A stretch of 64,000 nt of DNA, taken from NCBI RefSeq assembly GCF_001006305.1, contig NZ_LBHJ01000004.1, positions 372,001-436,000 on the forward strand, read 5' to 3'. The DNA is from Silvibacterium bohemicum. GTDB lineage: Bacteria > Acidobacteriota > Terriglobia > Terriglobales > Acidobacteriaceae. Below are positions 1 through 64,000 of the stretch, in pieces (the first letter of the stretch is position 1; the number at the start of each line of letters is the position of its first letter). The notes under the pieces were generated by a model. It was not told the origin of the DNA. It worked only from the letters and a program-made list of their open reading frames with translations, and ran no database searches. The translations under genes and the position numbers were made by a program.

Positions 1-424
1 TGCGGCGTCGCAGCGTCTCGGCAAGCGTAAGACGCAATTCAGAGAGATCGACGGGGCTGCGGAAGTGCGCGTCGGCACCGACTTCAAGGGCGCTCTTCTC
101 TACCGCGCGTGTACGAGCGCGGCTGAGAGAGAGGAGCACAAAATTTCCGTTCAGCTTACGCAGCTCATTCAGAACGGAAAGACCGCCGCGAGGATCCTCG
201 CCGTCAGTGTCGATGTCCAGGATGACAGCGACGACATGCGCCTCTTTTGTCCACCGCGCAAGATCCTCGTAGTCATTGCGGATGACCACCTGGAACCAGG
301 GAATCAGTTCGAGGATCGCTTCGCGGATGAAGTCATCATCCGCAGTGACGATGCAGACGACAGGAAGCGATGTGTGCGCGATCGCCGGAGCCTCCGAGCC
401 GGCGCGATTCCGTCGCAAAGCCAT
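1..424 (-). CDS. Receiver-domain-like response regulator, 5' part only
   Basis: The gene runs off the left edge, so only the N-terminal ~141 residues are visible. I translated it from the ATG at 424; an in-frame stop lies upstream with no other ATG/GTG/TTG start between. The visible part follows a CheY-like receiver plan: a hydrophobic strand leading to TADDD near the N-terminus, then VVAVILDIDTDG where the phospho-acceptor Asp should be, and GADAHFRSPVDLSEL where the last strand and helix lie. The usual Lys after the last strand seems to be replaced (HFRSP), so it may be an atypical receiver. The output domain is outside the window, so its role cannot be stated. Confidence 0.6.
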   Translation of the reverse strand, partial: MALRRNRAGSEAPAIAHTSLPVVCIVTADDDFIREAILELIPWFQVVIRNDYEDLARWTKEAHVVAVILDIDTDGEDPRGGLSVLNELRKLNGNFVLLSLSRARTRAVEKSALEVGADAHFRSPVDLSELRLTLAETLRRR

Positions 425-524
425 GCCGCATTCTAGACGAACGCTGCGCAGCAGTGGCAGACATTCCGCAGGGGCTCGCGTGAGAGGAAGTCAGCTCGAT
501 CCGTTTCCTTCAAACCTGCGCCGA

Positions 525-2141
525 TCAGTGCCCGGCGGGAGCTTTACCGCCTACCTTGAACTTCTTGGTCAGAAGCACGAGAGGTGCGGCAATCAAGGTA
601 ATCACGCCAATGATGTGAAAGCAATCCATGAAGGCAAGAAGCTTCGTCTGCGACTGCAGCTGATCGTAGTAGTGGCTATAGCTCGCGTTGAGAGCATCGG
701 CATGTGAGAATCCATGAGCTTCGAGGAAGGCCGCGGTTTGCTGCACCGCTTGTTGCAGAAAAGGCGACGATGGCGGCAGGTTTCCGCCAACCCTGGATTG
801 ATGAAAGTCCTGGCGCCGCTCGCTCAGCGTGGTGATGAACGCGATTCCGAAGCTGCCACCCCAGTTACGGAAGAAGTTCGTCAAGGACGACGCCTTGTTG
901 TTCTGATCGGGCCGAAGCTGGGAGTAGGAGATCACCGACAGCGGCACGAAGAAGAATGCGTATCCCAAGCCCTGAAGGGCGCGAGCCAGCGCGTAGTGGT
1001 TGTAATCGGTGTCGAGGTTGAAGTGGCTGTAGTGAATGAAGGCGATGCCCACGACCATCACCGCGCCGAAGAGCAGAATCCGCGGATTGACGATTTTGCG
1101 CTGTACCAGTTGCGCGCCCACCGGCGCTAAAAATGTGATGACCAGCGCGCCCGGGCCAAGCACCAGTCCGGCATCTATGGCGCGATAGCCATAAAGCGAC
1201 TGAAGAAGCTGCGGGATCATCGTCGTCGATCCAAAGAGACCGAATCCGAAGACAAAATAAAAGACGCAGGAGATGGCGAAGTTGCGCCCCTTCAATAGAT
1301 GAAAATCGATGACCGGATCATCGTGGCGCAGCTCCCAGAAAACCGCGACGGTGAGACAGGTGATGCCGATGGCAAACATCCAGCAGATGAATGTCGAACC
1401 GAACCAATCGTCAATCTGACCGCGGTCCAGAAGCACTTCAAGGGCGGCTGATCCCAGGCCGATGAGCGCAATGCCTACGCCGTCGATACGGAGCTTCCCG
1501 TTCGCCGAGCGCACCTTGCTTCGCTCGGCGGCGAAGGCTGGCGGGTCACTTACAAATCGATTGGTAAGGAAGATCGAAAGAATTCCGATGGGAATGTTGA
1601 TCAGGAAGACCCAGCGCCATGTGTAGTTGTCCGTAATCCACCCGCCCAGCACTGGCCCGATGGCCGGCGCGGTGACGATGGCCACGGTATAAAGGGCGAA
1701 GGCCGAAGCCCGCTTCTCTGGCGGAAAGGTGTCGACCAGAATTGCCTGCTCTACCGGGGCGAGACCGCCTCCGCCAATGCCTTGCAACACGCGCGCCAGC
1801 AGCATGATTCCCAGGGTGGGCGCCACACCGCAGAAAAACGAGGTGATGGTAAACAGCGCGACGCAGGCCATGTAGTAGTTTTTGCGGCCGAAAACGCGAG
1901 AGAGCCATGCGGACATCGGCAAGACTACGGCATTGGCCACGAGGTACGTGGTTAGTATCCATGTAACTTCGTCGTAGGAGCGGCCCAGGCCGCCGGCGAT
2001 ATAAGGCAGCGAGACATTTGCGATGGAGGTGTCGAGCAGCTCCATGAACGTGGCCAGCGTAACGGTAAGTGCGACCACCCAGGGATTGATGGCAGCTCGC
2101 GGCGCAGCGTCGGCTGACATCGATAGGCTGGCTGTGGCCAT
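525..2141 (-). CDS. MFS drug exporter, DHA2/EmrB-QacA family
   Basis: Predicted 538-residue inner-membrane proton-driven multidrug exporter of the 14-helix DHA2 family. The first helix carries FMELLDTSIANVSLPYIA (about residues 32-49) with the conserved Asp of motif D1, and the second helix region has LSRVFGRKNYY, the family's loop 2-3 signature. Length and hydrophobic spacing match EmrB. It is divergent from a TetR-type gene starting at 2282, the classic local repressor arrangement. No EmrA-type membrane fusion gene is adjacent, so the partner channel, if any, is elsewhere. The substrate cannot be told from sequence. Confidence 0.93.
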   Translation of the reverse strand: MATASLSMSADAAPRAAINPWVVALTVTLATFMELLDTSIANVSLPYIAGGLGRSYDEVTWILTTYLVANAVVLPMSAWLSRVFGRKNYYMACVALFTITSFFCGVAPTLGIMLLARVLQGIGGGGLAPVEQAILVDTFPPEKRASAFALYTVAIVTAPAIGPVLGGWITDNYTWRWVFLINIPIGILSIFLTNRFVSDPPAFAAERSKVRSANGKLRIDGVGIALIGLGSAALEVLLDRGQIDDWFGSTFICWMFAIGITCLTVAVFWELRHDDPVIDFHLLKGRNFAISCVFYFVFGFGLFGSTTMIPQLLQSLYGYRAIDAGLVLGPGALVITFLAPVGAQLVQRKIVNPRILLFGAVMVVGIAFIHYSHFNLDTDYNHYALARALQGLGYAFFFVPLSVISYSQLRPDQNNKASSLTNFFRNWGGSFGIAFITTLSERRQDFHQSRVGGNLPPSSPFLQQAVQQTAAFLEAHGFSHADALNASYSHYYDQLQSQTKLLAFMDCFHIIGVITLIAAPLVLLTKKFKVGGKAPAGH

Positions 2142-2168
2142 AGTTCCGGGGATCTCCTGCGATGAAAA

Positions 2169-2184
2169 GAGACCGGATGGTCTC
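2169..2184. promoter_or_regulatory. Inverted repeat near the exporter start
   Basis: GAGACC, 4 bases, GGTCTC lies 28 bases upstream of the exporter ATG (2141). It could be an operator for the neighbouring TetR protein or a promoter-proximal hairpin. Six-base arms are short, so this is a weak call. Confidence 0.25.
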
Positions 2185-2216
2185 TGGTAGCATCTGATTC
2201 ACAAAGCGAGCCAATC

Positions 2217-2238
2217 GATGCGGTTTTTTCACCGCATC
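2217..2238. promoter_or_regulatory. Candidate TetR operator palindrome
   Basis: An 8-base perfect inverted repeat, GATGCGGT, spacer TTTTTC, ACCGCATC, sits in the 140-bp gap between the divergent exporter and TetR genes. TetR-family dimers usually bind 15-25 bp palindromes in exactly this kind of shared promoter region. The symmetry is seen directly; binding is inferred. Confidence 0.45.
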
Positions 2239-2281
2239 ATAAATTTGCGTAGCCAGAGGGCGTGGCAGAAGGTCCAGCGAG

Positions 2282-2881
2282 ATGAGCAAAGGTGAAGCAA
2301 CCAGGCAAAAAATCATTGCCGAAGCAGCGCCGATCTTCAATCAACGAGGCTTCGCCGGCTCGTCGATGCAGGACATTTTAGACGCCACCGGCCTCGAAAA
2401 GGGTGGGCTCTATCGCCATTTCTCGAGCAAAGAAGAACTGGCCGCCGAGGCCTTTCGCTACGCGCTAAACCGGTCGGTAAAGGTTCGAACCGATAATCTC
2501 GAGCAGGTCAAAAATGCTTTAGATAAACTGCGCTGCGTCATTCGCCGCTTCACGGATGGGCCATCGATCATCCCCGGAGGCTGTCCGCTGATGAACACGG
2601 CCGTCGATGCGGACGACGGCAATCCGACGCTTCGCCGCCTGGCGCGTGAGGGCATCCGCGACTGGCGAGAGCGACTGTGCAACATCATCGAAGACGGCGT
2701 CGAACGCGGTGAGATCGACTCTGCCGCCGAGCCTCGGAAGGTTGCTAACACCATCATCGCGGCGCTCGAAGGAGCGCAAATGATCAGCCGCATCGAGGGC
2801 GATAAATGTGCCCTTCGCGATGTGGCTGCTTCCTTAGATCTCCTTCTAAGACAGATCGAGCCGCAGGCAGGTCATCCGTGA
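2282..2881 (+). CDS. TetR/AcrR-family transcriptional repressor
   Basis: A 199-residue protein. Residues ~8-55 form the N-terminal TetR DNA-binding domain, with GSSMQDILDATGLEKGGLYR (~26-45) as the helix-turn-helix core followed by HFSSKEEL. The rest is a ligand-binding/dimerisation domain typical of the TetR_C family; CPL and similar residues in the middle resemble the YcdC/AcrR-like class. It is divergent from the MFS exporter at 525-2141 and probably represses it and itself, released by an exporter substrate (inference from layout). Confidence 0.92.
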   Translation: MSKGEATRQKIIAEAAPIFNQRGFAGSSMQDILDATGLEKGGLYRHFSSKEELAAEAFRYALNRSVKVRTDNLEQVKNALDKLRCVIRRFTDGPSIIPGGCPLMNTAVDADDGNPTLRRLAREGIRDWRERLCNIIEDGVERGEIDSAAEPRKVANTIIAALEGAQMISRIEGDKCALRDVAASLDLLLRQIEPQAGHP

Positions 2882-2932
2882 TTCGCTAATACCAGGCCTC
2901 GATAAGACCTGCCCGAGTAAGTGGGCCGAAGG

Positions 2933-3709
2933 TTAGACCCAACCTCCATCGATGATGTAAGACTGATTCGTGATGGCGGAGCTGTCGTCGGAGGCGAGGA
3001 AGAGAATGAGCCGGGCCACTTCTTCGGGAGCGAGCATTCGCTTCAGTGCCTGTCCGGCCAGGATTTCGGCTTTGTAAGCTTCCGTGAACCATAGCTGCCG
3101 CTGACGCTCGGTCAGAATTGCTCCGGGCATCACGCAGTTCACGCGGATATTGTCCGGGCCAAGCTGATGTGCGAGCGCGCGAGTCATGCCGACGATGGCT
3201 GCCTTCGCGGTCACGTAGACTGGAACATCCGTCGAGGGAATGACCCAGCTGATCGAGCCCATGTTAATGATCGAGCCCCGGCTCGCGCTTTTCATCGCCG
3301 GGATAACGGCCTTGGCCATGAAGAATTGATGCTTGAGGTTCACTGCCATCGACCGGTCCCAATACTCCGCGGTTACATCCTCGATGGAATGGCGAGCGTC
3401 ATTGCCGGCATTGTTGACCAGCACATCGATGGTCGAGAAGTGCGCCATCACTTGGGACATGACACCTTCGAGCGTGGCGATATCGGTAAGGTCGCAGTGA
3501 TGGTAAACAGGCGAAGGCGCACCGACTGATCCGACTCTCTCGATCAGCTGTGCGGCCTTCTCATCTTGAATATCGAGGAAGACGACCCTCGCGCCCTGCT
3601 TCGCAAACGCTTCAACGATAGCCTCGCCGATGCCGCTTGCTCCGCCGGTCACCACCACGACGCGATCACGCAGGCTGGGATAGGTAGCAAAGTTTCCCGG
3701 GCTGGCCAT
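2933..3709 (-). CDS. SDR-family sugar dehydrogenase, XylB-like
   Basis: A 258-residue classical short-chain dehydrogenase that probably oxidises an aldose such as D-xylose to its lactone with NAD(P)+. Visible elements: TGGASGIG (21-28) for the dinucleotide, LVNNAGND (~97-104), active-site Asn124, Ser152, Tyr165 and Lys169 (in VYVTAK). The start YPSLRDRVVVVTGG, the NNAGND followed by RH, and GSISW closely match the Caulobacter D-xylose 1-dehydrogenase as I remember it. Divergent, 96 bp away, is an SMP-30 lactonase, the next enzyme in an oxidative sugar route, which supports the call. The exact sugar is uncertain. Confidence 0.85.
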   Translation of the reverse strand: MASPGNFATYPSLRDRVVVVTGGASGIGEAIVEAFAKQGARVVFLDIQDEKAAQLIERVGSVGAPSPVYHHCDLTDIATLEGVMSQVMAHFSTIDVLVNNAGNDARHSIEDVTAEYWDRSMAVNLKHQFFMAKAVIPAMKSASRGSIINMGSISWVIPSTDVPVYVTAKAAIVGMTRALAHQLGPDNIRVNCVMPGAILTERQRQLWFTEAYKAEILAGQALKRMLAPEEVARLILFLASDDSSAITNQSYIIDGGWV

Positions 3710-3805
3710 AGCGACAATTCTCCCCTGTCAGTAACATCGAATTGCTTCTGAAATTCACAGACTACTCCCTCCGACAAAAACTACGATGGAAGGCAGGCAC
3801 TCGAA

Positions 3806-4675
3806 TTGAATACAGCAACTCTCATCGCGGATTACTCGTGCGAGACTGGCGAGAATCCGCTATGGCATCCGCTGGAACAGCGGCTTTACTGGACGGATAT
3901 TCCGACCGGACGACTCTTCCGCTACGACCCTTCATCGGATCGGCATGAGCAGTGTTATGAGGGAAGACCGGTCGGTGGCTTTACCGTACAGGCCGATGGC
4001 TCGCTGCTTCTGTTCATGGATCGCGGCACGGTTGCGCTTTGGAAGAATGGCGCGCTGACGGAAATCGTGCACGAAGTACCCGAAGAGCGTGGCTCGCGCT
4101 TCAACGACGTTATCGCCGATCCGCGCGGGAGGGTCTTTTGCGGGACTATGTCGACGGCGGAGCAGAAGGGAAAGCTCTATCGACTCAATCTCAACGGCAA
4201 GCTGCATCCGGTTATCGATGATGTGGGCTGCTCTAACGGCATGGCCTTCACACTGGATCGCCGCGGGTTCTACTTCACCGACTCCTTCGCTCGCGAAATC
4301 TATCTGTTCGACTACGAACCGGAAGATGGTTCGATTCGCAATCGGAGAGTCTTCGCCCGCTTCCGGGAAGCGGATGGCATGCCCGATGGCATCACGATCG
4401 ACGCCGACGGCCGTCTCTGGTGCGCCTTCTGGGATGGCGGTTGCATCGCGCGTCTTTCATCCGAAGGAGCCGTCGAAACCAAGATCGCGATTCCTGCGCC
4501 TAAGACATCGAGTTTGACCTTCGGCGGCGAGGATTATTCCGACCTGTATGTGACGACGGCCGGCGGAGACAGCAAAAAAACAGATGGCCCGCTGGCGGGT
4601 GGGCTTTTCTGTCTTAAAAATTTGGGCCGAGGATTGCCCGAATTCCTCTCTCGGATCGCAATCCCTTCGTCGTAA
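3806..4675 (+). CDS. SMP-30/gluconolactonase family sugar lactonase
   Basis: A 289-residue six-bladed propeller lactonase that would hydrolyse the sugar lactone made by the neighbouring dehydrogenase. Metal-ligand and catalytic positions of the family are visible: Glu16 in TGENPLW, Asn100 in FNDVIADPRGR, Asn144 in CSNGMAF and Asp194 in PDGITID. The only in-frame start that keeps the first blade is TTG at 3806; no strong Shine-Dalgarno precedes it. The gene is convergent with the peptidase-like gene at 4679, leaving three bases between stops and no visible terminator. Confidence 0.88.
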   Translation: MNTATLIADYSCETGENPLWHPLEQRLYWTDIPTGRLFRYDPSSDRHEQCYEGRPVGGFTVQADGSLLLFMDRGTVALWKNGALTEIVHEVPEERGSRFNDVIADPRGRVFCGTMSTAEQKGKLYRLNLNGKLHPVIDDVGCSNGMAFTLDRRGFYFTDSFAREIYLFDYEPEDGSIRNRRVFARFREADGMPDGITIDADGRLWCAFWDGGCIARLSSEGAVETKIAIPAPKTSSLTFGGEDYSDLYVTTAGGDSKKTDGPLAGGLFCLKNLGRGLPEFLSRIAIPSS

Positions 4676-4678
4676 AAA

Positions 4679-6598
4679 TTACTGGGAAGACTGGTCTCCA
4701 AGCATATGGCTGTGGATGGTGGCCTGCACTTCGGGAACGGTGCCGTCGTTCACTATGACCTCCAGCGGAGTTCCCTGCACCAGCATGCGATGCGCGGTCC
4801 GGGTTTTTCCCGGCAGCCGGACGCGCTCGGTGAGAGTTCCCTTCTTCGAGCGCACGGTGACCGGAACTTCCGTTTCGGTGAATCCATCGTTGAGAATGTC
4901 GATGCCGACCAGGTATTCTCCACTCTGCGCTGCCGGGCTGGGATAGACAGCGGCGATAGAGAGATCGGGAAGGCCGCGATCCTGATACACCCAGTTATCG
5001 AAAAACCATTTCAGGTCTCCGGCCGGATTGATTCCGCTGGGCCGTTCGACGAGATGCTCAAAATATTCGGGCGTAGTGTCGGCTTCCGGATCGTACGCCT
5101 GCAAGGCAGCCGCCAAGGCATTATCGCCGACGATGTCGCGCAGCATCCATAAAACGTAAGTAGCCTTGGTGCGGTAGTAGACAACATCGGAGGCATGAAG
5201 GAGATCCTGGCCGGGACCCGCGCCTGGGGTAGCCGGCTCGGCAAAGGTCAACGCACCGCGGCTGTTTTCCAGGCTTTCGAGCGCCAGATCGCGGTCATGG
5301 GTCTGCTCGGTCCAAAGGGTTCCGAGGAAGTTGGCAACTCCTTCGTTGAGCCATTCACGCTGCGACTGGAAGTAGACGTGGGCGAGCGCGTGGGCCAACT
5401 GCGGAGCGATTTTCTCTGGCGGGTCGGCCGCCAGGCTGGTAAAAAGCGCGCTCCCCTGCTCAAAAGGAGCGTCCTCCGCTTCAGGCAGATCGATGATGGT
5501 GAGATCGGATTTCGGCTTTGCCACCAGCCATTGTTGCAACAGGGGCTGCACCATGGTCGCTGCGGTCATGTACCCCTGAGTATTGGCCTGATCTTCGCTG
5601 CGGGGATAGATGCTCAGCCCATTGCCCTCCCTCGGCGTGCCGGTCGAAAGAAAGAGGGTTGGAAGATTGAAACCCAGGGGTATAGGGCCGAGTTCGCTGG
5701 TGACGACTCCGGGAAAACCTTCGGTGGGCATCGCCGTGGGTTTGGCGATCCGCATCACTTGCCCGTCGAGGACGGCGACCGTCGGAGGAATGTCGAAAAA
5801 TTCGGCGCTCACCCGCATCCGGATCGTGGCCGAGGACTGGCGCGACTTCTGTGCAGCGATTTCAGAGAATACCTTGGCTCCGTCGCCGAAGAGTGCCGGC
5901 ACCGAGCTGACCGGATACCAGAGCACGTTGCCAAAGCCGCGCAGGCCGACGAAGTCAGCCGAGATTTCGTCCCAATCTGACCGGGCGGCGAGATCGGCCG
6001 GGGTTCCCAGCTGTTCGAGACGGCGTGCATTTGCTTCGATAGTGCCGCTGTAAACGACGTCGAGCTTCAGCTCGGCCTTGGGAGCGAGAGGTTCCTGCAG
6101 CTCTACGACCGCCTCGCGAAGCTGGCCGGTGTGATCCACATCGCTGTTGATGATTTGCTGGCCGAATTTGAGGCGCTTGCCGTTGAGGATGACATCTTCG
6201 AAGTTGAGCGCTGAAGTCAACTGCAGGGGAATTACCGGCAGCGGGTGGTCACCATCGTTCCGGAGCGCAATCCTGGCCCGAACTGAAATCGTATGCTGCT
6301 GGGGCGCAAGATGAATATCGAGATCGTAAGCGGTGTAGGTCACGGCCGCGCGCTGCTGATCGGTGACCTTGGCTGGGGGAGTATCAGCTGCCGGTTTCGC
6401 GGCGTCGGCCTTTTGCTCTGTAGCGTCATCGTCGGAGCGCGAGAAGAGGATCTTGGCGTTCGGATTCGACGGCTTCGGAGGGCCCGGCTGCTGCGATTGC
6501 TCGGGGGACGGCGGTGGCGCGGAGCTTTGCTGCTGGCCTATCGCGGTATAGCACACGCCGCACAAAACGGCTGCGGCGAAAAACTTCCAATTCCTCAT
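4679..6598 (-). CDS. Exported M1-peptidase-like protein lacking the catalytic Glu
   Basis: A 639-residue protein with a signal peptide (RNWKFFAAAVLCGVCYTAIG), a Pro/Gln-rich linker (~21-80), a beta-sandwich-like N-terminal region (YDLDIHLAPQ at 91-100) and an M1/gluzincin-like domain. Where M1 enzymes have HExxH and a downstream Glu, this one has HALAH (403-407) and WLNEGVANF (416-424). The zinc ligands are kept, but the catalytic Glu is Ala. It is therefore probably an inactive scaffold or binding protein in the periplasm (inference). It overlaps rlmB by 4 bases and is likely co-transcribed downstream of it. Confidence 0.85.
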   Translation of the reverse strand: MRNWKFFAAAVLCGVCYTAIGQQQSSAPPPSPEQSQQPGPPKPSNPNAKILFSRSDDDATEQKADAAKPAADTPPAKVTDQQRAAVTYTAYDLDIHLAPQQHTISVRARIALRNDGDHPLPVIPLQLTSALNFEDVILNGKRLKFGQQIINSDVDHTGQLREAVVELQEPLAPKAELKLDVVYSGTIEANARRLEQLGTPADLAARSDWDEISADFVGLRGFGNVLWYPVSSVPALFGDGAKVFSEIAAQKSRQSSATIRMRVSAEFFDIPPTVAVLDGQVMRIAKPTAMPTEGFPGVVTSELGPIPLGFNLPTLFLSTGTPREGNGLSIYPRSEDQANTQGYMTAATMVQPLLQQWLVAKPKSDLTIIDLPEAEDAPFEQGSALFTSLAADPPEKIAPQLAHALAHVYFQSQREWLNEGVANFLGTLWTEQTHDRDLALESLENSRGALTFAEPATPGAGPGQDLLHASDVVYYRTKATYVLWMLRDIVGDNALAAALQAYDPEADTTPEYFEHLVERPSGINPAGDLKWFFDNWVYQDRGLPDLSIAAVYPSPAAQSGEYLVGIDILNDGFTETEVPVTVRSKKGTLTERVRLPGKTRTAHRMLVQGTPLEVIVNDGTVPEVQATIHSHMLGDQSSQ

Positions 6599-7407
6599 GA
6601 ACCTAAACCTTTTCTCTCCTTAACCGGCTTGTCGGGACGCGGCGGGGGAACGGGGGACGGCTGGTTTTGTCCGCGGCGCTGGCGTGCGGCCTCGAAGAGT
6701 ACGACCGCTCCGGCGGCAGAGACATTCAAAGATGCAACGCGGCCGGCCATGGGTATACGCAAGAGGTGGTCGCAGGTTTTGCGGACCAGGTCGTGAAGGC
6801 CATCGCCCTCCCTGCCGAGGACCACTACGGTATTCGACGTAAAGTCGTACTGGTCGTAACCCAGGGTGCCGCGCTCATCAAGACCCACGCACCAGATATT
6901 TCTCTCTTTGAGCTGTTCGAGGGCGCGAACCATGTTGACGACGCGCGCGATGCGGACGTGCTCGGCAGCGCCCGCCGAAGCCTTGACCGCCACGGCGCTC
7001 AAGGGAGCCGCGCGGCGCTCGGTGACGATGACGCCATCCACGGCCGCGGCGTCGGCGGTCCGTAATAACGCGCCGAGATTTTGCGGATCTTCCACGCCAT
7101 CCAGAGCGAGGAGCAGGCGCGGCGTCGATTCGGCCGCTCCGGGAGCGGCTTGGAAAAGATCCTCGAGCTCCAGAAACTCCCGGGTGCGGACGACGGCAAC
7201 GACCCCCTGGTGGCCGGAGGTTTTGGCGAGGCGAGTCAGCTCCTCCCGCGCCTCGAGGCGGAGACGGATGTTGTTTTTCCGGCAGGTATCGATGATCCGC
7301 TGGAGTTTTTGGTCGTTGCGGTCCCGGGCCACGCACACATGGTCAAACTGCCTGCTGCCCGACCGAAGGGCTTCTTCCACCGGATGCAGGCCGTACAAAA
7401 TCTCCAT
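6595..7407 (-). CDS. rlmB: 23S rRNA 2'-O-methyltransferase RlmB (SpoU family)
   Basis: A 270-residue SPOUT methyltransferase that in E. coli methylates G2251 of 23S rRNA. An N-terminal substrate-binding domain (MEILYGLHPVEEALRSG and GHQGVVAVV) is followed by the three SpoU motifs: LDGVEDPQNLGALLRTA, VVLGREGDGLHDLV and IPMAGRVASLNVSAAGAVV. The motif-2 Glu and motif-3 Asn typical of the trefoil-knot active site are present. A short Arg/Pro/Lys-rich tail follows. Close relatives such as TrmH-type proteins share the fold, but the N-terminal domain favours RlmB. Confidence 0.92.
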   Translation of the reverse strand: MEILYGLHPVEEALRSGSRQFDHVCVARDRNDQKLQRIIDTCRKNNIRLRLEAREELTRLAKTSGHQGVVAVVRTREFLELEDLFQAAPGAAESTPRLLLALDGVEDPQNLGALLRTADAAAVDGVIVTERRAAPLSAVAVKASAGAAEHVRIARVVNMVRALEQLKERNIWCVGLDERGTLGYDQYDFTSNTVVVLGREGDGLHDLVRKTCDHLLRIPMAGRVASLNVSAAGAVVLFEAARQRRGQNQPSPVPPPRPDKPVKERKGLGS

Positions 7408-7494
7408 TGTTTGAGTCTAATTGGTCCTTTCGCAGCGAATTGGTGGACAAAAAAAGACCATCTCGTGAAGGCGGAAGCAAATATTATGAAGCAC

Positions 7495-7524
7495 TTGCGA
7501 TGGCTCGCGCATCCGCTTCATAAT
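7495..7524 (+). promoter_or_regulatory. Sigma70-like promoter ahead of the ECF sigma gene
   Basis: TTGCGA (7495-7500), an 18-base spacer and CATAAT (7519-7524) lie 79 bases upstream of the sigma-factor start at 7603. The match to TTGACA/TATAAT is fair and the 195-bp gap after rlmB leaves room for it. Not tested. Confidence 0.4.
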
Positions 7525-7602
7525 AGATGTGTTAGCGAATTCTTTCTCATGGGCTCACGACTTCGCTTTCCGTCCTGACACGACAGGCACAAGGAACGCC
7601 CC

Positions 7603-8289
7603 ATGAGTTTCGTCCGCAATCTCGAGAATCTTGTAGCAAAGAGCGTCCTTGGCGGAGTTTCATCCGTCTCTGAAAATGAGATGAGCACCGCTTCGATTTC
7701 GCTGATAGAACAGTCACGCACTGAAAACGTCCTGATCGCGCAGGGCTTGAAGCGGCACGATGCGGAGTTGCTCGATCGCCTGATCCTGCAATATCAGCAT
7801 CGTTTGTTGCGCTATCTTCTCTTCCTCACCGGCAATCGCGAGATAGCGGAAGATCTCTTTCAGGAAACATGGATGCGAGTGCTGACCCGCGGTACGCAAT
7901 ACAACGGCGCGGCGCGTTTCGACACTTGGCTTTTCACCATCGCGCGCAACCTGGTCATCGACTTTCGCCGGAAGCGCACAATGGCAAGCCTGGAAGAGAT
8001 GTGCGAAAACGATGGGGACGAGCGCCCCTTCGAGGTCCCGAGCAACGATCCGAATCCATTCGACCAATATCAGAGCAGTGAAAATGCGGAGCGCGTCGCC
8101 GAGGCGCTGCTGACACTCGATCCTTTGCATCGCGAAGTTCTAGTGCTGCGATTCCATGAGGAGCTTTCACTTGATGAAATTTCTCAGGTAACTCGATCTC
8201 CCCTTTCTACGGTGAAGTCACGCCTCTATCGGGGCCTGGCCTCGCTCAAGCCGCGGATGGCGCAGCAACCGGCGCTGGAGGCCAGGTGA
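7603..8289 (+). CDS. ECF-type sigma-70 family RNA polymerase sigma factor
   Basis: A 228-residue sigma factor. Region 2 spans about residues 60-130 (LLRYLLFLTGNREIAEDLFQ, then TWMRVLTRG and FDTWLFTIARNLVIDFRRK). Region 4 spans about 165-215 (LDPLHREVLVLRFHEELSLD and SPLSTVKSRLYRGL). The first ~26 residues are poorly conserved in style, and an in-frame ATG at 7681 (MSTASIS) is a possible alternative start. It overlaps the next small membrane protein by 4 bases (ATGA), which suggests translational coupling and a regulatory link. Confidence 0.92.
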   Translation: MSFVRNLENLVAKSVLGGVSSVSENEMSTASISLIEQSRTENVLIAQGLKRHDAELLDRLILQYQHRLLRYLLFLTGNREIAEDLFQETWMRVLTRGTQYNGAARFDTWLFTIARNLVIDFRRKRTMASLEEMCENDGDERPFEVPSNDPNPFDQYQSSENAERVAEALLTLDPLHREVLVLRFHEELSLDEISQVTRSPLSTVKSRLYRGLASLKPRMAQQPALEAR

Positions 8290-8675
8290 ATACTCCAGGT
8301 ACAGGCGAGCCTCGCCCCGCAGGAACATCCGTAGATCCGGATCTGGTTCGTGCACTGGCAGGTCTCGATGTCGAAGCGAACATGCTGGTGGTGCAGCGCA
8401 CCCGTCGCACAGTAATGGCAGCCGCCAACGAACTGCGGGCGGCCAAATTGCGCTCACGCCGCCAGGTAGGGCTAATTCTTCTTGCGGTGGGAACGCTCGT
8501 CATGCTGCTTACACCGGCAATCTGGGTGGTAGCGGATGACTTGTTCGGAGGAGAGCATTTTCAAGACCCCCCGGCACTGGCAATTTCTTTGGTAGTCACT
8601 TTTTTTTCTACGATTTTCGCAGCGCTGGTGGTCACCTGGCGGCATCGAGAATCGAGCGGCCGAGAAGGTCACTGA
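8286..8675 (+). CDS. Small two-helix membrane protein coupled to the ECF sigma gene
   Basis: A 129-residue protein with a soluble N-terminal part (~1-60), a helix at LILLAVGTLVMLLTPAIWVV and a second at LAISLVVTFFSTIFAALVV. Its ATG overlaps the sigma-factor stop. Position and membrane topology suit an anti-sigma factor or accessory sensor, but I see no zinc-binding HxxxCxxC anti-sigma motif, so that role is only an inference from context. Confidence 0.7.
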   Translation: MNTPGTGEPRPAGTSVDPDLVRALAGLDVEANMLVVQRTRRTVMAAANELRAAKLRSRRQVGLILLAVGTLVMLLTPAIWVVADDLFGGEHFQDPPALAISLVVTFFSTIFAALVVTWRHRESSGREGH

Positions 8676-8700
8676 ATCCTGTTGAGGATCGGCTTTAACG

Positions 8701-9261
8701 ATGGACAGTACACGGGATACGCTGGGGCCCAAACGCGATATGAAAATGGACGCTGAGCTTACGGACGATCTGCGTCTCATTCCGCGATGGGCAATCGCCG
8801 GAGCCTTGGCGGCTTTCGCATTAACCGAGTATTACTTTTGGGTGATCGTACCCCAACACCGTCACAACCCCAGCCCGCTTCCGACAGCGCTCCGCTTCTA
8901 TCTCCTTATTTCGTGGGGAGCGCTGGCCTCCCTTTACGTGCTGATGATTGGCTATATCAGTAACGATGCGCCGCGTCGCGGCATGAGCACTCGTCTCTGG
9001 ATGGTCTGCGTCGTCATGCCGGGCGGCATCGGAGCGGTTCTCTACTTCCTGCTACGGCAGCCGATCCTCTCTTCCTGCCCATCCTGCGGCACGCACATCG
9101 ACGGTAGCTATCACTATTGCCCGCAATGTTCCTACCAGGTAACCGCCTGCTGCGGAAACTGCTATAGGACTGCCCGCATCACCGATCTCTACTGCGTACA
9201 CTGCGGACACGATCTCGCGGCGGATCATCCTCCGGCGCGGCTCCAGGCATTCAGCCGATGA
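8701..9261 (+). CDS. Membrane protein with C-terminal zinc ribbons
   Basis: A 186-residue protein with three probable membrane helices (WAIAGALAAFALTEYYFWVI, LRFYLLISWGALASLYVLM, LWMVCVVMPGGIGAVLYFLL) followed by paired CxxC knuckles: CPSCGTH, CPQCSYQ, CGNCYRT and CVHCGHD. The four knuckles would form one or two double zinc ribbons on the cytoplasmic side. It lies in a likely operon with the ECF sigma gene (25 bp from the previous stop) and the LytTR regulator (16 bp downstream). Function unknown. Confidence 0.75.
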   Translation: MDSTRDTLGPKRDMKMDAELTDDLRLIPRWAIAGALAAFALTEYYFWVIVPQHRHNPSPLPTALRFYLLISWGALASLYVLMIGYISNDAPRRGMSTRLWMVCVVMPGGIGAVLYFLLRQPILSSCPSCGTHIDGSYHYCPQCSYQVTACCGNCYRTARITDLYCVHCGHDLAADHPPARLQAFSR

Positions 9262-9277
9262 GAAGGCGGCAATCCTA

Positions 9278-10159
9278 GTGGCTACGCTGGACGCGCGCGG
9301 CTTCGCTTCCTATACTCAAAGCTTGGCCTCATCCGCACCCATCACGGCGCTGATCATCGACGACGAGCAGCTGGCTCGTGAAGAGCTGAAGTATCTGCTC
9401 GATACGACCGGCAACGTTGAGGTCCTGGCACAGGGCGCCAACGGCATCGAGGCCGTGGACTTGATTCGCGAATACCAGCCGGATGTCGTTTTCCTCGATG
9501 TGCAGATGCCCGGGCTGGACGGCTTCGCGGTCCTGAAGCAACTGATCGAGCACCGCGATCCCATTCCGCAGATCATTTTTGCCACGGCGTTCGATCAGTA
9601 TGCGGTGCGCGCCTTCGATGTGAATGCTATCGACTACCTGCTCAAGCCCTTCGACAAGAACCGCGTGATGCAGGCTCTTGACCGCGCCCGTCTGCGCCTG
9701 CAGGAAATTGCGCAGGCAGAAGCCGAGCCGCACATTCGTAACGACGGCACCAAGGGCAGCGATCTGAAGATCGACGCGCTGATTCGCCTGATCGAGCAGC
9801 AGCAGTTGAGTCCGCGTCACCATAGCGGCAAGATCGTACTGCAGGCGCAAAGCCGTCTGCTGCTGGTGGACCAGAAGGATATCTGCTTTGCGTCGATCGA
9901 CGAAGGCATCATCTCGGTGGTCACGCCGACGATCGAGGGCCAGTCGAAATGCCGCACCCTGGAAGAGCTGCTGGAGCTGCTCGATCCAAATGTTTTCTGG
10001 CGGGCACACCGGTCGTTTGTGGTGAACATCAACCACATCAAAGAAGTGGTGCCATGGTTCAAGAGCAGCTATCAGCTGCGCATGGACGACAAAAAGCAGA
10101 CGGAAATTCCCGTGAGCCGAGCTCAGACCAAGCGTTTGCGCGAGCTTTTCAAGCTTTAG
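9278..10159 (+). CDS. LytTR-family response regulator
   Basis: A 293-residue regulator. The receiver domain (~22-140) has IDDEQLAREELKYLL, the phospho-acceptor Asp in PDVVFLDVQMPGLDG, the switch region ATAFDQYAVRAFDVNAIDYL and the conserved Lys in LLKPFDK. A linker leads to a C-terminal LytTR DNA-binding domain (IVLQAQSRLLLVDQKDICF through FWRAHRSFVVNINHIKEV). GTG at 9278 is the likely start. No LytS-type or other histidine kinase lies next to it, so its partner is elsewhere. Confidence 0.92.
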   Translation: MATLDARGFASYTQSLASSAPITALIIDDEQLAREELKYLLDTTGNVEVLAQGANGIEAVDLIREYQPDVVFLDVQMPGLDGFAVLKQLIEHRDPIPQIIFATAFDQYAVRAFDVNAIDYLLKPFDKNRVMQALDRARLRLQEIAQAEAEPHIRNDGTKGSDLKIDALIRLIEQQQLSPRHHSGKIVLQAQSRLLLVDQKDICFASIDEGIISVVTPTIEGQSKCRTLEELLELLDPNVFWRAHRSFVVNINHIKEVVPWFKSSYQLRMDDKKQTEIPVSRAQTKRLRELFKL

Positions 10160-10237
10160 TCAATTGCTTAAACGAACTAAGGCTTAAATCAACGCATTTT
10201 CTGTCCGCTCAGGGCAGAGAAATCATCCTTTCGCTTA

Positions 10238-10537
10238 CTAAAATTTGATTGTGGCGATGGGGCATTGGACGCGCTGTATCTGCTCCCCTGGTTTGCCCAG
10301 TTTGTACATGAAGGCGCAGCTCAGGATCGAGTTGCCGACCACCGCCCCCGGATAAACGTAGATAGTTTGGGTGCTGGGATAGTAGAGGGTCAGGGTGCTA
10401 TCTCCGCCGACGCTCTGCAGCTGATATCGGACGTTGTCGTCCGAGGCCTGCGCCTGCACGGTTCGGTGAGTGTGCAGCTGCCATCCCAGAAGAAATACCA
10501 AAACCACAACCAAGAGCGCGCGGAGATTTCTCGTCAT
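10238..10537 (-). CDS. Small exported or membrane-anchored protein
   Basis: A 99-residue protein beginning with Met-Thr-Arg and a hydrophobic stretch (ALLVVVLVFLLGW) that looks like a signal peptide or anchor. The mature part is polar/beta-rich (STLTLYYPSTQTIYVYPG) with two Cys. Coding on this strand is supported by its clean start and a separate gene on each side. I do not recognise the family. Confidence 0.6.
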   Translation of the reverse strand: MTRNLRALLVVVLVFLLGWQLHTHRTVQAQASDDNVRYQLQSVGGDSTLTLYYPSTQTIYVYPGAVVGNSILSCAFMYKLGKPGEQIQRVQCPIATIKF

Positions 10538-10611
10538 CGTCGTATCCCTCCCTGGTTTGCAGGGGCAGGAACCATCGTATGACGGATCTCTCCGGGAACG
10601 GCTGAATTCCT

Positions 10612-11394
10612 CTAGTCGTAGCGCTCGAAGATCACCTGCTTGCGCTCCCAGCCAAGCTCCATCAGGCGATCGCGGTTGCCGGAGACCATCTCGTTCAGGC
10701 CGCAGATGTAGGCGTGAATATCGTAGCCGCGTGGTTCGGCAGCGGTCGAAACAACATCGGCGCGATGATTTTCATGAGCGCGGCGGGTGACGATCTCCGC
10801 GACATGATCCTGCACGTAACCGCGCAGCCCTTCCCATCCTTCGTGCGGACGGCTCAGCGTGGAGAGGTAATGAAAGTTGGGGCGTTCTGCAGCCAGCTTT
10901 TGAAAATACTTTTGGTAGTAAAGATCGGTTTCGTGACGGGTGCCATAGACGAGCCAGATGTGGCGGCCCTCGCTGCGATCTTCCCCACTCTCAGGGAAAA
11001 GATATTCGGCGAAGCCGCGCATGGGAGCTACTCCCGTGCCGGTGGCGATGAAGATGCTGTCGGTGAGCGGCTTGCGCAATGTGAAGAGGCCATGCGGACC
11101 ATGAAAGTGGACCTCGGCGCCCGGCTCGAAGTCACAAAGCTTGTTGGAAAAGAATCCCTCTTCGACCCGGTTGACGCATACGGCAAATTTGTTCGCGGAA
11201 GGCGCGGAGGCAATCGAGTAAGCACGCGTCTGCTGTTTGCCGTGGCTGTCTTCGGCCACCATCGAGACGAACTGTCCGGGAAGGAAATCGAAGGCCGGCA
11301 GTTCGGGCGCGGAAAATTCGAGATGGTAGCACTGGGCGCGCTCCGAGAGTAGAAGCTTGTTTTCAAGACGAGCAGTATAGAGTTGTCGAGCCAA
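10612..11394 (-). CDS. Ferredoxin-NADP reductase-like flavoprotein
   Basis: A 260-residue FAD/NAD(P)H oxidoreductase of the ferredoxin reductase fold. The FAD-binding barrel shows LPGQFVSMVAED and the RAYSIAS signature (RxYS). The NAD(P) domain shows IATGTGVAPMRGFAEYL (the GTGxxP motif), LVYGTRHETDLYY and, near the end, the conserved YICGLNEMV. The last residues are FERYD rather than an aromatic stack. No iron-sulphur domain is fused, so it probably serves a separate ferredoxin or flavodoxin partner. Confidence 0.88.
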   Translation of the reverse strand: MARQLYTARLENKLLLSERAQCYHLEFSAPELPAFDFLPGQFVSMVAEDSHGKQQTRAYSIASAPSANKFAVCVNRVEEGFFSNKLCDFEPGAEVHFHGPHGLFTLRKPLTDSIFIATGTGVAPMRGFAEYLFPESGEDRSEGRHIWLVYGTRHETDLYYQKYFQKLAAERPNFHYLSTLSRPHEGWEGLRGYVQDHVAEIVTRRAHENHRADVVSTAAEPRGYDIHAYICGLNEMVSGNRDRLMELGWERKQVIFERYD

Positions 11395-11517
11395 AGGCGT
11401 GAACCTGCTTTCACATTTCTAGATTCCAGTGTACGAAAGCCTAAGCGACTCCTCCAACGGTTTGACGGTCGATGCGTTGAATTTGTGTCCATTCTTGCCA
11501 GCAACGGATCTGCCTAC

Positions 11518-11557
11518 AACCGGAAGAGACAGCGCCGAAGCGCTGCCTCTTCCGGTT
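11518..11557 (-). terminator. Hairpin after the first TonB-receptor gene
   Basis: An 18-base inverted repeat (AACCGGAAGAGACAGCGC, loop CGAA, matching arm with one G-T position) lies 15 bases past the receptor stop at 11573 on the minus strand. It has no clear U-tract, so it may be a transcript-stabilising hairpin or a weak terminator. Confidence 0.55.
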
Positions 11558-11572
11558 AAGGACAAAGGTTAA

Positions 11573-14500
11573 CTAGAACTGGACGCGCATGGCGAATTGC
11601 AGCTGCCGTGACGAACCGGCATCGCCGACAGCCGTGCGAGTTGAGGATATCTGTCCGAAGGTGCTGGTGGCAGCGCCTGTCGCGGTTAAGGTGGGGTTGC
11701 CGAAGTTGGCGTGGTTCAACAGGTCGAAGGCATCGACGCGCGTCACGAGCGCCGCTCCCTCTGCCAGCTTCGTCGTTTTTTGCAGCGAAAGATCCGAATC
11801 GGCAAAGCCGGGACCGGTCAGAGCATTGCGCTGGAGATCGCCGAAACCAGTTGGCTGCGCGAAGAAGGAGCACCCGGCGACAGGCGTGGAGCATGCGGCG
11901 CCATGAATGAACGATACATTGCCGTCGGACAGGATTGCGCCGCGGCCGGTGCTGTACTGACCAATCACGGTCGGCCGGATGGTTCCCGACGTGCCGTTAA
12001 AAGTGGAGTTCGTCGTCACATTCAGAGGATTGCCGCTTTGCAACTGGGTAATATTGGCCAGCAGCCAGCCGTCGACAAGACGATTGCCGTGGAAGGGCAG
12101 GTTCCAGGTGCCGGAAAAGACGAAGTGATTGCGGGCATCGAAGTCCGAGAGACCATAGTCGCCCTTAGGGTCGAAATTGTTCTGCAGCGAGTACACGCCC
12201 TCAGAACCGAGAGAGTTGATGTCCATGGACTTGGACCAGGTATAGGTGGAGTTGATTTGAATACCGTGCGAGAAAGCCTTGCGCACCGTCAGCCATAGGG
12301 CGTTGTAATCGGAGAGCGAATCCGAATCGATGTAGGCGATATTGCCCAGATTGGATCCGGGCCGGATTGTCGCGGTAGTCGGAATCGAGGCGAAAGGCCG
12401 CGTTGCCGCGCCTTCTGGATAAATGAACTGGTTAATGTCGCGCTGGATGCGGAGGTGCTTGCCTTCGGAACCAATGTAGCCCAGCTCCAACACGTAGTCC
12501 TGACCCAATTGCTGCTGCAAATTCAGGTTGTAGCTTTCGGTATACGCATTCGTCAGCTTGGGGTTGACCGCGTTTGGCGCAAGCGCGGCGAACTGCGCAT
12601 TTTGATAGAGCGTACCTACTGGCAGAGATCCGCTCTCGCTCACTGGGTTGGCATCGGGAGGATTGCCGGCCAAACCGGTAATGACATCGGTGACCGGTTC
12701 ATCCGCCATGAGGCCGTAGCCACCACGCAGGACCGTCTGTCCGTTGCCGCGAAAATCATAGATGAAGCCAACACGCGGCTCATAGTTGAAGTTCTGATTG
12801 TAGGCTTCACTTACAGGTGTGAGCGTACCGCTGAATTGATCGAAGTTCACAAAACGGCCACCGCCTTCTGTCGGCGTGCCGTTCCATTCATAGCGAAAAC
12901 CCAGCTCCGCCTGGAAGCGCCGCGTGACCTTGTAGTTGTCGGAGACAAAGGCTCCCAGCGAGTTCTCGAAGACCCGGCTGGTGAACTGCGTCGGTGTTAC
13001 AGCGAAAGCGCTGGCGATGCCGTCGATGAAATTCGCGGTAGTACTGAAGGTGAGAGTGCCCGCAGTTTGCGACAAATTATCGTTGATGAAGCGGCGAAAT
13101 TCACCGCCCGTCTTGATGGTGTGCTTTCCGTAGTTCCATGAGAGCGTATCGGAGAAAATACCGGTGGTATCAAAGCGTCCGTTCGGCTGAGCCGAGGGTC
13201 CGCCAAAATTAAGGCCTATGTCCTGCACTGTAATTTGGGGTAGAGCGGCGTTGTAAGTGACACCATTATCGATGCCGAAATTCATAGGATTTTCGGGTGT
13301 ATTGGGCACAAATGAGATGGCAATGCGGTTGAATCCGAGGCGCGCCTCATTCACTAAACTCGACGAGAAGATGTGAACCTCGTTCAGTGTTGCGACCTGG
13401 CGGTGCGCGGTGCGGTGGTCGCCAAAGCCGGGCACGGTGTTGCCTTGAAGATTAGGCTCGGTACGCGAATCCTGCTGCCAAGCATAGTAGGCGTGAAGGT
13501 TGTCTTTCGCAGAGATAGTGTGGAATAGATCCCCGGAGAATTGATCGGTCTTTACCGGCCCCGGTTGCGAACCCTGGAAGACATTTCCGGTCGCGTTGTT
13601 GCCCACAGGTACGAGATTGATTAACTGTGCGTACGCGGCGCCCGCGGGACTTGCGGCAAACGCGGCCCGCTGCGCGGGATTCAATACATCTCCGTTGAAA
13701 AGAAGAGCTTGGTGCTGGCGCAGACCTTCATAACTCAGAAAAAAGAAGGTGCGGTCTTTGAAGATAGGCCCCGAGAATGCTCCGCCAAAATTATTGCGGA
13801 TGAAAGAGTTTTGCCGTGCAGGCTTGCGGTTGAAGAAGTTGCGCGCGTCGAAGTAGTTGTTGCGGAGATAGTCGAACGCCTCGCCGTGAAAACTGTTCGT
13901 GCCCGAACGAGTCGCTACGTTCACAATCGATCCAGAGGCATGGCCGTATTCTGCGGAATAAGTGGAGTTGGAAATTTTGAACTCAGCAGTGGTATTGATC
14001 GATGGCTGAAAAGTGATCTGGTTCAGAAAGGCGTCGTCTAAGTTGATGCCATTGATCATGAAGTTTACGGAGTCTTCGCGCTGCCCAGCGGTGTCAAACG
14101 AGCTCGCACCAAGGCCGCGGCTGGCTACGGTGAGACTGCCGGTGACCGGTGGAATCACGGTTCCCGGGGTGAGGTTCGTCAGGTCAAGGAAATGCCGGCC
14201 ATTCAGGGGGATTTCCTGCACAGTTTTTTGATCGATTACCTGACCCACGGTGATGCTTTGCGCATCGAGAATCGGCGCGGCGCCCTGTACGCGGATCACC
14301 TCGCCTGCAGACGCCAACCCGAGTTTCACATTTGCGGTCACGCTCTGATCGACACCCAGGGTGACGCTGGTGAGTTTGTAGTCCGCAAAGCCCGATACGG
14401 TGACAGTCACACTATAGTTGCCGGGCTGTAAAGAAGGAACGGTGTAGTCTCCGGCCGAATCGGAAGTCACTACCCGGTCGACACCGGTCGACAACGCTCT

Positions 14501-14659
14501 CACGATAACTTGCGCATTCGGAACAATTGCACCTGAAGGATCGGCGATGCTGCCGGAAATGGTTGCGGTCGATTGAGCATGACCCAGCAGCGCACCTATG
14601 AAGAAGATAAGGACAAAGTTCGCGATAACTCTGATGCGGTAATTCAAGATAACCCCCAA
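11573..14659 (-). CDS. Oar-like TonB-dependent outer-membrane receptor
   Basis: A 1028-residue protein with a signal peptide (FVLIFFIGALLGHAQ), an N-terminal carboxypeptidase-regulatory-like Ig domain (~30-115; STATISGSIADPSGAIVPN, GDYTVPSLQPGNYSVTV), a plug (VQEIPLNGRHFLDLTNLTPG) and a long beta-barrel with Asn/Thr/Gly-rich strands ending in an aromatic residue (MRVQF). This Oar-type design is hugely expanded in Acidobacteriota and takes up large substrates at the outer membrane. It lies near a secreted-type hydrolase, an amidase and a second receptor, suggesting a shared substrate (inference). Confidence 0.9.
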   Translation of the reverse strand: MGVILNYRIRVIANFVLIFFIGALLGHAQSTATISGSIADPSGAIVPNAQVIVRALSTGVDRVVTSDSAGDYTVPSLQPGNYSVTVTVSGFADYKLTSVTLGVDQSVTANVKLGLASAGEVIRVQGAAPILDAQSITVGQVIDQKTVQEIPLNGRHFLDLTNLTPGTVIPPVTGSLTVASRGLGASSFDTAGQREDSVNFMINGINLDDAFLNQITFQPSINTTAEFKISNSTYSAEYGHASGSIVNVATRSGTNSFHGEAFDYLRNNYFDARNFFNRKPARQNSFIRNNFGGAFSGPIFKDRTFFFLSYEGLRQHQALLFNGDVLNPAQRAAFAASPAGAAYAQLINLVPVGNNATGNVFQGSQPGPVKTDQFSGDLFHTISAKDNLHAYYAWQQDSRTEPNLQGNTVPGFGDHRTAHRQVATLNEVHIFSSSLVNEARLGFNRIAISFVPNTPENPMNFGIDNGVTYNAALPQITVQDIGLNFGGPSAQPNGRFDTTGIFSDTLSWNYGKHTIKTGGEFRRFINDNLSQTAGTLTFSTTANFIDGIASAFAVTPTQFTSRVFENSLGAFVSDNYKVTRRFQAELGFRYEWNGTPTEGGGRFVNFDQFSGTLTPVSEAYNQNFNYEPRVGFIYDFRGNGQTVLRGGYGLMADEPVTDVITGLAGNPPDANPVSESGSLPVGTLYQNAQFAALAPNAVNPKLTNAYTESYNLNLQQQLGQDYVLELGYIGSEGKHLRIQRDINQFIYPEGAATRPFASIPTTATIRPGSNLGNIAYIDSDSLSDYNALWLTVRKAFSHGIQINSTYTWSKSMDINSLGSEGVYSLQNNFDPKGDYGLSDFDARNHFVFSGTWNLPFHGNRLVDGWLLANITQLQSGNPLNVTTNSTFNGTSGTIRPTVIGQYSTGRGAILSDGNVSFIHGAACSTPVAGCSFFAQPTGFGDLQRNALTGPGFADSDLSLQKTTKLAEGAALVTRVDAFDLLNHANFGNPTLTATGAATSTFGQISSTRTAVGDAGSSRQLQFAMRVQF

Positions 14660-14819
14660 AAATTTGGCACATTTACGGTTACGTGTTTAATTTAGGGAAG
14701 GGTACTGCAACGCGCGGCTGACGGGGCAGGCGCATTGAAGTACGTCCCTTTTCGATTTGATTCAATTGACTCGAGTTGCGGAGAGCAACTCACTCATCAC
14801 AGGAAGAAATGCCGCAAAA

Positions 14820-15995
14820 TTAGTTTGATGTCGAAGCGGCTGGTTCGGATTCCGCTAAAAGCTCGGCGAGATACTGCGACCAGATAGCCGGCAGCGTATG
14901 GGTGCCATGTCCCCGAGTTGCATCCGTGATGGGCAGAATCACGAACTTTCCCTTCGGCACGCGCTGAATTTCTTTCGGAACGATGCCCAGCTCCGGGGGG
15001 TTGATGAAGTCGTCGGCGGAGTTGATCGCCATCACCGGGACTGCGATCTTTTCCAGATCTTTCGATGGATCATAGTTCCGTGAGGAGTTGAACTGATAGA
15101 GGAAGTCATTCGCATCTAACGTTTCGAGGTCAGACGCCCAGGTCTTCTTCAAGTATGCATCAGCGGCGTCGCGCGTGGGATAGTTCTTCTGCATCTGCAG
15201 AGGCGAGGAGCCCATGATGATAAGCATGTCGGCGGCGGTCTTCAATCCCTGCCGAGGCTGGGTCTTGTACTCGCCTCCCATCCAGCTGGGATCGCTGATG
15301 ATCGCATCGATCGCCATCTCCCGTGTCATGCGGTTTCGGCCTGCAACGGGTACAGGCATGCAGGCCAGCGGCATCAGCGCATCCGCAAAGCCGGGGTAGG
15401 TTTCTCCCCAAACCCACGAATGCATGCAGCCCATGGAGGTGCCCATGATCAGCCGAAGATGATCGAGTCCGAGACCTTGAGTTACGACAAGGTATTCGCC
15501 GAGAACCATGTCGTCGTAATCGTATTGTGGAAAGTGAGCATGCATACCGTCACTCGGCTTCGACGATTTTCCGTGCCCAATGTCATCAGGCAAAATGATG
15601 AAATATTTCGATGCATCCAAAAGGCCGCCTGGAACGAATAGAACGCCGGCGAAGCCCGGACCCAAAAACTGTGTGCCCGCGCCACCGGTGCCATGCAGGA
15701 TAAGGACAGCGTTATCTACATGCCCTCTATTATCACGATGCGGCTGTCCGAGAACGCGGTAATGCAAGCGCAGCTCGGCCATAGTAGAACCATCTTTGAA
15801 GTGAAAGTCCTTTGCAATGTAGTTAGCTTCTCTGGGCTGGGGCCATGTCGGAGCAGTCTGAGCAAACCCAGTGTTTCGATACCCTAAAGATGCCAAGACC
15901 AGCAACAAAGAGACAGGAAATTTTGAGGATCTTCGAGACAAGAGGCTGCCGATGCGCTGGGGCATCGGCGGGGGAGTTATAAGACGGTATTTCAT
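14820..15995 (-). CDS. Alpha/beta hydrolase, homoserine acetyltransferase-like, exported
   Basis: A 391-residue alpha/beta-hydrolase of the MetX-like group. The oxyanion region is ILHGTGGAGTQFLGPGF, the nucleophile elbow GTSMGCMHSW gives Ser, the acid is Asp in INSADDFINP, and the His lies in RGHGTHTLP. A hydrophobic segment near residues 25-46 (VSLLLVLASLGYRNTGFAQ) looks like a signal peptide, with the true start possibly later than the ATG at 15995. Export argues against a role in methionine synthesis; it is more likely an esterase or amidase acting on the substrate handled by its neighbours (inference). Confidence 0.85.
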   Translation of the reverse strand: MKYRLITPPPMPQRIGSLLSRRSSKFPVSLLLVLASLGYRNTGFAQTAPTWPQPREANYIAKDFHFKDGSTMAELRLHYRVLGQPHRDNRGHVDNAVLILHGTGGAGTQFLGPGFAGVLFVPGGLLDASKYFIILPDDIGHGKSSKPSDGMHAHFPQYDYDDMVLGEYLVVTQGLGLDHLRLIMGTSMGCMHSWVWGETYPGFADALMPLACMPVPVAGRNRMTREMAIDAIISDPSWMGGEYKTQPRQGLKTAADMLIIMGSSPLQMQKNYPTRDAADAYLKKTWASDLETLDANDFLYQFNSSRNYDPSKDLEKIAVPVMAINSADDFINPPELGIVPKEIQRVPKGKFVILPITDATRGHGTHTLPAIWSQYLAELLAESEPAASTSN

Positions 15996-16016
15996 GATGA
16001 TTCTGCTTCGGACCTC

Positions 16017-17033
16017 TTATTTGGTGAAGATGTTCTTAGGACAAATGGCGTGCACGCCTACATTGCCATCGACAAGCTGTGTGATATCGACGTCTATGGC
16101 AACGCTGGTCAACATATATGCGTCATCGCGGCTGAGATGTTTTTGTTCGACCAAGAAGTTAATCATGTCGCGCACCGCAAGAGTTGTAGCCTCCTTCAGA
16201 TCGGGACTGAAGCCCATACTGATGTAGCTGGTCGGCGTCTCTGCCCGCGGCCATAGCAGATGTTGATCTTTGTGCACGATGAACCGAAACGTTCCGCTGA
16301 GAAAGGTTTCCATCGCAGTAATATCGACCTCGCCGTTCCCCTGCCCCGCGTGGCCGTCCCCTACTTCGAAGAGCGCGCCCTTGGCATGCACCGGAATGTA
16401 GAGCGTAGTGCCTGCAACCAGCTCCTTGTTGTCCATGTTGCCGGCGTGCATCCACGGCGGCGCGCTATCGATGCGGCCCGCGGAAGGAGGGGGCGCGTCT
16501 CCCATACTGCCGAAGAATGGATGCAGCGGAATATCGATACCGGGGGCAAAGTGTCCAATCATTTTGGTGCGATCGAGCGGAATAATTCTAGACTTACCAT
16601 ACGGATAGTCATTGGGTAGAAAGCCACGGCCGGCTCCGAAGCCGTTGCAAGCCCAGGGCACATCGATATCGATCTTCAGGATCTGTACTTCCAGCACATC
16701 GCCTGGTTCAGCTTCAGCGATGTCGACGGGGCCGGTCAGAATATGTCCACCCGGGCCCTTGTCTTTTACCTCGCGATAGATATCTGCGTTATAGGAAGGG
16801 ATATCGGAGGCGGCGACGCCTTCTTCTTCCAGGCGGTCATTAGGACCGCAGGTAGACAGCGTCTGTATGTGCACGGTGTCGCCAGAGTGAACTGTAATTA
16901 CCGGCTTGGCTTTTGCCGAGTAATAACCCCAGACGACAGTGGATGGAGTAGCAGGCAGCGTGATCGGCGCAGTCTGGGCAGCGGCAACGGCTGCAAGCAG
17001 GAGCGGCGCCGCCGCAGCGAAAACTTTCTTCAT
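16017..17033 (-). CDS. Exported acetamidase/formamidase family protein
   Basis: A 338-residue FmdA/AmdA-family hydrolase with a signal peptide (KKVFAAAAPLLLAAVAAAQ). Family features are visible: GPVDIAEAEPGDVLEVQIL, PLHPFFGSMGDAPP, MHAGNMDNKELVAGTTLYIP and GDGHAGQGNGEV, the last resembling the family's zinc/active-site stretch. It probably hydrolyses short amides in the periplasm. It ends 22 bases from the hydrolase start and begins 41 bases after the second TonB receptor's stop, so the four minus-strand genes may be one operon from 20559. Confidence 0.85.
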   Translation of the reverse strand: MKKVFAAAAPLLLAAVAAAQTAPITLPATPSTVVWGYYSAKAKPVITVHSGDTVHIQTLSTCGPNDRLEEEGVAASDIPSYNADIYREVKDKGPGGHILTGPVDIAEAEPGDVLEVQILKIDIDVPWACNGFGAGRGFLPNDYPYGKSRIIPLDRTKMIGHFAPGIDIPLHPFFGSMGDAPPPSAGRIDSAPPWMHAGNMDNKELVAGTTLYIPVHAKGALFEVGDGHAGQGNGEVDITAMETFLSGTFRFIVHKDQHLLWPRAETPTSYISMGFSPDLKEATTLAVRDMINFLVEQKHLSRDDAYMLTSVAIDVDITQLVDGNVGVHAICPKNIFTK

Positions 17034-17073
17034 CGAGTACCCCTATCTATTGGCAAGCTCTGCTTGCCCCGAG

Positions 17074-20000
17074 TCAGAACTGAATTTTCGCCGCTAGTTG
17101 GATAATACGCGGCGCTACCGAGGTGCTTTGGATAAATCCGAAGTTAGCCGCTCCATAGGCGGTAGCGGGGTCTGCATACTGAACGTGGTTGAAGGCGTTG
17201 AAGAACTCGCCCCGGAAATCCAGAGTACGCTTTTCCGAAAAGAGTTTGAAGACGCGGGAGACCGTGAGATCGGTGTTGTTTTGTTCGGGACCGCGCACCA
17301 CGCCGACGCTGCTGTTGCCGTAGCCAGTTCCGTCTCCAATGATGGGAAGTCCGCAGTTCGGGTTGGGGTTGGCGGCAGATGTGGTGCAGAAAGCATCATC
17401 GTTGAAATAGCTGCTCAGTCTGTTGCGAAGGGATCCTTTCGTCTCGATGTTATCGTTGGTGATTCCCGGGCTTAGCTGAGCGCGCGCCGTGCTGACAGAG
17501 CCGTAAATCGAGCCCGCGGTTGCATCCGTGATGGTAAGGCGGTCTCCGCTCTGAATGGTGGTTACGCCTGAGACCGCCCAGCCATTGACTGCCTGACGGA
17601 GTATGCCATTGCCCTCGTGGAGCTGAGGCAATTCCCACCGATAGGCGAGCACAACGCGGTTGGTGCGGTCGAAAGCTGCGGGGCCGTAGCGCTGACGACG
17701 GTCGTCGGAGTTGTTGCTGTCGCCGCTGCCACCTTCAAAGACCGCGTTTTCACCCGATCCCTGCACGTCGGTCATGGCCTTGCTCCAGGTATAAGCAGCC
17801 TGGACCAGGACTCCATGACTCATCTGCCGGCGCAGGTTGACCTGCATGCTGTTGTACATCGAGGTGCCATAGGACTCGATGCGGGTGAGGCCGCCCGGTG
17901 CAAAGCCCGTGTAAGGGACACGTTCAAATGCATTCGCGACAGTGTTCGTAGTTACCCCATTCACTGGATCAGAAGAACTGGCGAGCACTGCTTCGTTGAT
18001 ATTACGGCCCTCGAGCAGGCGCGTCGCACGGGTGCCGACATAGGCCAGATCGAATACCGTGGACTGTGACAGCTGCTGCTGCACGTCGAGATTGTACTGC
18101 TGGGTCATCGGCGAGTCGTAGTTATCGGCGATAATGTCAGCCGCAAGCTGGGAGGTTGGCGTACGTGCTTGAAACGAACCGGGCACGGGCGCGGGATTGT
18201 AGGGATTTTGGAATGTAGCGGCACCGTTGCCCGCACCGATCAATTCGCGAATGGAGACAAACGGCGGACTCGTCAGCACCTGCAATGTTGCGTTTCCATT
18301 GGGGCGTGTGTAGTAGACGCCATAGCCACCGCGCACCGCGGTGCGTGACGAGTTACCCGGCTGCCAGGCGAAACCGAAGCGGGGACCGAAGTTATGCAGG
18401 GGCATATCTTGATTCGTTACCGACTTGCCCGAAAGACGATCAATTCCTGTAGGAACGGAAACCGAGCTGGGGAAGTTAGACGGAATGACATAGCCGGCGT
18501 AGGTTCCGGCCGCAGTTGCCGGTGTCTGCGCTACAAGCTGAGGAAAGACATTGCTGATGCGTCCGCCATTTTCGCTGATGTTACTGTTGATCTCCCAACG
18601 CAGACCATAGTTAAGAGTCAGATTCGGACGGATCTTGAAATCGTCCTGGACGAAGGAGGCCATATCGACGGCGCGAAAGTCCTTCACAATGTCACCGGCG
18701 ATTCCGTAGCTCAAGAAGATATTGCTTTGGCCGCTTCCATTCTGCGCGGCGCTCTGACCAAGCAGGAAGTCGGAAAAGGTAAGGAACTCTAGTTCCCCGC
18801 GACGCGGGCCTGGATCTTCAAAGTTAAAAATCTGGCGCTCGAACTCATATCCCGCACGAATATTATGGCGGCCGTGTGACCAGGAAATCTGATCCGATGC
18901 CTGATAGGTATTTACGGCTGAGTTTGAGAAGTCATTGAAGCCACCGCCCAAGCTGAAGAGACCCTGGATGATGGTGACCGGCAGGAAGGGGAAGCCGGGA
19001 TCGCCGGGAGCGATACCCAGCGAGGAATCGGTGATCGAGGACTGGCTGTTAAGAACGCCGGTGTTGCGGATGAAGGCGACGAAGCCTTCATTCAGGAAGT
19101 TTGGTGTAAGAGCCGATGTCAGCTTTAGCAAGCCCGTGTCGTTAGTGAACTGCGTCTTCAATGCGAAGCCCGGAGGACAACCTGGACTGCAACTGCTGAA
19201 GGGATCGAGCTGCGGGTCGCGGGAGTAGAAGTACCGCTCACTCAGGCGGTGCTTTTCCGAAAGCTGATAGTCGGTATTTACCAGCACCTGATCTTCGGTG
19301 AAGTTTCCGGGAATACTGTAAGAGGAAAATCCATATGGCGAGCCAGCCGTTGCAGTTCGCGGTGAGGGAACCAGATAGCTGCCGTCTGCGTTTTTGAGAT
19401 TGAGCAAGGAGAGTGAGACAGGATTGATATTCGTGCCGTCGCAGCTAACTTGAACGCCGCCAAACTGAGTGGGCTGGTTGCAGAAGATACTGCCGATAGC
19501 TGCTGCCGAACGGTCGGATGTGAGCGCGGGGAGGGTGTTGCTGGAAAACGAACTCGGGCTGAGGCCGTTGATCTGCCGCGTGCCCTGGTACGAGCCGAAG
19601 AAGAAAACGCGATCGCGCACGATGGGCCCACCAATAGCGGCGCCGAATTGGTTCTGCTTCATGTCCGGACGCGGTAAGCCCTGCGAGATGAGAAAGGCAT
19701 CGTTGGCATTGAGCTTGTTGTTGCGGAAAAACTCCCAGGCTGCACCATGGAACCGATTGGTGCCGGTCTTGGTGATGACTTCGACGTTGGCTCCGGCGTC
19801 GCGTCCGAAGCCTGCATCGTAGAGTGTGGTCTGAATCCTGAACTCTTCGATGGCGTCGGGGTTGGGGATCGGGATGCCGCCTTGCTGCACGAAATCGCCC
19901 CCGCGGCCGCTACCGAAGTTGTTGATGTCCGCGCCATCCATGACGAAGTTGTTGCTGATGTTGCTGGCGCCGTTCACATAGACGTCGATCGTTCCTCTGC

Positions 20001-20559
20001 CGAGCTGCGCCGCGTCGTTGACGTTGCCCGCTACGCCCGGAGAGAGAGTAAGAATCTGCGTGTAGTTGCGCTCAGTCAGGGGCAAAGACTGAATCGTGGA
20101 ACCTTGAACCGTAGTGCCCAGCGTGGCGTTTTCAGTCTGTAAAGACTGTGCCGAGGCCAGAACTTGTACCGTCTCCTGCTGTTGACCCGGCAACAGCGAA
20201 AGACTCACGGTGCTGGTTTCTGTAACCGTGACGGTGACATCGCCGGGCACGCCGGTTTTAAATCCAGCTGCGGAGAAGCGCAGCTCGTACGTTCCGGGAG
20301 GCAGCAGATTGAAGCGGTAGTTTCCTGTCTGGTCGGTCGTGGTTCTGCTCTGCGTCGCGGTAGCTCGGGAGGTCAATGTGACGTTTGCACTTGAGATCAC
20401 TGCTCCGCTGCTGTCGGTGAGGCGGCCGGTGATCGAACCGGTAGTCTGGGTTTGAGCGGAGGCAAGTCCCGACGATAAACACAGGCCAGCCGAAAGAAAG
20501 AAACTTATGAGGCTTGAAATTCGCCTTTTATTGCGCTGCATAGAATCTCCAAAATCCAA
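17074..20559 (-). CDS. Second Oar-like TonB-dependent receptor
   Basis: A 1161-residue outer-membrane receptor with a signal peptide (ISFFLSAGLCLSSGLASAQ), a carboxypeptidase-regulatory-like domain (TTGSITGRLTDSSGAVISS, GNYRFNLLPPGTYELRFSA), a plug (IQSLPLTERNYTQILTLSPG, then NNFVMDGADINNFGSGRGG) and a long barrel ending AAKIQF with the terminal Phe used by BamA. It is the first gene of the receptor/amidase/hydrolase/receptor block and the likely operon head. Confidence 0.9.
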   Translation of the reverse strand: MDFGDSMQRNKRRISSLISFFLSAGLCLSSGLASAQTQTTGSITGRLTDSSGAVISSANVTLTSRATATQSRTTTDQTGNYRFNLLPPGTYELRFSAAGFKTGVPGDVTVTVTETSTVSLSLLPGQQQETVQVLASAQSLQTENATLGTTVQGSTIQSLPLTERNYTQILTLSPGVAGNVNDAAQLGRGTIDVYVNGASNISNNFVMDGADINNFGSGRGGDFVQQGGIPIPNPDAIEEFRIQTTLYDAGFGRDAGANVEVITKTGTNRFHGAAWEFFRNNKLNANDAFLISQGLPRPDMKQNQFGAAIGGPIVRDRVFFFGSYQGTRQINGLSPSSFSSNTLPALTSDRSAAAIGSIFCNQPTQFGGVQVSCDGTNINPVSLSLLNLKNADGSYLVPSPRTATAGSPYGFSSYSIPGNFTEDQVLVNTDYQLSEKHRLSERYFYSRDPQLDPFSSCSPGCPPGFALKTQFTNDTGLLKLTSALTPNFLNEGFVAFIRNTGVLNSQSSITDSSLGIAPGDPGFPFLPVTIIQGLFSLGGGFNDFSNSAVNTYQASDQISWSHGRHNIRAGYEFERQIFNFEDPGPRRGELEFLTFSDFLLGQSAAQNGSGQSNIFLSYGIAGDIVKDFRAVDMASFVQDDFKIRPNLTLNYGLRWEINSNISENGGRISNVFPQLVAQTPATAAGTYAGYVIPSNFPSSVSVPTGIDRLSGKSVTNQDMPLHNFGPRFGFAWQPGNSSRTAVRGGYGVYYTRPNGNATLQVLTSPPFVSIRELIGAGNGAATFQNPYNPAPVPGSFQARTPTSQLAADIIADNYDSPMTQQYNLDVQQQLSQSTVFDLAYVGTRATRLLEGRNINEAVLASSSDPVNGVTTNTVANAFERVPYTGFAPGGLTRIESYGTSMYNSMQVNLRRQMSHGVLVQAAYTWSKAMTDVQGSGENAVFEGGSGDSNNSDDRRQRYGPAAFDRTNRVVLAYRWELPQLHEGNGILRQAVNGWAVSGVTTIQSGDRLTITDATAGSIYGSVSTARAQLSPGITNDNIETKGSLRNRLSSYFNDDAFCTTSAANPNPNCGLPIIGDGTGYGNSSVGVVRGPEQNNTDLTVSRVFKLFSEKRTLDFRGEFFNAFNHVQYADPATAYGAANFGFIQSTSVAPRIIQLAAKIQF

Positions 20560-20893
20560 AATTGGGACACCGAGACATAGGTCGCGCAGCGATTCGAAAG
20601 GGGTCCTCCGCGACAGAGGGTTTGAGTTTTTGATCTAGGCCCGGAGCTCTCCGAGCGTCATGCGCATCTGACGATCTTTCTATGCTGGAACGATGCAGCT
20701 CGGCGGAAGGGTGCCATCGGCATCCGAGCTCACACGTTACAGATTTATTAAGGCGTGGTTCGATAGTGGACCCGAGGTCCATCGGGGACAATTAGGAGAT
20801 TCCCTGTTTTTTGGGAAACTATCCCTTAGTAACCCCTAGGGACGGCGACGGCGGAGTGGCATAGGCGTGGAGGGGGTGTTCGATTGCGCAATC
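20560..20893. other. 334-bp gap between receptor and response-regulator genes
   Basis: No credible gene on either strand. It must hold the promoter of the receptor at 20559 on its left. On the right it holds only the 3' end region of the regulator gene. A short dyad TCCC-TGTTTTTT-GGGA near 20791-20806 and CCTTAGTAACCCCTAGG nearby are the only symmetry I see; neither is followed by a clear U-tract in the right direction. Confidence 0.5.
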
Positions 20894-21553
20894 TTAAGGA
20901 GCGACGATGCCGTTGCGCACCGCATAGCGGACGAGGTCGGAGGTAGAGCGGATCGAAAGCTTGCGATTGATGTTGCTGCGATGCGCTTCGACGGTCTTTA
21001 CGCTGACCTGCATGGCGACAGCAACATCTTTGTTGCCCTTGCCTTCCGCAAGCAGCTGTACGACCTCGCGTTCCCGGGTGGTGAGTTCAGGAAGCTGGTC
21101 CTTCACTTCCGTTTTTTTATTGCGGTAGAGATATCCTTTGAGGACCACCTCAGCGACATTCGGAGTAAAGAACGGTTTTCCATCCGACACGGCTTTCACC
21201 GCTGTGACCAGATCCTGCTCTGCGTCGCTCTTCAGCACATATCCGCGCGCCCCGCTTTCCAACACCTCACGGATCGCCTGGTCGGTATTGTGCATAGTCA
21301 GGAGCACCACTTCGACCTTTGGGAACGAGCGAAGGATCTCTCTCGTCGCGGTCAACCCGTTCAATTCGGGCATCGCCAGATCAATGACCAGGACATCGGG
21401 TTTAGCTTTTGCGACAGCCTCGACGGCCTCTCGACCGTTGGTCGCCTCTTCCACCACTTGCCAGCCGGGCTCCGCTTCCAGCAAATCGCAAATGCCTCTT
21501 CGCATCAACGGGTGGTCGTCCGCGACCACGATTCGCAGCTTACGCACTCGCAC
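20894..21553 (-). CDS. NarL/LuxR-family response regulator
   Basis: A ~219-residue regulator. The receiver has IVVADDHPLMRRGI, the phospho-acceptor Asp58 in PDVLVIDLAMPELNG and the conserved Lys in GYVLKSDAEQD. The GerE/LuxR output domain is LTTREREVVQLLAEGKGNKD with VSVKTVEAHRSNINRKL. I prefer the GTG at 21553 (a second GTG is at 21547); reading from 21577 adds eight unconserved residues. It overlaps the kinase stop, indicating one transcript and a cognate pair. Confidence 0.92.
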   Translation of the reverse strand: MRVRKLRIVVADDHPLMRRGICDLLEAEPGWQVVEEATNGREAVEAVAKAKPDVLVIDLAMPELNGLTATREILRSFPKVEVVLLTMHNTDQAIREVLESGARGYVLKSDAEQDLVTAVKAVSDGKPFFTPNVAEVVLKGYLYRNKKTEVKDQLPELTTREREVVQLLAEGKGNKDVAVAMQVSVKTVEAHRSNINRKLSIRSTSDLVRYAVRNGIVAP

Positions 21554-22628
21554 GCACCCCCGCAGGGAGAGATGCAACGACCGTCATGCCGCCGCTTACG
21601 GAGCGCACCTGCAGATGGCCGCCCAGTTCCTGCATGCGCTCCCGCATGCCGGCGATGCCCACGCCGTGGGAACGTACTGGGTCGGCAATCGCCGCGCCGC
21701 GATGCTGGCGTCCGCGATCTGTGACACTGAGCTCGATGCTCCCTGTGCGCCGGGAGAGCCGGATGTCGACGATTTTATTGGTGGAGTGGCGAATCACGTT
21801 GCTGAGGCTCTCCTGGACTACGCGAAAGATGGCTAATTCCGCGATCTCCGCCAGCCGACCCAGCTTAGACGAAATGCGCACATTCACGCGAATCCCGGTT
21901 CGCTCAGCGAAGCCTTCGGCCAGCCAGGAGATCGCGGGAATCAGGCCCGCTTCCTGCAGCAACGGCGGGTGCAGCAAGTAGGACGCGCTTCTGATTTTCT
22001 GTGTGCACTGGCGCGTGAGCTCTTTAATGTTGTCGACCAGTTCCACCAACTCGCGATCTTCGGAGCCTAGCTTGCGCTGCAATTTGCCTAGACTCATACT
22101 CAAGAGCGCAAGCTCCTGAGATGTCGCATCATGCAATTCACGAGCGATGCGGCGCTTCTCTTTTTCCTGCAGGTGCATGAGTTCAAGCGAGAGCTGACGC
22201 AGTGAGGATTCCGCGCGCGTCCGGTCGGTGATGTCGATATAGAGCCCGTAGACGCCGCGCAATACGCCGTCGATGACCAGCGGGATGCCGTGAACGTCGA
22301 CATCGATCCAAAGACCGTCCTTGCGGCGGCGGCGTGTGACCAGATGCATCTTTTCGCCGTGCAAGACGGATAGCGTGCACTCCCGCGCCTCGTTTAGGGT
22401 CTCTTCCGCGGCAATGAGTTCATCAAAATTGCGGGCGACGATTTCCGCGCGCGTGTAACCGAACATGCGCTCAAAGGTGGGGTTGCACTGCTCGGCTTGA
22501 TGGGCGGAGTTAAGAATTACAATCGCAACCGGGCTGTGCTCAATCAAGAGTTCCAGATACGCCCGATCCGAATCGGGGTTTCCCCCGAAAGGTGAATCCA
22601 CCGGCAAAGAATTCCAATGAGTCTGCAT
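21540..22628 (-). CDS. PAS-domain NarX-type sensor histidine kinase
   Basis: A 362-residue soluble kinase. A PAS domain (~25-138; LELLIEHSPVAIVILNSA, FERMFGYTRAEIVARNFDEL) is followed by a HisKA_3 dimerisation domain with the H-box RRIARELHDATSQELALL (phospho-His ~166) and a HATPase domain with N-box FRVVQESLSNVIRH and G-box HGVGIAGMRERMQELGG. The D-box reads VTDRGRQHRG instead of the usual DxGxG, a small deviation. No membrane helix, so it senses a cytoplasmic signal. Partner of the regulator at 20894. Confidence 0.9.
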   Translation of the reverse strand: MQTHWNSLPVDSPFGGNPDSDRAYLELLIEHSPVAIVILNSAHQAEQCNPTFERMFGYTRAEIVARNFDELIAAEETLNEARECTLSVLHGEKMHLVTRRRRKDGLWIDVDVHGIPLVIDGVLRGVYGLYIDITDRTRAESSLRQLSLELMHLQEKEKRRIARELHDATSQELALLSMSLGKLQRKLGSEDRELVELVDNIKELTRQCTQKIRSASYLLHPPLLQEAGLIPAISWLAEGFAERTGIRVNVRISSKLGRLAEIAELAIFRVVQESLSNVIRHSTNKIVDIRLSRRTGSIELSVTDRGRQHRGAAIADPVRSHGVGIAGMRERMQELGGHLQVRSVSGGMTVVASLPAGVRASA

Positions 22629-22927
22629 TTCAACCTCACTTCAAAATCCTGTGAGTTTAAAAAACCGCCTTGATCCCCTGGGCGGATAAAGAACTGCCGG
22701 GAACCGGCGGCCCGGCTAATTTGCTTTGAAATTATGCTTTCGGTGGAAGAGATGACACGATTCCTTCCGGAATCGTGACGGGTTCGTGAATATGAGATTA
22801 CTGGCATATTACCCGGGCTGCAAGATTATTTGGACAAGTGGCTGGGCAGTTCACGCGCTCAGTTCGATAGGGCCAAACTCTACGGTAATGTGAACTCTCA
22901 GCATACGTATTTTGTACGAATAGTTAG

Positions 22928-24136
22928 CTACGTTGGGTCATACCATGTGCCATCTTGCCTGAGGAAAGGCGTGGCGGCCAGTCCAGCGGCTTGCCAAATA
23001 GAATCAACCACGGGTCGTAATGAGGTTGGATACGGTTGCCCCTCGGATAGATTTTGCAATAGAACATCGGGCGATGTAATCAAATCCCGATCAAAGGCCT
23101 CGCTGAATCCGCGAAAGTCCGCTCCGAAGGAGGGCAATTTTAGTCGCCGTCCCTTCACAGCTATCAGTGTGACAGATGTGTAGATTGGATTTGCTGTCTC
23201 TAATCGCTCCAACAGGGCGAGAGCATGTACCAATGTGCGTTTGATTTTCCCTTCCAGCTCCTTGCCTGAGATATCTTCGCCACCAGCAAGTGAATACGAA
23301 TCACCATACTCGAGGCTGCCGTCACGAAATATTTGCAAGTATGACTGCAACCCGTCATCTGTCAATTTTGAGACAACGAGGTACCCGTCAGCGTTATAGC
23401 GCTCAGTCTCCATGCTCAGGCTCATTAAGCGGTAGACCTGATGCTGTTGCCATATTGTCTGCTCAAATATTCTGGGGAACGTTTGTTCGCCTATTAGTGC
23501 TCTTGCGGAGACGAAATGGAAAAGAATTCTAGAACCGTGCAACGCTATCGGGCCATCGTCTGCAACTGCCTTCGCGATTCTTCCGGCTTTCCACGCCCGC
23601 AGGCGCTCCCCGACGTCACGTTGAGCGGCAAAGGCAGCCCCTATCTGTTGGACATCGAGCTGTACCTTGCCAGTGCTACTGTTGCGGGAATAAAACCTTG
23701 AGCGGTTCCCATAGGTAACCATGTGGGGAGCAACCCAGCTTTTTCCGATCCTTGCAACGATCACAGGTCCATGCTCGGGTATGTCTATAGCCTTCACGTG
23801 GAAAACTGGGATGCGTGGCTGTAATCCAGTCTCAACGATCTGCTCTATACGATTGCATTCGCTTGATGCATTTTCGATTTGGAGGGCTACTATCTTCGCG
23901 GGAATGCCGGTGGGATTGCCGCTGGCATCTCGTTCATCGGATATGCCGAAAATTATGTCTCCGCCGGATGCGTTGGCGAAGGAGGAGATGTCTGCGAGAA
24001 ATTCCGCTGTCTCTTCTCTGCCTCCGATGGAGAGCTTTTCCTTAAACTCAATGGTTTTTTGTTCTGCGATCTTGTCTGTAACCAATCGCAGGATATCCCC
24101 AGCCGTTATGTCCTTGAATCGTGCAGGCAGCATCAC
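22928..24136 (-). CDS. AlbA_2 (Schlafen-like) domain protein beside the prophage
   Basis: A 402-residue protein. The N-terminal ~170 residues match the AlbA_2/Schlafen pattern: KTIEFKEKLSIGG, a middle FLADISSFANASGGDIIFGI and YGNRSRFYSRNSSTGKVQL. The C-terminal ~220 residues are not recognised. AlbA_2 proteins act on DNA or RNA and several are linked to antiphage defence or transcription control. Its stop lies ~230 bp from attL and the gap around it is AT-richer than the host genes, so it may be a remnant of earlier islands at this tRNA site (inference). Confidence 0.8.
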   Translation of the reverse strand: MMLPARFKDITAGDILRLVTDKIAEQKTIEFKEKLSIGGREETAEFLADISSFANASGGDIIFGISDERDASGNPTGIPAKIVALQIENASSECNRIEQIVETGLQPRIPVFHVKAIDIPEHGPVIVARIGKSWVAPHMVTYGNRSRFYSRNSSTGKVQLDVQQIGAAFAAQRDVGERLRAWKAGRIAKAVADDGPIALHGSRILFHFVSARALIGEQTFPRIFEQTIWQQHQVYRLMSLSMETERYNADGYLVVSKLTDDGLQSYLQIFRDGSLEYGDSYSLAGGEDISGKELEGKIKRTLVHALALLERLETANPIYTSVTLIAVKGRRLKLPSFGADFRGFSEAFDRDLITSPDVLLQNLSEGQPYPTSLRPVVDSIWQAAGLAATPFLRQDGTWYDPT

Positions 24137-24365
24137 TCGTTCCCCGGAGGTAACCTTCTCGCAGCACTAATCCTTGCATATCCAAGATGCCGCCTTCTTC
24201 GGATCAACCCCGAAAGGCTTAGTAATACACGCACCATTTAGTAATGCAAAACAGCCTCACCACCCTTACGAAGGCGCATCTTGCGCGTTTTACGCATAGA
24301 ATACGTAAGCCATATTGTCTTTGTTTTGCTGGATTTAAAGCAGAATGAAGAATTCAGGGAGGATG

Positions 24366-24383
24366 CTGGCGGAGAGAGGGGGA
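24366..24383. repeat. attL core
   Basis: CTGGCGGAGAGAGGGGGA is identical to 60273-60290, the 3' end of tRNA-Ser including its encoded CCA. Identity stops abruptly to the right. To the left, about 12 of the next 16 bases also match, so the original crossover region may have been a little longer. It lies 95 bp before the integrase start. Confidence 0.88.
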
Positions 24384-24477
24384 GTCCACCACTAAGTACA
24401 TTTTTAGGCTTATTTTGCATGTATTTCCTCCGTGGTACGATCAAGGTACGATTTCCCCGGAGGAGATGTCAAGAAAA

Positions 24478-25686
24478 ATGGCCAACAGAGCCGTTAAGTT
24501 GTATCGCAAGGTCAAGACGACACAGGGATGGAAGCGATATCCGGCAGTCATGGCCGCGAATGGAAAAGTGAAGCCCGATATTGCGCTAGTGGGTGACAGC
24601 GAACAGAAATTCCCCATCGGTCACTATGAGCTGCGCTCGTTCCAGGGATCGAAGACGGTTTGGACCCGGGTGAACGGTGGACCTTCCGAAGCTCTTGCTG
24701 CCCTTCGCACAGCGCAGCGCAAGGCTGCGCTCCGAATCGAAGCCGAGCAGACCGGTATCAGGGTGATTGAGGAGGAGAAGCGGATCAGCCTCCAGAGCGC
24801 CCTGAAGCAGTTCAAAGAGGCTGCCGAGGCTCGGGGCTCGCTGGAGGCTTCCGAGGTCTACGGTCGAACGATCGGAGACTTCATCACCGTCACCGGCAAA
24901 CAATACGCCGACCAGATCACGAGCGCAGACGTCACTCAGTTTCAGGCTGCAATGCGTAAACGCAAGCTCTCGGATCGCACGGTCAGCAACCGGCACGGAC
25001 ATCTCAGATCATTCCTGAGATTCCTCAAGCTGGATGCCGACGCCGTTAAGGAGATTGCTGGATCGAAACCGCGCTTCGAAAAGACCCTCCCCGAAGTTTT
25101 CGAGCCTGACGAATTGTCCACGTTCTTCGGCTCACTCGATGAGGAATATGACCAGCTGCTCTTTGACGTGCTCCTGACTTGCGGTCTGCGGGAGCAGGAA
25201 GTGATGCATCTGGAGTGGACGGACTTGAACAAGGTCAGAGGAACACTCAAAGTTCAATCGAAGCCGCGCTGGGGATTCAAGGTGAAGGACGCTGAAGAGC
25301 GCGAGCTTCCGGTCAATGCTGACCTGATGACTCGTCTATTTTCGTATCGTGAAAATGATCTGGAAGCCCGGCTTGTCTTCGGATCAAAGGGCGGGAAAGT
25401 CGATGTTCCTGACGGCCACCTGCTGCGCAGATTAAAGGTGCTGGCGCGGGACGCCGGGCTCAACTGCGGATCGTGCAAGGGTTGCGTGGCTCGGCGCGAG
25501 TGCGAACACTGGTTCCTGCATAAGTTCCGGGCGACCTTCATCACCACGCTGTTGCGCAACGGACTCGACCTTCGCACCGTGATGTCGCTCTCCGGCCACA
25601 CAGACCTCGAAAGTGTGATGCGCTATCTCCGCCCCGCCGAAGGCAAGCACGTCCAGGATCGCATCAATGCGATCAAATGGCGTTGA
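24478..25686 (+). CDS. Phage tyrosine integrase with a Cys-knuckle insert
   Basis: Site-specific recombinase that would insert and excise the prophage at tRNA-Ser. From the ATG at 24478 (402 residues; GGAGGAG ends 12 bases upstream; ATG at 24466 is too close to it) there is an arm-binding N-terminal part, a core-binding SAM-like domain (~115-205) and the catalytic domain. Catalytic residues: Arg238 (CGLREQEV), His348 and Arg351 (HKFR), His374 (SGHTD) and Tyr383 (MRYLRP). Between them is an insert with Cys330, 333, 336 and 342 (C-x2-C-x2-C-x5-C), a likely zinc knuckle. Confidence 0.95.
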   Translation: MANRAVKLYRKVKTTQGWKRYPAVMAANGKVKPDIALVGDSEQKFPIGHYELRSFQGSKTVWTRVNGGPSEALAALRTAQRKAALRIEAEQTGIRVIEEEKRISLQSALKQFKEAAEARGSLEASEVYGRTIGDFITVTGKQYADQITSADVTQFQAAMRKRKLSDRTVSNRHGHLRSFLRFLKLDADAVKEIAGSKPRFEKTLPEVFEPDELSTFFGSLDEEYDQLLFDVLLTCGLREQEVMHLEWTDLNKVRGTLKVQSKPRWGFKVKDAEERELPVNADLMTRLFSYRENDLEARLVFGSKGGKVDVPDGHLLRRLKVLARDAGLNCGSCKGCVARRECEHWFLHKFRATFITTLLRNGLDLRTVMSLSGHTDLESVMRYLRPAEGKHVQDRINAIKWR

Positions 25687-25876
25687 CGGTCTGACGCTCC
25701 AGCCAATCGGCGACGAGGGCCGGATCGAACCGGATCGACCCGGCTATGCGTGTGGCCGGGATTGTTCCGGCTTTGACTTTCGCATAGAGGGTTTTGCTGG
25801 AGATGCTGATCAGGTCCGACAGTTCGTCCACCGTCATCATGTGACCGGTACTCTTGATTTTCTCGATAACGCCCAT
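25673..25876 (-). CDS. Excisionase-type helix-turn-helix protein
   Basis: A ~67-residue winged-helix protein of the excisionase/HTH_17 group: TVDELSDLISISSKTLYAKV is the recognition unit, followed by the wing-like RIAGSIRFDPALVADWLERQ. It probably acts as Xis or as a small regulator. I use the ATG at 25876 because the same ATG and its upstream 67 bp are conserved before the next gene; a GTG at 25900 is possible. The 3' end overlaps the integrase stop by 14 bases, convergently. Confidence 0.75.
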   Translation of the reverse strand: MGVIEKIKSTGHMMTVDELSDLISISSKTLYAKVKAGTIPATRIAGSIRFDPALVADWLERQTVNAI

Positions 25877-25936
25877 GAGGGGTAATACCCATGCTGCCAC
25901 GGAAAACTGAATTATGAGTTACCGCAAAGTTCATGT
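25870..25936 (-). repeat. 67-bp repeat, copy 1, upstream of an HTH gene
   Basis: This stretch matches 26245-26311 at 59 of 67 positions by eye. It covers the start codon and upstream region of the HTH gene ending at 25673. On the minus strand it opens with an ATG reading MNFAVTHNSVFRGSMG, a possible leader peptide in another frame. Confidence 0.8.
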
Positions 25937-26035
25937 CAGGCTCTAGGTTGACTGTGCTGGGCGCAGACGCCTCAAGGCTTTCTCAAATAGCGTCTCGAAA
26001 GATTAGAAGGATACCGGAGGTCTTTTCGATCCGCC

Positions 26036-26251
26036 TTAGCGTTTTCGAACACCGATTCGAGCATCGGCGGCGTCGATGTGCCCCTGAATCCAGGCCTCAA
26101 CTTCAGACTCGACCCAGAACGCGCCAGTGCCACCGAGCTTGATTTGGCGCGGGAACTTCCCTTCCGCGATCAGATTGTAGATGTGTGCCCGCGATACCGG
26201 GATACGTTCGAGCACGTCTCGGATTTTCAGCAGCTTCATCACAGCGCCCAT
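26036..26251 (-). CDS. AlpA-family helix-turn-helix regulator
   Basis: A 71-residue protein typical of AlpA/phage excisionase regulators: KLLKIRDVLERIPVSRAHIY with NLIAEGKFPRQIKLGG, then AFWVESEVEAWIQGHI. AlpA in E. coli cryptic phages activates a slp integrase; here it may control excision. Starts at 26251, 26239 (MKLLKIRD) or TTG 26260 are all possible; the conserved upstream repeat favours 26251. Its C-terminus ends with a basic GVRKR. Confidence 0.8.
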   Translation of the reverse strand: MGAVMKLLKIRDVLERIPVSRAHIYNLIAEGKFPRQIKLGGTGAFWVESEVEAWIQGHIDAADARIGVRKR

Positions 26252-26311
26252 GAGGGTCAATGCCCATGCTTCCCCGGAAAACTGGCTTATGAATTACCGC
26301 AAAGTTCATGT
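26245..26311 (-). repeat. 67-bp repeat, copy 2, upstream of the AlpA-like gene
   Basis: Second copy of the 67-bp element at 25870-25936. It carries GGAAAACTG and TACCGCAAAGTTCATGT unchanged, so the shared part is probably a promoter/leader or a regulator-binding site serving both genes. Confidence 0.8.
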
Positions 26312-26508
26312 TCCCTATCGCGGGATCGCCATTTAGACAAGGAAAGGCCCCGGACTTTGCCAGGGCCTTTCCTTCCCATTTCTGTAAATCAAGTTGAGTC
26401 TAGTGATCCATAACCGAGGGTCCAGCGAAGACCAACGGGTTGGGTCGACTATACCATCCAATGCCCTCGTGCAGAATTGGCTCTTGGCGGCGCTCCCATA
26501 CAAAGCTC

Positions 26509-26775
26509 CTAGCGCTTGAGCCGCGTGTGAACACGGATGACTACGCTCTCCGGGATTCGCAGGGTGCAATAGGACCTGAGATACCGGGAAGGCGTGTTCT
26601 CATGCTTCAAGACACCGGGCTCGTCCGCAAAATACTTGGTTAAGGTCTGTCGAGAGATGTTCCAAAGCTTCGCGATCTCTGCAACCGTGTAGTGACGTTC
26701 GAGCGCTGGATTCGTTGAGGAACGTGGGAGGATGAGTACTTCACCGGCTGTGGGACGTTCAGCGAGGTTGTGCAT
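26509..26775 (-). CDS. Small helix-turn-helix DNA-binding protein
   Basis: An 88-residue protein with an N-terminal tail and a MerR/excisionase-like helix-turn-helix (HYTVAEIAKLWNISRQTLTK) followed by a wing (SRYLRSYCTLRIPESVV). It starts at an ATG and stands alone, upstream of the AlpA-like gene on the same strand, so all three HTH genes may be read leftward. It could be a repressor or recombination directionality factor; sequence alone does not decide. Confidence 0.7.
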   Translation of the reverse strand: MHNLAERPTAGEVLILPRSSTNPALERHYTVAEIAKLWNISRQTLTKYFADEPGVLKHENTPSRYLRSYCTLRIPESVVIRVHTRLKR

Positions 26776-27137
26776 GGCGCAATCCTAGCAATCGCGTTGA
26801 GATAAATCTCGATCAAAATATGTGGATATTCTGGGGAATTTCAGCCATTTGGCTATGAATATCCTCGGTGATTGTTCGGCGTTGTCCGATGCGCTGCTCG
26901 AACTTTTTCGAAGATCAACGGTGATTTGTTCGAGGGCTTCGATCGAAGTCCTCGGTAGCACATCTGTGGAAAAGTACTACCTAAGTGGGAGGCGGCACCA
27001 GGAAACTAGCTGTTATTTCACAATTCACCGAGACTCAAAAACACCCTTGGTTGAAGACGAAGTTTCTTCACGTAAAGTTCAACCGTATTCGGTGAGGCTC
27101 CAGCCCGCTCTCCGAACGGCTACGCGGCAACTATGAT
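26776..27137. other. 362-bp dyad-rich gap between HTH and loader genes
   Basis: I see no convincing gene; a 104-residue plus-strand reading here has no domain features. The stretch holds two clear dyads: GGATATTC (26824-26831) with GAATATCC (26857-26864) enclosing AGCCATTTGGCT (26843-26854), and the near-perfect palindrome CGAGGGCTTCGATCGAAGTC plus CTCG (26931-26954). They lie upstream of the HTH gene at 26775, so they are candidate operators or attP arm-type sites. Confidence 0.5.
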
Positions 27138-28133
27138 TCAGGCTGGCTGATCCTCAAACCGAATCTTCTTCGCGCTGCCTTCGTTCGTGATACGACGCAG
27201 GACAGGACCACCCAGCGCTTCCCCCCACGTGTCGATGAACCACTTCACATCGCGGTTCGACGTAGCGATCACAATTCCATTCGCGGCGTAGGTCTTATCG
27301 ACTAGCGAGAACAGTGTCTCAAGCTTGAACTCCGAAGGCTTGCCACCCAACTTGTCCAGCTCGTCCAGGATCAACACCGGCCTATCACCCTGGGCAACGA
27401 TGTCCCGGATAAGCGCTACGTCAATGCTCGGGCGCGGCACGTTGTGATTCTCGCCGCGCATCTTCCACGCGTGATGCTGGTCGAGCAGCTCACCGACACC
27501 GGCACGCATCACGGGGCAATAAACGCGATTACCGTACATGCTCATCGGGAGCCACTTGCGCAGGTGGTAATCGTGCAACGCGACGGAGATGTGCGTCTTG
27601 CCGCTGCCGTAAGTTCCGTACAAAAGGTACGAGGATTCTGGGTTGGCCTTGATCCAGTCGATGATCTTCTGCTGGCGTCCAACCGACAGGCGGACATGAT
27701 TGGCTTCGAGCGGTGCCAGCGTCGCAAACCGAACATGGCGGAAGCGTCCATCGATGGCCTTGTTCCAGTTCAGCCAGTAGTTGCGATTGAGCCAGCAGAT
27801 GCACCGCACCGAAGCGACACCCACCAGCCTGGTGTTCTTGCCCTCCTGCCGGAACCAGCGGTACTTGTTGCCCTTGCAGTTCGGGCACTCGATTGTACCC
27901 ATGCCGATTCCTTCCCGGTGCTCACTAGGCGGCTTGATCCAGTCTTCGCCGGTGGTCCATTCGGTCTCCGACTCGACGAAAGCGATGAACTCGGGCGTGT
28001 ACAGGAAGTCATGATCTGGGTGGATCGTCATCCCGTCTGTGGTGCGAATGAGGCGGTGAGGACGGGCCGTGTCCATCTTCCACTCGTGGCCGCGCTCGGA
28101 CCAGATGTTTGTAGGGGCGGTGATCATGCTCAT
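27138..28133 (-). CDS. DnaC/IstB-like AAA+ helicase loader
   Basis: A 331-residue ATPase. An N-terminal zinc-binding region has CPNC (83-86) and CIC (111-113). The AAA+ core has Walker A GTYGSGKT (173-180), Walker B LILDELDK (254-261) and the sensor IVIATSNRDV. The fold and place next to an O-like initiator argue for a phage helicase loader that brings DnaB to the phage origin. Good RBS (AAGGAG, 6 bases before ATG). 10 bases separate it from the upstream initiator gene. Confidence 0.87.
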   Translation of the reverse strand: MSMITAPTNIWSERGHEWKMDTARPHRLIRTTDGMTIHPDHDFLYTPEFIAFVESETEWTTGEDWIKPPSEHREGIGMGTIECPNCKGNKYRWFRQEGKNTRLVGVASVRCICWLNRNYWLNWNKAIDGRFRHVRFATLAPLEANHVRLSVGRQQKIIDWIKANPESSYLLYGTYGSGKTHISVALHDYHLRKWLPMSMYGNRVYCPVMRAGVGELLDQHHAWKMRGENHNVPRPSIDVALIRDIVAQGDRPVLILDELDKLGGKPSEFKLETLFSLVDKTYAANGIVIATSNRDVKWFIDTWGEALGGPVLRRITNEGSAKKIRFEDQPA

Positions 28134-28143
28134 GGTGGTCTCC

Positions 28144-29316
28144 TTAAATTTCGTTCCAGTCGGGAACGTGCGGTTTCAGTTGTGCGACAGGCGTGCTGGC
28201 CTGCTGCGGCTTGGCCGTCTTGATCTGGCGTGCTCGGTCCATCGAAGCGAAGTGTTCCCGGAACCAAGTAGCCGAGCAGCCAGAGAAGCGAGCCATCTGA
28301 GCAGCCCATCCGTGCCCTTCGGCATTGATATCGGCGTCTCCATACTCAGCCGTCAGCTTGATGCGCTCTGTACCGTATTCGTCGATCAGGCTCCGGAAGA
28401 TCGGTGCCCAGGTCGTCCGGCTGGCTCCGGCTTCACGGCTCGGCTTCCCGATCAGGCGGAAGTACCAGTTGGCCAGCTCCTGTTCAGGCGTGCTCTGTAC
28501 AGGAGGTACGGTTTGAGCAGGCTTAGACGATTGAGCAGGAGTTGTTGTCTGCCCGGTCGCGAACTTGCCTGTCGGTCTCAGGACTGTCTTGGGCCTCTGC
28601 ATTACAGCACCGAACTTGCCACGGGTTGAGGTCAGCGGTTCGGTAGGTTCTTCCATCTCCTGATTCACACGTATCGAAGGTTCGGAGTCTTCCGGCGACC
28701 GGCCTGCAGTTGCACGTGTTGGATACACCTGTTTAACTCCACTTGTTAAATACACTTGTTCGTGTCCGCCGCGCGGAGTATCAATGTCCGTTTGGCGGAG
28801 TATCGATACTCCGCCGCGCGGAGTATCAATGTCCGTTTGGCGGATATTCCGCCGCGCGGATACTCCGTCTCCCGGAGTATCAATGTCCGTTTGGCGGATA
28901 TTCCGCCGCGCGGATACTCCGTCTCCCGGAGTATCCGTGGAACGGACTACCTGTTTCCAGACCAGTCCATTCTGCTCAGGCAGGACCTTGTAACGGGTGT
29001 TCTGCGGACGCGGACGAACCTCACGCTTGATGATCTGAGCCTGTTCCAAGTTAGCCAAAGCTTCGTTCAGCGCCGACTTCTTCAAACCAGACAACTGAAC
29101 AAGTGACTTCTGCGATGGCCAAGCCTCGGTACCATCGCCGATCTTGGTGAACGCCATGATCGCCATTAGAGCATCGCGCTCCGCACGATCCATTCCCAGT
29201 TCCACCAGGCGCGGGAGACGTTCCCACGCCCAGATCATGCCGGTGCGGTGCCTGTCCTGGCCGACAACGACACCATGCAAGGTGGCAAGCTTATGTTCGG
29301 TGGTTGACTCAGCCAT
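28144..29316 (-). CDS. Phage replication initiator, O-like
   Basis: A ~390-residue protein with an N-terminal winged-helix domain (AWPSQKSLVQLSGLKKSALN, ALANLEQAQIIKREV), a central repeat region, a Pro/Thr-rich linker and a C-terminal alpha-helical domain (AEYGDADINAEGHGWAAQMA). The repeat region reads DTPGDGVSARRNIRQTDI twice, then DTPRGGVSILRQTDI: it is the translation of the iteron-like DNA at 28766-28935. Like lambda O, the gene likely contains its own origin. ATG at 29316 overlaps the upstream stop by 8 bases; ATG 29328 is the alternative. Confidence 0.82.
   Translation of the reverse strand: MAESTTEHKLATLHGVVVGQDRHRTGMIWAWERLPRLVELGMDRAERDALMAIMAFTKIGDGTEAWPSQKSLVQLSGLKKSALNEALANLEQAQIIKREVRPRPQNTRYKVLPEQNGLVWKQVVRSTDTPGDGVSARRNIRQTDIDTPGDGVSARRNIRQTDIDTPRGGVSILRQTDIDTPRGGHEQVYLTSGVKQVYPTRATAGRSPEDSEPSIRVNQEMEEPTEPLTSTRGKFGAVMQRPKTVLRPTGKFATGQTTTPAQSSKPAQTVPPVQSTPEQELANWYFRLIGKPSREAGASRTTWAPIFRSLIDEYGTERIKLTAEYGDADINAEGHGWAAQMARFSGCSATWFREHFASMDRARQIKTAKPQQASTPVAQLKPHVPDWNEI
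28766..28935. repeat. Iteron array, putative phage replication origin
   Basis: GGAGTATCAATGTCCGTTTG (+GCGGA) occurs three times, starting at 28775, 28820 and 28874. CCGCCGCGCGGA occurs four times, starting at 28766, 28811, 28849 and 28903. GATACTCC and GGAGTATC form inverted pairs (for example 28859-28866 with 28874-28881). An AT-richer stretch with TTAAATACACTTGTT (28746-28760) lies beside it. Iterons plus an AT-rich flank inside an O-like gene is the lambda origin plan. Sequence facts are seen; origin activity is inferred. Confidence 0.7.
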
Positions 29317-29632
29317 TTGATCCCTCATCCTTGAGGCGGAGAGAGTACTTAAGGGAGCTATCGATCACCGTCTCATGGATATACCGTGGATCGTTGGAAA
29401 ACGCTAACTCTAATGCGGCGAGTCCATACGCGACCTCACGCCTACTCATCCGCGTCACGATTTCGAGCTCGGCCATTGTCAATCCCTGGGGGAATGACTT
29501 ACCCCACTCATCGACAGAGGCGGATAAAAGGACTCCGAACACCCTCTCCACAGGATCGTAGTCGAGCTCATCCTGCCGGATAAGGTTATGCAGAATCTGG
29601 AAAAACGGTCGTGCGTCAACGTTGTAGCTCAT
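29309..29632 (-). CDS. Early phage protein of unknown function
   Basis: A 107-residue acidic, mostly helical protein (VERVFGVLLSASVDEWGKSF, LTMAELEIVTRMSRREVAYG). The second stretch resembles a helix-turn-helix, so it may be a small regulator or replication accessory. It overlaps the initiator start by 8 bases, so it is translated with it. Family not recognised. Confidence 0.65.
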   Translation of the reverse strand: MSYNVDARPFFQILHNLIRQDELDYDPVERVFGVLLSASVDEWGKSFPQGLTMAELEIVTRMSRREVAYGLAALELAFSNDPRYIHETVIDSSLKYSLRLKDEGSNG

Positions 29633-29732
29633 AGGACAAAGCTCTCCCGTCCTCTCTCTGAGAGGTGTTGTGTGGCCAGCGGCCAGTGATGGACTGTGTG
29701 GTTAGGAACGGGTAATCCCGTCCCCTATGGTG

Positions 29733-29948
29733 CTATGCGGAGGGAGTCGAAGGAGTATAGGGAGTGGTGAGGGAGTAGGCTTCTGTCGATGCGTTGCGGA
29801 CGATGATACCGGCGCTAACCATCGACCGGAGGATTTTAACGATGTTCTGCGGCGTAGTACCGGTGGAGTCGAGAATAGCGCCAACCGTCATGGGGCCTTC
29901 GCGGAGTACGAGAGAGATGAGTCGTTCGGTAGGAGTGAGCTTCGGCAT
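29733..29948 (-). CDS. Small winged-helix regulator, first leftward gene
   Basis: A 71-residue protein that is nearly all one MarR/DprA-like winged-helix: TERLISLVLREGPMTVGAIL, STGTTPQNIVKILRSMVSAG, IIVRNASTEAYSL. It sits at the head of the leftward early genes, next to the operator region. It is the nearest candidate for a lysogeny regulator, though it lacks the CI C-terminal dimerisation/peptidase domain. Confidence 0.65.
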   Translation of the reverse strand: MPKLTPTERLISLVLREGPMTVGAILDSTGTTPQNIVKILRSMVSAGIIVRNASTEAYSLTTPYTPSTPSA

Positions 29949-30553
29949 AGTAGTCAGGTCCTTTAAGTTCAGGGTCCTTATCGCGGCCCCAATAAGTGCT
30001 AATACCGGGGGGCGAGGCAGTATCCCAATTATTAGGTGGTTATTCTCGTCGGAGAGCTTGTTAGTAACCGGGAGAAAAACTCCTTACACCTATGTGACTA
30101 CTTAGGAGAAAACAAGTTGCAGTTATAGATTGCGTTTATCTGGTGGATGGAACCGGCTGACGGATGGCGTATTGGGCAGGTGCGTCAGGGGTGTTTAACG
30201 GGGTTTGTCAGGCCCAACCGGCTACGCACATGGTGCGTATCTGACACCTGCCGGTTACGCACAATGGGCAACCACCTACGCACACTGTGCGTAACCACCT
30301 ACGCACAGTGTGCGTAGGAATAGAGCTTAAAGAGAGTAGAAGAGAGCGGCTCGCTTCCCCTTTCAGGGGAAAGGCAACAGCAAAAGCAAAGACGGGTACA
30401 GGACTACGTTCGCCTGAAGGCTCACTACGATCCTGCCCCAGAGACAACGGCAAAAGCAGAGACGGCTGCCGCCCGCCGCCCACCTGCGCCAAAAAATCAC
30501 AGTTAGTTTTTGAAAACCATCTTCCGAGTGCTGGTTAAGGAGGCAAAACAAAA
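29949..30553. promoter_or_regulatory. Divergent control region of the prophage
   Basis: A 605-bp non-coding stretch between leftward early genes and rightward genes. It holds the four-copy operator cluster (separate entry) and a pair of direct repeats, AACAGCAAAAGCAAAGACGG near 30376 and AACGGCAAAAGCAGAGACGG near 30446. A GGGGAA/TTCCCC-type dyad lies at about 30355-30373. I cannot place the promoters with confidence; a plus-strand RBS (GGAGG) precedes 30554. Confidence 0.6.
30223..30316. promoter_or_regulatory. Four-copy 17-bp palindromic operator cluster
   Basis: Copies: TACGCACATGGTGCGTA (30223-30239), TACGCACAATGGGCAAC (30256-30272, one good half), TACGCACACTGTGCGTA (30277-30293, perfect with a one-base centre) and TACGCACAGTGTGCGTA (30300-30316, extended to CCTA...TAGG). 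Start-to-start spacings are 33, 21 and 23 bp, the last two near two helical turns. This is the pattern of a phage repressor operator with cooperative dimers. Confidence 0.75.
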
Positions 30554-30793
30554 ATGCCTGAATCCAAACCCAGCACCAAGCGCAAACAGCCAGCCAGCCG
30601 CATCCCGAAGTGGCGCACCCTGCCCGATTCCATCCTTCTCGCCGCAGCCCCTGTATACCGGGGTCTGCCCAAGCCTCAATCCCTGAGCCCCGATCATCGC
30701 GTGATCGAAGCCAACGCTGCCGGTGACATGGCCGCGATGTTGATCGTCGCCGCGTACAGGTTCTCGTGCCCCGTGATCGAGGTGCGGGCATGA
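30554..30793 (+). CDS. Small phage protein, first rightward gene
   Basis: A 79-residue protein with a basic N-terminus (SKPSTKRKQPASRIPKWRT) and a short hydrophobic stretch (AAMLIVAAYRF). A GGAGG precedes the ATG by ~12 bases. It overlaps the next gene by ATGA. No recognised family. Confidence 0.5.
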   Translation: MPESKPSTKRKQPASRIPKWRTLPDSILLAAAPVYRGLPKPQSLSPDHRVIEANAAGDMAAMLIVAAYRFSCPVIEVRA

Positions 30794-30918
30794 GCGCATC
30801 CCTGCAACGCCTGATCGCCAAGCTGCGCTTGAGCGGCTGGACAGATGAGCAGATCAAGGCCCTCCTGTCCAACGTTGATCCCGTCCTCCTCGCAGAACTG
30901 CCGGAGATGCAGGCATGA
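30790..30918 (+). CDS. 42-residue phage microprotein
   Basis: Reads MSASLQRLIAKLRLSGWTDE then QIKALLSNVDPVLLAELPEMQA. It starts in the ATGA overlap with the previous gene and ends in an ATGA overlap with the sigma-like gene. The two four-base overlaps are what support it as a real, translationally coupled gene. Amphipathic helical; function unknown. Confidence 0.55.
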   Translation: MSASLQRLIAKLRLSGWTDEQIKALLSNVDPVLLAELPEMQA

Positions 30919-31400
30919 TCAAGGACCTCGATAAGCTGTACGCGCGGTACGTGACCGATCCCAATGTCCTTGGTGAACTCCTTCAAGCCGTCAGCTCATA
31001 CGGTGCATACGTATCTCGATACGCCGGTCACAGCGATCCTGAAGACGCAGGTCAAGAAACAATGCTGCGCTTCTGGCATAAGCTCGGGGAGTACGATCCT
31101 TCTCGTGGGAGCTTAAAACCCTGGATCAAGTCCATCGCGACAAACCTGGTGCGTAATGACATGGCATCCCTGGAGCGCCGCAGCACGGACATGCCCGGCG
31201 AGCTGCCCGAACCTACCACAGTCTCATTCGACGCTATCCATGTGGACTTGAGGAAGTACACGATGAAGGAGCGTGCTGTCCTGTATTGGACCGCTATAGA
31301 CAAGGACTTTTCCCTCACAGCCCAGCGGTTTGATTGCACTCCTCAAGAGCTCCGTCGTCTCCTGCATCGGATCAAGGTCAAGTACAATCCTGCTGCTTGA
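30915..31400 (+). CDS. Phage-encoded ECF-like sigma factor
   Basis: A 161-residue protein with a readable sigma region 2: HSDPEDAGQETMLRFWHKL, EYDPSRGSLKPWIKSIATNL and VRNDMASLERR, the typical ECF layout. The C-terminal part (FSLTAQRFDCTPQELRRLLH) matches a region-4 helix-turn-helix but is degenerate. It is the last gene before the structural operon, in the position where temperate phages encode the late-gene activator. Probably directs host polymerase to the late promoters (inference). Confidence 0.8.
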   Translation: MIKDLDKLYARYVTDPNVLGELLQAVSSYGAYVSRYAGHSDPEDAGQETMLRFWHKLGEYDPSRGSLKPWIKSIATNLVRNDMASLERRSTDMPGELPEPTTVSFDAIHVDLRKYTMKERAVLYWTAIDKDFSLTAQRFDCTPQELRRLLHRIKVKYNPAA

Positions 31401-31496
31401 ATTTTTCTTCTGATAGAAACGACAATCCAGACTCACAAATCTGTACTCATCTACAGAGAGACGTTTCCGCTCCCCCTATCCTCCGTGGTGGTTGAC

Positions 31497-31533
31497 GCGG
31501 GAAATCCCGCCCCGGTGGTTGCGACCGCCGGGG
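31497..31533 (+). terminator. Double hairpin after the sigma-like gene
   Basis: GCGGG-AAAT-CCCGC (31497-31510) followed by CCCCGGTGGT-TGCG-ACCGCCGGGG (31510-31533, two G-T pairs). No U-tract follows, so it may be a rho-dependent site or a processing hairpin between the control operon and the late operon. Confidence 0.35.
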
Positions 31534-31573
31534 TCCATCCTCAAGCTTACTGACTTAACCTAATCGATTGACC

Positions 31574-31774
31574 ATGCACATACTCATCCTCGTCGCAATC
31601 GTTGCTTTCATGCTCATCATCGCTGAACACACCCGCCTCGCATCCCGCGTTGCCGCAGCCGAAGCGAAACTGAAGTCTATCGATGACAAGATCACTGAAG
31701 CCGTGAAGACCGACGTAACGACCGTCTTTGCTGACGTAAAGACCGTCGAAGCCGAGATCAAGAAAGCGCTGTAA
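31574..31774 (+). CDS. Small membrane protein with coiled coil
   Basis: A 66-residue protein: an N-terminal helix (ILILVAIVAFMLIIAEH) and a charged heptad-rich tail (AAAEAKLKSIDDKITEAVKT). ATG at 31574; TTG at 31568 is an alternative start. The layout resembles small phage membrane or holin/spanin-like proteins. Not assigned further. Confidence 0.5.
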   Translation: MHILILVAIVAFMLIIAEHTRLASRVAAAEAKLKSIDDKITEAVKTDVTTVFADVKTVEAEIKKAL

Positions 31775-31779
31775 TCATC

Positions 31780-31950
31780 ATGATCGATAAACTCAGAGCA
31801 TTTTTCGAAGCCGTGCCTGAGCACGTCTGGGCGATCCTTATTATCATGACCGGCGCGGCAGTAGCTGTTTTCCACGGGCTGCATACGTTCGAGGTCGGCT
31901 CGTCGCTGACCAGCGCAGGTCTCGCCCTTTACAAGGGAAAACAGGAGTAA
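31780..31950 (+). CDS. Small single-helix phage membrane protein
   Basis: A 56-residue protein with an amphipathic N-terminus (MIDKLRAFFEAVPEHV) and one membrane helix (WAILIIMTGAAVAVFHG), ending in a Lys-rich tip (YKGKQE). It could be a holin-type or lysis-timing protein, but holins usually lie near the endolysin, 19 kb away here. It sits 5 bases after the preceding stop. Confidence 0.55.
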   Translation: MIDKLRAFFEAVPEHVWAILIIMTGAAVAVFHGLHTFEVGSSLTSAGLALYKGKQE

Positions 31951-31953
31951 TCA

Positions 31954-32307
31954 GTGCCTGTACGAGCAAAGCGGCCCTGCCGAAAGGCGGGATGTGCCGC
32001 GTTGACCGATTCAGGTTACTGCGTCGATCACGCATCGCTCGGCCAACAAGATCGAAAACAACGGGAACGCTGGCGTGGGTCAAGTAGCGCACGCGGTTAT
32101 GATGCCGATTGGCAACGCGTCAGGGGTCAAGCGCTCAAGCGCGACAGATACCTGTGTCAACACTGCCAGACTAAGCAGCGCATCACCGCCGCAACTGAAG
32201 TACACCACCTTTCGAAGATCAAGACTCATCCTCATCTCCGTCTCATGCTCAGTAACCTACTCAGTGTGTGCCACGACTGCCACGAAGAGTTAGAACCGAC
32301 CGCCTGA
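31954..32307 (+). CDS. HNH endonuclease
   Basis: A 117-residue HNH nuclease starting at GTG 31954. N-terminal CRKAGC and CVDH form one zinc pair; CQHC and CHDC form the second. The catalytic H-N-H is EVHHLSK, the Asn in MLSNLLSVCHD, and the following His. In HK97-type phages an HNH protein next to the terminase is required for specific cleavage of cos-type ends, and this one lies just upstream of the terminase genes, which suggests a cos-packaging phage. Confidence 0.9.
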   Translation: MPVRAKRPCRKAGCAALTDSGYCVDHASLGQQDRKQRERWRGSSSARGYDADWQRVRGQALKRDRYLCQHCQTKQRITAATEVHHLSKIKTHPHLRLMLSNLLSVCHDCHEELEPTA

Positions 32308-32402
32308 CCGGGGTATGGGGTCAAAATCCGTAAGTCCTTTCGAATCTATAGACCACGCCCCGGTTCAAAAAACGCGCAACCGTTAATCAAAGTTTTCAGC
32401 CC

Positions 32403-32858
32403 ATGCCAAATGTAAAAGGTGCGACACGAAAAACGACGGCGCAGCTTGCTCTATCCGGCGCACTTGAGGCCAAACCAGGCAGATACGGTCACCGCAAATA
32501 TGAACCGAAGCCGACCAAAAAACTCGGCGCGGCTCCAAAGTATTTCAGTCCCGAGCAAGCGGCCATCTGGAAGGAAGTATCCAGGCAGGTTCCTCCTGAT
32601 GTGTTGTTCGGATCGGATCGAGTCCTCCTAGAGATGGTCTGCCAACTAATCGCGAAACTGCGATCCGGCAGCATCAAGGCGATGGAGCAGCATCTGCTGC
32701 TCAGTTCGCTCCAGCAACTTGGAATGACACCGATCGCTCGCTCCCGAGTGTCGGTACCCGCTAAAGATAAGCCTTCGACGGACATGGCGGCGATCCTTCT
32801 TCCTCCGAGGCCGCCCCTCCCGCATGACCCACACGGAAAGAGCACGATCCTACATTGA
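32403..32858 (+). CDS. Terminase small subunit, P27-like
   Basis: A 151-residue protein with the P27-family plan: an N-terminal basic region (GATRKTTAQLALSGAL), PKYFSPEQAAIWKEVSRQ, and a helical segment ending LLLSSLQQLGMTPIARSRVS, the family's typical C-terminal pattern. It recognises phage DNA ends and feeds them to the large subunit. Overlaps the large subunit start by 35 bases. Confidence 0.85.
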   Translation: MPNVKGATRKTTAQLALSGALEAKPGRYGHRKYEPKPTKKLGAAPKYFSPEQAAIWKEVSRQVPPDVLFGSDRVLLEMVCQLIAKLRSGSIKAMEQHLLLSSLQQLGMTPIARSRVSVPAKDKPSTDMAAILLPPRPPLPHDPHGKSTILH

Positions 32859-34485
32859 TGCTGTACTGACCGGCACCATCCCGGCGTCCAAGCAAATCAA
32901 GGAAGCCTGCAGAAGGTCCAAAGAGCTATTCGAGCGTCAAAGCGATCCGACCTTCCCCTACTTCTATCATGCAGATCAGGCAGAGCGAGTATGCAACATC
33001 ATCCAGATGCTGCCTCACGTCAAGGGACGGTGGGCAGCCCAAGGTAAAAAGCTCCTTCTAGAGCCGTGGCAGTGTTGGGTGGTCACCAGTCTTTACGGTT
33101 GGCTTCGCAAGGACAACGGCACACGCAAGTATCGTCGGGTAACGCTGGTCATTCCCCGTAAGCAAGGCAAGTCCCTAATGATGGCCGGACTGCTGATCTA
33201 CCATCTCCTCTTCGATGGGGAGACAGGCGCTGAATGCTTCTGCGGAGCCTCGAACCTTAAGCAGGCCAAGGAAATTTTCAACGCTGCCAGGCAGATGTTG
33301 ATTATGACTCCTGAGATACGGGAGTTCACCGGCTGCGAAGTCAACGCAGCCTCAATAGTTTGCCCCGGCACTAACTCCAAGGCCGAGCCAGTAATTGGCC
33401 GCCCCAAGGATGGGTCGAATGTCTCATTCGGTGTCATCGATGAGACTCACCAGCTTCGTGACCTGGCACTTTATGAAAGTTTTGAGACGGGAACCGGCGC
33501 ACGCGAACAAGCGCTGCTCGTAAGTGTGAGTACGGCTGGATTCGGCACTGAGAATCCGTGCCGTGAACTTCAGTTACAAGCAGAGAAAGTCCTGTATGGC
33601 ACGGTCGAAGACGAGGAACTCTTCGCCGCGATATGGACTATCGACGATGGCGTTGATTGGAAGTCGGACCTTGCGCTGCGGATGGCGAATCCTAACGCGG
33701 GTATTTCCGTCACCATGGATTACCTTCGGTCGCAGCAACTCAGTGCGATCAATAATCCAGCGAAGTACGCCAGCTTTGCTACAAAGCACCTGGATATAAC
33801 AGTCGGCGCGTCCTCTGCATACTTCTCTCTTGAGAAGTGGCGGGCATGTACCGACACGGTGAAGATGGATGATTTCGCCGGAGAAGATTGCTGGGTAGCA
33901 ATCGATCTCTCTCAAAAAATCGACCTGTCTGCGATGTCCACAGTGTTTCGTCGAGAGATAGACGGCCACCCTCACTTCTACGTCTTCTCTGACTGCTTCA
34001 CGTCGGAGGAGGCAGTTTCGAACAACCCGGTGTACGCGCAATGGGCAGCCAAAAGCCTGCTGCATGTAAACGACGGGAACGTGGTCGATAAGGACGCCAT
34101 ACTTGAGGTCATCGAAGGGTACGCGGCCAAATATAAGTTAGCTGAGTTCATATTCGATCCGTTCAATTCCGCATTTATCGAACAGGACATCGCGAAGCTG
34201 TTTCCGAATGTGGCTCAGGTCGAATTACTGCAGCGGGCGATCAGCATGACGAACCCGATGAAGCTGCTTCAGGAACTCATCGTCCAGCAACACATCCGCC
34301 ACAACGGAGACCCTGTCCTGCAGAACTCGATCTCGAACGTGATCGCGCTGCGTCGCGGCAATTTGATTCAGCCGGGTAAAGAAAAGCCTGAGCAGAAGAT
34401 CGATGCGGCGGTAGCCGCGATCATGGCGGTATCGCGTGCTGCCACAACTACACCAAAGAAGCGTTTCAGACCCTTCGCAATTTAG
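32824..34485 (+). CDS. terL: Terminase large subunit
   Basis: A 553-residue packaging ATPase/nuclease of the Terminase_1 (HK97-like) group. Walker A-like VIPRKQGKS (109-117), Walker B FGVIDE (Asp206-Glu207), the coupling motif in VSTAGFGTE, and RNase H-type nuclease Asp residues in VAIDLSQKIDLSAMSTVFRR and EFIFDPFNSAF. It translocates DNA into the prohead and makes the end cuts. Length typical for the family. Confidence 0.95.
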   Translation: MTHTERARSYIDAVLTGTIPASKQIKEACRRSKELFERQSDPTFPYFYHADQAERVCNIIQMLPHVKGRWAAQGKKLLLEPWQCWVVTSLYGWLRKDNGTRKYRRVTLVIPRKQGKSLMMAGLLIYHLLFDGETGAECFCGASNLKQAKEIFNAARQMLIMTPEIREFTGCEVNAASIVCPGTNSKAEPVIGRPKDGSNVSFGVIDETHQLRDLALYESFETGTGAREQALLVSVSTAGFGTENPCRELQLQAEKVLYGTVEDEELFAAIWTIDDGVDWKSDLALRMANPNAGISVTMDYLRSQQLSAINNPAKYASFATKHLDITVGASSAYFSLEKWRACTDTVKMDDFAGEDCWVAIDLSQKIDLSAMSTVFRREIDGHPHFYVFSDCFTSEEAVSNNPVYAQWAAKSLLHVNDGNVVDKDAILEVIEGYAAKYKLAEFIFDPFNSAFIEQDIAKLFPNVAQVELLQRAISMTNPMKLLQELIVQQHIRHNGDPVLQNSISNVIALRRGNLIQPGKEKPEQKIDAAVAAIMAVSRAATTTPKKRFRPFAI

Positions 34486-34532
34486 CCCTGCAAGATAAAC
34501 TTTCCGTTTAATCAGAAAACATTTAGGACCTC

Positions 34533-36251
34533 GTGGGAATTCGGACAGTCAGCTCTAAGCTTGTTGGTGAACTGCGCCAGCCCAAGGTCACATCGTTGGA
34601 ACTGCGCGGCGATCCGCTCAATAACCCCGACGTGCCGATCAATTCGGCTGGACTGTGGGCGGCGATGTCCGGCGGTGAACCCACTGCAGCCGGGGAGACC
34701 ATTGGTGTCCACACGGCTCTCCAGCAGATCACCGTCTACGCATGCGTTCGGGTGCTCGCTGAATCGGTTGCGAGTCTACCGCTCAAGGTTTATGAGCGCC
34801 AGGCACGTGGCAAGCACGAAGCCGCAGACCATCCGCTCGCCTACTTGCTAGCCGTCGAGCCGAACGAGGAAATGGCGGCGTTCACATTTTGGGAGTCGTT
34901 GGTCGGCTCTCTGGCCCTCACGGGCAACGCCTACGCACAGATTCAACGTGACGCCGGTGGGCGAGTCATCGCCCTCTGGCCTCTGCATCCACAGCTTACC
35001 CGCGCGGTACGGCTCTCGTCCGGAAAGCTAGTCTACGAGACCACCGACGGTATGAACGCCGGGGACGTGCGGTACATCCGGACCGCCGACATACTGCATA
35101 TACCCCTATTCAGCTTCGATGGGCTGCACGGGCTGTCACCGATTCAGCTTGCACGCCAAGGCATCGGCCTGGCTCGCGCTTCTGAGAAATTTGGGGCCAG
35201 ATTCTTCGGCAATGGTTCGAAACCAGGCGGCGTACTATCGACCGAGTCTGATCTGTCAGACGAGGAACTGAAAGCGGTCCGGGAGACATGGCTTTCGACG
35301 CAGGCCGGAGACAAACAAGGCTCTACCGCTGTCCTGCCGGGCAATTGGAAATATGACTCGATCGGCCTCTCGCCGGAGGATTCGCAGTTTCTCCAGACTC
35401 GCCAGTTCCAACGCACCGAGATCGCTGCATTGTTCCGTGTCCCGCCGAACATGGTCGGCGACACCAGTCGGTTGTCGAACAATAACCACGAGCAGATGTC
35501 TTTGAGCTTCGTGACGGATACGCTTCGGCCCTATCTCTGTCGCATCGAAGCGGAGATCGCACGCAAGCTGCTGCCGAGCGCTGGACGCAATTCTGGGCGT
35601 TACTTCATCAGCTTCGATGTGACCGAGCGTCTGCGCGGCGACTTCAAGACGACCATGGATGGTTACGCTACCGGCAGAAATTGGGGCTGGTACTCAGCGA
35701 ATGATGTTCGTTTGGAACTCGGGGAAAATCCCGGTGGTCCGGAACTAGATGTCTACCTGGTGCCCGTCAACATGCAGAACGCGGCCCGCCTGCTCGACAC
35801 CGAAAGCCTCCAGGACCAGCCGATCAACAGCGATCCACAGGTCACGACGACGCCTGAAGAGCGCAACCTTCTCGGCACTTTTACTCGAAGCTGCATCACG
35901 GTCTTTCGCGACGGCATGGGACGCCTTGCACATCGCAATAAGCGCGATTTCGAAGCTATTTCGACCATATTCAAGCCGGTTTTGCGCTCGATTGCGAACC
36001 TTTCGATCGAGCATAACGGCCTGCCGCTTACCGGCTCTGCCGATCCCGCAGACGGTGTTATTGATGATGCGCTCAAGGCCATCGAGAAGCGTGCAGCCAA
36101 GTGGCCGGAATCCGTCACTGATGCAGAGATCGACAGTCTCGCGCAGACAGAATTCACGAAAGCCGTGCGCTCGATCCACGCCAATATCACCCGCGAGATC
36201 GCCGCATCGCGAGCCATCTCCGCCCTGACTCCAGGAACATCGAATGAATAA
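34533..36251 (+). CDS. HK97-family portal protein with long C-terminal tail
   Basis: A 572-residue portal. Family signatures: YACVRVLAESVASLPLKVYE, LTGNAYAQIQRDAGG, ADILHIPLFSFDGLHGLSPI and FRVPPNMVGD. About 150 residues beyond the usual portal end (from ~NMQNAARLLDTES) are helical and charged and probably belong to the crown. Starts at GTG 34533. Overlaps the protease gene by 8 bases. Confidence 0.93.
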   Translation: MGIRTVSSKLVGELRQPKVTSLELRGDPLNNPDVPINSAGLWAAMSGGEPTAAGETIGVHTALQQITVYACVRVLAESVASLPLKVYERQARGKHEAADHPLAYLLAVEPNEEMAAFTFWESLVGSLALTGNAYAQIQRDAGGRVIALWPLHPQLTRAVRLSSGKLVYETTDGMNAGDVRYIRTADILHIPLFSFDGLHGLSPIQLARQGIGLARASEKFGARFFGNGSKPGGVLSTESDLSDEELKAVRETWLSTQAGDKQGSTAVLPGNWKYDSIGLSPEDSQFLQTRQFQRTEIAALFRVPPNMVGDTSRLSNNNHEQMSLSFVTDTLRPYLCRIEAEIARKLLPSAGRNSGRYFISFDVTERLRGDFKTTMDGYATGRNWGWYSANDVRLELGENPGGPELDVYLVPVNMQNAARLLDTESLQDQPINSDPQVTTTPEERNLLGTFTRSCITVFRDGMGRLAHRNKRDFEAISTIFKPVLRSIANLSIEHNGLPLTGSADPADGVIDDALKAIEKRAAKWPESVTDAEIDSLAQTEFTKAVRSIHANITREIAASRAISALTPGTSNE

Positions 36252-36981
36252 GAAACTCGAACTGCGACACATCCCAGCCCGCGAGCTAAGAGTTGCACAG
36301 AACGCTGACGGCTCCCGCTCGATCACTGGATACTCTGCCGTCTTCAACCTGCTCTCTGTGGACTTCGGGGGATGGAACGAGATGGTGTCGCCTACGGCGT
36401 TTACTCGTAGCCTGACCGAGCAGCCCGATGTCCTCTGCCTGTACAACCACTCTTCGGGAAAGGTGCTCGGACGCACGAAGTCCGGCACACTGACCCTCGA
36501 AGTAGACAACATCGGCCTCAAGTTCACCTGCGTTCTGCCTGACACGAGCGTCGCTCGCGATCTCGCGGTCTCCCTCGAACGCGGTGACATCGATGGATGT
36601 AGCTTCGGTTTCGTCACGAACTCCGATGTCTGGACTTCACTCGAAGACGGCACGCCGCTTCGCACACTGCTCGACGTGACCTTGTATGAGGTCACGATTA
36701 CCTCGGAGCCCGCGTACCCGGATACATCTGTTTCACTCCGCTCTGCACCGAAGGAGCTTCGCTCCAGGCTGCAGAAGCGGGACGATGACGGGGACGATGT
36801 CGCCACCGATTCCTTCTGTTCCTGCACATGCCCGGAATGCACTGCGGGTAACTGCGAGAAATGCAGCGACGAGACTTGCAGCGCTCCCGAATGCCGGTGC
36901 ACCGATATGCGCAGTAAGCGAGCCATGAAACACAAGATGGAAATGCGCCTGAGACTCGCGCAGGCCCGCACCAAAGCTTAG
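36244..36981 (+). CDS. HK97-family prohead protease with Cys-rich tail
   Basis: A 245-residue maturation protease (U35 type). GYSAVFNLLSVDFGGWNEMV, LYNHSSGKVLGRTKSGTL (catalytic His) and VARDLAVSLERGDIDGCSFG (catalytic Ser) match the family, as does EVTITSEPAYPDTSVS. The last ~55 residues are unusual: CSCTCPECTAGNCEKCSDET followed by CSAPECRCTD, ten Cys that could bind metal. It cleaves the capsid delta domain during head assembly. Confidence 0.92.
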   Translation: MNKKLELRHIPARELRVAQNADGSRSITGYSAVFNLLSVDFGGWNEMVSPTAFTRSLTEQPDVLCLYNHSSGKVLGRTKSGTLTLEVDNIGLKFTCVLPDTSVARDLAVSLERGDIDGCSFGFVTNSDVWTSLEDGTPLRTLLDVTLYEVTITSEPAYPDTSVSLRSAPKELRSRLQKRDDDGDDVATDSFCSCTCPECTAGNCEKCSDETCSAPECRCTDMRSKRAMKHKMEMRLRLAQARTKA

Positions 36982-37129
36982 ATTTACCCAGCTGCGACGA
37001 TCGACTCCCGTCGATGCATTCGATTGCTTCGTCTCCGCTGGCCGCAAAGAAGTGGTGCCCGCCGCTCCACTGTCTCGCTACACACAAACCACCCAAGACG
37101 CCGATCCTCTCGGCGCAAAAGGACATACC

Positions 37130-38371
37130 ATGCCAAATCTTAAAGAGCTTCGCGAGAGCCGCACCCGGCTTATCACAGAAGCACAGCAGATCGTTCTCGC
37201 TGAGAACGTCACCAATGAGCAGCGGGCCAAGTTCGACGTTATGATGAGCGATGTCGAGCAGATGGAAGCTGACATTGCCCGCATTGAGAAGGTTGAAGCG
37301 CTCGAAGCAGAAACCCGCAGCACCCAGCGTCCCCCGCGCGGCAACCCCGGTGCCAATGTTGATGGGAATGAGCGCGAGCAGCGCGATCGCATCCGCGCAT
37401 CCGCCCTGCACAAGTACCTGACCGGCGCAGACCGCTCGGAGATGGAACCTGAAGAGCGTGCGATCCTGCGCGAACAGCGCGATATCACGACCGGCGGCGC
37501 GGCCACTGGGGGCGTCCTGATCGGCCAGCTTGGTCCGCTCGTGTGGGACGCGCAGAAGGCCATCGGCAGCCTGGCTGGGGAGGTCTTCAAGAAGTCGACT
37601 CCCGGCAACGCCGCGCCGTTGAAGATTTCTTCTATCAACGACTCCGGCAACACGCTCGTGACCCTGACCGAGGACACGTCGATCACGGACACCGATCCGT
37701 CCTTCGGCACGATCACTCTTCAGTCAACCGACACCATCGCCACTCTCATCACCGTGACGTGGCAGGAACTCGCGGACTTCGATGCGCAGATCGTCTCAAA
37801 TCCCAGCGCAAACCTCGAAGCCTTCCTGCGCAACAAGATTGGCCTGCGCTACATGCGTGGTGTTGAAACCTACCTGATCAACGGTAACGGCAGCAACTTC
37901 GCTTCGATCGTCGCCGGTGCGACTCTCGGCGCGACGACCGCCGCCGCGACCGGCCCGGTTTACTCCGACTTTGTGGCAACGTGGGAGAACCTCGATCCGG
38001 CATACCTGCCGAACGCGAAGTGGGCGATGAACAACAAGACCCGTGGCTACCTCATGGGCCTGCTCGACGGCTTCGGTCGTCCGTTCTTCATCCCGAACCC
38101 GAACACCGGCAGCCTGGACTCGATCCTCGGCCACGAGATCGTGATCTCGCAGCCCATGGCTGCGGCCAATGTCGCGGGCGCTACCGGTGTGTTGTTCGGT
38201 GCGTATGACCAGGGCTATGTCATCAGGGATTCCGGTCCGCTCTTCGTGAAGCGCCTCGATGAGCGCTTTGCCGACAAGCTGGCGACCGGCTTCCTGGCCT
38301 ACTCCCGTCTGTCTGGCACCAGCGTGGATGCGGGCACTCACCCTGTCCTGAAGATGGTCACCCACGCCTAA
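37130..38371 (+). CDS. HK97-fold major capsid protein
   Basis: A 413-residue capsid. Residues ~1-70 are a coiled-coil delta domain (MPNLKELRESRTRLITEAQQ) that the protease removes; the conserved core begins near TTGGAATGGVLIGQL. HK97-fold hallmarks: IATLITVTWQELADFDAQIV, WAMNNKTRGYLMGL, GHEIVISQPM and GAYDQGYVIRD. I chose ATG 37130 (MPNLKEL); reading from 37052 adds 26 residues of non-conserved sequence. Confidence 0.95.
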   Translation: MPNLKELRESRTRLITEAQQIVLAENVTNEQRAKFDVMMSDVEQMEADIARIEKVEALEAETRSTQRPPRGNPGANVDGNEREQRDRIRASALHKYLTGADRSEMEPEERAILREQRDITTGGAATGGVLIGQLGPLVWDAQKAIGSLAGEVFKKSTPGNAAPLKISSINDSGNTLVTLTEDTSITDTDPSFGTITLQSTDTIATLITVTWQELADFDAQIVSNPSANLEAFLRNKIGLRYMRGVETYLINGNGSNFASIVAGATLGATTAAATGPVYSDFVATWENLDPAYLPNAKWAMNNKTRGYLMGLLDGFGRPFFIPNPNTGSLDSILGHEIVISQPMAAANVAGATGVLFGAYDQGYVIRDSGPLFVKRLDERFADKLATGFLAYSRLSGTSVDAGTHPVLKMVTHA

Positions 38372-38409
38372 AACCGAGGGAGCGTCAGCGATGGCGCTCC
38401 CATCCCCCT

Positions 38410-38589
38410 ATGAAGATTCAGATCACTCAGACTTTCACCGACCCGTCGTCGGCATCGCCGGTCTTCGCCGGACACAAATTCGAGGTCGGCGACGATCTCG
38501 GCCAACGCCTCATCCGCGAGGGCAAAGCAGTTGCTCTCGACGTTGTGCCGCAACCCGCCAAGCGTAAGCGTGAGCAAGCCACTCGATAA
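38410..38589 (+). CDS. Small head-region protein
   Basis: A 59-residue protein (MKIQITQTFTDPSSASPVFA, GHKFEVGDDLGQRLIREGKA, then a basic VPQPAKRKREQATR). Stop and next start share TAATG, which supports coupling to the connector gene. The middle looks like the small tail/head proteins that follow capsid genes in many siphoviruses. Not assigned to a family. Confidence 0.6.
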   Translation: MKIQITQTFTDPSSASPVFAGHKFEVGDDLGQRLIREGKAVALDVVPQPAKRKREQATR

Positions 38590-39266
38590 TGCCTCTGTCC
38601 CTTCAACTCGTCACTCCGCCCGCAGCGGAGCCGGTCTCGCTTTCCCTCGCGAAGCAACATCTGCGCGTGGACTTTTCGGATGACGATGTTCTAATCGCTG
38701 CCCTCATCACGGCAGCCCGGCAGTATTGCGAAAAATACACGCATCGCGCGTTTTTCAATCAGACCTGGCTGCGGACGCTCGATTACTTTCCGCTTTGGTA
38801 CAACCCGGACGGTACGGTCAATCCACGCTATCGCAGCGACTGGCCTTACTATGCCGACTTTTGGGGCCGCATCGCCATCGACCTGCCTAGGCCGCGCACC
38901 GTCAGTGTCACCTCGATCACTTACGTTGATCCAACCGGCACGACTCAGACGCTCGATCCATCCACCTATGTGGTGGACACGACGTCGATGCCAGCCCGCA
39001 TTGTGCCCGCGAAGGGTTTTTATTGGCCAAGCGTGAATGTGTATCAGCCCGGCGGCGTGAAGATCACTTATGTTGCTGGAAGCTACGGTGACGGAGTAGA
39101 CGTCAACACCTGCCCGCAGACCATCGTGATGGCGATGCTTCTTCTCATCGCCCACTGGTATGAGCATCGTGAAGGTTCATCGGAGTTGAACCTTAAGAAT
39201 ATTCCCCTTGGCGTGCAAGCCCTTCTCGATACGGAGAAGTTGCAAGTCTTCGAGTACCGGCCATGA
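38589..39266 (+). CDS. Head-tail connector (gp6-like)
   Basis: A 225-residue adaptor of the HK97 gp6/YqbG group: VSLSLAKQHLRVDFSDDDVL, ITAARQYCEKYTHRAFFNQT and a C-terminal MAMLLLIAHWYEHREGSS. It forms the ring between portal and tail. The position right after the capsid and before gp7-like and DUF3168-like genes fits. Confidence 0.88.
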   Translation: MPLSLQLVTPPAAEPVSLSLAKQHLRVDFSDDDVLIAALITAARQYCEKYTHRAFFNQTWLRTLDYFPLWYNPDGTVNPRYRSDWPYYADFWGRIAIDLPRPRTVSVTSITYVDPTGTTQTLDPSTYVVDTTSMPARIVPAKGFYWPSVNVYQPGGVKITYVAGSYGDGVDVNTCPQTIVMAMLLLIAHWYEHREGSSELNLKNIPLGVQALLDTEKLQVFEYRP

Positions 39267-39613
39267 TCGCGGGCAAACTCAATCGCCGGATTCAAATCCA
39301 GCAGCAGGCTACGACGCAGGACTCGTTAGGCCAGCCGCAGCAGACATGGACAACGATCTATACCTGCTGGGCAGAGATCGATTTTCAGCGGTCGCAGCTT
39401 CTGTACGAGACGAGCGCTTTTGTCTCCAAAGTAACGCACCGGATCACCATCCGGTGGACCTCATCCGTCGTGATTCAGCCACAGATGCGCATCGTTTACA
39501 CCGAAGCGACCACCGGCGTCATGCACGTCTACAACATCGAGGCGCTTTTGAATACGAATCAGCGCAATCGTGAACTCATCGCGATCTGTTACGAACTGGA
39601 CGCCGCTGAATGA
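39263..39613 (+). CDS. Head closure/head-tail joining protein (gp7-like)
   Basis: A 116-residue protein of the phage head-tail joining family: MIAGKLNRRIQIQQQ, DSLGQPQQTWTTIYTCWAEI and HRITIRWTSSVVIQPQMRIV. Four-base overlaps with neighbours on both sides. It plugs the head after packaging. Confidence 0.88.
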   Translation: MIAGKLNRRIQIQQQATTQDSLGQPQQTWTTIYTCWAEIDFQRSQLLYETSAFVSKVTHRITIRWTSSVVIQPQMRIVYTEATTGVMHVYNIEALLNTNQRNRELIAICYELDAAE

Positions 39614-39981
39614 TCGAGACCGATCTCTATTCCGTTCTGTCGAGCGCAACGCAGATTACGACCATCACCGGCACGAACATCTATCCGGTAGTGCTGCCGA
39701 TCAACACGACGGCGACCGCGCTGACCTATCGCATCGTCGGCACGATCACCGATCCGACACTCGACACCTCTGGGCTGGTGAAGGCTCGTGTGCAAATCGA
39801 TTGCTGGGCGGCGGACTATAACGATGCCGTCACGCTCCGCGCAGCAGTCATCTCGGTGCTCAACGGGTATGAGAATGCTGCCACCTTCGCGGCGCAACTC
39901 CTGAACCAGTCCGACAGCTTCGCGCAAGACCTCTTGCGTTACATCGCGACTGTCGAATTCTTCGTTCTATACGACCTATGA
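39610..39981 (+). CDS. Tail terminator/completion protein (DUF3168-like)
   Basis: A 123-residue protein matching the DUF3168 plan: N-terminal MIETDLYSVLSSATQITTIT, LTYRIVGTITDPTLDTSG, VQIDCWAADYNDAVTLRAAV. Such proteins cap the tail tube. Overlaps both neighbours by 4 bases. Confidence 0.8.
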   Translation: MIETDLYSVLSSATQITTITGTNIYPVVLPINTTATALTYRIVGTITDPTLDTSGLVKARVQIDCWAADYNDAVTLRAAVISVLNGYENAATFAAQLLNQSDSFAQDLLRYIATVEFFVLYDL

Positions 39982-40253
39982 AGCGAAAAAGTGTTGTGAA
40001 ACAAAAGGGTACTTGGCTGCATATTGACGAAAAGCCCGTAGCGGAAATTGCATCATTCGACCTACACGGCTCAACGATCATCCTCAGCGGTCATTCTGAA
40101 TTCGGTGATCCTCCCGTTGCTGGAAATGAACTTCGTTCGATGCTCATCTCCATCCATCGCGGCGGGTGGCGTCGCCTGAAGGTTCTCGTCTCGTTGTTCT
40201 CCCAGGACATCAATGGCTGGACCTTGCATCTGGAACCACCTTCCCGTAGTTAG
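39978..40253 (+). CDS. Small phage protein of unknown function
   Basis: A 91-residue protein with a basic start (MKRKSVVKQKGTWLH) and a beta-rich middle (IASFDLHGSTIILSGHSEFG). ATG overlaps the preceding stop by 4 bases. It lies between tail terminator and tail tube genes. No family recognised. Confidence 0.6.
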   Translation: MKRKSVVKQKGTWLHIDEKPVAEIASFDLHGSTIILSGHSEFGDPPVAGNELRSMLISIHRGGWRRLKVLVSLFSQDINGWTLHLEPPSRS

Positions 40254-40316
40254 TCCCATCTCCGCCGGGTCCTCCGGCTAACTCTCCGCCCACCCAGGGC
40301 ACAAGGAAAACGAACC

Positions 40317-40781
40317 ATGTCTTATACAGGATCGAAGGCCCAATCGGGTCGCGGCAGTGCTCTGTCGATCGGCGGGGTAACCGGCTCGACCGGTACCGAA
40401 ACCTTCACACTCGTGGGCGAAATCAAAACGTCCGGCATCAGCGGCGCACAATGGGGCACCGATGACGTAACGAACTTTCAGTCGAACGCGGATCAGGAAT
40501 TCATTACCACGATCCGGAATAACGGCTCGCTTCGTCTCGACGGCAACCGCGTATCTACCGACGCTGGTCAGGTAGCGGTCGAAGCCGCATTCGCATCGGG
40601 ATCGAAGTACGACTTTAAGCTGGTCCTGCCTCTCGCGCTGGGTCAGACCACTACCGGCGACACCTATACCTTCTCGGCGCTGGTCGAATCCCGCGACTTC
40701 ACCGTCGATGTTTCAAAGGCCATCTCGTGGTCCGTCACGTTGAAGGTGTCCGGCCCCGTCACGCTGACGACCGGCAGCTAA
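40317..40781 (+). CDS. Major tail tube protein
   Basis: A 154-residue protein with the tail-tube pattern: an N-terminal SGRGSALSIGG, FTLVGEIKTSGISGAQWGTD, NFQSNADQEFITTIRNNGSL and FSALVESRDFTVDVSKAISW, ending in a beta-rich VTLKVSGPVTLTTGS. Position before the chaperone and tape measure supports it. Confidence 0.87.
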   Translation: MSYTGSKAQSGRGSALSIGGVTGSTGTETFTLVGEIKTSGISGAQWGTDDVTNFQSNADQEFITTIRNNGSLRLDGNRVSTDAGQVAVEAAFASGSKYDFKLVLPLALGQTTTGDTYTFSALVESRDFTVDVSKAISWSVTLKVSGPVTLTTGS

Positions 40782-40843
40782 TCAGTTATGGGTCGCCGGT
40801 CGCTCCGGCGCTTCTTGTTCCCAAATCATAAGGAGAAATCTCC

Positions 40844-41212
40844 ATGCCAAAGCGCAAAGTCGCGGACACTCCCGCAGACCCCACCCTCCCGACGTTTCCC
40901 ATCCAGATCGATGGCACCACTTATACGTTGTGTCTGGATTTCGCCGCGCTCGCCGAGGCGGAATCCGCTCTCCAGCGGGCAGGCCATGATGTATGCATCC
41001 TGCGCCACATGCCGAGCCTGAGTTTTGAACTCGTGAAGGCATTCTTTGTCTGCGGCGTGCAGCGCTTTCACCCGGACCTCGCATTTGAGGACGCGTCCAA
41101 GCTGGTTCGTCTCGATACTGTCTGGCTGATCGCCAAGTGCATTGACATCGCGTACGCGATGGCCATGCCCGCGACGGATGAAAAACCGGGGGAAGCTCAG
41201 CCGGGCGAGTAG
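40844..41212 (+). CDS. Tail assembly chaperone, short form (gpG-like)
   Basis: A 122-residue acidic/helical protein (FPIQIDGTTYTLCLDFAALA, LVKAFFVCGVQRFHPDLAFE). It precedes the tape measure, where lambda makes gpG and the frameshifted gpG-T. The reading frame here overlaps an open -1 frame (next entry), supporting that design. Confidence 0.78.
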   Translation: MPKRKVADTPADPTLPTFPIQIDGTTYTLCLDFAALAEAESALQRAGHDVCILRHMPSLSFELVKAFFVCGVQRFHPDLAFEDASKLVRLDTVWLIAKCIDIAYAMAMPATDEKPGEAQPGE

Positions 41213-41574
41213 TCCCGGCAAAGCCTCTCACCCGCGAGGAGCAATGGCTCCGGCTCTGGTCGATTGCCCGATACGATCTGAAGCTCTCGTCGGAAGAGTT
41301 CTACTCTCTGACACCTCGCCAGCTGGACGCGCTGGTCAAGCGCCGCGAGCGCGAACTACAGACCCACGAATTTCTTGTCGCGCAGCTGACGGCGGTCACG
41401 GCGAACTTCTCGATGGCAAGACCGAAAGAGCCGTTCTCACCGAGCGACTTCATGCTGAGCGTGCCCAAGGCTGCCGCTCCCGAGCAGATGAAACGTAAGC
41501 GGCGCAAACGCACCGTCATCGCCGATGAACTCCGGCTCACGATGGCTCACTTCATGAGGACGAACATTGGCTGA
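41182..41574 (+). CDS. -1 frame extension of the tail chaperone (gpT-like part)
   Basis: An open frame without its own credible start runs from 41182 to the TGA at 41572-41574. It encodes VPAKPLTREEQWLRLWSIAR, YDLKLSSEEFYSLTPRQLDA and LVKRRERELQTHEFL, plus a basic tail, a tail-chaperone-like helical protein. The -1 frame relative to 40844 is entered at the G-run 41188-41194, giving a fusion of about 243 residues. Overlaps the start of the gp10-like gene. Confidence 0.65.
   Translation, partial: KTGGSSAGRVVPAKPLTREEQWLRLWSIARYDLKLSSEEFYSLTPRQLDALVKRRERELQTHEFLVAQLTAVTANFSMARPKEPFSPSDFMLSVPKAAAPEQMKRKRRKRTVIADELRLTMAHFMRTNIG
41188..41194 (+). other. Candidate -1 ribosomal slippery site
   Basis: G GGG GAA in the chaperone frame, preceded by AAAAACC. 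tRNA on GGG can re-pair perfectly after a -1 slip and that on GAA with one wobble pair. It is the only homopolymer within the short window (41182-41210) where both frames are open. It is less canonical than lambda's GGGAAAG. Confidence 0.5.
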
Positions 41575-42076
41575 CGGACTCACCATCGACATCCAGGGGC
41601 TCGACCAGCTTCAACAGAGGCTGACCGAGATGGGGACCACAGCAGCCGATCGCTGCGTCCGCACCGCGCTCCGCGCCGGTGCCATCATCGAGCAGTCCGC
41701 CATCGTTGCTAGGACGCCGGTCCGGCCCGAGCTTCCATCGGGAACAGCATTGCCAATCGGCGCGATGGCCGCTGACATCGTGATCCGGAACACACGTAGC
41801 GATCAGGGAAATCTCGCCGCAATCGTCGGCCCGGATAGCCTAACCCGGCACGTGGCACTTTGGGTCACCCGAGGTCACCGCCTGATTCGAGGCGGCAGGA
41901 GCCGTATCAACAAGCGAACCGGCAAGGTCTCCGGTCCCGGCCAGCAGGTTGGCACGGTCGAGGCTCATCCCTTCGTCACCGAAGCCTGGGAGCAGTCGCG
42001 CCAGGAAGTCACATCGGCCATCATCACCACTCTCCAAACAGAGATCGATAAGGAAGCGAAGAAGCGAGGACTATGA
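41567..42076 (+). CDS. HK97 gp10-like tail protein
   Basis: A 169-residue protein starting at TTG 41567: LTIDIQGLDQLQQRLTEMGT, ALRAGAIIEQSAIVARTPVR and a C-terminal TVEAHPFVTEAWEQSRQEVT. The HPF-type ending is the hallmark of the gp10/minor tail family. It usually lies before the tube gene, so its place after the chaperone is slightly unusual. Overlaps the tape measure by 4 bases. Confidence 0.8.
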   Translation: MADGLTIDIQGLDQLQQRLTEMGTTAADRCVRTALRAGAIIEQSAIVARTPVRPELPSGTALPIGAMAADIVIRNTRSDQGNLAAIVGPDSLTRHVALWVTRGHRLIRGGRSRINKRTGKVSGPGQQVGTVEAHPFVTEAWEQSRQEVTSAIITTLQTEIDKEAKKRGL

Positions 42077-44439
42077 GCACCCAAGGCGTAACAGTCAATT
42101 TAGTCCTGAACAGCGCCTCGTATTCCGCCGCGATCAAGGACGCTCAACGTCAGATCGACACGTTTGCTGGGAAGGCTCGCGGAGCCGGTCACTCGACCGT
42201 TTCTTCCATGCAGGCTAGTTCTGCTGCAATCCGCACCCTCGAAGGCGGAATGGCGAACAATGTCCGCGCGGTCGAGCGGTTCATCACCATGATTCCCGGT
42301 GTTGGAAAAGCTCTCCAGACGGCATTTCCGTTGATTGGTGGTTTGGCGTTTGCCGGTCTGCTCGTTCGCCTCGGTACTGAACTCAACGAGTTCATTCGGA
42401 AAGCGAATCAGGTCCCGCAAGCGCTCCTGAACGGCTTCCGTGAACTGAGCACGTCCAGTCTCCTCGCGAACGACGAGCTCCGCAAGACTAATGACACACT
42501 CCAGGCGCAGATCGACAAGCTATCTGGCCGTCATGAGAATACTCTTGCCCTCACGCTCGACGAGGCGCGGATCAACGCCGATAAGCTGGCTCAGAGTCTC
42601 GATCGGGATAATCAGCAGATACAGCAACTGCTCAAGTCCAATCAGGTTTCGATCCTGGGTGGCATCTTCACCAACCAGATTCCGACCGCCGCCGTATCCG
42701 GCCAGGTCAATTATTGGAACCAAGAGCTTGCGAATCTCGGGCATGCCTATAATCAGGCGGTACACAATGCAGGCGGCGACACGAATTCTCCCGCCGTGCA
42801 GCAAGCGCAGGCCGCGCTCACGCAAAGGCGGCAAGATGCGATTCGCTCGTTTCAGTCTGACTTGACTCTGCGTCGGGTTGGTGCTGGTGCCGGTGAGGAA
42901 TACGCAGGAAACCAGCAGGCGAATATCAACATAGACGCTGGAGAGCTTGACCTGCTCAACAATCAGCAAGATCAGGCGAACCTTCAGACCGATAACGTCA
43001 AGCTGACCGCCCGCGAGAAGTCTATCCAGGCGTCTAAAGAGTTCGCCGACCAACAGAAGGCTCTGCAGGAACAGATCGTTCAGCAATGGCACCAACAGCT
43101 AGACGATCTGAAATCCGCAGAAGGTCTGACCCTCAGCCAAGAGGCTGATTTCTGGATCTCTCGCGCGGCGATGGCACAGCGAGGCTCGAAGTCGTACACC
43201 TCGGCACTCGACGAAGCGAACAAGGATATCGCCCAGGTACGTGCGGAGAATCGCCGTGGCGAAGATGCCTTCGCGAAGACCTCCGCCGAGCCCCTCGATA
43301 CCAATGACCTTTCGGTCACGGATCGCTCCTCGATCCAGTCGTCTTCTAAGACGGCCACCGATTACCTGAAGAACTTGAACGAAGGTATCGAGCTTCAGAG
43401 GCAGAACGCCCAGGCCATCGCCGAAGCTTCACTGCAGATGGAGGTGGCAACGGGGCGTATCTCTGCCTTCGACGCCGCGAACATTCAGGCGGCACTTCAC
43501 ACGCAGGAATATGAGCAGTCACTCTCCCAGTTGCAGGACGCATTGGGCAACGTTGCGAACGACCCCGGCCTTTCGCAACTCGATAAGAATGCGCAGAGCG
43601 CGGCGCTCAACAATCAGATCGCCGCACTGAACGGCCAGCGCAGCACCCAGGTGCTCCAGGATCAGCAAGCGACCAGTGCCAATACGGTCACCGGCTCCAT
43701 GAGTATGGCTATCAATCAGATGGTCCAGGCCTGGACGAATGCCTCACAGCAGATCACGGGATTCTTCTCGAACTCGGTGGGGACACTTAACGACACGCTG
43801 GTCAACGTGCTCACGACTCGTGATCGGGGCGGCAACACAGCCCGTAGGCAATTTGAAGCGGCTGGACATTCGGTCTTTACCGACCTCACCCGTCGCGGAT
43901 TGCAAGCAACGGAGGGATCGCTCTTCTCGTCGCTCGGCTTCGGTTCGCAGAAGGCCGATGGCAGTTCTGCAAATCCCTTCTACGTCCGCATCGCTAGTGG
44001 CGCGGGCGGAGCTATATCCGGTGCTGCCGGTGAAATCGGAGGCTTCGTGCGCGGCATCTTCGGCGGTGGAACAGCCCCGAGCATGACATCACAAGCGCTG
44101 AGCACGACCTCATCCGCCGTTAGCTCCGTCCTCGACTCCATTCCGCTGCAGGGCTTCTTCGCTGCTGGTGGCGATGTTGTGGCCAATCGACCAGCCATGA
44201 TCGGTGAGGCAGGCCCCGAAGTCTTCTGGCCGCACTCTGCAGGCACGATCATACCCAACAACCAACTCGGTGGATCGACGAATCACAACATAAGCATCGA
44301 CGCTCGCGGATCAACCGATCCAGCGGCAACCGAAGCGGCGGTACATCGTGCGATGAGCCGTTACTTACCCTCAAGCGTCGCCGCCTCCGTCGCTGCGGTA
44401 CAAGATCGAAACCGTCGAGTTCCACTCTCCACTAGGTAA
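42073..44439 (+). CDS. Tape measure protein
   Basis: A 788-residue, mostly helical protein with a hydrophobic segment (ALQTAFPLIGGLAFAGLLVR), long Gln/Ala-rich coiled coils and a C-terminal domain with RPAMIGEAGPEVFWPHSAGT, the ending typical of tape measures. By the usual 0.15 nm per residue, the tail would be about 120 nm. It sets siphovirus tail length and may act in DNA ejection. Confidence 0.93.
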   Translation: MSTQGVTVNLVLNSASYSAAIKDAQRQIDTFAGKARGAGHSTVSSMQASSAAIRTLEGGMANNVRAVERFITMIPGVGKALQTAFPLIGGLAFAGLLVRLGTELNEFIRKANQVPQALLNGFRELSTSSLLANDELRKTNDTLQAQIDKLSGRHENTLALTLDEARINADKLAQSLDRDNQQIQQLLKSNQVSILGGIFTNQIPTAAVSGQVNYWNQELANLGHAYNQAVHNAGGDTNSPAVQQAQAALTQRRQDAIRSFQSDLTLRRVGAGAGEEYAGNQQANINIDAGELDLLNNQQDQANLQTDNVKLTAREKSIQASKEFADQQKALQEQIVQQWHQQLDDLKSAEGLTLSQEADFWISRAAMAQRGSKSYTSALDEANKDIAQVRAENRRGEDAFAKTSAEPLDTNDLSVTDRSSIQSSSKTATDYLKNLNEGIELQRQNAQAIAEASLQMEVATGRISAFDAANIQAALHTQEYEQSLSQLQDALGNVANDPGLSQLDKNAQSAALNNQIAALNGQRSTQVLQDQQATSANTVTGSMSMAINQMVQAWTNASQQITGFFSNSVGTLNDTLVNVLTTRDRGGNTARRQFEAAGHSVFTDLTRRGLQATEGSLFSSLGFGSQKADGSSANPFYVRIASGAGGAISGAAGEIGGFVRGIFGGGTAPSMTSQALSTTSSAVSSVLDSIPLQGFFAAGGDVVANRPAMIGEAGPEVFWPHSAGTIIPNNQLGGSTNHNISIDARGSTDPAATEAAVHRAMSRYLPSSVAASVAAVQDRNRRVPLSTR

Positions 44440-44502
44440 TGTAACCGAGCGTATTTCGCGCATCCCGCCTCCCGGCGATAAGCAACAGGAACACCTCCCT
44501 CC

Positions 44503-46905
44503 ATGAAAAAGCTCCTCCAACTCTTCGCATTCGTGTGTCTGTGCATCGCTCCCCTGATGGCTCAGGCCCCTGCCGGTTATGTCACCGTCAACGGTTCACA
44601 CCTCACCGACTCCAGCGGGAACCCCGTCGTGAACGGAACGATTTCCTTCGCTCCGGTAACCTCTGCTGGGGCTGCCGCTTCCTTCAGGGTCAACGGAAAC
44701 GGTCAGGCGATATCGTCTCCTGTATCCGCCACCGTTACAAATGGTGCGTTCAGTCTCAATCTGGCGGACACCAATCTGACTGCTCCGCAGAATGTCTGCT
44801 TCGCGGTGACCGTCGTTGATAACGTATCGGGAAACCAGCTTCTCGGTCCTGGATATGGATGTGTGCAGCCCTCTGCCAACACCACGACATCTGCATGGTG
44901 CGCGTCCGGTGTCTGCGACTTCGACCAGTATCAGCCGAACCTCGCGGCGCAAACCTTGATTCAGACCGGCCCAGCAGGTCAGGCTCCGACGATTACTGTC
45001 GGCACCGTCACAGTGGGAACTACCGCTGATGATGCAGTTGTCGCTTTGGTGCAGACGAGCGCCACACAGTTCACGCGCAACTACCAGATGAACATCACCC
45101 TGCCTCTCGCTCCCTCGGCAACGGATACGACCAAGGTTCCTCTGGCGGGCGGCACGATGACAGGAAACCTGAATGTGCCTTCGGTGAACAACTTGCCATC
45201 CACTGAATACAAAACAGTCAGCGACAACCCCGGTCAATTGCAGAACCTGTGGCGCTACCTGCACTCAGCCCAGGTGTACCAAGGTGACTATCCGTCCGCA
45301 GGTATGGATGTCATCATTCAAGGCGACTCGCTATGGCGTGGAGATCAGGCGAACAGTGTCGCTCAGGGAAGTTGCAGCCCCGCTAACATTGCAGTGCCTC
45401 AGTATTCTCAGAACCGGCAGGCGGAACAGATTCGCATCGCCCTGCAAGCGCAATATGGTTATGGTGGCACAGGTCTACAGCCGGTTTTCGCACAAGCGTT
45501 GTCTTGCGCCATTCCCGACCCCGAACTTTACACGATCACCGGAACGACCGCGCAGAGTACGATCCTTGGTCCGCAGTTTTCCTCTCCTTCAGGATCGAGC
45601 GCAGCCAGTTTGCTCCAAATGAGCGCGGGGCAAGTCTTGACGTGGAATGCGGGAGGTCTACCTTACACGATTGCGCGTGTGTATTGCGGCGACACCACAT
45701 CCTCCGGAGCGTTGAGCATTGCGATCGACGGAGTTGCTTCCGGTACGGCATGTGGCGCTTCGAACTCCACTCCGATTGCTCGTGTTGCAACATCAACGCC
45801 TATCGCGGCGTACACGAATCACACTCTCACGCTGACCTGCACGACTGCTCCTTGCTACGTCTACGGCATCGAAGGCCGCCCATCAACGGGCGGTGGCGTG
45901 GCTGGCGTGCGTGTCCACAACCTTGCCACAGGTGGCGCACCGTCGCAGTGGTTTGCTGGACACAACGATTTCGAGAGCCTGATCAACAACGGATTCACGA
46001 CGACCGGAAGCGCTCAGCTTGTCATCTATGCGATGGGCACAAACGATGTGGGTTTGGGATACTCGCTTGCGCAATATGAGGCCAATGTCCAATCGACCTT
46101 CAGCTACGAGCTTGCGAAGGGCAACTGCGGATCGGCTTGCGCTCCTGTAGTGCTCGCCTATCGTCCGGGACTCGATGTTATCGCCAGCCAGCCTGAGTTT
46201 GCCTATCTCACGTCCTATGCGAAATCTCTAAACCTGCCTGTGGTGGATCAGACAAACCGTTGGGGAACTTCCTGCACTACGGGATGCTGGTGGTTGGGTA
46301 ACGACAACATCCACATGAATGACGGCGGCAATCTTGACTCGGCGCACACGATCCTGAACGCGCTAACCGATGTGATGCACGGACAACCTATCAATCCAAC
46401 GTTCGGAGATACCGGATTGAATCCCGGAGTGGTCGGCGTTACCTCCCCTGCCGTAAGCGGCTTCATTGGACCACCGGGATACGTTTGGAATCAGGTTCCA
46501 GGCATTCCGTCACAGAAAGGTTTCTACGGATGGCAGACGGGCAACGGACTGAATCTCGCTGGCACCATTGGCCTGTCAGACCCTCACTACTCGGGTGTCG
46601 TATTCGGTGCGAATAGTCGTAACGACTTCTGCGTCCATACGCCAGCTTCGGGTGGCGATTTCCTGAACTGCCTCGATGCTCACTTTCGAGTGCGCATGAA
46701 TACCGGAGAAGTGGACACAATCCTAAGCGTTCTGGACGACGGCAACGGAAACATGGGCGTCGCTGGAGTCATCACACCGAACGGTGGGGTCTCTGGGCCT
46801 GCCACCGCGCCATCAGGAGCGTGCCCGACAAGTGGTGCTTGGGTCTTTTCGAAGGACGGCCACGCAACCTTCTGCAATGCAGGGACGTGGGTGACCAAGA
46901 TTTAG
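44503..46905 (+). CDS. SGNH-hydrolase tail fibre with a signal peptide
   Basis: An 800-residue protein. It starts with a clear signal peptide (MKKLLQLFAFVCLCIAPLMA, cleavage near residue 20-22), then an Ig/beta region (~25-200), a tail-fibre motif KVPLAGGTMTGNL (211-223) and an SGNH hydrolase domain with catalytic-type blocks GDS (274-276), GTND (512-515) and DNIH (601-604), ending in a beta-rich tip. SGNH domains remove acyl groups from polysaccharides, so it may deacetylate surface sugars. A secretory signal is odd for a virion protein. Confidence 0.85.
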   Translation: MKKLLQLFAFVCLCIAPLMAQAPAGYVTVNGSHLTDSSGNPVVNGTISFAPVTSAGAAASFRVNGNGQAISSPVSATVTNGAFSLNLADTNLTAPQNVCFAVTVVDNVSGNQLLGPGYGCVQPSANTTTSAWCASGVCDFDQYQPNLAAQTLIQTGPAGQAPTITVGTVTVGTTADDAVVALVQTSATQFTRNYQMNITLPLAPSATDTTKVPLAGGTMTGNLNVPSVNNLPSTEYKTVSDNPGQLQNLWRYLHSAQVYQGDYPSAGMDVIIQGDSLWRGDQANSVAQGSCSPANIAVPQYSQNRQAEQIRIALQAQYGYGGTGLQPVFAQALSCAIPDPELYTITGTTAQSTILGPQFSSPSGSSAASLLQMSAGQVLTWNAGGLPYTIARVYCGDTTSSGALSIAIDGVASGTACGASNSTPIARVATSTPIAAYTNHTLTLTCTTAPCYVYGIEGRPSTGGGVAGVRVHNLATGGAPSQWFAGHNDFESLINNGFTTTGSAQLVIYAMGTNDVGLGYSLAQYEANVQSTFSYELAKGNCGSACAPVVLAYRPGLDVIASQPEFAYLTSYAKSLNLPVVDQTNRWGTSCTTGCWWLGNDNIHMNDGGNLDSAHTILNALTDVMHGQPINPTFGDTGLNPGVVGVTSPAVSGFIGPPGYVWNQVPGIPSQKGFYGWQTGNGLNLAGTIGLSDPHYSGVVFGANSRNDFCVHTPASGGDFLNCLDAHFRVRMNTGEVDTILSVLDDGNGNMGVAGVITPNGGVSGPATAPSGACPTSGAWVFSKDGHATFCNAGTWVTKI

Positions 46906-46976
46906 TCTCTATCCCCATCACCCTCTGATCCACCGACCACGCAGCCGCTCCGGCCATCCGTAAGGACCACTTCAAC

Positions 46977-47633
46977 ATGAGCATTTCTTCGATCACTGTC
47001 GGATCGAGCACGGTCAACCTCGTCTCGATGCCGACTAAACCCGGTTTCCGCGATATCACGTTCGAGGTCAACGACACGGTCGCGACTGTTCGCTCTCCCT
47101 TCACGGGGACAACGCAAACGCAGTCGTGGCCGGGCGCGGATTGGTGGTCGGCTACCGCGACGCTTCCGCCGCTTACAAGGACGCAGGCCGCGTAGTGGAC
47201 TTCCATGCTCATGGAGCTTCGCGGTATGTCAAACGCTGTGATGGTCGGTGATCCGCTGTACGTCACGCCGCAAGGTAATCCGTCTGGCACTCCGGTCGCG
47301 AATACGGACGGCGGCACCGGCTTCAACACCGCAGGCACAACAACTCTCTACACACGCGGCTGGACGCCGAATCGCTTTCGCCTTCTCCTGCCTGGCGATG
47401 CGATCCAGGTCGGATTTCGGCTTCATCGAGTTCTTGACCAGGTCAACTCTGACGGCGCTGGCGATGCTGCTATCAGCATCTGGCCTAGTTTGCGTGAGAC
47501 CCCGGCGGATGCCTCACAGATCATCCTCAAGAATCCGCAAGGCCTATTCAGGCTCGCGAACAACAAGCGGACATGGTCGATCAGCAATGCTCTCCACACG
47601 ACCATGTCGATCCAGTTCGTGGAGTACCGATAG
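46977..47633 (+). pseudogene. Distal tail protein interrupted by an in-frame TAG
   Basis: Two pieces in one frame: 46977-47195 (72 residues; ITFEVNDTVATVRSPFTGTT, PGADWWSATATLPPLTRTQA) and 47205-47633 (142 residues; SNAVMVGDPLYVTPQGNPSG, TTLYTRGWTPNRFRLLLPGD). They are separated only by the TAG at 47193-47195. Together they match one ~215-residue phage tail protein as I remember the family, with the residue after TQAA replaced by the stop. It may be a mutation (CAG or GAG to TAG is one step) or be read through. Confidence 0.75.
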
Positions 47634-48194
47634 ATGCCCCGCAACGTAGACACGCTCAATCAAGCTCAACTGGTCAGCAATCAGGTAAGCATCGCTTTCC
47701 TGCTTCAGATCACGTTCAAGTCGCAGACGGTGTACGTCTCCTCGACACCATTCAATCTCGCTTGGAACGGTCAGACGTGGCTAGGTGTCGGTGATCTAGC
47801 GAGCCTGAGCACGGTCAACGAGGGAACGGACATTCAAGCTTATGGAACATCGGTAACCCTCTCAGGTATCGATCCAAACCTGCTTAAAGAATCACTCACC
47901 GACATTCAACTCGGCGCGACAGCTAACCTCTATCTGGCATTCCTCGACCCGAACAACAACATCATCGGCACACCTACCTGCATGTTCGGAGGCTGGGTGG
48001 ATCAGCCGAGCATAACTCCCGGTGTGGACTCAATCACCATCTCCCTGGCGCTCGAAAGTTCGATGATTAACCTCCAGCGCGGTCAGATGCGGCGACTCAC
48101 CAATGCGGACCAACAGATTGATTTCCCGACCGACATCAGCATGATTTGGGTGCCGCAACTGAACTTCCTGGCCCTGAAGTGGGGCACCTCGTAA
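47634..48194 (+). CDS. Phage distal tail protein (DUF2163/BR0599-like)
   Basis: A 186-residue protein: SIAFLLQITFKSQTVYVSST, WNGQTWLGVGDLASLSTVNE, FGGWVDQPSITPGVDSITIS. This pattern is common in baseplate/tail-hub proteins between tape measure and tail tip. ATG follows the previous stop directly. Confidence 0.78.
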   Translation: MPRNVDTLNQAQLVSNQVSIAFLLQITFKSQTVYVSSTPFNLAWNGQTWLGVGDLASLSTVNEGTDIQAYGTSVTLSGIDPNLLKESLTDIQLGATANLYLAFLDPNNNIIGTPTCMFGGWVDQPSITPGVDSITISLALESSMINLQRGQMRRLTNADQQIDFPTDISMIWVPQLNFLALKWGTS

Positions 48195-48655
48195 TGGTAA
48201 ATATCAAACGTATCGGATCAGACAAAGACAACCACTGGCATACCCGCCTGTACCATCCCTGGCTGATGGAAGTAGCGAACAAACCTTTTAAGTGGGGCGA
48301 GTGGGACTGCTGTCTCGCCGCTGCCGATGGGATCAAGGTTCAAACCGGGGTCGATATCGCCGCCGACTTCCGTGGAAAGTACACCGACCAAGCTTCTGCG
48401 TTCGCGACGATCAAAGCGATCACAGGTGGATCGACGGTAGCCGACGCCGCCGCGTACTGCGCGAATAAGTTCGGCCTTAGCGAGTGGAAGTATCCCCTCA
48501 TGGCGCAGCGCGGTGACCTCGTCGTAGTGGAGGACGCGGGCAATCTTGTCGCTGGTCTCGTACATCTCAACGGTCGCCATGTTGTCGTCGTCGCCGAGGA
48601 CGGCCTGCACCGTGTCTCAATCTCTAAAGTAAAACGCGCCTGGAGGGTAGCTTAG
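48194..48655 (+). CDS. NlpC/P60-like tail cysteine peptidase (DUF6950-like)
   Basis: A 153-residue protein from the ATG at 48194 (TAATG overlap): KPFKWGEWDCCLAAADGIK with Cys39/40 at the usual catalytic position, and LVHLNGRHVVVVAEDGLHRV with the conserved His. Such proteins lie in tail tips and cut peptidoglycan during DNA entry. A longer reading from 48146 lies inside the previous gene. Confidence 0.8.
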   Translation: MVNIKRIGSDKDNHWHTRLYHPWLMEVANKPFKWGEWDCCLAAADGIKVQTGVDIAADFRGKYTDQASAFATIKAITGGSTVADAAAYCANKFGLSEWKYPLMAQRGDLVVVEDAGNLVAGLVHLNGRHVVVVAEDGLHRVSISKVKRAWRVA

Positions 48656-50616
48656 TGAGCCGTGCGATCGAAGGAGCGGTTCTTCTCGGTGGCGCGGCGG
48701 CGCTCGGCACCGCTGCGTTTTTCGACCCGGCCCTCGTCGGGTCGCCACTATTCGACAAAGCGATTGCCTCGCTCGCGCTTGGTGGAATCAGTATGGAGGC
48801 CGGTGCCATTGCGACCGCTCTACTTGGGAACCAAGGCAATGCGGTCACAGTTAGACAGCCAGCCGCATACCGTCCCATCGTCTACGGAACCCGGCAGGTA
48901 GGCGGATCGATGATTTATCTGTCGACCACCGGGAGTCACCACGATCAATTCAACTTTGTCATTGTGCTCGCAGCGCATGAAGTAAATGCGATCCAGAGTC
49001 TGTACCTCGATGGTCGCAAGGTCTTCTGGGAGGTTGGCAGTAATGCGAATACAACTCGCAACGGTATCAACTTTGGAGGCCAAGCCAACAGCAATACGTA
49101 TGTCGGCCCCGATGGCTCGCACTACAACTTCGGCGGTCTAGTCTTTTGCGAGGCTCGTTTCGGTGACCAGGTAGAAGGTGATGTCATCGCATCCTTGACA
49201 GCAAACGATCCAACCTGGGCCGCCTCGTCGAACGGATCGCCTTGGGTAGGTGGCTGCTGCTACGTCTACCTCAAGATCGAATACGACGCGAACATGTTCC
49301 CGCAACAGCCGCAGATTCGGTTTGTGGTTCAGGGAAAGAATGACATCCTCGACCCGCGTACCGGCACAACCGGTTTCACCGATAACTGGGCTCTATGCGT
49401 TGCTGACGTACTCCAGAATCCTATCTGGGGATTGGGAGCGGCGGCCTCCGAGATCAACACCGATCAGTTGATCGGTGCGGCTAACGTTTGCGACGAACAG
49501 ATACCACTCGCGAACCCAGCCACCGAGGGTGGCGCGACGGAGTCACAGTGGACCTGTAATTGGACCGGAGACACCAGTTCTTCGCCGGGCGACATCCTCG
49601 CTCAGATGATGCCCGCCGCTGCGGGCCGGATATCGAGAGTCGGTGGACAGTATTACATTTGGCCAGCCTACTTCCAGGGACCTTCATTCACATTCGATCA
49701 GTCAGCACTGACCGGCACACCGCAACTATCGCCGAACAGGAGCATCCGCGACCTGTACAACCGCGTGAAGGGCACCTATGTGGCTCCGTGGTTTCCCTAT
49801 TCGGTTGCTGGCAACCTATACGACTCGAACGGATTCTTTGACGGCTCAACTGCGAACCTTTTCAACCTCGCGTGGCAGCCTACGGATTATCCCTACTATG
49901 CGCAAGACGCATTGCACGGATTCACGTCCGATGCGTTCCTCGCTGAGGATGGCGGTCGCACTCTCTACAAGGACCTGAACCAGCAAGCGTGCATTTCGGT
50001 CGCGACTGCACAACGGGCGGCCAAGGTTGACTTGATGCGGAACCGCTTCCAGCAAACGGCCACGCTGCCGATGACGCTGGCTGCGTACCGGATGATGCCG
50101 ACCGATGTCATGACCTTCACCTTCGCGGGCATCGGGTGGGACAACCAGATGCTCGAGGTCAATAAGGCTGGTTTGAGCGTGACTACACAGGACGGCACGC
50201 CTTCCTTGGGCACGTCCATTACGGTTAACCAGACCGATCCTTCGATCTACGAATGGTCAGTGACCGAGGAGCAGACGATCGATGATGTACCTGCGTTGAC
50301 TCTGATTCCTCCGTACACTGTCGACCCTCCGACCAATCTTACCCTGAGCCATCAGAGCGTGAGCTTTGGACTCGGCGCATCGGGTTCCGGCATTCTCGTG
50401 TCCTGGACGCCATCAGACGATGCCTTCGTCGTTTCGACTGCGATTCAGTACATGGTGAGCGGCGGGACTACCTGGATCAGCGCTGGCTCTGTGCCGCAGA
50501 CCAATACACAATCCGGTATCGCTCCACTGGGCAGCGGTACTTACAACGTCGAAATTTATGCGGTACGGGCGAATGGCGCTACATCCCCGACCGTCGAAGC
50601 TTCGATCACTTTCTAA
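48655..50616 (+). CDS. Tail tip/host-attachment protein (gpJ-like)
   Basis: A 653-residue protein starting at GTG 48655. Features: an N-terminal hydrophobic region, AAYRPIVYGTRQVGGSMIYL (typical tail-tip hub), NPIWGLGAAASEIN, YYIWPAYFQ and a C-terminal fibronectin-like domain (PPTNLTLSHQSVSFGLGASG, VSWTPSDDAFVVSTAIQYMV). It forms the central tail tip and contacts the host. Confidence 0.87.
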   Translation: MSRAIEGAVLLGGAAALGTAAFFDPALVGSPLFDKAIASLALGGISMEAGAIATALLGNQGNAVTVRQPAAYRPIVYGTRQVGGSMIYLSTTGSHHDQFNFVIVLAAHEVNAIQSLYLDGRKVFWEVGSNANTTRNGINFGGQANSNTYVGPDGSHYNFGGLVFCEARFGDQVEGDVIASLTANDPTWAASSNGSPWVGGCCYVYLKIEYDANMFPQQPQIRFVVQGKNDILDPRTGTTGFTDNWALCVADVLQNPIWGLGAAASEINTDQLIGAANVCDEQIPLANPATEGGATESQWTCNWTGDTSSSPGDILAQMMPAAAGRISRVGGQYYIWPAYFQGPSFTFDQSALTGTPQLSPNRSIRDLYNRVKGTYVAPWFPYSVAGNLYDSNGFFDGSTANLFNLAWQPTDYPYYAQDALHGFTSDAFLAEDGGRTLYKDLNQQACISVATAQRAAKVDLMRNRFQQTATLPMTLAAYRMMPTDVMTFTFAGIGWDNQMLEVNKAGLSVTTQDGTPSLGTSITVNQTDPSIYEWSVTEEQTIDDVPALTLIPPYTVDPPTNLTLSHQSVSFGLGASGSGILVSWTPSDDAFVVSTAIQYMVSGGTTWISAGSVPQTNTQSGIAPLGSGTYNVEIYAVRANGATSPTVEASITF

Positions 50617-50672
50617 AAATGGCTGGGTATACCGGCCCACGACTCCACCATTCGACTCCAAGGAACATACCC

Positions 50673-50945
50673 ATGCCACCTGACATCGCCGAACTCATCC
50701 TCTCCGAAATTCGATCTCTCCGCGAACGATTCGACGAGTTCTCCATCTCCTCTGAAAACCGTATCTCGACGCTTGAGTCGCAGATGTACTCAGTTTTGGG
50801 TAATGGGCAACCAGGCCGACTGACAAAGGTCGAATCCGACGTGAAGCGTCTTGACCGATGGAAGTATTGGGTGCTCGGTTCTGGTGCTGGAATCAGCACG
50901 GTTGTCGCAGTGGTTTGGGAGTTGTTCAAGCAGACGCATTCGTAA
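50673..50945 (+). CDS. XhlA-like holin candidate
   Basis: A 90-residue protein from ATG 50673: a coiled coil (LILSEIRSLRERFDEFSISS, ENRISTLESQMYSVLG, LTKVESDVKRLDRWKY) and a C-terminal membrane helix (VLGSGAGISTVVAVVWELF). This plan matches XhlA/holin-like proteins and it lies just before the endolysin. An earlier start at 50619 adds 18 unlikely residues. Confidence 0.75.
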   Translation: MPPDIAELILSEIRSLRERFDEFSISSENRISTLESQMYSVLGNGQPGRLTKVESDVKRLDRWKYWVLGSGAGISTVVAVVWELFKQTHS

Positions 50946-50964
50946 CAACGGAAAAACACATCAC

Positions 50965-50994
50965 ACGGCGCTGTCTCTTCGGGGATAGCGCCGT
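50965..50994 (+). terminator. Rho-independent terminator of the late operon
   Basis: ACGGCGCT (50965-50972) pairs with AGCGCCGT (50987-50994) and is followed by TTTCTCTTTT. It lies 20 bases after the holin-like gene and before the minus-strand gene. Confidence 0.75.
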
Positions 50995-51027
50995 TTCTCT
51001 TTTCGCGGCATGCGTGTACGGAAACGG

Positions 51028-51261
51028 CTACTTAGCTGCCTTCTTTTCCGCTGCCCAACGTTTCTTTTGAGCATCAGCAATCCTCTTGCGAGCTTCAGGG
51101 CTCAAAGTCCGTTTCTTCTTCGCAGCGGCTAGTCCATTGCCTGTTCCATGGCCGAGTTTGGTGAGCTCTGACGACCTCGAACTACCGCCAATCAGGTTCC
51201 TTGCTTGCTGAAGCCGAGCGATTTCCTCATCGATCGCCGCAAGTATCTCTGTAGTTTGCAT
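51028..51261 (-). CDS. Small basic protein on the opposite strand
   Basis: A 77-residue protein: an acidic helical start (TTEILAAIDEEIARLQQARN) and a Lys/Arg-rich end (LSPEARKRIADAQKKRWAAE). Proteins of this look are common in Acidobacteriota chromosomes and phages; the basic tail could bind nucleic acid. A good TAGGAGAAT RBS precedes ATG 51261. It sits between the late terminator and the endolysin and is 27 bases from the divergent endolysin start, so it looks like an inserted cargo gene. Confidence 0.7.
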   Translation of the reverse strand: MQTTEILAAIDEEIARLQQARNLIGGSSRSSELTKLGHGTGNGLAAAKKKRTLSPEARKRIADAQKKRWAAEKKAAK

Positions 51262-51288
51262 TAAATTCTCCTACCCCAAGAGTACCCC

Positions 51289-51927
51289 ATGTCTAATCTC
51301 AAGATTGCTATAGACTTCGTTTTGAAGCAGGAAGATTCGCGCCTCCTCGGGAATATAACCACCATCCCCGGCGACCGTGGTGGCCCAACCCGCTTCGGAC
51401 TCGCCTCCGCGTCTCATCCAGAATTAATTGCTCAGGGCTACTATGACCCGGCAAAGGTGAACCGTGATGCCGCGCTCGCTATTGCGGAGCAGGTATATGA
51501 GAAAACCTATGCGACTCCGATGCGGATCGCCGACATCAACGATCAGGCGCTGGCGACCGCCGTGCTGTCGTTAGGAGTAAACGCTTGGATCGTGAAGCCG
51601 ATCAAGCTTCTGCAACAGGCCGTGACAAAGCTGGGCAAGCCTATCGTGGTTGACGGGCATGTTGGCCTGGTCACGCTTCAGGCGGTTAACGACCTGAATC
51701 CGACTCTGCTGCTCAATCAGTTCTGTGTAGAGGTGGGGCAGTATTACAGGGATCTCGTGGCCGCAATGCCCTCCGATCAGCGGTTTTTGAAGGGGTGGCT
51801 CAATCGTGTGGATGCGTGGCTTGGGGTCAACACCACAGACACAGCAAGGCCGTCTCTTCGAAGAGACGGCCTTGCTGCTGAGATGTCTAGGGAGACACAT
51901 GACAGGCATGTCCGGTGCTTGCCTTAA
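51289..51927 (+). CDS. GH108-type endolysin
   Basis: A 212-residue muramidase: FVLKQEDSRLLGNITTIPGD with Glu15 as the catalytic Glu, GGPTRFGLAS, YEKTYATPMRIADINDQALA and a peptidoglycan-binding C-terminal region (HVGLVTLQAVNDLNPTLLLN). It cuts glycan strands for lysis. The last ~30 residues (from TTDTARPS) are encoded by a palindromic hairpin and are probably a recent extension. Confidence 0.88.
   Translation: MSNLKIAIDFVLKQEDSRLLGNITTIPGDRGGPTRFGLASASHPELIAQGYYDPAKVNRDAALAIAEQVYEKTYATPMRIADINDQALATAVLSLGVNAWIVKPIKLLQQAVTKLGKPIVVDGHVGLVTLQAVNDLNPTLLLNQFCVEVGQYYRDLVAAMPSDQRFLKGWLNRVDAWLGVNTTDTARPSLRRDGLAAEMSRETHDRHVRCLP
51842..51877. terminator. 36-bp perfect palindrome within the endolysin end
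   Basis: CAGCAAGGCCGTCTCTTC and its exact reverse complement, with no loop bases left over. It would form an 18-bp stem on either strand and could terminate both the endolysin transcript and the converging cargo operon. It lies inside the last 30 codons of the endolysin and has no U-tract. Confidence 0.6.
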
Positions 51928-52531
51928 GCTCCCTCTCCGACAACACACTCTCGACGTGCAGTGTGCTACTGTTTATTCGCAACCCGTAACAGTAGGTGTC
52001 TAGAGGACCAGAGTCCCCAAGGTATGTCTCCCCACCCACTGCCAGTAACATGCTGCTATCCCTCCAAGAAACCAGCGTCGGCAGATAGAACTGGACATGC
52101 TTACCTTTCCCCAGCCGTTCTGCCAGCGTCTCAGTGACCGTTTTGTCGAGGTCGTCTGAGGCGGGTTCGCTCGTCTGTGCAGGAGATCCTGGCACGGGAA
52201 AGAGCAGTAACCTGTTCGTCCCGCTCAAGGGCTGGTTGACTACAAGGACATGCTTGCTATCGGGACTCCAGAACACCTCCGCGCTCCGCTGAAGCGTAAA
52301 GAGCGGCCACGATTTCGACTCTCCACACTTGCGGATAGTGACAGGCGACCTGTTTTCATCCGCATCCAGAACGGGATGGACCTTTACCTCCCATACACGA
52401 TCCGGAGAGCTAACCTTTGCTTCTTCGCTCCAGTGAAGATTCGCGTGCGTCCTGACAGGGCCAGAACACTGCGCCCGCGATGTCCCTGTTAACAGCAACG
52501 ACAGAATGATAAGTATTAGATATTTCATCAC
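51887..52531 (-). CDS. Exported propeller-like protein, partner of the orphan tip
   Basis: A 214-residue protein with a signal peptide (KYLILIILSLLLTGTSRA) and WD40/TolB-like strands (EVFWSPDSKHVLVVNQPLSG, LPTLVSWRDSSMLLAVGG), six Cys in the mature part. Its layout parallels the protein at 52995-53645 (signal peptide, then SP..VW and ..FWSPDSKH.. where the other has ISWSPGSGTF). ATGA overlap with the orphan tip gene indicates a pair. Candidate periplasmic immunity protein (inference). Last gene of the cargo operon. Confidence 0.65.
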   Translation of the reverse strand: MMKYLILIILSLLLTGTSRAQCSGPVRTHANLHWSEEAKVSSPDRVWEVKVHPVLDADENRSPVTIRKCGESKSWPLFTLQRSAEVFWSPDSKHVLVVNQPLSGTNRLLLFPVPGSPAQTSEPASDDLDKTVTETLAERLGKGKHVQFYLPTLVSWRDSSMLLAVGGETYLGDSGPLDTYCYGLRINSSTLHVESVLSERELKASTGHACHVSP

Positions 52532-52998
52532 TGAACCTTAGTAAAACCGGCTGGGCAACTTCCGCCAGACGCGGCTGGGAAGCTGATCGTTGTATTCATT
52601 GTTTGCCGCCCAAATTGCCTTCCGGCAGTCACAGTTGGGAAACGGTATAGGTCGAAGGCTACTCCTGGAGTATTTTGGATGTTTACATCCCCGTAATCAG
52701 AAACCGACAATGGACCAGTCGGCCCTCCGTACTGACTAATCAATCCCTGATTGCTTGGAGTGATGAAAATCTGAGTCCCATAAGTTCGGAGTTGGCGAGT
52801 GCTCAGTCCTAAAAAGCCATTCTGAACAGCTACCGTTCCAAAAGCGCCTCCTGGGATAGACCCTCCAACTTTGTCAGGAAAAATGGAATATAGTGCCCCG
52901 CTGTGGCCTGTATACTTCGCTTGATTTCCACCAACACCTGTAAACATTGCTGGCCCCGTGCAGGTAATCCTCCCTTTGCTTGGGGCTTGCAGAGTCAC
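52528..52998 (-). CDS. Orphan Rhs-tip-like protein
   Basis: A 156-residue protein without a YD-repeat part or signal peptide. Its C-terminal half aligns by eye with the last ~90 residues of the Rhs protein: GPLSVSDYGDVNIQNTPGVA then FDLYRFPTVTAGRQFGRQT here, against FFPVDNIGPASVRNAPGNA then FDVYNYPSFKQAFASTR there. Both also share RTYG/FLGM-type strand starts and a CP near the end. It overlaps both neighbours by four bases. It looks like a displaced, silent tip cassette, as in rhs/CDI orphan arrays. Confidence 0.6.
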   Translation of the reverse strand: MTLQAPSKGRITCTGPAMFTGVGGNQAKYTGHSGALYSIFPDKVGGSIPGGAFGTVAVQNGFLGLSTRQLRTYGTQIFITPSNQGLISQYGGPTGPLSVSDYGDVNIQNTPGVAFDLYRFPTVTAGRQFGRQTMNTTISFPAASGGSCPAGFTKVQ

Positions 52999-53645
52999 TT
53001 GAGAAACATAGTAGACGGTAGCATCGAGCCAAACCTGGCTTTGGTCTGCGCCTTAGACAGTGTCTTCACAATAGTGCCGTCATGTTCACGAACTATGAGG
53101 CTAATGAAGTCTTCAGGCGTTCCGCATGGCTCGTTTACCGTTGGCTGTACCAGCAAGAGAATCTGCCTACCATGGTCGGCCCAGCCAAAGCCCCATACAT
53201 TAGGATCAGCGGCGGATGGATTACAGTGTGCCCTGCTACGGTAAAGGGAGACCGCTGCTCGCTCGATGGATGTATCTTCTTCAACCCTGTTATCGTTCAG
53301 CCTGAACAGACGAAAGGCGCTAGACATGCCGGAGCCGTCCCCATCGTTCAGAAAAAACGTGCCTGACCCAGGAGACCAAGAGATCATTGCGGGAGGTTCA
53401 AGCCTCGGAGCATCCCACTGGAACTGCTTTTGCTCGGACGTTGTCCAAAGCGACAGGGCTCCTTCATTACCGATCCGTAGAACAAAGCGTTCGCTTGGTG
53501 AACTGAACTTTTCAGGACAGTCCGCAACGATGTTGCGGAGTTCTGAGTTCCACGCCTTCGTGCCGGAGAGGGCACAGTTCTGTCCTTGCGCGGAAGAACA
53601 AACACACATCAGAATCATAGCGATGCAGAGAGCTATTGTGGGCAT
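52995..53645 (-). CDS. Exported propeller-like protein, partner of the Rhs tip
   Basis: A 216-residue protein with a signal peptide (TIALCIAMILMCVCSSAQG) and propeller-like strands (GNEGALSLWTTSEQKQFQWD, MISWSPGSGTFFLNDGDGSG, GWADHGRQILLLVQPTVN). It overlaps the end of the Rhs gene by 13 bases and the orphan tip gene by 4. Its export would place it in the periplasm, so if the Rhs tip is toxic there, this is the natural immunity candidate (inference). Confidence 0.65.
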   Translation of the reverse strand: MPTIALCIAMILMCVCSSAQGQNCALSGTKAWNSELRNIVADCPEKFSSPSERFVLRIGNEGALSLWTTSEQKQFQWDAPRLEPPAMISWSPGSGTFFLNDGDGSGMSSAFRLFRLNDNRVEEDTSIERAAVSLYRSRAHCNPSAADPNVWGFGWADHGRQILLLVQPTVNEPCGTPEDFISLIVREHDGTIVKTLSKAQTKARFGSMLPSTMFLK

Positions 53646-56600
53646 CTGACCCCCGCAGTATTGGCTGGAATGTACGTCGTAACCATGGCCGTTCTCGTTG
53701 AGGCAAACGCCTGTTTGAAAGACGGATAGTTATAGACATCGAAAGCGTTTCCCGGAGCATTGCGCACTGAGGCCGGCCCAATATTGTCGACTGGAAAGAA
53801 TGGCCCTTGAGTCGGGATACCAGAAGGCACGGTAGTACCGCTCCAGTTCACCGTGAACGTCATTCCAAGGAATACGCTCCGGTTAGAGCCGTTTATACCT
53901 CCTACACCGAAGTTGCCTGGCTTAATGGCTACTCCGCCGTTAGGTATGCCGCCCCGAGGCGTTTGACTGATCGCGGTTGTACCGGGCGCTTGTCCTGGGG
54001 CGACACCCGTGATTTTGAATGGAACGGCAGGGCAGGTCGTCCCGTTGTTTGGGGCGGAAGGTCTCGTTCCACCACCGCTAGGCTGCTGAGAAGGGATACC
54101 TGGTCCGGGGGGCGGCGGGTCAGGCTCAGGGCCAGGGTCAGGATCACCACTAGACGGCGCGTCGACGCAGATGGTTCCATCGTCAGTGCCTGGCGGACAA
54201 TCCACGACTTCCAACCCCGACGGATCAATGAAGGCGAGTGGATTGTTTAGCACATAGCTGTAGCGATTCATGCTTTGTGGGTTGGTGAAGTCGTAGCTTC
54301 CGCTGTAGGGATCGGGGGAGAGCCAGCGCCCTTGGGTCCCGGAGTACTGACGAAACTGGCTCAGATGTGTCAAGGCAAGGCTGTCGAGCATCATTCCGCC
54401 GAAATGGTAATAGTCCCAGCTTGCTCCATGGTCCGTGTAGCCGTCTCCAAAAGGAAGTGAATCGAACGTCGCCTCCACGCTGCCATTATAGGAGGTGGTC
54501 ATCCGCGTCGTATTGACCCAGTCTTTATGTTCAAAATGCATTGCATTATCAGCGTAAGCCCCGATCTCAGTCCCTCCCCAATAGTACATACCCTCAATGA
54601 GTTGGTTCACATTAGGAGTCCAGGTCGTAGTTAACTGTCCAGACGGACTCCAATAAAACTCGATTGGGGTTGCGATGTTTGCAGGAAAATCAGCACGAGC
54701 GATATGCCCGAAAGCATCGCGGGTGTATGTCTCCGTTTGGCCATTGTCAATGGTCAAAACATTGCCATCTGCATCAAAGCTGTAAGAGTGAAATCCATCA
54801 TAAGTCACGTTACCAGCCGCATCCGTCACGTAGCCACCGGTGTTGACGCGGTTCGTCGTTGAATCGAAGGAAATCTGAGGTTCGCCGCCGTTTCCTACTA
54901 CCGTATTTTGTTGCCAACGGTTTCCATAGCGGTCGTATACTTCATTGAATTCATAGTTGGAGCCCACGTAGTTTGTCAGAGAGAGACGATTGAAGTCATC
55001 GTAGGTATAGACGCCATTTGCAGGAAGAACGGAGTCTGTCGAACTCTTCAATTGCTGCCCCTGCCAGGTCATGGTGAATCCATTCACCATGCTCGAAGCG
55101 GAACAAGCAGGTTGTGGATTATTGCCGGTGCACACCCATTTCCCGTTCAGGCGACCTAGCGAGTCGTAAGTGTTATAACCGGACAGTCCGTTACCAAGTA
55201 AAAAGCTGACCGGCCCAAATGGTCCGTTCGTAATCGATGACACAAGGTTTGGTGGGTGCGTTGCATCATTCAATGAACTGGTGATACTGCTGACCTCGTT
55301 CGCGACGGTGTAACTGGTCGTCAACGTCACGGCATTGTCATTGGTAGCTGTGAGGATATTGCCCAACCAGTCGTATGTATATATCTGCGCACGTACTGGC
55401 GCTTGAGCCGCCATGTAACCGGGGCCTGCTGTCCACTTATTCAATACTCGCCCCATTGCGTCATAGCTAAATGCATTTTGTGTCAGGCATCCATTTTGCG
55501 CAGAGTTCTCATGACAGGTCCACGCCATCCTGCCTGCCTGATTGCTCAATGGCACAACAACTCTTAAAGATGCGTTGGCAGGAACAGGCTCGAAGACGAC
55601 TTGCGGAATGTCATATCCGTAGAAGATTGGTCCCTCATCGTCGCTATAGCTTTTCTCGGTAAGCCTTCCCATACTGTCGTACTGAAACGTGGTAGTTAGC
55701 AGTGTAGATGCGCTCGCTTGATTGGGGGCGGGGCGTGCCCGTGTGACTACGAGCCCTTGACTGTTGTAAGAGTAGCTGTACGTCGTGGTTCCTCTTTCCG
55801 GCTCCTGTGTCATGATTGTCCGTCCAAGCCAATCCGTCTGAAAGACGCGCGTCTGGACGCCTTGGGTCACGGTTGTTGTATGGTTGGGCAGACTATAGGA
55901 ATACGACGTTAAAAAGCCAGTCCCTGGGATAGTGGCTCCGCAACTTACTGGCGAACCAGAATTGGGCATCGTGCTGTTTGCTGATATTTCGCAAACGCTG
56001 GTGGTTCGGCCAAGAGGGTCGAGTTGGTAGATGCGGCTGACGCCGTTTTCGTCCGTGGTCTTGACCGCGTTGGCGTTGTAGATGTAGCTCACTGCGGTGC
56101 CGTCACCATGTGTCACTTTGGTGACGCGGCCCAGTGCATCGTAGCTGTAAGTATCGCCTGCGCCAGAGCAGACCATCGGCATTCCCCACCCGGTTCCCGG
56201 ATAGCGATAGGACTGAAAAGCTATTCTTCCGTCAGCGTCGTAACAGGCGTCTTGCTGATAGTACGGATTGGCACCTTGGCCATTAAGCAACGCAGCCCGG
56301 GTTATTCTTCCATATCCGTCCAGCAGTGGTTCGACACCCCCACGGACACTCGCGCTTTGGTAGTTGTATACCCCGATCTGGTTGATTGATTCGTGACTAT
56401 AATAGGTCTCTCCCACCATGTTTCCACTGCTGTCAAGGTTAGTGACTTGCAGCGGGTCCAGCATTCCTGTGTAGCTATACCTCACCTGAGTTCCGTTTGG
56501 GTCAGTCGTACTACTGAGCAATCCTGTGTTCGGATCGTACTGCGCAGAAGTTGTCAGTGTCACGCCGCTGGAAGGTGTTGGCGGAGTCACGCTAGTCGTG

Positions 56601-58348
56601 AAAGTTCCCGTGCTGTCATGGCCGAAGGTGGTCATGCCCGTTGGTCCAGTGCTCGACAACAACGTTCCGGTTGTGTCATACGCGTTGGTGGTATTCAGCG
56701 TCGCACCGGACGAGTTGATCCACTGATGAACAGAGGTTACGTTCCCGCGTTGAGTTGAAACTGCGACAGGTGCTGGAGAACCGGAGAATGTAGTTGGTGC
56801 GGTCTCATCGTAGCCGTATGTCGTTTCTTGGTAATTACTCCCCTGTGAAGAGGCTATAACCGAGGCGACGCGGTAGAAGGGTATACCGTTGGGACCGGTG
56901 TAGGTATTGTAGTTATAGGTTGTAGTCGAACTCGCATTGCCGTCGGAGGACAACAATTCGGGACCAGTGTAGTTCTGAGTATCGACCGAAATAGCTGTGC
57001 CGTTCTGATAGCCTGTCGTCACGATCGAGGCAAATCCCGAATTCACATTACTGCTCGCGCAGTTCGTTGCGACGTTATAGCAGGTTGTCACCTCGGCGAG
57101 CGGGGTGCCGCTCGCTGCCCCGGCGTAAACAGCATGATCAAACTCGTAGAAATATCCAGCCGAGTTCACGAGAAAATTGGACGTAGTGGTGTTCCCGTAA
57201 GGGTCCGTTGAGGTGGTGCCTGATTGCGTGCTGCTGATTCCGGAACGTGTGTAGGTTGTAGCGCCATCTGATGTCGTTCGTGTCAGGGTGGGAATAGTTC
57301 CATCCGATTCGATGCCCGTGTTGTTGGTGCCGCCTGTATAGGCGTAACTGATTGTTCCTCCGGTGCGCAGCTTGATGCTGGCGATCCGGCCAGTGACGGC
57401 AGAGGGATTGCCGGGTGTCGGCTCGTAGGTAAACGAATAAGAGCTACCGTCTCCTGAATAAACGATGGAACTCACCAACGGGATGCTGGACTGGCTATAT
57501 TCGGAAATACCATTGACCCCAAAAGCTGTTTGGACAGTGTAGCTTTCGTAATTCACCGTGACCGTTTGGCTATTTCCATTTGGGTCGGTGTACTTGTAAA
57601 GTACAGGGCTCGGCGCTGCTCCAGAAACGGTGAGCGCGGTCTTGCCCATCGTATCGGTAAATACGCCAGCGGATGATGCTGAAATTTGATTGCCGTTGGT
57701 GTCCGTATAGACGCCAGAGCCTGGGGAGATTTGTTCTTGATAGCCATTAAAGCTGGAGTAGACAGGCACAGAGAATTCAGCGCCAGACTTTGTGAAGATG
57801 GTGAAGCTGTTGTTCACGCGGTAAATCGAGAGCCCGGAATTGTCCGTCAGCGCATAGGTTCCGGTGCCGGTAGGACTGCCGGTGTTCCCGCAGGTATTGA
57901 CGAAGGCAAACGGAATCGCATGGCTGTTGCCCTTGTTATCGTGATAAACGTAGTTGCTGTAGCTCGAAAGAAATTCATTAAGATGTGGCACTGATGGCGT
58001 GGTGCAAGATTGCAAGCTGACGCTGTATGTGAGGTAGCCCCATTCAGCATTTGTTGCATCTGTCCACCCCCACGCAGGGGCTGGCGTCCAGCCAGGAAGC
58101 CCAGATGATGATCGTGGGCTCCAAACAAGCCCGTCGTAGTTAAGGGCGTATACGAAATTCGTGCCACCTCGCCCAGGCTTGCTAAAGATCGGAATGGAAA
58201 AGTGAACGTTCAGATTGCCACGATTGATGGTGTCGAATCCCGGAGTGTCAAATGGGCCGAATTCATAAATCCCTGTGACCTGAGCATGAGCCACGCTGAA
58301 GAGTCCAAACGCGACAAGGCAGACGTAGAGCGCTTTCAAGAATCGCAT
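53633..58348 (-). CDS. Secreted Rhs/YD-repeat protein with a variable tip
   Basis: A 1571-residue protein. Signal peptide (MRFLKALYVCLVAFGLFSVA), then a large YD-repeat shell (many TYSYDALGR/TYDWLGN-type repeats) and the Rhs core near residues ~1250-1380: FRQYSGTQGRWLSPDPYSGS and MNRYSYVLNNPLAFIDPSGL. After the core comes a Pro/Asp-rich linker (PDPGPEPDPPPPGPGIPS) and a ~130-residue tip with VDNIGPASVRNAPGNA-FDVYNYPSF. Rhs shells enclose a C-terminal effector; the DPSGL core end usually marks its start. Part of a five-gene operon on the strand opposite to phage genes. Confidence 0.88.
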   Translation of the reverse strand: MRFLKALYVCLVAFGLFSVAHAQVTGIYEFGPFDTPGFDTINRGNLNVHFSIPIFSKPGRGGTNFVYALNYDGLVWSPRSSSGLPGWTPAPAWGWTDATNAEWGYLTYSVSLQSCTTPSVPHLNEFLSSYSNYVYHDNKGNSHAIPFAFVNTCGNTGSPTGTGTYALTDNSGLSIYRVNNSFTIFTKSGAEFSVPVYSSFNGYQEQISPGSGVYTDTNGNQISASSAGVFTDTMGKTALTVSGAAPSPVLYKYTDPNGNSQTVTVNYESYTVQTAFGVNGISEYSQSSIPLVSSIVYSGDGSSYSFTYEPTPGNPSAVTGRIASIKLRTGGTISYAYTGGTNNTGIESDGTIPTLTRTTSDGATTYTRSGISSTQSGTTSTDPYGNTTTSNFLVNSAGYFYEFDHAVYAGAASGTPLAEVTTCYNVATNCASSNVNSGFASIVTTGYQNGTAISVDTQNYTGPELLSSDGNASSTTTYNYNTYTGPNGIPFYRVASVIASSQGSNYQETTYGYDETAPTTFSGSPAPVAVSTQRGNVTSVHQWINSSGATLNTTNAYDTTGTLLSSTGPTGMTTFGHDSTGTFTTSVTPPTPSSGVTLTTSAQYDPNTGLLSSTTDPNGTQVRYSYTGMLDPLQVTNLDSSGNMVGETYYSHESINQIGVYNYQSASVRGGVEPLLDGYGRITRAALLNGQGANPYYQQDACYDADGRIAFQSYRYPGTGWGMPMVCSGAGDTYSYDALGRVTKVTHGDGTAVSYIYNANAVKTTDENGVSRIYQLDPLGRTTSVCEISANSTMPNSGSPVSCGATIPGTGFLTSYSYSLPNHTTTVTQGVQTRVFQTDWLGRTIMTQEPERGTTTYSYSYNSQGLVVTRARPAPNQASASTLLTTTFQYDSMGRLTEKSYSDDEGPIFYGYDIPQVVFEPVPANASLRVVVPLSNQAGRMAWTCHENSAQNGCLTQNAFSYDAMGRVLNKWTAGPGYMAAQAPVRAQIYTYDWLGNILTATNDNAVTLTTSYTVANEVSSITSSLNDATHPPNLVSSITNGPFGPVSFLLGNGLSGYNTYDSLGRLNGKWVCTGNNPQPACSASSMVNGFTMTWQGQQLKSSTDSVLPANGVYTYDDFNRLSLTNYVGSNYEFNEVYDRYGNRWQQNTVVGNGGEPQISFDSTTNRVNTGGYVTDAAGNVTYDGFHSYSFDADGNVLTIDNGQTETYTRDAFGHIARADFPANIATPIEFYWSPSGQLTTTWTPNVNQLIEGMYYWGGTEIGAYADNAMHFEHKDWVNTTRMTTSYNGSVEATFDSLPFGDGYTDHGASWDYYHFGGMMLDSLALTHLSQFRQYSGTQGRWLSPDPYSGSYDFTNPQSMNRYSYVLNNPLAFIDPSGLEVVDCPPGTDDGTICVDAPSSGDPDPGPEPDPPPPGPGIPSQQPSGGGTRPSAPNNGTTCPAVPFKITGVAPGQAPGTTAISQTPRGGIPNGGVAIKPGNFGVGGINGSNRSVFLGMTFTVNWSGTTVPSGIPTQGPFFPVDNIGPASVRNAPGNAFDVYNYPSFKQAFASTRTAMVTTYIPANTAGVRCPQ

Positions 58349-58368
58349 GATCGTGTTCTCTCAGGAAG

Positions 58369-59136
58369 TTATTGATTGATCGAGGCAGTTGAGACAGTGA
58401 TGTCCAATGAGAGAACACCGTTGAAATAACGCTGAATTCGGAAGGGAATATTCACACCGTTGACGGCCCGGTAGTCTGAGTAGGCGACCGAAACGGGGAT
58501 ATCGATGCAAGCGTTATCGTCGGGATGGGCTGCATACGAAAGCGTCGCTGGAAGAAAAGTTGAGGGGTCGAATTCCAGATCGTAGACTCCGATATGGGCC
58601 AGCAGTTGCGTCAGGTCGGCGCTCGCTGAGGTGGGAGATAGCATCACCCAGTGGAGAGGTAGCTTACTTCCGTTCGCGTTTGATGAAAGGCTGAAGGTGC
58701 CGCTAGCGGGTAGCTGTGCGCTGAAGAGCGCTATTTCAGGAAAGAACCAGGCAGGGGCAACGATGCAATTGTGCCCCGCAGTCGTATGAGACACGCCGTC
58801 GGGGCCGGACCAAGAACAAGTGTGACCGTTCGCGAATGTGTCTTGGCTCTCCGTCTTTTCGCCTGAAGCGAGTTGCATCTGAAGACTCGACGAGCCATCG
58901 GCTCGCGCCGTCAGCGTGATCGTGCCGTTCTCTTGACTGGAGCCGATATGGCTTTCTACTTGGCCGGTCAGCGCAATCGACGACACCGTGCTCCCCGCCG
59001 AGAAAGCCTGGTTCGCTTTCGAGAGAAGCTGCTGAAGGCTATTTGTTTGGGCGAAACTGATGGCAGGTGAAAGGACACATCCGAGGCACAAAAGAATAGC
59101 AAAACAAAGGCGCAGCTTTTTCGCACACACTTGCAC
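58369..59136 (-). CDS. LolA-like exported protein upstream of Rhs
   Basis: A 255-residue protein starting at GTG 59136 (GGAG 7 bases upstream). Signal peptide (LRLCFAILLCLGCVLSPAIS), then a LolA/LolB-like beta region: GTITLTARADGSSSLQMQLA, LEFDPSTFLPATLSYAAHP, VNIPFRIQRYFNGVLSLDIT. Such proteins bind hydrophobic or lipid ligands. It precedes the Rhs gene by 20 bases, so it may assist its export or folding (inference). Confidence 0.75.
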   Translation of the reverse strand: MQVCAKKLRLCFAILLCLGCVLSPAISFAQTNSLQQLLSKANQAFSAGSTVSSIALTGQVESHIGSSQENGTITLTARADGSSSLQMQLASGEKTESQDTFANGHTCSWSGPDGVSHTTAGHNCIVAPAWFFPEIALFSAQLPASGTFSLSSNANGSKLPLHWVMLSPTSASADLTQLLAHIGVYDLEFDPSTFLPATLSYAAHPDDNACIDIPVSVAYSDYRAVNGVNIPFRIQRYFNGVLSLDITVSTASINQ

Positions 59137-59285
59137 TCGATCTCCAGGAGCAGTCTCTTTGGCTTGGGGGTGTGCCGCAGAAAACGCTTAAATTTGTGTA
59201 TACCCTTGAGAATCGTAAGGCTCCGCCAAAACCCTTCGCGACATTCGAATAATTTGCGGATTGTTATGGAATATTCATAAAACAG

Positions 59286-59304
59286 CCCCGACGATGAGCC
59301 GGGG
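59286..59304 (-). terminator. Terminator after the right-end small genes
   Basis: CCCCG and CGGGG arms separated by nine bases; on the minus strand the hairpin is followed by CTGTTTTAT. It would stop the pair of genes reading from 60207 before the cargo operon promoter region. Confidence 0.5.
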
Positions 59305-59332
59305 ATGTTTGTCGTTATGTTGATTGCCGCAC

Positions 59333-59761
59333 TTACCTACCAGCCAAACGCGCCGCTCGCCGTGACCGGACGCTCTGTATTTGCTCGGCCAGCGGAGCAT
59401 CGCTGCTTGGCTTGCGGTCCTGGTACATGCGCCGTGTACTACTCAGGCCATTCTTCGTTCGGTCCCTATGAGCCCTGCTTTCGCGCAGACCAGCGATGCG
59501 CACACCGCCGCGCGTCCCGTCACGGTTACGCTTGCCGCCGGGGTTCGCCCTCAATACCCCGACTCCATCCTGAACTTCGAGCAGCCAGGGGGACGTGGTG
59601 TCCGGATTCGATGCGTATTCATCGGAAGTGAACCCATCCCGCACGAGCTGCCCGAGCATATCGCGTGATACGTGCAGCCGCCCGAGCACTCCGTCGATGT
59701 AGAGCTCCTTGACGTGATAGCGCTCCATGTCTGAGTAGAGCTGAGCGATGGTGTACCTCAT
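59333..59761 (-). CDS. Small phage-end protein
   Basis: A ~142-residue protein from the ATG at 59761 (ATGA overlap with the gene upstream): MRYTIAQLYSDMERYHVKEL, LVRDGFTSDEYASNPDTTSP, then a basic Arg-rich end (RTRGGVRIAGLRESRAHRDR). Its first 80 residues look like a genuine folded domain; the Arg-rich end may be a frameshifted tail. Unknown function. Confidence 0.5.
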   Translation of the reverse strand: MRYTIAQLYSDMERYHVKELYIDGVLGRLHVSRDMLGQLVRDGFTSDEYASNPDTTSPWLLEVQDGVGVLRANPGGKRNRDGTRGGVRIAGLRESRAHRDRTKNGLSSTRRMYQDRKPSSDAPLAEQIQSVRSRRAARLAGR

Positions 59762-60207
59762 TTCCGTCCTCCCAGCTGTCGACCAGCCCAAGGAGAGGTT
59801 GCAGTATCCGGAGTTGGATTCTTCTTAGCGAGAACGCGGTCCACGATCGGGAGCGCCCTCTCGATGAGAAGAAGCGAGATGATGTGATCGTCGGTCGCCG
59901 GGCTGACTGTGGAGTCGGGGCAGGGAGAGAGCTCGGCCTGCATCTGGCGCAGGCGGGCGCGGGCGATGCGGCGCTGGCTGCGGATCGTAGGCGGCGGGAC
60001 TATCCGGGCGAGGGCGATCTCATTGGAAGGCTGGAGATGGCGGTCGACGATCGGAAGGATTCGATCAAAGAAGGGAATGTTTCCGACGCCGCCAGGCGAG
60101 GCGGTCTCTACTGAAGAGGAATGACGTGGTACGGCTTTTCCCGCGTGGTACGGATTTTCGATAGAAAGTTGGGAAATGGAGGGTAAAATCGAGAATATAG
60201 AGAACAC
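59758..60207 (-). CDS. Small phage-end protein
   Basis: A 149-residue protein (SIENPYHAGKAVPRHSSSVE, DRHLQPSNEIALARIVPPPT, HIISLLLIERALPIVDRVLA). It ends in an ATGA overlap with the next gene, which favours translation of both. It lies between the cargo operon and attR. Family not recognised. Confidence 0.5.
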   Translation of the reverse strand: MFSIFSILPSISQLSIENPYHAGKAVPRHSSSVETASPGGVGNIPFFDRILPIVDRHLQPSNEIALARIVPPPTIRSQRRIARARLRQMQAELSPCPDSTVSPATDDHIISLLLIERALPIVDRVLAKKNPTPDTATSPWAGRQLGGRK

Positions 60208-60272
60208 CGAAGGCCGATGTAACTCGTTTATTTCCCTGTATTTATTTGATTCTAGGAGATTTAGGAAGGTTT

Positions 60273-60290
60273 CTGGCGGAGAGAGGGGGA
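60273..60290. repeat. attR core within the tRNA-Ser 3' end
   Basis: CTGGCGGAGAGAGGGGGA, identical to 24366-24383. It covers the encoded CCA, discriminator, acceptor 3' strand and first part of the T arm, so the tRNA gene stays intact on this side. Confidence 0.88.
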
Positions 60291-60366
60291 TTCGAACCCC
60301 CGATAGAGCTTTTGACCCTATAACGGTTTAGCAAACCGCCGCCTTCAGCCACTCGGCCATCTCTCC
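60274..60366 (-). tRNA. tRNA-Ser (GCU)
   Basis: A 93-base class II tRNA including an encoded CCA. The 5' GGAGAGA (60366-60360) pairs with TCTCTCC near the 3' end (60278-60284). The anticodon loop reads TTTGCTAAA, giving anticodon GCU for AGC/AGU serine codons. A long variable arm (TTATAGGGTCAAAAGCTCTA region) and the T loop TTCGAAT are present. Its 3' end is the prophage integration target. Confidence 0.95.
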
Positions 60367-60591
60367 GGCTATTTCTCCCCAAGTATATAGGAGATTGAGG
60401 CGATTCCCTCACCCATATCGTTTTCCTGGCCCATTCCGGGCAAACTTTTGCGCGTGGAGGAACTCTGCCGCGTTCCGCCCCGCATCTTACAATGCTGTGC
60501 GGCAATTGACCGAAGAGATTCTGCAGCGGAATTCGAATCTGCGGCTTCGATCCTGGCCGCGGAGATAAATTTTCAGACTCGAGGGTCAATC

Positions 60592-61566
60592 ATGGCAACC
60601 GGCAATTTGGGCAGTTCTTCTCGTCGCAGCGTTGTAGGCTACTTTTCTCAGGGCGAAGACGCGCAGCGCGCCATCGACGATTTGTTGACCGCAGGATTTC
60701 GTCCCAGCGAAATAGGCGCGGCCTTTCATTCCGGAGCAGCATCCTCATCCTCAGCTCAAACCATCGCGGACGAACAAGAGCTGCGGCCCGTCGTCGGCCC
60801 GAATGCTCCGGGCGCAGGGTCTACCGTCTCTGGTGCGGCATCGGATTCAAGCGCAGTGACACCGGCGGGGCTTTCGACTGGCGGGGGCACGGTCAATTCG
60901 GGCGCGGATCGTCCTGGACCCATCCCCGGCGCGGAGATTCCGAGCAGCATCCCCAGTACCCTTCCCCACACGATTCAGAGCACGCTGCCCAGCACTTTGC
61001 ATCCGAATCCTTCGGCGCCGCTGCCTTCGCAGGGTGCGGTCGCGTATCCGTCGACTGGCGGATTTCATGAGGAGCGCAAGAGCGGGCAGACAAACTGGTG
61101 GGAAAAGCTCAAGCATGTCTTCGGCGGAGACAGCGACAGCAGCCGGATTACCAGCAATAACATTGTGGACAAGACCAGCACCAACTTCGGAACCGGCGAA
61201 GGACATATCGGCATCCTTCCCGAATACGATTTTGCCTATTCGAGTGCAGCTTTCGAGAGCGCCTTTTTCGGCATGGGTATTCCCTCCACGCACGCACGGC
61301 AGCTGTCGTCCAGGATCGCGCGCGGCGGCGCGATTGTCACGGTTGACGCCGGGGGATTGAATGCAGATGCGGAGCAGATTCTGGAGCGCAATCACGGCAT
61401 CGTGGACTACGAAGAAGCCACTCCTGCAGCAACCTCTACCCTTCGCTCCGAAGACGCGTGGGAAGAGGCGAATCGCGAGGGGCGCGTGCAGCTCTTCGGC
61501 CGGGTGCAAAGCGTTTATCCGGGCTATGTTTCCTCTACCGGATCGGCAGCCCGCAAAGCATCGTAG
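60592..61566 (+). CDS. General stress protein 17M-like (YflT domain)
   Basis: A 324-residue protein from the ATG at 60592. An N-terminal RRSVVGYFSQGEDAQRAIDD and LLTAGFRPSEIGAAF match the YflT/heat-induced stress domain; the middle is Ser/Pro/Gly-rich and low complexity; a second domain-like half (AYSSAAFESAFFGMGIPSTH, GGAIVTVDAGG) follows. A longer reading from 60448 adds 48 residues that cover the region after the tRNA and is unlikely. Confidence 0.8.
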   Translation: MATGNLGSSSRRSVVGYFSQGEDAQRAIDDLLTAGFRPSEIGAAFHSGAASSSSAQTIADEQELRPVVGPNAPGAGSTVSGAASDSSAVTPAGLSTGGGTVNSGADRPGPIPGAEIPSSIPSTLPHTIQSTLPSTLHPNPSAPLPSQGAVAYPSTGGFHEERKSGQTNWWEKLKHVFGGDSDSSRITSNNIVDKTSTNFGTGEGHIGILPEYDFAYSSAAFESAFFGMGIPSTHARQLSSRIARGGAIVTVDAGGLNADAEQILERNHGIVDYEEATPAATSTLRSEDAWEEANREGRVQLFGRVQSVYPGYVSSTGSAARKAS

Positions 61567-61605
61567 TTTCCATCCGCTGGCTTCAGAACGTTAGAAACCA
61601 CACCC

Positions 61606-61634
61606 AAAGCCCCGTCGCATCCCGGCGGGGCTTT
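61606..61634 (+). terminator. Terminator after the stress-protein gene
   Basis: AAAGCCCCG, a nine-base loop region with CCC, then CGGGGCTTT, followed a little later by TCTTTT. Lies 40 bases after the stop at 61566. Confidence 0.75.
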
Positions 61635-61791
61635 GCTGCATCTTTTCCAATATTTCCTCATGCCGGCCCGTCGTTCCGCGATAATCTTTTGACTGGAGAA
61701 CAGGGAAGTCACCCGCTTACTACATACCGCCTCGCCAACCAAAAAAAGCCGCCTCCTCCGGCTCATTCCGCTTGCCGCTGCCACGTATTTC

Positions 61792-63096
61792 ATGGTCTCA
61801 GGCGGTCCTTACGGGATTGAAGACATTCTCGGGGGCGCCGGATATCTCAAAGCTCTCGCCATCCTGCTTATCCTTCCCCTGGTGTGGAGCTTCCCTACCG
61901 CGCTGATGATCGGCGAGCTGGCCAGCGCGCTGCCCGATGAGGGCGGATTTTACGTCTGGGTGCGGCGCGCATTGGGGCCCTTCTGGGGATACCAGGAAGC
62001 GTGGCTCTCGCTCACCGCCAGCATCTTCGACATGGCGATCTATCCCACCATTTTCGTGCTTTATCTCAGCCGGCTTTTTCCGGCGTGGACCGCAGGGTCA
62101 CGAGGAACGATGTGGGAGCTGGCTTTGATCGCGCTTTGCGTTCTTTGGAACCTGCGCGGCGCGCCGGCGGTAGGCGATGGATCGATCGCGCTCTTCGTCA
62201 CGCTCCTTGCGCCATTCGTAATCCTGGTGGCAGCCGCGGCCTGGCATGGATGGCATCTGCATGGCAACGCGGTATGGACATCTCCACCCGGCGGCAAGGC
62301 AGGCACGGGTGAAGGACTTTCGACCGCGATTCTGGTCGCTCTCTGGAATTACATGGGCTGGGACAATGCGTCGACGGTGGCGAAAGAGGTCGACAATCCG
62401 CAGCGGAACTATCCTCGCGCGATGCTGATGAGCGCCGGGGTCGTTGCTCTGACATACGTCCTCCCGCTGGCCGCCATGGCCTTTGCCGGAATGGCAATCG
62501 CGCAGTTCACTACGGGCTCCTGGGCGGACGCGGCAACCACGCTGGCCGGACCGTGGTTGGGCGTGGCCATCGTGCTCGGCGGCACCATCACCGGCCTCGG
62601 CATGTTCAATGCGCTCATGATGTCCTATGCGCGGCTGCCTGTCGCCCTGGCCGAGGATGGCATGCTTCCCTCTTTCATGACCGCGCGTAACCGTTTCGGG
62701 GTGCCGTGGATCGCGCTGCTGGTCTGCGGGACGGCCTGGGCGCTGGCCTTGCAGTTCAGCTTCGAGCGCCTCATCTCCATCGACCTGATTCTCTATGGCG
62801 CGAGCCTGATCTTGGAATTCGTAGCGTTGGTGGTGCTGCGCATCCGCGAGCCCAATCTGGAGCGGCCCTTCCGCGCCGGGAACCTCGCGATGGCGATTGC
62901 GCTCGGAGTGATGCCGACCGCGCTCATCGTGTACGCCGCGTTCGCGTCGCGCGATGAACGCATGGGACACATGCCCGCTCTACTCTTCGGCCTGCTGGTA
63001 GCAGCGGCAGGACCTGTCTGCTACTGGATTTCGCGCAGCGTGTGGTCGGGGCGACCGACGCCGAAAGAACTGCCGGTCGCGTCTTCGGGCGACTGA
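61792..63096 (+). CDS. APC-family amino-acid permease
   Basis: A 434-residue permease with about 12 helices: MVSGGPYGIEDILGGAGY in helix 1 (the GGPYG substrate loop), ALPDEGGFYVWVRRALGPFW, AILVALWNYMGWDNASTVAK. The ATG at 61792 starts inside the first helix; the frame is open back to 61693 and encodes KKSRLLRLIPLAAATYF, which looks like the true start of helix 1, but no ATG/GTG/TTG is present there. Transports an amino acid or related compound; the substrate is not clear. Confidence 0.87.
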   Translation: MVSGGPYGIEDILGGAGYLKALAILLILPLVWSFPTALMIGELASALPDEGGFYVWVRRALGPFWGYQEAWLSLTASIFDMAIYPTIFVLYLSRLFPAWTAGSRGTMWELALIALCVLWNLRGAPAVGDGSIALFVTLLAPFVILVAAAAWHGWHLHGNAVWTSPPGGKAGTGEGLSTAILVALWNYMGWDNASTVAKEVDNPQRNYPRAMLMSAGVVALTYVLPLAAMAFAGMAIAQFTTGSWADAATTLAGPWLGVAIVLGGTITGLGMFNALMMSYARLPVALAEDGMLPSFMTARNRFGVPWIALLVCGTAWALALQFSFERLISIDLILYGASLILEFVALVVLRIREPNLERPFRAGNLAMAIALGVMPTALIVYAAFASRDERMGHMPALLFGLLVAAAGPVCYWISRSVWSGRPTPKELPVASSGD

Positions 63097-63128
63097 ACCG
63101 GCGGCCGCGTAAAAAATCTCCTGCAAAC

Positions 63129-63156
63129 AAAGCGCCCCGGAAGCCCGGGGCGCTTT
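63129..63156. terminator. Bidirectional terminator between permease and ppa
   Basis: A 12-bp stem (AAAGCGCCCCGG, loop AAGC, CCGGGGCGCTTT) with T/A ends on both sides, between convergent genes. A classic two-way terminator. Confidence 0.85.
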
Positions 63157-63234
63157 TGTCTGGACGCTGTATCAACACCGGTCGCACTCACCTCACGGCA
63201 ACGGCGCGAAGCGCGGGAGCCTGGACGGCCAGTC

Positions 63235-63780
63235 CTACTTCTTCGCTGCCTGGGCTGCTTTGTTGTCTTCGAAATTCTTGGTGGCCTTGATGACCTGATC
63301 CCGGGCGTAGGCGGCATCATGCCAGCCGTGAATCTCCACCCGCTTGCCTTCAAGGTCCTTATAGATGGAGAAGAAGTGGGTGATTTCCTTCAGCATGTGG
63401 GGATAAATCTCGGAATAATTCCAGACATCGGTGTAGCGTGGATTGTTCTTGCCCACGGCCAGCACTTTCTCGTCCAGAACGCCCTGATCCAGCATCTCCA
63501 GCAGGCCGATGGGGCGTACCTGCATCACGCAGCCCGGAAAGCTGGCGGCATCGACGAGCACCAGCACGTCCAGCGGGTCGCCGTCGTCGCTCAACGTCGA
63601 TGGAATAAAGCCGTAGTCGCCGGGATAGTGCACGGGCGAATACAGGTTGCGATCCAGCCGGAAGACGTGCAGCTGCTTATCGTATTCGTATTTGTTGATG
63701 CCTTCGGCGGGAATCTCAATAACCGCGTTGACGACTTCAGGCGATTTGTCGCCTACGGGTAATTCCAGATAATTGACCAT
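63235..63780 (-). CDS. ppa: Inorganic pyrophosphatase, family I
   Basis: A 181-residue soluble enzyme that hydrolyses pyrophosphate. Family I signature DDGDPLDVLV (Asp-rich, Mg2+ binding), EIPAEGINKYEYDKQ, HYPGDYGFIPSTL and VGKNNPRY are all present. Start at ATG 63780. Length and active-site residues are normal. Confidence 0.95.
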   Translation of the reverse strand: MVNYLELPVGDKSPEVVNAVIEIPAEGINKYEYDKQLHVFRLDRNLYSPVHYPGDYGFIPSTLSDDGDPLDVLVLVDAASFPGCVMQVRPIGLLEMLDQGVLDEKVLAVGKNNPRYTDVWNYSEIYPHMLKEITHFFSIYKDLEGKRVEIHGWHDAAYARDQVIKATKNFEDNKAAQAAKK

Positions 63781-63870
63781 ATGTTCCGTTTCCCGATCTT
63801 TCTGTCTCTGAATTTGCGTACGTCGCTCGTGGGCGATCTTCGAGCCGTGTTTTCAACCAGTCTCAGCATT

Positions 63871-63876
63871 TATAAT
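63871..63876 (+). promoter_or_regulatory. Likely -10 box for purS
   Basis: TATAAT at 63871-63876, 8 bases before the ATG. The -35 region (about TGTTTT at 63848-63853) is weak. If used, the transcript would be nearly leaderless. Confidence 0.3.
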
Positions 63877-63884
63877 CAGTCACG

Positions 63885-64000
63885 ATGAAGGCTCATGTCT
63901 ACGTAACCCTCAAGCAAACCGTTCTCGACCCGCAGGGGCAGGCCATTCACGGCGCCCTTACGAAGATGCAGTATCAGGGAATCGAAGAGGTGCGCCAGGG
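63885..64000 (+). CDS. purS: Phosphoribosylformylglycinamidine synthase subunit PurS, 5' part
   Basis: The gene runs off the right edge; 38 residues are visible: MKAHVYVTLKQTVLDPQGQA, IHGALTKMQYQGIEEVRQG. The pattern of a short beta-alpha-beta PurS with VLDPQG and G-DEVR-type ending is clear. It joins PurL and PurQ in purine synthesis; its partners would lie downstream. Confidence 0.88.
   Translation, partial: MKAHVYVTLKQTVLDPQGQAIHGALTKMQYQGIEEVRQ

What the first reader, a model, noticed from the sequence alone, without database searches (positions are those of the whole stretch)
51887..59136. Five-gene secreted Rhs operon carried by the prophage
A LolA-like exported protein, a 1571-residue secreted YD-repeat protein, an exported partner, an orphan tip-like protein and another exported partner form one minus-strand operon with 4-13 base overlaps, between endolysin and attR. 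All but the orphan tip have signal peptides. The layout (shell+tip, partner, orphan tip, partner) is that of polymorphic toxin loci, but with periplasmic rather than cytoplasmic partners and as phage cargo.
Basis: partly seen in the sequence, partly recalled or inferred. Interest (0 to 1): 0.8.

Follow-up and report, generated by a model that had tools for sequence, protein, structure and literature searches.

The report
Phage-borne secreted cell-wall toxin operon
A dormant virus in a soil bacterium appears to carry a ready-made secreted weapon, a giant shell protein with an exchangeable toxic tip plus matching protective proteins, which probably attacks the cell wall of rivals and protects the bacterium that hosts the virus.

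Summary
Five minus-strand genes (51887-59136) form one tight unit in a 36-kb prophage, between the endolysin and the tRNA-side att site. g1, the Rhs protein, g3 and g5 have export signals; the orphan tip g4 has none. One junction (g1-Rhs) is a 20-base gap, and 'LolA-like' found no support. The polymorphic-toxin reading survived its own refutation test: in 12 acidobacterial Rhs proteins the shells match in 66 of 66 pairs, the tips in 0 of 66. The tip of this Rhs is followed by a g3 relative in 3 of 3 loci, the orphan tip type by a g5 relative in 4 of 4 (one tip broken). The two tips are one family; g3 and g5 look remotely related. In one relative the orphan tip/g5 pair stands behind a different upstream frame and partner. 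g4's predicted fold resembles a double-psi barrel of the 3D/MltA kind (moderate evidence), so peptidoglycan is a likely target, which would explain exported partners. Most likely a moron: secreted Rhs toxin, periplasmic immunity, one spare cassette. New variant of a known kind. Toxicity and immunity are inferred, not shown.

The parts
58369..59136 (-). g1, exported 255-aa accessory protein of unknown fold; frequent upstream neighbour of secreted Rhs shells in this bacterial family
53633..58348 (-). secreted Rhs/YD-repeat protein, 1571 aa; shell = residues 1-1379 ending in DPSGL
53633..54034 (-). Rhs tip (tip-A), last 133 residues, after a proline-rich linker; same family as the orphan tip
52995..53645 (-). 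g3, exported partner of tip-A, predicted immunity protein; 13-base overlap with the Rhs gene
52528..52998 (-). g4, orphan tip (tip-B), no export signal; predicted double-psi beta-barrel of 3D/MltA kind
51887..52531 (-). g5, exported partner of tip-B, predicted immunity protein; residues 23-114 beta-propeller-like in a low-confidence model
51835..51890 (.). strong hairpin (-36.5 kcal/mol, z -8) at the end of the operon, inside the endolysin 3' end; possible terminator for the convergent genes
59286..59304 (-). terminator-like site upstream of g1
   Evidence: 11 terminator-like sites found, 7.0 expected by chance: weak
24366..24383 (.). attL core, 18 bases
60273..60290 (.). attR core at the 3' end of tRNA-Ser(gct)

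Best explanation
A phage moron that arms the lysogen. g1 and the Rhs protein are exported (inferred from their signals). The YD-repeat shell carries tip-A out of the cell; after delivery to a competitor's periplasm tip-A, a double-psi beta-barrel of the 3D/MltA kind, cuts or otherwise disturbs peptidoglycan. g3 sits in the lysogen's own periplasm and neutralises tip-A. g4/g5 are a spare toxin/immunity cassette of the same families: g5 protects against rivals that carry tip-B, and g4 can be recombined onto the shell. Shown: anatomy, conserved shells with swapped tips, linked tip and partner families, prophage location, purifying selection on g4. Supported by models only: the fold. Inferred: toxicity, peptidoglycan target, neutralisation, route across the outer membrane, role of g1.
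For: Shell/tip contrast: 66 of 66 against 0 of 66 pairs at E<1e-3. Tip-A stands before a g3 relative in the window, L018 and L019, with a 13-base overlap in all three if g3 starts at its ATG; L018 is a different, 1758-aa Rhs protein in another family of the phylum, L019 a tip fused behind an integrase N-terminus. In 396 phylum genomes the tip profile A2 hits 4 and the g3 profile exactly the 3 with tip-A (same draw by its listing). Tip-B stands before a g5 relative in the window, L006, L007 (tip broken) and L017; the distant partners are confirmed by hhalign: L007 99%, E 9e-18; L017 84%, E 7e-6. In L006 another frame and a 147-aa lipoprotein-like protein stand in front of the kept tip-B/g5 pair. 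Tip-A and tip-B are one family (95%, E 3e-8); g3 and g5 are probably related (72%, E 3.5e-5), g3 and the L064 partner 97%, control g3 against g1 0.15%. Fold of g4: BFVD '3D containing protein' probability 0.97; MltA, expansins and other double-psi barrels among the top PDB rows. First gene after the Rhs gene called exported or membrane-inserted in 12 of 16 loci against 15 of 76 other ORFs, Fisher p 4e-5.
Against: No sequence link to MltA (hhalign 0.1-0.2%); six tips scanned against Pfam at E<=10 gave only two irrelevant sub-cut-off rows. The g4 model is of middling confidence (pLDDT 72.6; the other four models 35.7-56.8), and no Foldseek match reaches E 0.001. Only one Asp is invariant in the tips. 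The L064 tip is only weakly linked to tip-A (hhalign 23%; BLASTP E 0.003), and g5 to the L064 partner (20%). g1 is not found within 1.5 kb upstream in at least 5 of 30 Rhs loci. Only 8 tip/partner loci from 7 genomes are known. The g5 profile also hits 6 genomes weakly, with no tip in the about 1.5 kb held on each side.
Confidence: 0.72

Rival explanations
1. A polymorphic toxin locus as above, but the tip acts on something else in the envelope or outside, for example polysaccharides (expansin-like barrel) or membrane parts, not peptidoglycan.
For: Expansins, kiwellins and a papain inhibitor share the predicted fold and stand at ranks similar to MltA; no sequence link to MltA.
Against: Most of the function-bearing names in the BFVD list are 3D, RlpA-like and cell-wall proteins, though Ufd1 and collagen-repeat proteins are listed too; tip-B and an Ntox44 cassette sit beside phage packaging genes in L017, where plant or fungal polymers make little sense.
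Confidence: 0.3
2. The operon is a passenger host locus captured by the phage, with no benefit to phage or lysogen and g4 a dead fragment.
For: g1 plus Rhs is a common pair in other genomes of the family; g4 lacks an export signal; the viral-contig scans with g3, g4, g5, the tip profile and the Rhs N-terminus returned only this prophage.
Against: All five frames open; g4 and g5 look under purifying selection against L006 (pS of g5 nearly saturated); the tip-B/g5 cassette recurs in a prophage-like region and in a P22-like phage contig.
Confidence: 0.15
3. g3 and g5 are superinfection-exclusion or lysis-control proteins that restrain cell-wall enzymes brought by other phages; the Rhs protein is a separate surface moron.
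For: Tip-B/g5 cassettes lie next to terminase or portal genes in two other phage-like regions.
Against: A g3 relative also follows tip-A on the Rhs gene of L018, where I noticed no phage gene by eye in the 18 kb read (not scanned with profiles); partner type tracks tip type.
Confidence: 0.12

Closest known systems
Secreted Rhs/YD polymorphic toxins (Sec/T2SS class of Zhang et al. 2012, PMC3482391, abstract and passages seen; WapA-type, PMC12704120, search listing only)
   Same: signal peptide, RHS repeats, variable C-terminal tip, adjacent partner, spare tip cassette
   Different: partners are exported; tip and partner families match no Pfam or NCBIfam model tested; carried by a prophage; accompanied by g1
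YD-repeat toxin of phage APSE3 in Hamiltonella (PMC8579659, passages seen)
   Same: YD-repeat protein as phage toxin cargo
   Different: listed there as the single gene of a toxin module; here an operon with exported partners and an orphan tip, in an acidobacterial phage
MuF polymorphic toxins of temperate phages (PMC5576092, abstract and passages seen)
   Same: polymorphic toxins on temperate phages, with small downstream ORFs as predicted immunity
   Different: MuF toxins lie in the packaging module and are proposed to be delivered with the virion; this one has export signals, no MuF domain found, and lies next to the att site
Envelope-attacking effectors with periplasmic immunity, such as the Tse3-Tsi3 muramidase pair and VgrG2b (PMC3792639 and PMC6899460, search listings only)
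   Same: envelope target and periplasmic immunity logic
   Different: no T6SS domain found on this Rhs protein; other predicted toxin fold
3D / MltA lytic transglycosylase barrel (PF06725)
   Same: predicted double-psi barrel fold of g4
   Different: no sequence-level match, only one Asp invariant

Membership tests
Rhs/YD polymorphic toxin system | YD/RHS repeats and Rhs core | tested here: met
   PF05593 2e-12; TIGR03696 6.7e-12
Rhs/YD polymorphic toxin system | conserved shell with exchanged C-terminal tips after DPxGL | tested here: met
   12 Rhs proteins: shells 66 of 66 pairs, tips 0 of 66 at E<1e-3; 5 of 17 candidates left out for lack of a DPxG[L/M] near the end
Rhs/YD polymorphic toxin system | tip-specific partner gene directly downstream | tested here: met
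   tip-A with g3 in 3 of 3 loci, tip-B with g5 in 4 of 4 (one tip broken), L064 tip with a g3-related partner
Rhs/YD polymorphic toxin system | orphan tip cassettes downstream | tested here: met
   g4 homologous to the Rhs tip
Rhs/YD polymorphic toxin system | tip is toxic and partner neutralises it | not testable with these tools
   needs expression and binding assays
T6SS-delivered Rhs | PAAR or other T6SS domain on the Rhs protein | tested here: not met
   only RHS_repeat found in Pfam at E<=0.1; export signal instead
MuF phage toxin | MuF domain in the toxin, location in the packaging module | tested here: not met
   no such domain in Pfam at E<=0.1; operon lies beyond the endolysin
3D/MltA lytic transglycosylase domain | PF06725 or MltA profile match | tested here: not met
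3D/MltA lytic transglycosylase domain | double-psi beta-barrel fold | tested here: inconclusive
   model pLDDT 72.6; BFVD 3D protein probability 0.97 but E 0.05; VIA Z 5.5 or less to MltA-type proteins
3D/MltA lytic transglycosylase domain | catalytic Asp (its place recalled, not from a call) | tested here: inconclusive
   one Asp, in a D-x-Y/T context, invariant in 8 tips; not mapped on MltA
   no Pfam, NCBIfam or PDB sequence match of note; fold not predicted
Phage moron | non-core gene unit inserted in opposite orientation among phage genes | tested here: met
Phage moron | own promoter and terminator, expressed in the lysogen | tested here: inconclusive
   strong hairpin at the 3' end; promoter and terminator scans near chance; expression not tested

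The most novel reading that the evidence does not exclude
The same periplasm-acting toxin and exported-immunity families circulate between secreted Rhs shells and cassettes set among the packaging genes of temperate phages (tip-B/g5 and Ntox44 beside a P22-like portal in L017; a cassette array beside TerL in L007). Phages would thus be a reservoir and vehicle of wall-attacking toxin/immunity pairs, with the exported partner giving the lysogen immunity against both rival bacteria and rival virions.
Probability: 0.25. Interest if true: 0.8.

Novelty: new variant of a known kind. Interest (0 to 1): 0.62.

Why it matters
It points to a tip family and a partner family without a curated model in the libraries tested, gives a testable reason why partners of these Rhs proteins are exported, and shows a temperate phage supplying the one RHS_repeat match found in its host genome. 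It also brings out a secreted Rhs system with an accessory gene (g1) in about a fifth of the sampled genomes of a soil bacterial family (35 and 32 of 150), on which the listings showed no paper.

Tried and rejected
Sequence-level membership of the tips in 3D/MltA: a profile of 20 MltA-type barrels from genomes of the family of G576 was compared with the tips by hhalign; no relation. PF06725 found nothing in 21 relatives including this genome. PDB sequence searches with the tip, g3 and g1 profiles gave no convincing row: best E 0.64 for the tip, 0.035 for g3 (a dynein light-chain-like chain, not pursued), 0.59 for g1. Folds missing from the VIA lists prove nothing. Direct BLASTP of g3 against g5 found nothing; only profile comparison did, and the g5 HMM gives the L019 g3 relative E 0.0053. 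Repeats that could drive recombination between the Rhs 3' end and g4: no exact repeat of 13 bases or more in 51881-54600.

Phage reservoirs: INPHARED has no match for g1, g3 or the L017 tip and four weak records (about 24% identity) for the Rhs protein; PLSDB none for g4. IMG/VR returned only this prophage itself, IMGVR_UViG_2861162634_000001 (peptide-pattern scans of limited reach), and nothing for an L007 module. Tip-B in the order of G576: 1 strong of 239 genomes (L017's own), plus one weak match inside what I read as a TonB-type receptor, taken as chance. I suspected a shared attachment site with L006, since both have tRNA-Ser(gct) and an amino-acid permease beside them; the contig of L006 ends in the frame upstream of the 147-aa gene, the cassette has the opposite orientation to the tRNA, and few shared 12-base words were found, so this stays open. 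That frame (112 aa, open at the contig end) has no BLASTP match to three Rhs proteins and no Pfam match, so it is not shown to be an Rhs C-terminus.
Full report
What is there. The window lies in a 6.46-Mb, 25-contig genome. Its GTDB family includes genome G196, whose 71,181-base contig has the length of Granulicella sp. MAG contig JANXYX010000014.1 and the same genes, so the host is an acidobacterium; the species is not told. A prophage runs from an 18-base att core at 24366 to its copy at 60273 in the 3' end of tRNA-Ser(gct). It has an integrase, TerL, portal, prohead protease and capsid, a J-like tail protein and a GH108-type endolysin. Between the endolysin and the tRNA-side att core lie five minus-strand genes: g1, Rhs, g3, g4, g5. 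Three of four junctions overlap (13, 4 and 4 bases); g1/Rhs is a 20-base gap. A hairpin of -36.5 kcal/mol (z -8) ends the operon. A terminator-like site lies upstream of g1, but the scans found 11 terminator-like sites against 7.0 expected and 6 promoter-like sites against 5.7. The PF05593 search found one match in the whole genome, this one.

Shell and tips. g1 relatives occur in 35 of 150 genomes of the family. Of 30 g1 loci held (the window's included), 26 have a tblastn match to the window's Rhs protein in the same locus, nearly always with the next long frame starting 1-59 bases downstream (168 in L043). Of the other four, L050 ends there, L056 and L060 are weak hits with a different gene downstream (LpxC-like by my reading), and in L061 g1 was not found again. 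The other way round, 32 of 150 genomes have the Rhs N-terminal domain at E<=1e-10. Of 30 such loci 21 have g1 just upstream and 5 do not; in 3 (L131, L134, L135) my script did not find the Rhs match again, though g1 had been found at those places; 1 is cut. I fetched 20 stretches. Three end too early or hold no long frame (L062, L065, L069), in L071 the frame stops after 857 aa near the contig end, and 16 hold an Rhs frame with a stop and a following gene; of these, L073 and L080 look interrupted. With the window that makes 17, of which 12 have a DPxG[L/M] near the end and entered the comparison; 5 (L072, L073, L078, L080, L081) were dropped. Shells: 66 of 66 pairs at E<1e-3, median identity 32%. 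Tips: 0 of 66; the nearest pair is the window with L064 (E 0.003). The first gene after the Rhs gene was called exported or membrane-inserted by a crude heuristic in 12 of 16 loci, against 15 of 76 other ORFs (Fisher p 4e-5; the background ORFs had a higher length limit and were not checked as genes).

Tip and partner travel together. A search with g4 in 200 family genomes found 3, the window's included. The tip profile A2 in 396 genomes of the phylum found 4. Read in detail, tip-A stands before a g3 relative in the window, in L018 (a 1758-aa Rhs protein of another family of the phylum) and in L019 (a tip fused behind an integrase N-terminus, PF14659); the overlap is 13 bases in all three if g3 starts at its ATG. 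Tip-B stands before a g5 relative in the window, L006, L007 (tip broken by frameshifts) and L017. The distant partners are confirmed against profiles that exclude them: L007 99%, L017 84%. The g3 profile hits exactly the 3 genomes with tip-A among 396. The g5 profile hits 2 strongly and 6 weakly (E 2.7e-5 to 7.1e-4). I read two of the six: L026 is a similar-sized exported protein, L029 a 194-aa frame. A tip HMM found no tip in any of the six stretches held. In L006 the frame upstream of tip-B is different (112 aa, open at the contig end, not shown to be an Rhs C-terminus) and is followed by a 147-aa lipoprotein-like protein with a 13-base overlap, while tip-B and g5 remain downstream. Tip-A and tip-B are one family. 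g3 and g5 are probably related (72%) and g3 and the L064 partner clearly (97%; HMM E 1e-10); g5 against the L064 partner reaches only 20%, and tip-A against the L064 tip only 23%. An unrelated control gives 0.15%. g4 keeps pN 0.13 against pS 0.71, g5 pN 0.23 against a nearly saturated pS.

What the tip may do. Before the structure search I noted from the alignment that the tips recall the 3D domain (note). AlphaFold2 gave g4 pLDDT 72.6 and pTM 0.72, with the other four models much lower. Foldseek found nothing at E<0.001 in either library. In PDB the first rows are kiwellins, expansins, MltA and Ufd1. VIA-align puts a diffocin baseplate protein first (Z 6.9), then MltA-type proteins (5.5, 5.3, 5.1) and other double-psi barrels. 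In BFVD rank 2 is a '3D containing protein' (probability 0.97, E 0.05), with two more 3D and two RlpA-like proteins further down. Profile comparison with real MltA barrels found nothing. I hold the fold likely (about 0.75) and a peptidoglycan target somewhat likelier than not. g5 gave a weak model (pLDDT 62.1) in which residues 23-114 resemble beta-propeller blades.

Mechanism. The simplest account is a secreted polymorphic toxin whose tip acts in the periplasm, with partners exported to meet it there. The route across the outer membrane and the role of g1 are unknown; g1 may be a dedicated export or assembly factor (inference from its position alone). g4/g5 fit the logic of recombination with standalone toxin cassettes described for polymorphic toxins (PMC3482391, abstract and passages seen). 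Phage carriage fits a moron that benefits the lysogen.

Links to phage cassettes. L017, a contig assigned to a Phenylobacterium MAG, has tip-B and a partner just before a P22-like portal (PF16510), then an Ntox44 protein (PF15607, 1.3e-8) with an exported protein, and a P22-like coat gene. L007 has TerL (PF04466), the broken tip-B, a g5 relative and several short genes that share a leader like SGKYYRAG, some followed by proteins with export signals by my reading. The MAG binning of L017 is not verified.

Literature. In the listings I saw no report of an acidobacterial phage carrying a secreted Rhs operon or of this tip family; supplements and most subscription papers were not searched. YD-repeat cargo on phage APSE3 (PMC8579659, passages) and MuF toxins of temperate phages (PMC5576092, abstract and passages) are the nearest precedents found.

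Noticed in passing
L007:235-8748 (G158): Prophage-like region beside a terminase (PF04466) with a row of short genes sharing a leader like SGKYYRAGxxARRxxDxPxG, several followed by proteins with export signals: looks like a cassette array.
   Followed up: partly
L017:287-8105: P22-like phage contig in a Phenylobacterium MAG with tip-B, Ntox44 and a third possible hydrolase (my reading, no Pfam match), each beside an exported protein, among portal and coat genes.
   Followed up: partly
L019:7834-9296: Tip-A fused behind the N-terminal half of a phage-type integrase and followed by a g3 relative: a cassette caught in a mobile element.
   Followed up: partly
L067, L070, L072, L074 Rhs C-termini: Tips with HExxH-like motifs (motif recalled; sequences); no Pfam match in the three scanned (L067, L070, L074).
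   Followed up: no
L066:5511-6056: Rhs tip with a sub-cut-off Ntox44 match (5.7e-4) and a lipoprotein-like partner.
   Followed up: no
window 22928-24136: Schlafen AlbA_2 domain protein (PF04326) about 230 bases outside the attL core.
   Followed up: no
window 51887-51927: Endolysin and g5 overlap tail to tail by 41 bases, with the hairpin inside the endolysin 3' end; suggests the operon was inserted there.
   Followed up: partly
L006:5398-6955: The tip-B cassette of a Granulicella MAG also lies beside tRNA-Ser(gct) and an amino-acid permease, as in the window but in opposite orientation; the contig ends, so a prophage there is unproven.
   Followed up: partly
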